Shown: piece after piece, positions 1 through 7,699 of the stretch
Layout: every line of letters begins with the position of its first letter
How positions within the stretch are numbered: the stretch's first letter is position 1
Source: an uncultured Lachnospiraceae bacterium
Lineage (GTDB): Bacteria > Bacillota_A > Clostridia > Lachnospirales > Lachnospiraceae
DNA length: 7,699 nt
NCBI GenBank assembly: GCA_902767195.1
Contig: CACXGS010000327.1
Coordinates: 1 to 7,699, forward strand
Reading direction: 5' to 3'
Notes under the pieces: model-generated
What the model saw: only the letters and a program-made list of their open reading frames with translations
What the model was told of the DNA's origin: nothing
Databases searched by the model: none
Position numbers and translations under genes: made by a program

Positions 1-593
1 CCCGCCTCCCCGTCTATAAGAAGAGCAAGGACCATGTCCTCGGCATCGTGAACATCAAGGATGTATTCATTTTTCACGAGACCCACCGGAACCAGGATTT
101 TGACCTGCGGCGTATTATGAGAAAGCCTTTCTTCACCTACGAGTTCCAGAAGACGGCGGCCCTCATGGATGAAATGCGCAGCAACTCCATCAGTTTTGCC
201 GTGGTCCTTGATGAGTACGGTGTTACAGCCGGCCTTGTCACCATGGAAGATCTGATCGAGGAAATCATCGGAGATATCCGGGATGAGTTTGATGAGGACG
301 AGGAGAATATGATCCGCAAGGTAGGGGACGGGGAATATGTGATCGAGGGAAGTACCAGGATCGATGATATCAACGACCGGCTGGGAACGGAGATCGAATC
401 CGGCGAATATGATTCGATAGGAGGGCATATGATCGGCCTTCTTGACCATATACCCGAGGAGGGAGAGACCGTCATGGAAGGGAATCTCCTCTTCTGCGCC
501 CATAAGATGGACGCCAACCGCATCGAAACGGTTTATATGAAGATCACTGAAGACTACAATTACGGAAAGGATAACCTGTCACATGATCACTGA
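1..593 (+). CDS. HlyC/CorC-family CBS-domain transporter-like protein, C-terminal part (5' truncated)
   Basis: The open frame enters from the window edge; the first complete codon is at position 3 and reads RLPVYKKSKDHVLGIVNIKD, typical of the end of the first CBS motif in this family. A second CBS motif follows (FAVVLDEYGVTAGLVTMEDL, about 190-250). It is followed by an acidic linker (DEFDEDEEN) and a C-terminal CorC_HlyC domain (about 310-550) with the family pattern GEYVIEGSTRIDDIN...DSIGGHMIGLLDHIP. The N-terminal CNNM membrane domain would lie upstream, so 196 residues are visible. Family members are membrane proteins linked to divalent-cation (Mg/Co) efflux or homeostasis, with cytosolic CBS domains as nucleotide-responsive regulators; the substrate here is unknown. 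A GTG at 48 is internal and not the start. The stop overlaps the next gene by 11 bp, which suggests translational coupling. Confidence 0.9.
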   Translation, partial: RLPVYKKSKDHVLGIVNIKDVFIFHETHRNQDFDLRRIMRKPFFTYEFQKTAALMDEMRSNSISFAVVLDEYGVTAGLVTMEDLIEEIIGDIRDEFDEDEENMIRKVGDGEYVIEGSTRIDDINDRLGTEIESGEYDSIGGHMIGLLDHIPEEGETVMEGNLLFCAHKMDANRIETVYMKITEDYNYGKDNLSHDH

Positions 594-3387
594 CAAACAA
601 AGACAGAGAGATTTTGAATACGAAGCGGATTACCAGACCAAAAGCCGCTATAACCCGGAACAGTGGCGGGGAATCATAAGCTCCGGGCAGATCGATGAAT
701 CCTGCGTCGAACTGCTGAAGATGATCTATTCCTCCTTCAATCATGTGGCCACCCTTCTCCAGCTTTCCTTCCATAAAGAAGTAAGCCAGGAAGACGTTCT
801 CAACACTCTGAACAAGGCCGGACACATTCTGGGTGAAGCCAATGAACTGGAACCGGAAGTGGATTTCTCCGGCAATGAATACTGGTGGTATCTTTTCTGC
901 TGGGGCAAGGAAACCGATGACAAGGTTCTGGAATTTAAGCTTCAGCCGGAGCTCTCTGAGGCGGTCAGCAGTCTCTGGCCTGAGCTGGAAGAAGCCTACT
1001 ATGCTTTTATGAATGACGCGGAGAGGAGCCTTCAGATCCGTTACAGCCAGGAGGATGCTGTATGGATTGCGGCCTCCGTTCTTCTTTATGAGAAATATTA
1101 TCGCTATCCCGGCATTACCACAGACGATATCCTTCTGATGCAATACGAAGTCCAGACCCGGGCCCAGCGGATCTTCGGCCAGGATGTGGACACTGTGGTC
1201 ATCAACCAGATCTGCAATGCCGACGAGCGGGGACACCGCTATAATTACCTTCGGGATATGTACAAGTATTACCGGGTACCCTTCCCGGGAGAGTTTGACG
1301 GAGACCGGGAGAGACCGGATCCGGAGGAGCTTGATTACAGCGCCTACATATACAGTCTGTTTGGCTATATGACGATTGAGAAGCTTTACGACTTCATTTC
1401 CCATGAATATGCTCATCTGGTGGATGAGTCTTATGTGGACCTGACCAATGCCAACGGATTTGTCCGGCTGGCAGCTTTCCTGTCCCGCCAGGGAGGGAAG
1501 AGCCTTTCACCCGATGACACTTCAGAGAAGGCCGCCGGATTCCGGATTGACGGAGCGGACTGTGTGGAGACTTTCCGCATGATCGGGGATTCCCTGATTG
1601 CAGAGTATCCCAGCTTTTCCTATCTTTCCAGAGGCGAGTGGTACCTGGAGCAGGAAGAAAAGATTGCCCCCGCCCTTGAGGACCGGCTGCTCATTGAGAG
1701 CAGAAAGCACACCGGCGCTTACGTAGCGATCCGCACGGTGACAGAAGGGGATAATGTCAACATCGAGACTTCTCTCCATCTTCCCTGGATAGAAGGGGAT
1801 TCCGCTGACAGCGGATTTATGGAAGACATTCGGGAGAAATGTGACAAACTGGTCCTGATGACATCCGCTCCCTTCCAGGTGGAGATCACGGAAGCAGGCA
1901 GTGACGACCCGGTTTCTGCCGGCAAAAAGATCCGGGCCTTCGTCCTCTATTCCTACGATGAGTTCAAGACCATGAAGGAGGAGGACATCATCGGCCTTTT
2001 CGGAGGATCTCTGCAGATCTTTGCATCCTACTACACGGATATCTGCCAGAACTATTATCCCCGGGATGGGGAAGATGCCTCCGAAACACCGGCAGCTGAC
2101 CCGGATAAAGAAACCGCTTCCTCGGGAACAAACACTTCCCTGGAAGACAGCCTGAAGGCAGCTCTCGGATCCAGGCTGACCATCCGGCAGGGGTCCGATA
2201 CGCCGGGACCAACGGTGCGATACCGGGAGATTCCCGACAATCCTTCCACCGACTACATTACCAAAGCCCTGCAGGGTGTCGGAAGCCGGCAGGATAGTAC
2301 AGAGAATTATACAGAGCAGCCCAAAGTCTCCCAAGGTTACGGAGGCCGCCGGGAAACAGCAGAAGAGCCTGTTCCCGTGAGCCGGCCGGACCGGGTAAAG
2401 ATTCCGCCTTCTACCCATCCTGACCGGGCAGATCAGAGTTTTCGTCTCTTCCCTAAAAACACACTGATCAAGGGACCCATGAAGACCCGCAAGTTCCACG
2501 AGGCCATCATGACCACGGTGGGGATCATTGAGGGGAAGGATATCGGCACCCTGGGACTGGAACCGGTTCCGGATATCCTGGAACATTTTAAAGAGTATGA
2601 GGAGGCCGGAAGAATTCTCCATATCGCCTGTCCCGACCTGGGAGAGAGCGGCTACGAGAGCTTTGTGGAAAACGCTGACATGCAGGACGGAATCTTCAAG
2701 ACCTTTGCCAACCGGTGCGGACAGGGCCGTTACGTAGTTCTGATGGAGGAAGTCGACCTGAACTGGAGACACCTTTTCGGTGATACCTCCGTTTTGCTCC
2801 GCCCCAATCGAAGGGAGGGAGCAAGCAGTGAGACGATCATCACCCTGCGATACTCCGGAGAGTCCTTCCGGCTCCCGTCCAACCTTTACATAGTAGGCAC
2901 CTGTGATTCGGTGGTCTGTGAGGATACCATCCTGAGTGCTGTTGATTATGATTTTTATATCCGTCCGGTTTCTCCGGAACCCGGAGTGCTGCATACCATG
3001 CGTGTTGCAGGAATCTCCCTGGAACGTCTCATGCGTGCAATGAACACCAGAATCTCCTACTTCCTGGGACCGGATTACCAGCTGGGAGAAGGCTTCTTCC
3101 TCTCCTCATCCGAGAGAGATGCCCTGGCCTCCCTGGCCAGAGCCTTCCGGGAACAGATCCTGCCGATCCTGGAGAAATGGTTTAACGGAGATATTGAGAG
3201 TATCCGATATGTTCTCGGAGACAATGGAAAGACCAGAAATGATACCATCTTCTACCGTGAGATTCCCTTCCGGGACTCCCTCTTTAAAGGGCAGCTTCCC
3301 GATTCCTTTGACACAGGCCGGCGAATCTACGAGCTGAATGAAGATGCTTTCATGAACCCGAGAAGCTATATCACGATATATGAGTAA
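583..3387 (+). CDS. Large protein with degenerate McrB-like AAA+ domain (probable pseudo-NTPase)
   Basis: This is a 934-residue protein. Residues 1-490 are mostly helical and acidic and I do not recognise them; residues 340-490 may distantly resemble the DUF3578 N-terminal domain of some McrB proteins, a weak guess. Residues 495-615 are a low-complexity, probably disordered linker rich in S, T, P, G, D and E. Residues 618-934 follow the McrB AAA+ core in order: a P-loop equivalent GPMKTRKF (631-638), IIEGKD, FKEYEEAGRI, YESFVENADMQDGIFK, a Walker B equivalent VVLMEEVDLN (718-727), YSGESFRLPSNLYIVGT, a sensor-1 equivalent GTCDSV (772-777), LPILEKWFNGDIESIRYVLGD (split over 860-880) and a McrB-type C-terminus MNPRSYITIYE. 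McrB is the GTP-hydrolysing motor of McrBC restriction. Here the P-loop glycines and Ser/Thr, the Walker B Asp, the sensor-1 Asn and the RRR arginines are replaced, so a structural or regulatory role without catalysis is more likely. The ATG at 583 lies 12 nt after GGAAAGG inside the upstream gene, and no mcrC is adjacent. The frame is intact, arguing against simple decay. Confidence 0.82.
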   Translation: MITDKQRQRDFEYEADYQTKSRYNPEQWRGIISSGQIDESCVELLKMIYSSFNHVATLLQLSFHKEVSQEDVLNTLNKAGHILGEANELEPEVDFSGNEYWWYLFCWGKETDDKVLEFKLQPELSEAVSSLWPELEEAYYAFMNDAERSLQIRYSQEDAVWIAASVLLYEKYYRYPGITTDDILLMQYEVQTRAQRIFGQDVDTVVINQICNADERGHRYNYLRDMYKYYRVPFPGEFDGDRERPDPEELDYSAYIYSLFGYMTIEKLYDFISHEYAHLVDESYVDLTNANGFVRLAAFLSRQGGKSLSPDDTSEKAAGFRIDGADCVETFRMIGDSLIAEYPSFSYLSRGEWYLEQEEKIAPALEDRLLIESRKHTGAYVAIRTVTEGDNVNIETSLHLPWIEGDSADSGFMEDIREKCDKLVLMTSAPFQVEITEAGSDDPVSAGKKIRAFVLYSYDEFKTMKEEDIIGLFGGSLQIFASYYTDICQNYYPRDGEDASETPAADPDKETASSGTNTSLEDSLKAALGSRLTIRQGSDTPGPTVRYREIPDNPSTDYITKALQGVGSRQDSTENYTEQPKVSQGYGGRRETAEEPVPVSRPDRVKIPPSTHPDRADQSFRLFPKNTLIKGPMKTRKFHEAIMTTVGIIEGKDIGTLGLEPVPDILEHFKEYEEAGRILHIACPDLGESGYESFVENADMQDGIFKTFANRCGQGRYVVLMEEVDLNWRHLFGDTSVLLRPNRREGASSETIITLRYSGESFRLPSNLYIVGTCDSVVCEDTILSAVDYDFYIRPVSPEPGVLHTMRVAGISLERLMRAMNTRISYFLGPDYQLGEGFFLSSSERDALASLARAFREQILPILEKWFNGDIESIRYVLGDNGKTRNDTIFYREIPFRDSLFKGQLPDSFDTGRRIYELNEDAFMNPRSYITIYE
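2434..3384 (+). other. McrB-type AAA+ domain with altered catalytic motifs
   Basis: This sub-region covers residues 618-934 of the large protein. Compared with the usual McrB pattern, GPPGTGKTY is GPMKTRKFH (631-639): the lysine position is kept, the two later glycines become K and R, and the Thr becomes Phe. The usual DEINRGN is EEVDLNW (722-728), sensor-1 GTMNTAD is GTCDSVV (772-778), and ALRRRF is AVDYDF (786-791). The non-catalytic scaffold, including NLYIVGT, MNTRISYFLG and the C-terminal SYITIY, stays close to the family. The contrast between a kept scaffold and a lost active site is seen directly; loss of hydrolysis is inferred. Confidence 0.75.
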
Positions 3388-3406
3388 CAAGCAGAAATTA
3401 TGACAG

Positions 3407-3428
3407 GATGTCCCCTGGAAAGGACATC
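3407..3428 (+). repeat. Inverted repeat between the McrB-like gene and the NlpC/P60 gene
   Basis: GATGTCC (3407-3413) and GGACATC (3422-3428) form a 7-bp perfect stem around an 8-nt loop in the 59-nt gap between stop and start. No T-run follows, so it is not a convincing intrinsic terminator. It could be an RNA hairpin that stabilises or processes the transcript, or a small operator. No clear promoter was seen in this gap, so read-through from upstream is possible. Confidence 0.4.
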
Positions 3429-3446
3429 AAAGATTTGGAGGTTATG

Positions 3447-3950
3447 ATGCGTAAACAATTAAAAAAGGGATTACTGTGCCTGTTGACTGCTGCCCTGATG
3501 TGGGGAGCCATGTTCTCCTTCTCTGAAGCGGATACATACTATGCCACTACTGTATCGGGCTACAGGGTAACAAAGGTCAAAAAGGTGAAACTTAGAATGA
3601 CAAAAGGGCAAAAAGTAGTCCGCTATGCTCTCCGCTTTCTGGGCAATCCCTACGAATACGGGGGAACCAGTCTCACCAACGGAACCGATTGCTCCGGCTT
3701 TACCATGAAGATTTTCCGGCATTTCGGCAAAAATATTCCCCGGACTTCATCTTCTCAGAGAAGCGCGGGGAAACGGGTCAAGAGTCTTCGCAAGGCAAAA
3801 CCCGGCGACCTGATCTGTTATGACGGCCATGTTGCCATCTATATGGGCAAGAACCGGGTCATCCATGCCAGCAATGAGCGGGACGGCATAAAGATCACGA
3901 AAAACGCTGCTTACAGACATATTGTCTCCATCCGGCGAATTGTGCGTTAG
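3447..3950 (+). CDS. Secreted NlpC/P60-family peptidoglycan endopeptidase
   Basis: The protein has 167 residues. The N-terminus is a signal peptide: basic MRKQLKK, a hydrophobic stretch (LLCLLTAALMWGAMF) and a likely cleavage after SFSEA near residue 28. A short basic linker precedes an NlpC/P60 domain (about 52-167) with the catalytic Cys in TDCSGF (C82), the His in DGHVAIYMG (H128) and the third polar residue in IHAS (H140). KPGDLICY before the His motif is also typical. Such enzymes cut D-Glu-meso-DAP type bonds in cell-wall peptides outside the cell. There is no SH3 or LysM wall-binding domain, so it is a minimal member. The start was chosen because GGAGG (3437-3441) lies 5 nt before the ATG at 3447; the in-frame ATGs at 3444 and 3408 are less well placed. 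It lies 59 nt downstream of the McrB-like gene and converges with the NUDIX gene. Confidence 0.9.
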   Translation: MRKQLKKGLLCLLTAALMWGAMFSFSEADTYYATTVSGYRVTKVKKVKLRMTKGQKVVRYALRFLGNPYEYGGTSLTNGTDCSGFTMKIFRHFGKNIPRTSSSQRSAGKRVKSLRKAKPGDLICYDGHVAIYMGKNRVIHASNERDGIKITKNAAYRHIVSIRRIVR

Positions 3951-3954
3951 CCGG

Positions 3955-3994
3955 TTAAGATATACCGGACGTCATTAATCGGACGTCATCTTAA
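3955..3994. repeat. Nested inverted/direct repeat at the convergent gene ends
   Basis: TTAAGAT (3955-3961) pairs with ATCTTAA (3988-3994), and inside it the palindrome GACGTC occurs twice (3968-3973 and 3982-3987) so that the copies also pair. CGGACGTCAT is a 10-bp direct repeat (3966-3975 and 3980-3989). The structure spans the 24-bp gap between the NlpC/P60 stop and the NUDIX stop and enters the NUDIX coding end. It could act as a weak bidirectional terminator for the convergent genes, but neither side has a T-tract. Confidence 0.45.
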
Positions 3995-4469
3995 GAAAAC
4001 GAAGAAGGAACTTTTCAGCGAGCGATCCGTCGGCGATCGATCTCGCTGCCTCCTTCCGGGGGAACCACCTGCAGCTGTCGATCTCCTTCTCCGAAACATG
4101 GGACAGGTCTTCCGTATCCGCCACACAGGAGAAGTTCAGCATCAAAGTGTTGGAAGGCGGGAAGTATTCACTCTTCTCAAAATGTACCGAATGAACGTCA
4201 ATACCGATCTCTTCCTTCACTTCCCGGATCACGGTATCTTCCGCATTCTCTCCCTTGTTAATGTAACCCGCCACAAGAATATACCGGTCTTTGCCATACT
4301 GCTTGATCAGCAGTATTTTTTTTCGGTCCGGACTCTGGATCTCCACACTGACTGCCACGGAGAAAACCGGGAAACGAAACTGACCGCAGGTCTCACAGTA
4401 GGGAATCTCTCCCTCGTCCTCCAGGTAGCGGGTGATAAGTTTTGTACCGCATTCCATACAATGTTTCAT
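3975..4469 (-). CDS. NUDIX hydrolase with N-terminal zinc ribbon (NudC-like)
   Basis: The protein has 164 residues. It opens with a zinc ribbon: CMEC (C4, C7) and CETC (C25, C28). The NUDIX fold follows, with a complete Nudix box from G68 to I90 that fits GX5EX7REUXEEXGU exactly (GYINKGE...REVKEEIGI); the glutamates bind the catalytic metal. The ribbon plus Nudix order is that of NudC NADH pyrophosphatases, which hydrolyse NAD(H) and de-NAD RNA caps. The long NudC N-terminal domain is absent, and the diagnostic SQPWPFPxS motif is present only as SEYFPPSNTLM (100-110). The substrate therefore cannot be assumed to be NADH. The start ATG (4467-4469) has AAGGAG 9 nt upstream and its own promoter. 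It converges with the NlpC/P60 gene. Confidence 0.88.
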   Translation of the reverse strand: MKHCMECGTKLITRYLEDEGEIPYCETCGQFRFPVFSVAVSVEIQSPDRKKILLIKQYGKDRYILVAGYINKGENAEDTVIREVKEEIGIDVHSVHFEKSEYFPPSNTLMLNFSCVADTEDLSHVSEKEIDSCRWFPRKEAARSIADGSLAEKFLLRFLKMTSD

Positions 4470-4514
4470 GATTATTCACTCCTTATATCGCTAATTCACG
4501 TCTTTATATTATAA

Positions 4515-4543
4515 AATATAATAGCAAATACCATTCATGTCAA
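4515..4543 (-). promoter_or_regulatory. Sigma-A promoter of the NUDIX gene
   Basis: Read on the minus strand, a perfect -35 TTGACA (4543-4538) is followed after 17 bp by a -10 TATATT (4520-4515). This predicts a start near 4508 and a leader of about 40 nt before the NUDIX ATG. Confidence 0.7.
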
Positions 4544-4683
4544 AAGGGTATGCAAAAACCAACCCTGTATTTAAGCCGATTTTTTGCAAATAATCGTCTG
4601 ACTATTCTGAATATTATTCCCCCAACAATTCACTATTTTTATGTTTTTGACAAAATTTCTTAATAATTTTCTGCAAAAAATAT
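4544..4683. other. AT-rich divergent intergenic region upstream of two promoters
   Basis: The interval from the NUDIX start to the small ORF is about 340 bp. It holds the minus-strand NUDIX promoter, this AT-rich core and then the plus-strand promoter and leader of the small ORF. In the core, TGCAAAAA occurs at 4551-4558 and 4672-4680 and inverted at 4580-4588. AGGGT/ACCCT (4545-4549, 4562-4566) can form a short hairpin. TTGACA at 4647-4652 has no properly spaced -10. No coding potential was seen. The repeats could be regulator sites, but base composition alone could produce them. Confidence 0.4.
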
Positions 4684-4712
4684 CTGACAACTTACTGTTT
4701 CTATGCTAAAAT
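4684..4712 (+). promoter_or_regulatory. Sigma-A promoter (extended -10) of the small ORF unit
   Basis: CTGACA (4684-4689), a 17-bp spacer and TAAAAT (4707-4712), with TGC just before the -10 as in an extended -10 element. The predicted transcription start is about 4719, giving a leader of about 90 nt before the small ORF. Confidence 0.65.
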
Positions 4713-4730
4713 ACTAATAGAAGCTGTTTC

Positions 4731-4771
4731 GATACCGGCTTGGGGAAACGCCCTCCTTTCCCCTGCCGATC
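4731..4771 (+). promoter_or_regulatory. Stable leader hairpin upstream of the small ORF
   Basis: The predicted leader can fold as GAT (4731-4733), CGGC (4736-4739) and GGGGAAA (4742-4748), pairing respectively with ATC (4769-4771), GCCG (4765-4768) and TTTCCCC (4757-4763). That is 14 base pairs with small internal loops and an 8-nt apical loop. An alternative pairing, GTTTC (4726-4730 region) with GAAAC (4745-4749), would break it. No T-run follows, so it is not a standard terminator. It does not match a riboswitch class I recognise. Confidence 0.5.
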
Positions 4772-4808
4772 TGTTTAATTAAAGATTCAATGCAAAGGTG
4801 GTGTTATT

Positions 4809-4916
4809 ATGGATTACAAGAAGAGAATTATTCAGCTGATCAACGGCATAGATGATACCGACGCTTTGCGTCGCATCTATAATTTTATTACTACCTGGTT
4901 CAAGAAAGTGGCATGA
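4809..4916 (+). CDS. 35-residue small protein of unknown function
   Basis: The ATG at 4809 lies 7 nt after AAAGGTGG (4794-4801) and runs 35 codons to TGA. The product starts MDYKKRIIQLINGIDD and ends FITTWFKKVA. It looks like two amphipathic helices (about 3-13 and 17-33) joined by an acidic GIDDTD turn, with basic ends and no secretion signal. It sits alone between its own promoter and a strong terminator 31 nt past the stop. Small helical ORFs of this look occur in Clostridia, in my recollection, but I cannot name a family or function. The product has too many charged residues for a typical type I membrane toxin. The transcript could also act as a small RNA. Confidence 0.68.
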   Translation: MDYKKRIIQLINGIDDTDALRRIYNFITTWFKKVA

Positions 4917-4946
4917 GAAATGCCTGACATAAGGAATTTTTTTGAT

Positions 4947-4980
4947 GCCGTGCGACTTTTTTCGCACGGCTTTTTTTCTT
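4947..4980 (+). terminator. Intrinsic terminator of the small ORF unit
   Basis: GCCGTGCGA (4947-4955) and TCGCACGGC (4962-4970) form a perfect 9-bp stem with a 6-nt loop, followed by TTTTTTTCTT (4971-4980). This is a textbook Rho-independent terminator. Its last bases overlap the -35 box of the next promoter. Confidence 0.93.
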
Positions 4981-5007
4981 GACCGGAATGTGTGAACCAT
5001 TTATACT
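4979..5007 (+). promoter_or_regulatory. Sigma-A promoter of the EutL-like pair
   Basis: TTGACC (4979-4984), a 17-bp spacer and TATACT (5002-5007) give a start near 5014 and a leader of about 42 nt. The first two bases of the -35 box are the end of the preceding terminator's T-tract. Confidence 0.68.
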
Positions 5008-5025
5008 GTTTTATAGGAAATAATA

Positions 5026-5042
5026 CGGGAAATTCCCGGGAA
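5026..5042 (+). repeat. Overlapping palindromes in the EutL-pair leader
   Basis: CGGGAA-A-TTCCCG (5026-5038) overlaps TTCCCGGGAA (5033-5042), giving GGGAA/TTCCC/GGGAA just before the ribosome binding site AAAGGAAG (5041-5048). The loops are too short for good RNA hairpins, so a dimeric repressor operator is the more natural reading. No regulator is identified. Confidence 0.35.
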
Positions 5043-5055
5043 AGGAAGATCACTG

Positions 5056-5712
5056 ATGCGCCAACCGATTAGTGCTCATACCAATATACAGAAGCTGATT
5101 CCCAACGTCAGCCCCAAATACAGAGAACAGCTGGATATTCCGGAAGACCACGAAAGTGTCGGCCTGATCAGCTGCGATAACGAAGAGGTCCTCTATCTGG
5201 CACTGGACGACGCCACTAAGAAGGCCCGGATCCGTGTCAGCCGTGTTCAATCCGCCTATGTAGGAGGACGGAATTCCGCCAATATTTTTAAAGACGCTTC
5301 CATGGCCATCATCTCCGGCCCCAAAGTACAGGATGTCAAAAGCGGCCTGTCCCACATCGAGGATTATGTGAACCGTCACTGCTGCCATTATGCGTCACAG
5401 TCTGATCCGGAGATTACCTACTATGCTGCCTGGACCCCCCGTGCCGGTCTTTATATGAGGGACCGTCTGGGTGTTCCGGAAGGAACGGCTTACTGCCTAC
5501 TCTCCTCCACTCCCATGGAGAGCACCTACGCTCTGGATGCTGCCATGAAGGCAAGCAACACGGAGCTGGCCGAGATGTCGGAGATTTTCACCAGTGACAA
5601 CAAGATATTCGCCTTCCTGACAGGAACGGAATCTGCCTGCCGGTCTGCGGTGGAGGCCTACTGTGCCGCCATTGACCGCTTTGCCGCCAATCCGATGACA
5701 CTGGAGGTGTAA
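5056..5712 (+). CDS. EutL-like tandem-BMC-domain shell protein, copy 1
   Basis: The protein has 218 residues, the length of EutL (about 219). Landmarks follow EutL in order: PEDHESVGLISCDNEEVLYL (30-49), LDDATKKARIRV (50-61), an AYVGG segment (68-71), a second half with YYAAWTPRAGLYMRDR (122-137), AYCLLSSTPMESTYALDAAMK (split over 145-165) and LTGTESACRSA (188-198). EutL is a trimeric shell protein with two circularly permuted BMC domains that tiles microcompartment facets and has a gated pore. The acids I recall as ethanolamine ligands in E. coli EutL (D45, E83) align here with E43 and A81. The ribosome binding site AAAGGAAG lies 7 nt before the ATG. It is the first gene of a two-gene operon; no other eut gene is in the window. 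It is the more divergent copy, with CCH at 109-111. Confidence 0.88.
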   Translation: MRQPISAHTNIQKLIPNVSPKYREQLDIPEDHESVGLISCDNEEVLYLALDDATKKARIRVSRVQSAYVGGRNSANIFKDASMAIISGPKVQDVKSGLSHIEDYVNRHCCHYASQSDPEITYYAAWTPRAGLYMRDRLGVPEGTAYCLLSSTPMESTYALDAAMKASNTELAEMSEIFTSDNKIFAFLTGTESACRSAVEAYCAAIDRFAANPMTLEV

Positions 5713-6369
5713 ATGATGAAGATTACCAGACGATACCCCCGTATGATGAGTCAGAAGATCCTGGCCAATGTTTCGGAGAATTTTGCAAAGGCTTACCGTC
5801 TTCCGGAAGGGCACCGGAGTGTGGGCTTCTTCGCAACCGATAATGATGATATCGCATATCTTGCTGCAGATGATGCCAGCAAGAAAGCCAGAATCAAAGT
5901 CCTGCACGCGGAAACCATGTATGGCGGAAGCCGTTTTGCCGGCGCCCCCAGAACAGGAACCGTCTTTATCTTCTTCTCCGCGGAGAAGATTCAGGACATC
6001 AAAAGTGCCATGGGCTATATTCGCGATTTTGTGGAGAACAACTCCGAACTCTACTGTTTTGATGATGACCGGGCTACCTCTTATTATGCCCAGACCATCG
6101 CAAGGACGGGTCCCTTCTTTGAGGAGTGGGCTAACATCCCTGCCGGCAAGGCATATTCCTACCTGGTGGGAGCCCCGGTGGAGACCAATCTTGCTCTGGA
6201 TAAGGCATTAAAAGCCGGAGATGTCAAAATAGCAAGATTTTTCCCCTCCCCGACCCATGCCAATTCCTGCGGCGCCATCCTGACCGGAACAGAGGCTGCC
6301 TGCCGGGCTGCCACCGCGGCATTTGTCGAAGGATTAAAGGAAGTAAACCGCGACCCTCTCCATTTCTGA
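5713..6369 (+). CDS. EutL-like tandem-BMC-domain shell protein, copy 2
   Basis: This 218-residue paralog of the preceding gene starts immediately after its stop codon. The ribosome binding site GGAGGTG (5703-5709) lies inside the end of copy 1; ATG at 5713 or 5716 could be used, the second being better spaced. EutL landmarks: LPEGHRSVGFFATDNDDIAYL (split over 30-50), AADDASKKARIKV (51-63), SYYAQTIARTGPFFEE (123-138), AYSYLVGAPVETNLALDKALK (split over 147-167) and LTGTEAACRAA (190-200). It is closer to canonical EutL than copy 1 and keeps the D45 equivalent, but has T83 where I recall E83. It probably forms BMC-T trimers, alone or with copy 1. The gene ends 41 bp before a strong terminator, so the operon is just the two shell genes. 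Confidence 0.9.
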   Translation: MMKITRRYPRMMSQKILANVSENFAKAYRLPEGHRSVGFFATDNDDIAYLAADDASKKARIKVLHAETMYGGSRFAGAPRTGTVFIFFSAEKIQDIKSAMGYIRDFVENNSELYCFDDDRATSYYAQTIARTGPFFEEWANIPAGKAYSYLVGAPVETNLALDKALKAGDVKIARFFPSPTHANSCGAILTGTEAACRAATAAFVEGLKEVNRDPLHF

Positions 6370-6410
6370 ATATAACGAGTTTTTATTGATAGAACATAAG
6401 TTGTGTGATA

Positions 6411-6453
6411 TGATAATATATGGTTTTGAAAACCATATATTATCATTTTTTTT
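6411..6453 (+). terminator. Long AT-rich intrinsic terminator of the EutL pair
   Basis: TGATAATATATGG (6411-6423) pairs perfectly with CCATATATTATCA (6433-6445), with TTTTGAAAA at the apex able to pair further, followed by eight T residues (6446-6453). The stem is unusually long and AT-rich but perfect. The T-tract continues directly into the degV promoter. Confidence 0.88.
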
Positions 6454-6461
6454 GTTATAAT
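6453..6461 (+). promoter_or_regulatory. Extended -10 promoter of degV-family gene
   Basis: TGTTATAAT gives a consensus extended -10 (TGN plus TATAAT at 6456-6461) directly after the terminator T-tract. There is no good -35 at 16-18 bp, where the terminator stem lies. The predicted start is near 6468, with a leader of about 60 nt. Confidence 0.6.
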
Positions 6462-6528
6462 CAAAAGATATCACGGATTGTCCGACCGGAAGACGGCTCT
6501 GGCAAACCTACATAAGATGGAGGATATC

Positions 6529-7368
6529 ATGCGATTTCGAATAGCAATGGACAGTGCCGGTGAACTGGCTCCTTCGATGCAGAACCGGCCGGAATATACG
6601 ATTATTCCCCTCACTTTAATCATCGGGGACGAAGAGATCATCGATGACGGCACACTGGACCAGGATGAACTGGTTCATAAGATTGCAGCTTCCCCGGAAT
6701 GTCCGCGGACAGCCTGTCCTTCCCCGGAAGCCTATCTCCAGGCTTTTGAGTGCGATGCGGACCATATATACGGCATTACCATCTCCGCCGAATTATCCGG
6801 ATCCTACCAGAGTGCCAAGGTCGCTGAAGACATGTTCCTGGCGGAACACCCGGATGCTAAGATCCACGTATTCAATTCCCGCTCCACTTCCGTAGCTGAA
6901 ACCATGGTTGCCATGATGATCGAAGACATGGAAGAGGAGGGCTGTTCTTTCGAGGAGATCGTGGAAAAGGTGGAGGCTTACTGCATTAAGAAAGACACCT
7001 ACTTCACCCTGGATAATCTGGAGACCCTGCGGAAGAACGGAAGACTTTCCAACCTCAAGGCTCTGGCCGCCAACCTTCTGAAGATCAAGCCCATCTGCAT
7101 CGGTACCGACGAGGGAACCATCGAGCAGCTGGACCAGGCCAGAGGTTCCACCAAAGCCCTGAAGAAGATGTGTTCTCACATTGTCCGGAGAACGACAGAC
7201 CCTGCCACCCGGCGTCTGGGCATTGCTTACGTGAATTGTCTGGACCGGGCCCATATGGTACGGGATGCCATCCTCAAGGAGATTCCGGTCAAAGAAGTCA
7301 TCATCCAGAAGACGGGAGGGCTTTCCACCACCTATGCCAACGACGGTGGAATTATTGTTGTTATCTAG
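6529..7368 (+). CDS. DegV-family fatty-acid-binding protein
   Basis: The protein has 279 residues, the usual DegV length. Motifs in order: an N-terminal RIAMDSAGEL (4-13) as in DegV strand 1, PRTACPSPEAYLQAF (59-73) matching the TxxPSPxxF ligand loop, ITISAELSGSYQSAK (83-97) matching the lipid carboxylate-binding SxLSGTYQSA segment, and LDNLETLRKNGRLS (161-174) before LLKIKPI (183-189). The C-terminus TGGLSTTYANDGGIIV (262-277) replaces the more common HTGPGALG ending, a variant I associate with Clostridia. Family members bind a fatty acid and in some Firmicutes act as FakB partners of the FakA kinase; no fakA is in view. GGAGG (6519-6523) lies 5 nt before the ATG at 6529, and TTG 6478 or ATG 6517 are poorer starts. 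It has its own promoter, between the shell pair and the dehydrogenase. Confidence 0.9.
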   Translation: MRFRIAMDSAGELAPSMQNRPEYTIIPLTLIIGDEEIIDDGTLDQDELVHKIAASPECPRTACPSPEAYLQAFECDADHIYGITISAELSGSYQSAKVAEDMFLAEHPDAKIHVFNSRSTSVAETMVAMMIEDMEEEGCSFEEIVEKVEAYCIKKDTYFTLDNLETLRKNGRLSNLKALAANLLKIKPICIGTDEGTIEQLDQARGSTKALKKMCSHIVRRTTDPATRRLGIAYVNCLDRAHMVRDAILKEIPVKEVIIQKTGGLSTTYANDGGIIVVI

Positions 7369-7387
7369 GAAAAACATTTCCAGATAA
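7361..7387 (+). terminator. Possible weak terminator hairpin at the degV stop codon
   Basis: TTATCT (7361-7366) and GGAAA (7368-7372) pair with TTTCC (7377-7381) and AGATAA (7382-7387), giving 11 base pairs with one bulged A and a 4-nt loop. The stem includes the degV stop codon. The region after it (GATTTTCCCTTTT) is only loosely T-rich, so termination may be partial. Confidence 0.4.
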
Positions 7388-7425
7388 ACTAAAGATTTTC
7401 CCTTTTAAAAGAACAGACAATCCTG

Positions 7426-7431
7426 TATAAT
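7426..7431 (+). promoter_or_regulatory. Probable -10 element of the alcohol dehydrogenase gene
   Basis: A perfect TATAAT (7426-7431), preceded by TG, sits 46 nt before the dehydrogenase ATG. No clear -35 was found; TTTTAA (7403-7408) at 17 bp is poor. This may mean the promoter needs an activator or uses another element. Confidence 0.5.
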
Positions 7432-7477
7432 TAATAACAGAAAACATTATTATTTTTATTCAAGGAGGTATATCATT

Positions 7478-7699
7478 ATGGCTGTTAATCGTTTCGTCCT
7501 CAACGGTATTTCCTACCACGGACATGGCGCAATCAATGAGATTCCCGGCATCGTTGCTGCTAAGGGTTACAAGAAAGCTTTCGTTGCTTCCGATCCCGAT
7601 CTTGTAAAGTTTGGCGTAACTAATAAAGTTACAGATCTTCTTGCTGAGAACGGTATCGAATTTGAAGTATATTCCGATATTAAGCCGAATCCCACAATC
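7478..7699 (+). CDS. Iron-containing alcohol dehydrogenase, FucO-like, N-terminal part (3' truncated)
   Basis: The 74 codons visible read MAVNRFVLNGISYHGHGAIN at the start and run off the window at SDIKPNPTI. This aligns without gaps with what I recall of FucO lactaldehyde reductase / 1,2-propanediol oxidoreductase (RMILNETAWFGRGAVG... and PNPTI). The GHGAINEIP turn and an Asp at position 39 (SDPDL) match; D39 in FucO favours NAD over NADP. The iron ligands lie outside the window, so the substrate is not settled. AAGGAGG (7462-7468) lies 9 nt before the ATG, a near-perfect ribosome binding site. Codons are strongly biased to GCT, GGT, GTT and AAG, unlike the neighbouring genes, suggesting high expression. 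Such enzymes reduce lactaldehyde, or other aldehydes, to regenerate NAD during fucose or rhamnose fermentation, sometimes with a microcompartment. Confidence 0.87.
   Translation, partial: MAVNRFVLNGISYHGHGAINEIPGIVAAKGYKKAFVASDPDLVKFGVTNKVTDLLAENGIEFEVYSDIKPNPTI

Follow-up and report, generated by a model that had tools for sequence, protein, structure and literature searches.

What does an McrB-like protein do in the cell when it stands without McrC and most of the residues of its nucleotide site are replaced? The question is raised by the 'orphan' protein encoded in the 7,699-nucleotide stretch of DNA analyzed here in its entirety (the window), which, judging from the neighbor genes and from the 60-69% identity of the protein to other family members, appears to belong to the genus of Anaerobutyricum hallii. 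No description of the orphan family was found in a search of titles and abstracts in the literature.

The orphan is homologous to McrB, the AAA+ GTPase of type IV restriction, both by sequence and by fold. The region 621-934 has the McrB-type AAA+ fold, as in the structures from T. gammatolerans (6ut3/6ut5) and E. coli (6hz4), and not another fold, so that the preliminary description of an McrB-like AAA+ protein with an altered active site holds. The nearest relatives outside the orphan family detected in whole-genome searches are McrB proteins. The N-domain is homologous to the McrB N-domain (a comparison made with a control) and is found in the McrBs of related genomes, and the LGDN element is shared with McrBs that have a long C-terminus. 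In the unrooted tree of the region from Walker B to the end, the orphans and L022, a long branch, form one group (99/96) that these long-C-terminus McrBs adjoin. L022, L078, and L077 with L081 (one genome, two pieces) make up a second branch with the same architecture and about one-third identity, in which the Walker A motif reads GPSGCGKL, GPKGCGKR or GSKGCGKR, the Walker B motif reads IED, VEN or MEE, and both the NxxD loop and the Arg cluster are missing. An N-domain of the orphan/McrB type (model positions 4-137) is also present in L029 (1-3405), on a protein that matches HNH at its C-terminus and adjoins a TIR-domain protein, in a locus that looks like defense. One published study, in its accessible part, aligns an Anaerobutyricum hallii McrB homolog as an example of McrB; this homolog may or may not be the orphan.

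Table 1. Features of the orphan gene, its protein and the adjoining genes in the window
Feature	Coordinates	Strand	Basis
End of CNNM/CorC-type transporter gene, 11-base overlap with the orphan	3..593	+	
McrB-derived orphan protein, 934 aa	583..3387	+	
Residues 25-138, winged-helix-like N-domain, also in canonical McrB proteins	655..996	+	
Residues 139-314, hyperconserved region, found only in the orphan family	997..1524	+	
Residues 315-493, predicted alpha/beta domain, in fold possibly like YktB, YbjN and type III secretion chaperones	1525..2061	+	
Residues 494-603, variable linker, predicted disordered	2062..2391	+	pLDDT, dN/dS
Residues 618-934, McrB pseudo-AAA+ domain, including the helical C-terminal part and the LGDN element	2434..3384	+	
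Altered Walker A, residues 631-638, GPMKTRKF	2473..2496	+	
Altered Walker B, residues 719-726, VLMEEVDL	2737..2760	+	
McrB consensus loop, changed from MNxxD to CDSVV, residues 774-778	2902..2916	+	
Place of the McrB arginine cluster, DYD instead of RRR, residues 788-790	2944..2952	+	
NlpC/P60 cell-wall hydrolase gene	3408..3950	+	

Compared with McrB, the orphan has the Mg-contacting Thr, the Walker B Asp, the NxxD loop and the Arg cluster replaced, lacks the McrC partner and contains an extra middle part of ~350 residues. The residues that the available text on T. gammatolerans McrB assigns to the site (Lys221, Thr222, Asp356, Glu357, Asn410, Asp413, Arg425 and Arg426; PMC7680126) correspond, by our own count based on the printed McrB alignment and the Walker A pattern, to K637, F638, E722, E723, D775, V778, Y789 and D790. 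Conservation of these positions was counted in 51 representatives that remained from 131 listed proteins (of 205 and 179 passing) after 80 were dropped at identity of at least 95%. None of these 51 representatives of the matches listed has intact Walker motifs. Instead of GxxGxGK(T/S), all of them have Phe or Tyr in position 638 and Lys in position 634, with Lys637 invariably kept; the DE of Walker B is replaced by Glu722 in all 51, followed by Glu (45) or Asp (6); in the MNxxD loop, position 775 is Asp in 43, Asn in four, Gly in three and Ser in one, and position 778 is Val in 41, Ile in nine and Leu in one; and, where McrB has the sensor II/arginine finger pair, position 790 is Asp throughout and position 789 is His (30), Gln (14), Tyr (5), Phe (1) or Leu (1). 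The nucleotide site is altered in a fixed manner, with a single nucleotide-contacting lysine retained. The change of the P-loop that had been noticed in this one protein is a family trait, except for R636, which is local (four of the 51 representatives of the matches listed). In McrB frames, the Walker A and B patterns are kept in all 17 members of one set (the consensus-loop/Arg pattern in 16), and Walker A is kept in 18 of the 19 in another, the exception being L026, a frame cut short; the frames in these sets are not all independent, as several loci duplicate one another (for example, L031 and L066). The McrC domain (PF10117) was found in all five partner frames that were typed (L023, L024, L025, L030 and L031), the remaining partners being judged by size only.

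Such a site could still work. The lysine of Walker A and Glu722 are present in all 51 representatives of the matches listed, with Glu (45) or Asp (6) in position 723, and PcdA, an McrB relative from S. aureus with degraded Walker motifs, is reported to hydrolyze ATP/GTP weakly, with a turnover of ~0.9 per min (PMC10602043). The orphan would then be a functional NTPase with a nonstandard site (K637, E722/E723), slow but catalytic, a possibility that shares ground with the slow-switch version of the explanation preferred below. Taken on its own, it appears unlikely because none of the 51 representatives of the matches listed keeps the Mg-contacting Thr, the consensus-loop Asp or the arginine finger, and 47 lack the loop Asn, and because, according to the accessible text on the T. 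gammatolerans enzyme, alanine at the Mg Thr, loop or arginine-finger positions impairs the basal GTPase activity (PMC7680126).

The gene is maintained and is not decaying, as the preliminary description had proposed: the altered residues are conserved, the AAA domain is under purifying selection, and the orphan is matched in all 24 examined genomes of the A. hallii genus (the genus of G317, including G012, A. hallii DSM 3353), full length in 19 and in pieces in five (G014, G715, G717, G718 and G720), with many of these assemblies being incomplete. Among the 37 other genomes of the same search, there is one match, in G723, to the AAA part only. A whole-length relative is found in three of the 396 genomes drawn from the family (G012, the center of the draw, G317 and G178) and in one of the 392 drawn from the order (G178, the center of that draw), the further matches covering the AAA part only or, once, the N-domain; in the genus of G178, a second genus, the orphan is present in all three genomes, in one of them in two pieces. 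The dN/dS values of the AAA part, obtainable for four of the 120 pairs among 16 sequences, none involving the window, are 0.055, 0.059, 0.054 and 0.019, far from 1; in the linker, the same pairs yield 0.14-0.48. This set leaves out the full-length L017 and L020, the incomplete L013, L015 and L019, and L022; in comparisons with the window, synonymous sites are saturated or undefined. The median identity to L012 is 65.7% for the orphan (20 rows, L022 included) and 76.8% for DnaG (14 rows). The third-position GC content of the orphan ORF (0.63) is inside the range of four neighbors (0.58-0.67), so that nothing marks a recent arrival.

There is no McrC among the eight frames of the window, as previously stated. 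The preliminary description had further suggested that the protein regulates an active McrB encoded elsewhere. AAA+ rings can mix subunits, and G006, G007 and G014 carry both McrB-like and McrC matches, as would suit a regulator or decoy subunit that joins the active McrB of its own cell in one assembly. However, PF10117 is present in only four of the 24 genus genomes, each time on a contig other than that of the orphan and once as a fragment of 150 bases where a contig ends, compared with the orphan in all 24, and the arginine-finger charge is reversed in 51 of 51 representatives of the matches listed. The role of a helper of an active McrBC is therefore rejected on the distribution of McrC, and the co-assembling subunit is extremely improbable; what stands of the earlier interpretation is a maintained, McrB-derived pseudo- or near-pseudo-NTPase.

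The genomic context is largely fixed. The usual order is a gene that we read, from sequence, as TrmK-like, RpoD, DnaG, a second sigma-like protein, a HAD-GFO fusion and then, divergently, CNNM, the orphan and NlpC/P60, past which lie the TelA, XpaC-like and amidase genes (neighbor types are from the frames of L012, L002 and L016, and the others by clustering). CNNM is directly upstream in 16 of 20 loci, a count that leaves out L019, which starts inside the gene, and L022 of the second branch, and is linked upstream in 20 of the 24 genus genomes, with gaps of -11 to 293 bases. NlpC/P60 comes next downstream in 16 of the 17 loci with enough sequence, in three of them on the opposite strand. This linkage pattern favors an operon of CNNM and the orphan, and not an obligate partnership, which is rejected because four genomes (G005, G006, G011 and G013), where CNNM is unlinked or not found, keep the orphan.

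The second RpoD-like sigma protein, beside DnaG (L012 3468-4256, 262 aa), has no match to region 4 and is matched in 14 other loci, in L011 only at 37%; the fusion of a phosphoglycolate-phosphatase-like HAD with a GFO/IDH/MocA oxidoreductase (L012 4257-5936) is matched in 13 other loci. Two BMC-domain proteins, each 218 aa long, are encoded in tandem at 5056-6369 of the window, the first of them EutL-like. DegV and the beginning of a gene for iron alcohol dehydrogenase lie nearby, and the window shows no further shell genes. A short frame (window 4809-4980) reads by eye as a 35-residue peptide, MDYKKRIIQLINGIDDTDALRRIYNFITTWFKKVA; after it come an inverted repeat that resembles a terminator, GCCGTGCGA...TCGCACGGC, and a run of T.

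Given its descent from McrB and the related N-domain in the defense-like locus with the HNH protein beside a TIR gene, the orphan could still be a defense protein, a divergent McrB-like sensor with an unrecognized effector instead of McrC, for example, a hydrolase encoded next to it. Defense genes, however, are usually patchy in distribution, whereas the orphan is present in 24 of 24 genus genomes and has a stable place among housekeeping genes, with CNNM, NlpC/P60, DnaG, RpoD and TelA as typed neighbors, and PADLOC returned no match, which makes a defense function very doubtful.

In the stretch 139-300 of the orphan, 69 of the 162 positions are invariant in the 51 representatives of the matches listed. 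For residues ~315-493, the predicted fold gives moderate Z scores against the YbjN/YktB/type III secretion chaperone fold (2a8e, 6vu7, 1ry9 and 1xkp), a possible likeness in fold only, with no match to solved structures by sequence at E 10. The N-terminal 493 residues as a whole yield no Foldseek match at E 0.001 and no profile match to the sequences of solved structures at E 10; a Pfam scan of the orphan at E 1 returned no family, and its homologs carry the precomputed label PF28529. The linker (495-603) has pLDDT below 50 and the highest dN/dS of the protein. The middle region was found nowhere else in 392 genomes, apart from G317 itself and one match in G024 (L084, E 4.5e-4). The latter was rejected as a decayed copy: tblastn searches there with five family members reached E 0.72 at best, and long unrelated frames run across the locus. 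The HEYAH motif (residues 274-278, window 1402-1416; H274 and E275 in 51 of 51 and H278 in 50 of 51 representatives of the matches listed) is reminiscent of a zinc protease site and is not taken as catalytic because the second branch has TDYCK in its place; it is probably structural.

Among known systems, PcdA is like the orphan in being a McrB-derived AAA+ protein with degenerate Walker motifs, clade-restricted and, in the accessible account, without McrC; it localizes where the cell is going to divide, and it has FtsZ and DivIVA as binding partners (PMC10602043). The same account shows the differences: PcdA has two N-terminal EVE domains, whereas the orphan has no EVE match; PcdA lost the C-terminal helical bundle, whereas the orphan keeps C-terminal helices, predicted at 813-828, 847-866 and 871-878; and in Walker B, PcdA kept the Asp and lost the Glu, whereas the orphan has Glu in place of Asp (PMC10602043). 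Because the domains and the Walker B acid that changed differ, the orphan family looks, at the sequence level, like a domestication event separate from PcdA. The McrB-like GTPases of the CoCoNuT systems are also derived and have unusual partners; in the available part of their description, they come with a McrC homolog or an associated nuclease, neither of which was seen with the orphan (PMC11090510).

The present role of the orphan in the cell is most likely structural or regulatory. Because it is conserved, single-copy, McrC-less, has a dismantled site and is present in every genus genome examined, we consider it quite probable that the orphan is a domesticated McrB that binds a client and works either as a scaffold, by forming oligomers, or as a slow switch controlled by nucleotide. 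We infer the oligomer, the nucleotide state and the client along the following lines. The ancestor would be an McrB that combined the winged-helix-like N-domain with an AAA+ ring domain active as a GTPase. It would have lost the McrC partner and most of the catalytic residues, acquired the family-specific middle region (139-314) and, at 315-493, a domain predicted to be like secretion chaperones, and ended as a core gene, present in single copy, of one genus of gut bacteria. The pseudo-AAA+ part would hold the subunits together, with the invariant Lys637 perhaps still binding nucleotide, and the middle region and the chaperone-like domain would bind the client. By analogy with PcdA in S. aureus, this client could plausibly belong to cell-envelope growth or division, a role that, taken alone, is tentative and somewhat unlikely.

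A more specific variant, which we regard as quite unlikely, is that a second, independent domestication of McrB turned the site into a contact between subunits that is free of nucleotide. The product would be a permanently locked ring, which offers the middle region and the chaperone-like domain to an essential partner in the envelope or in division. Here, the arginine finger would have become the invariant D790 facing the neighboring P-loop, which would keep Lys637 and gain Lys634, with an aromatic residue filling the place of magnesium. The second branch (L022 and L078) lacks both Lys634 and D790, which fits a paired contact, as a single contrast.

PcdA, from cocci, is the only bacterial McrB recruited for housekeeping that was found in the literature search. 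A second lineage, in which the site was lost in another way, new domains were attached and the gene is present in every examined genome of a gut genus, would suggest that McrB has been recruited repeatedly, and the orphan family provides aligned orthologs for testing the change from an AAA+ machine to a scaffold.
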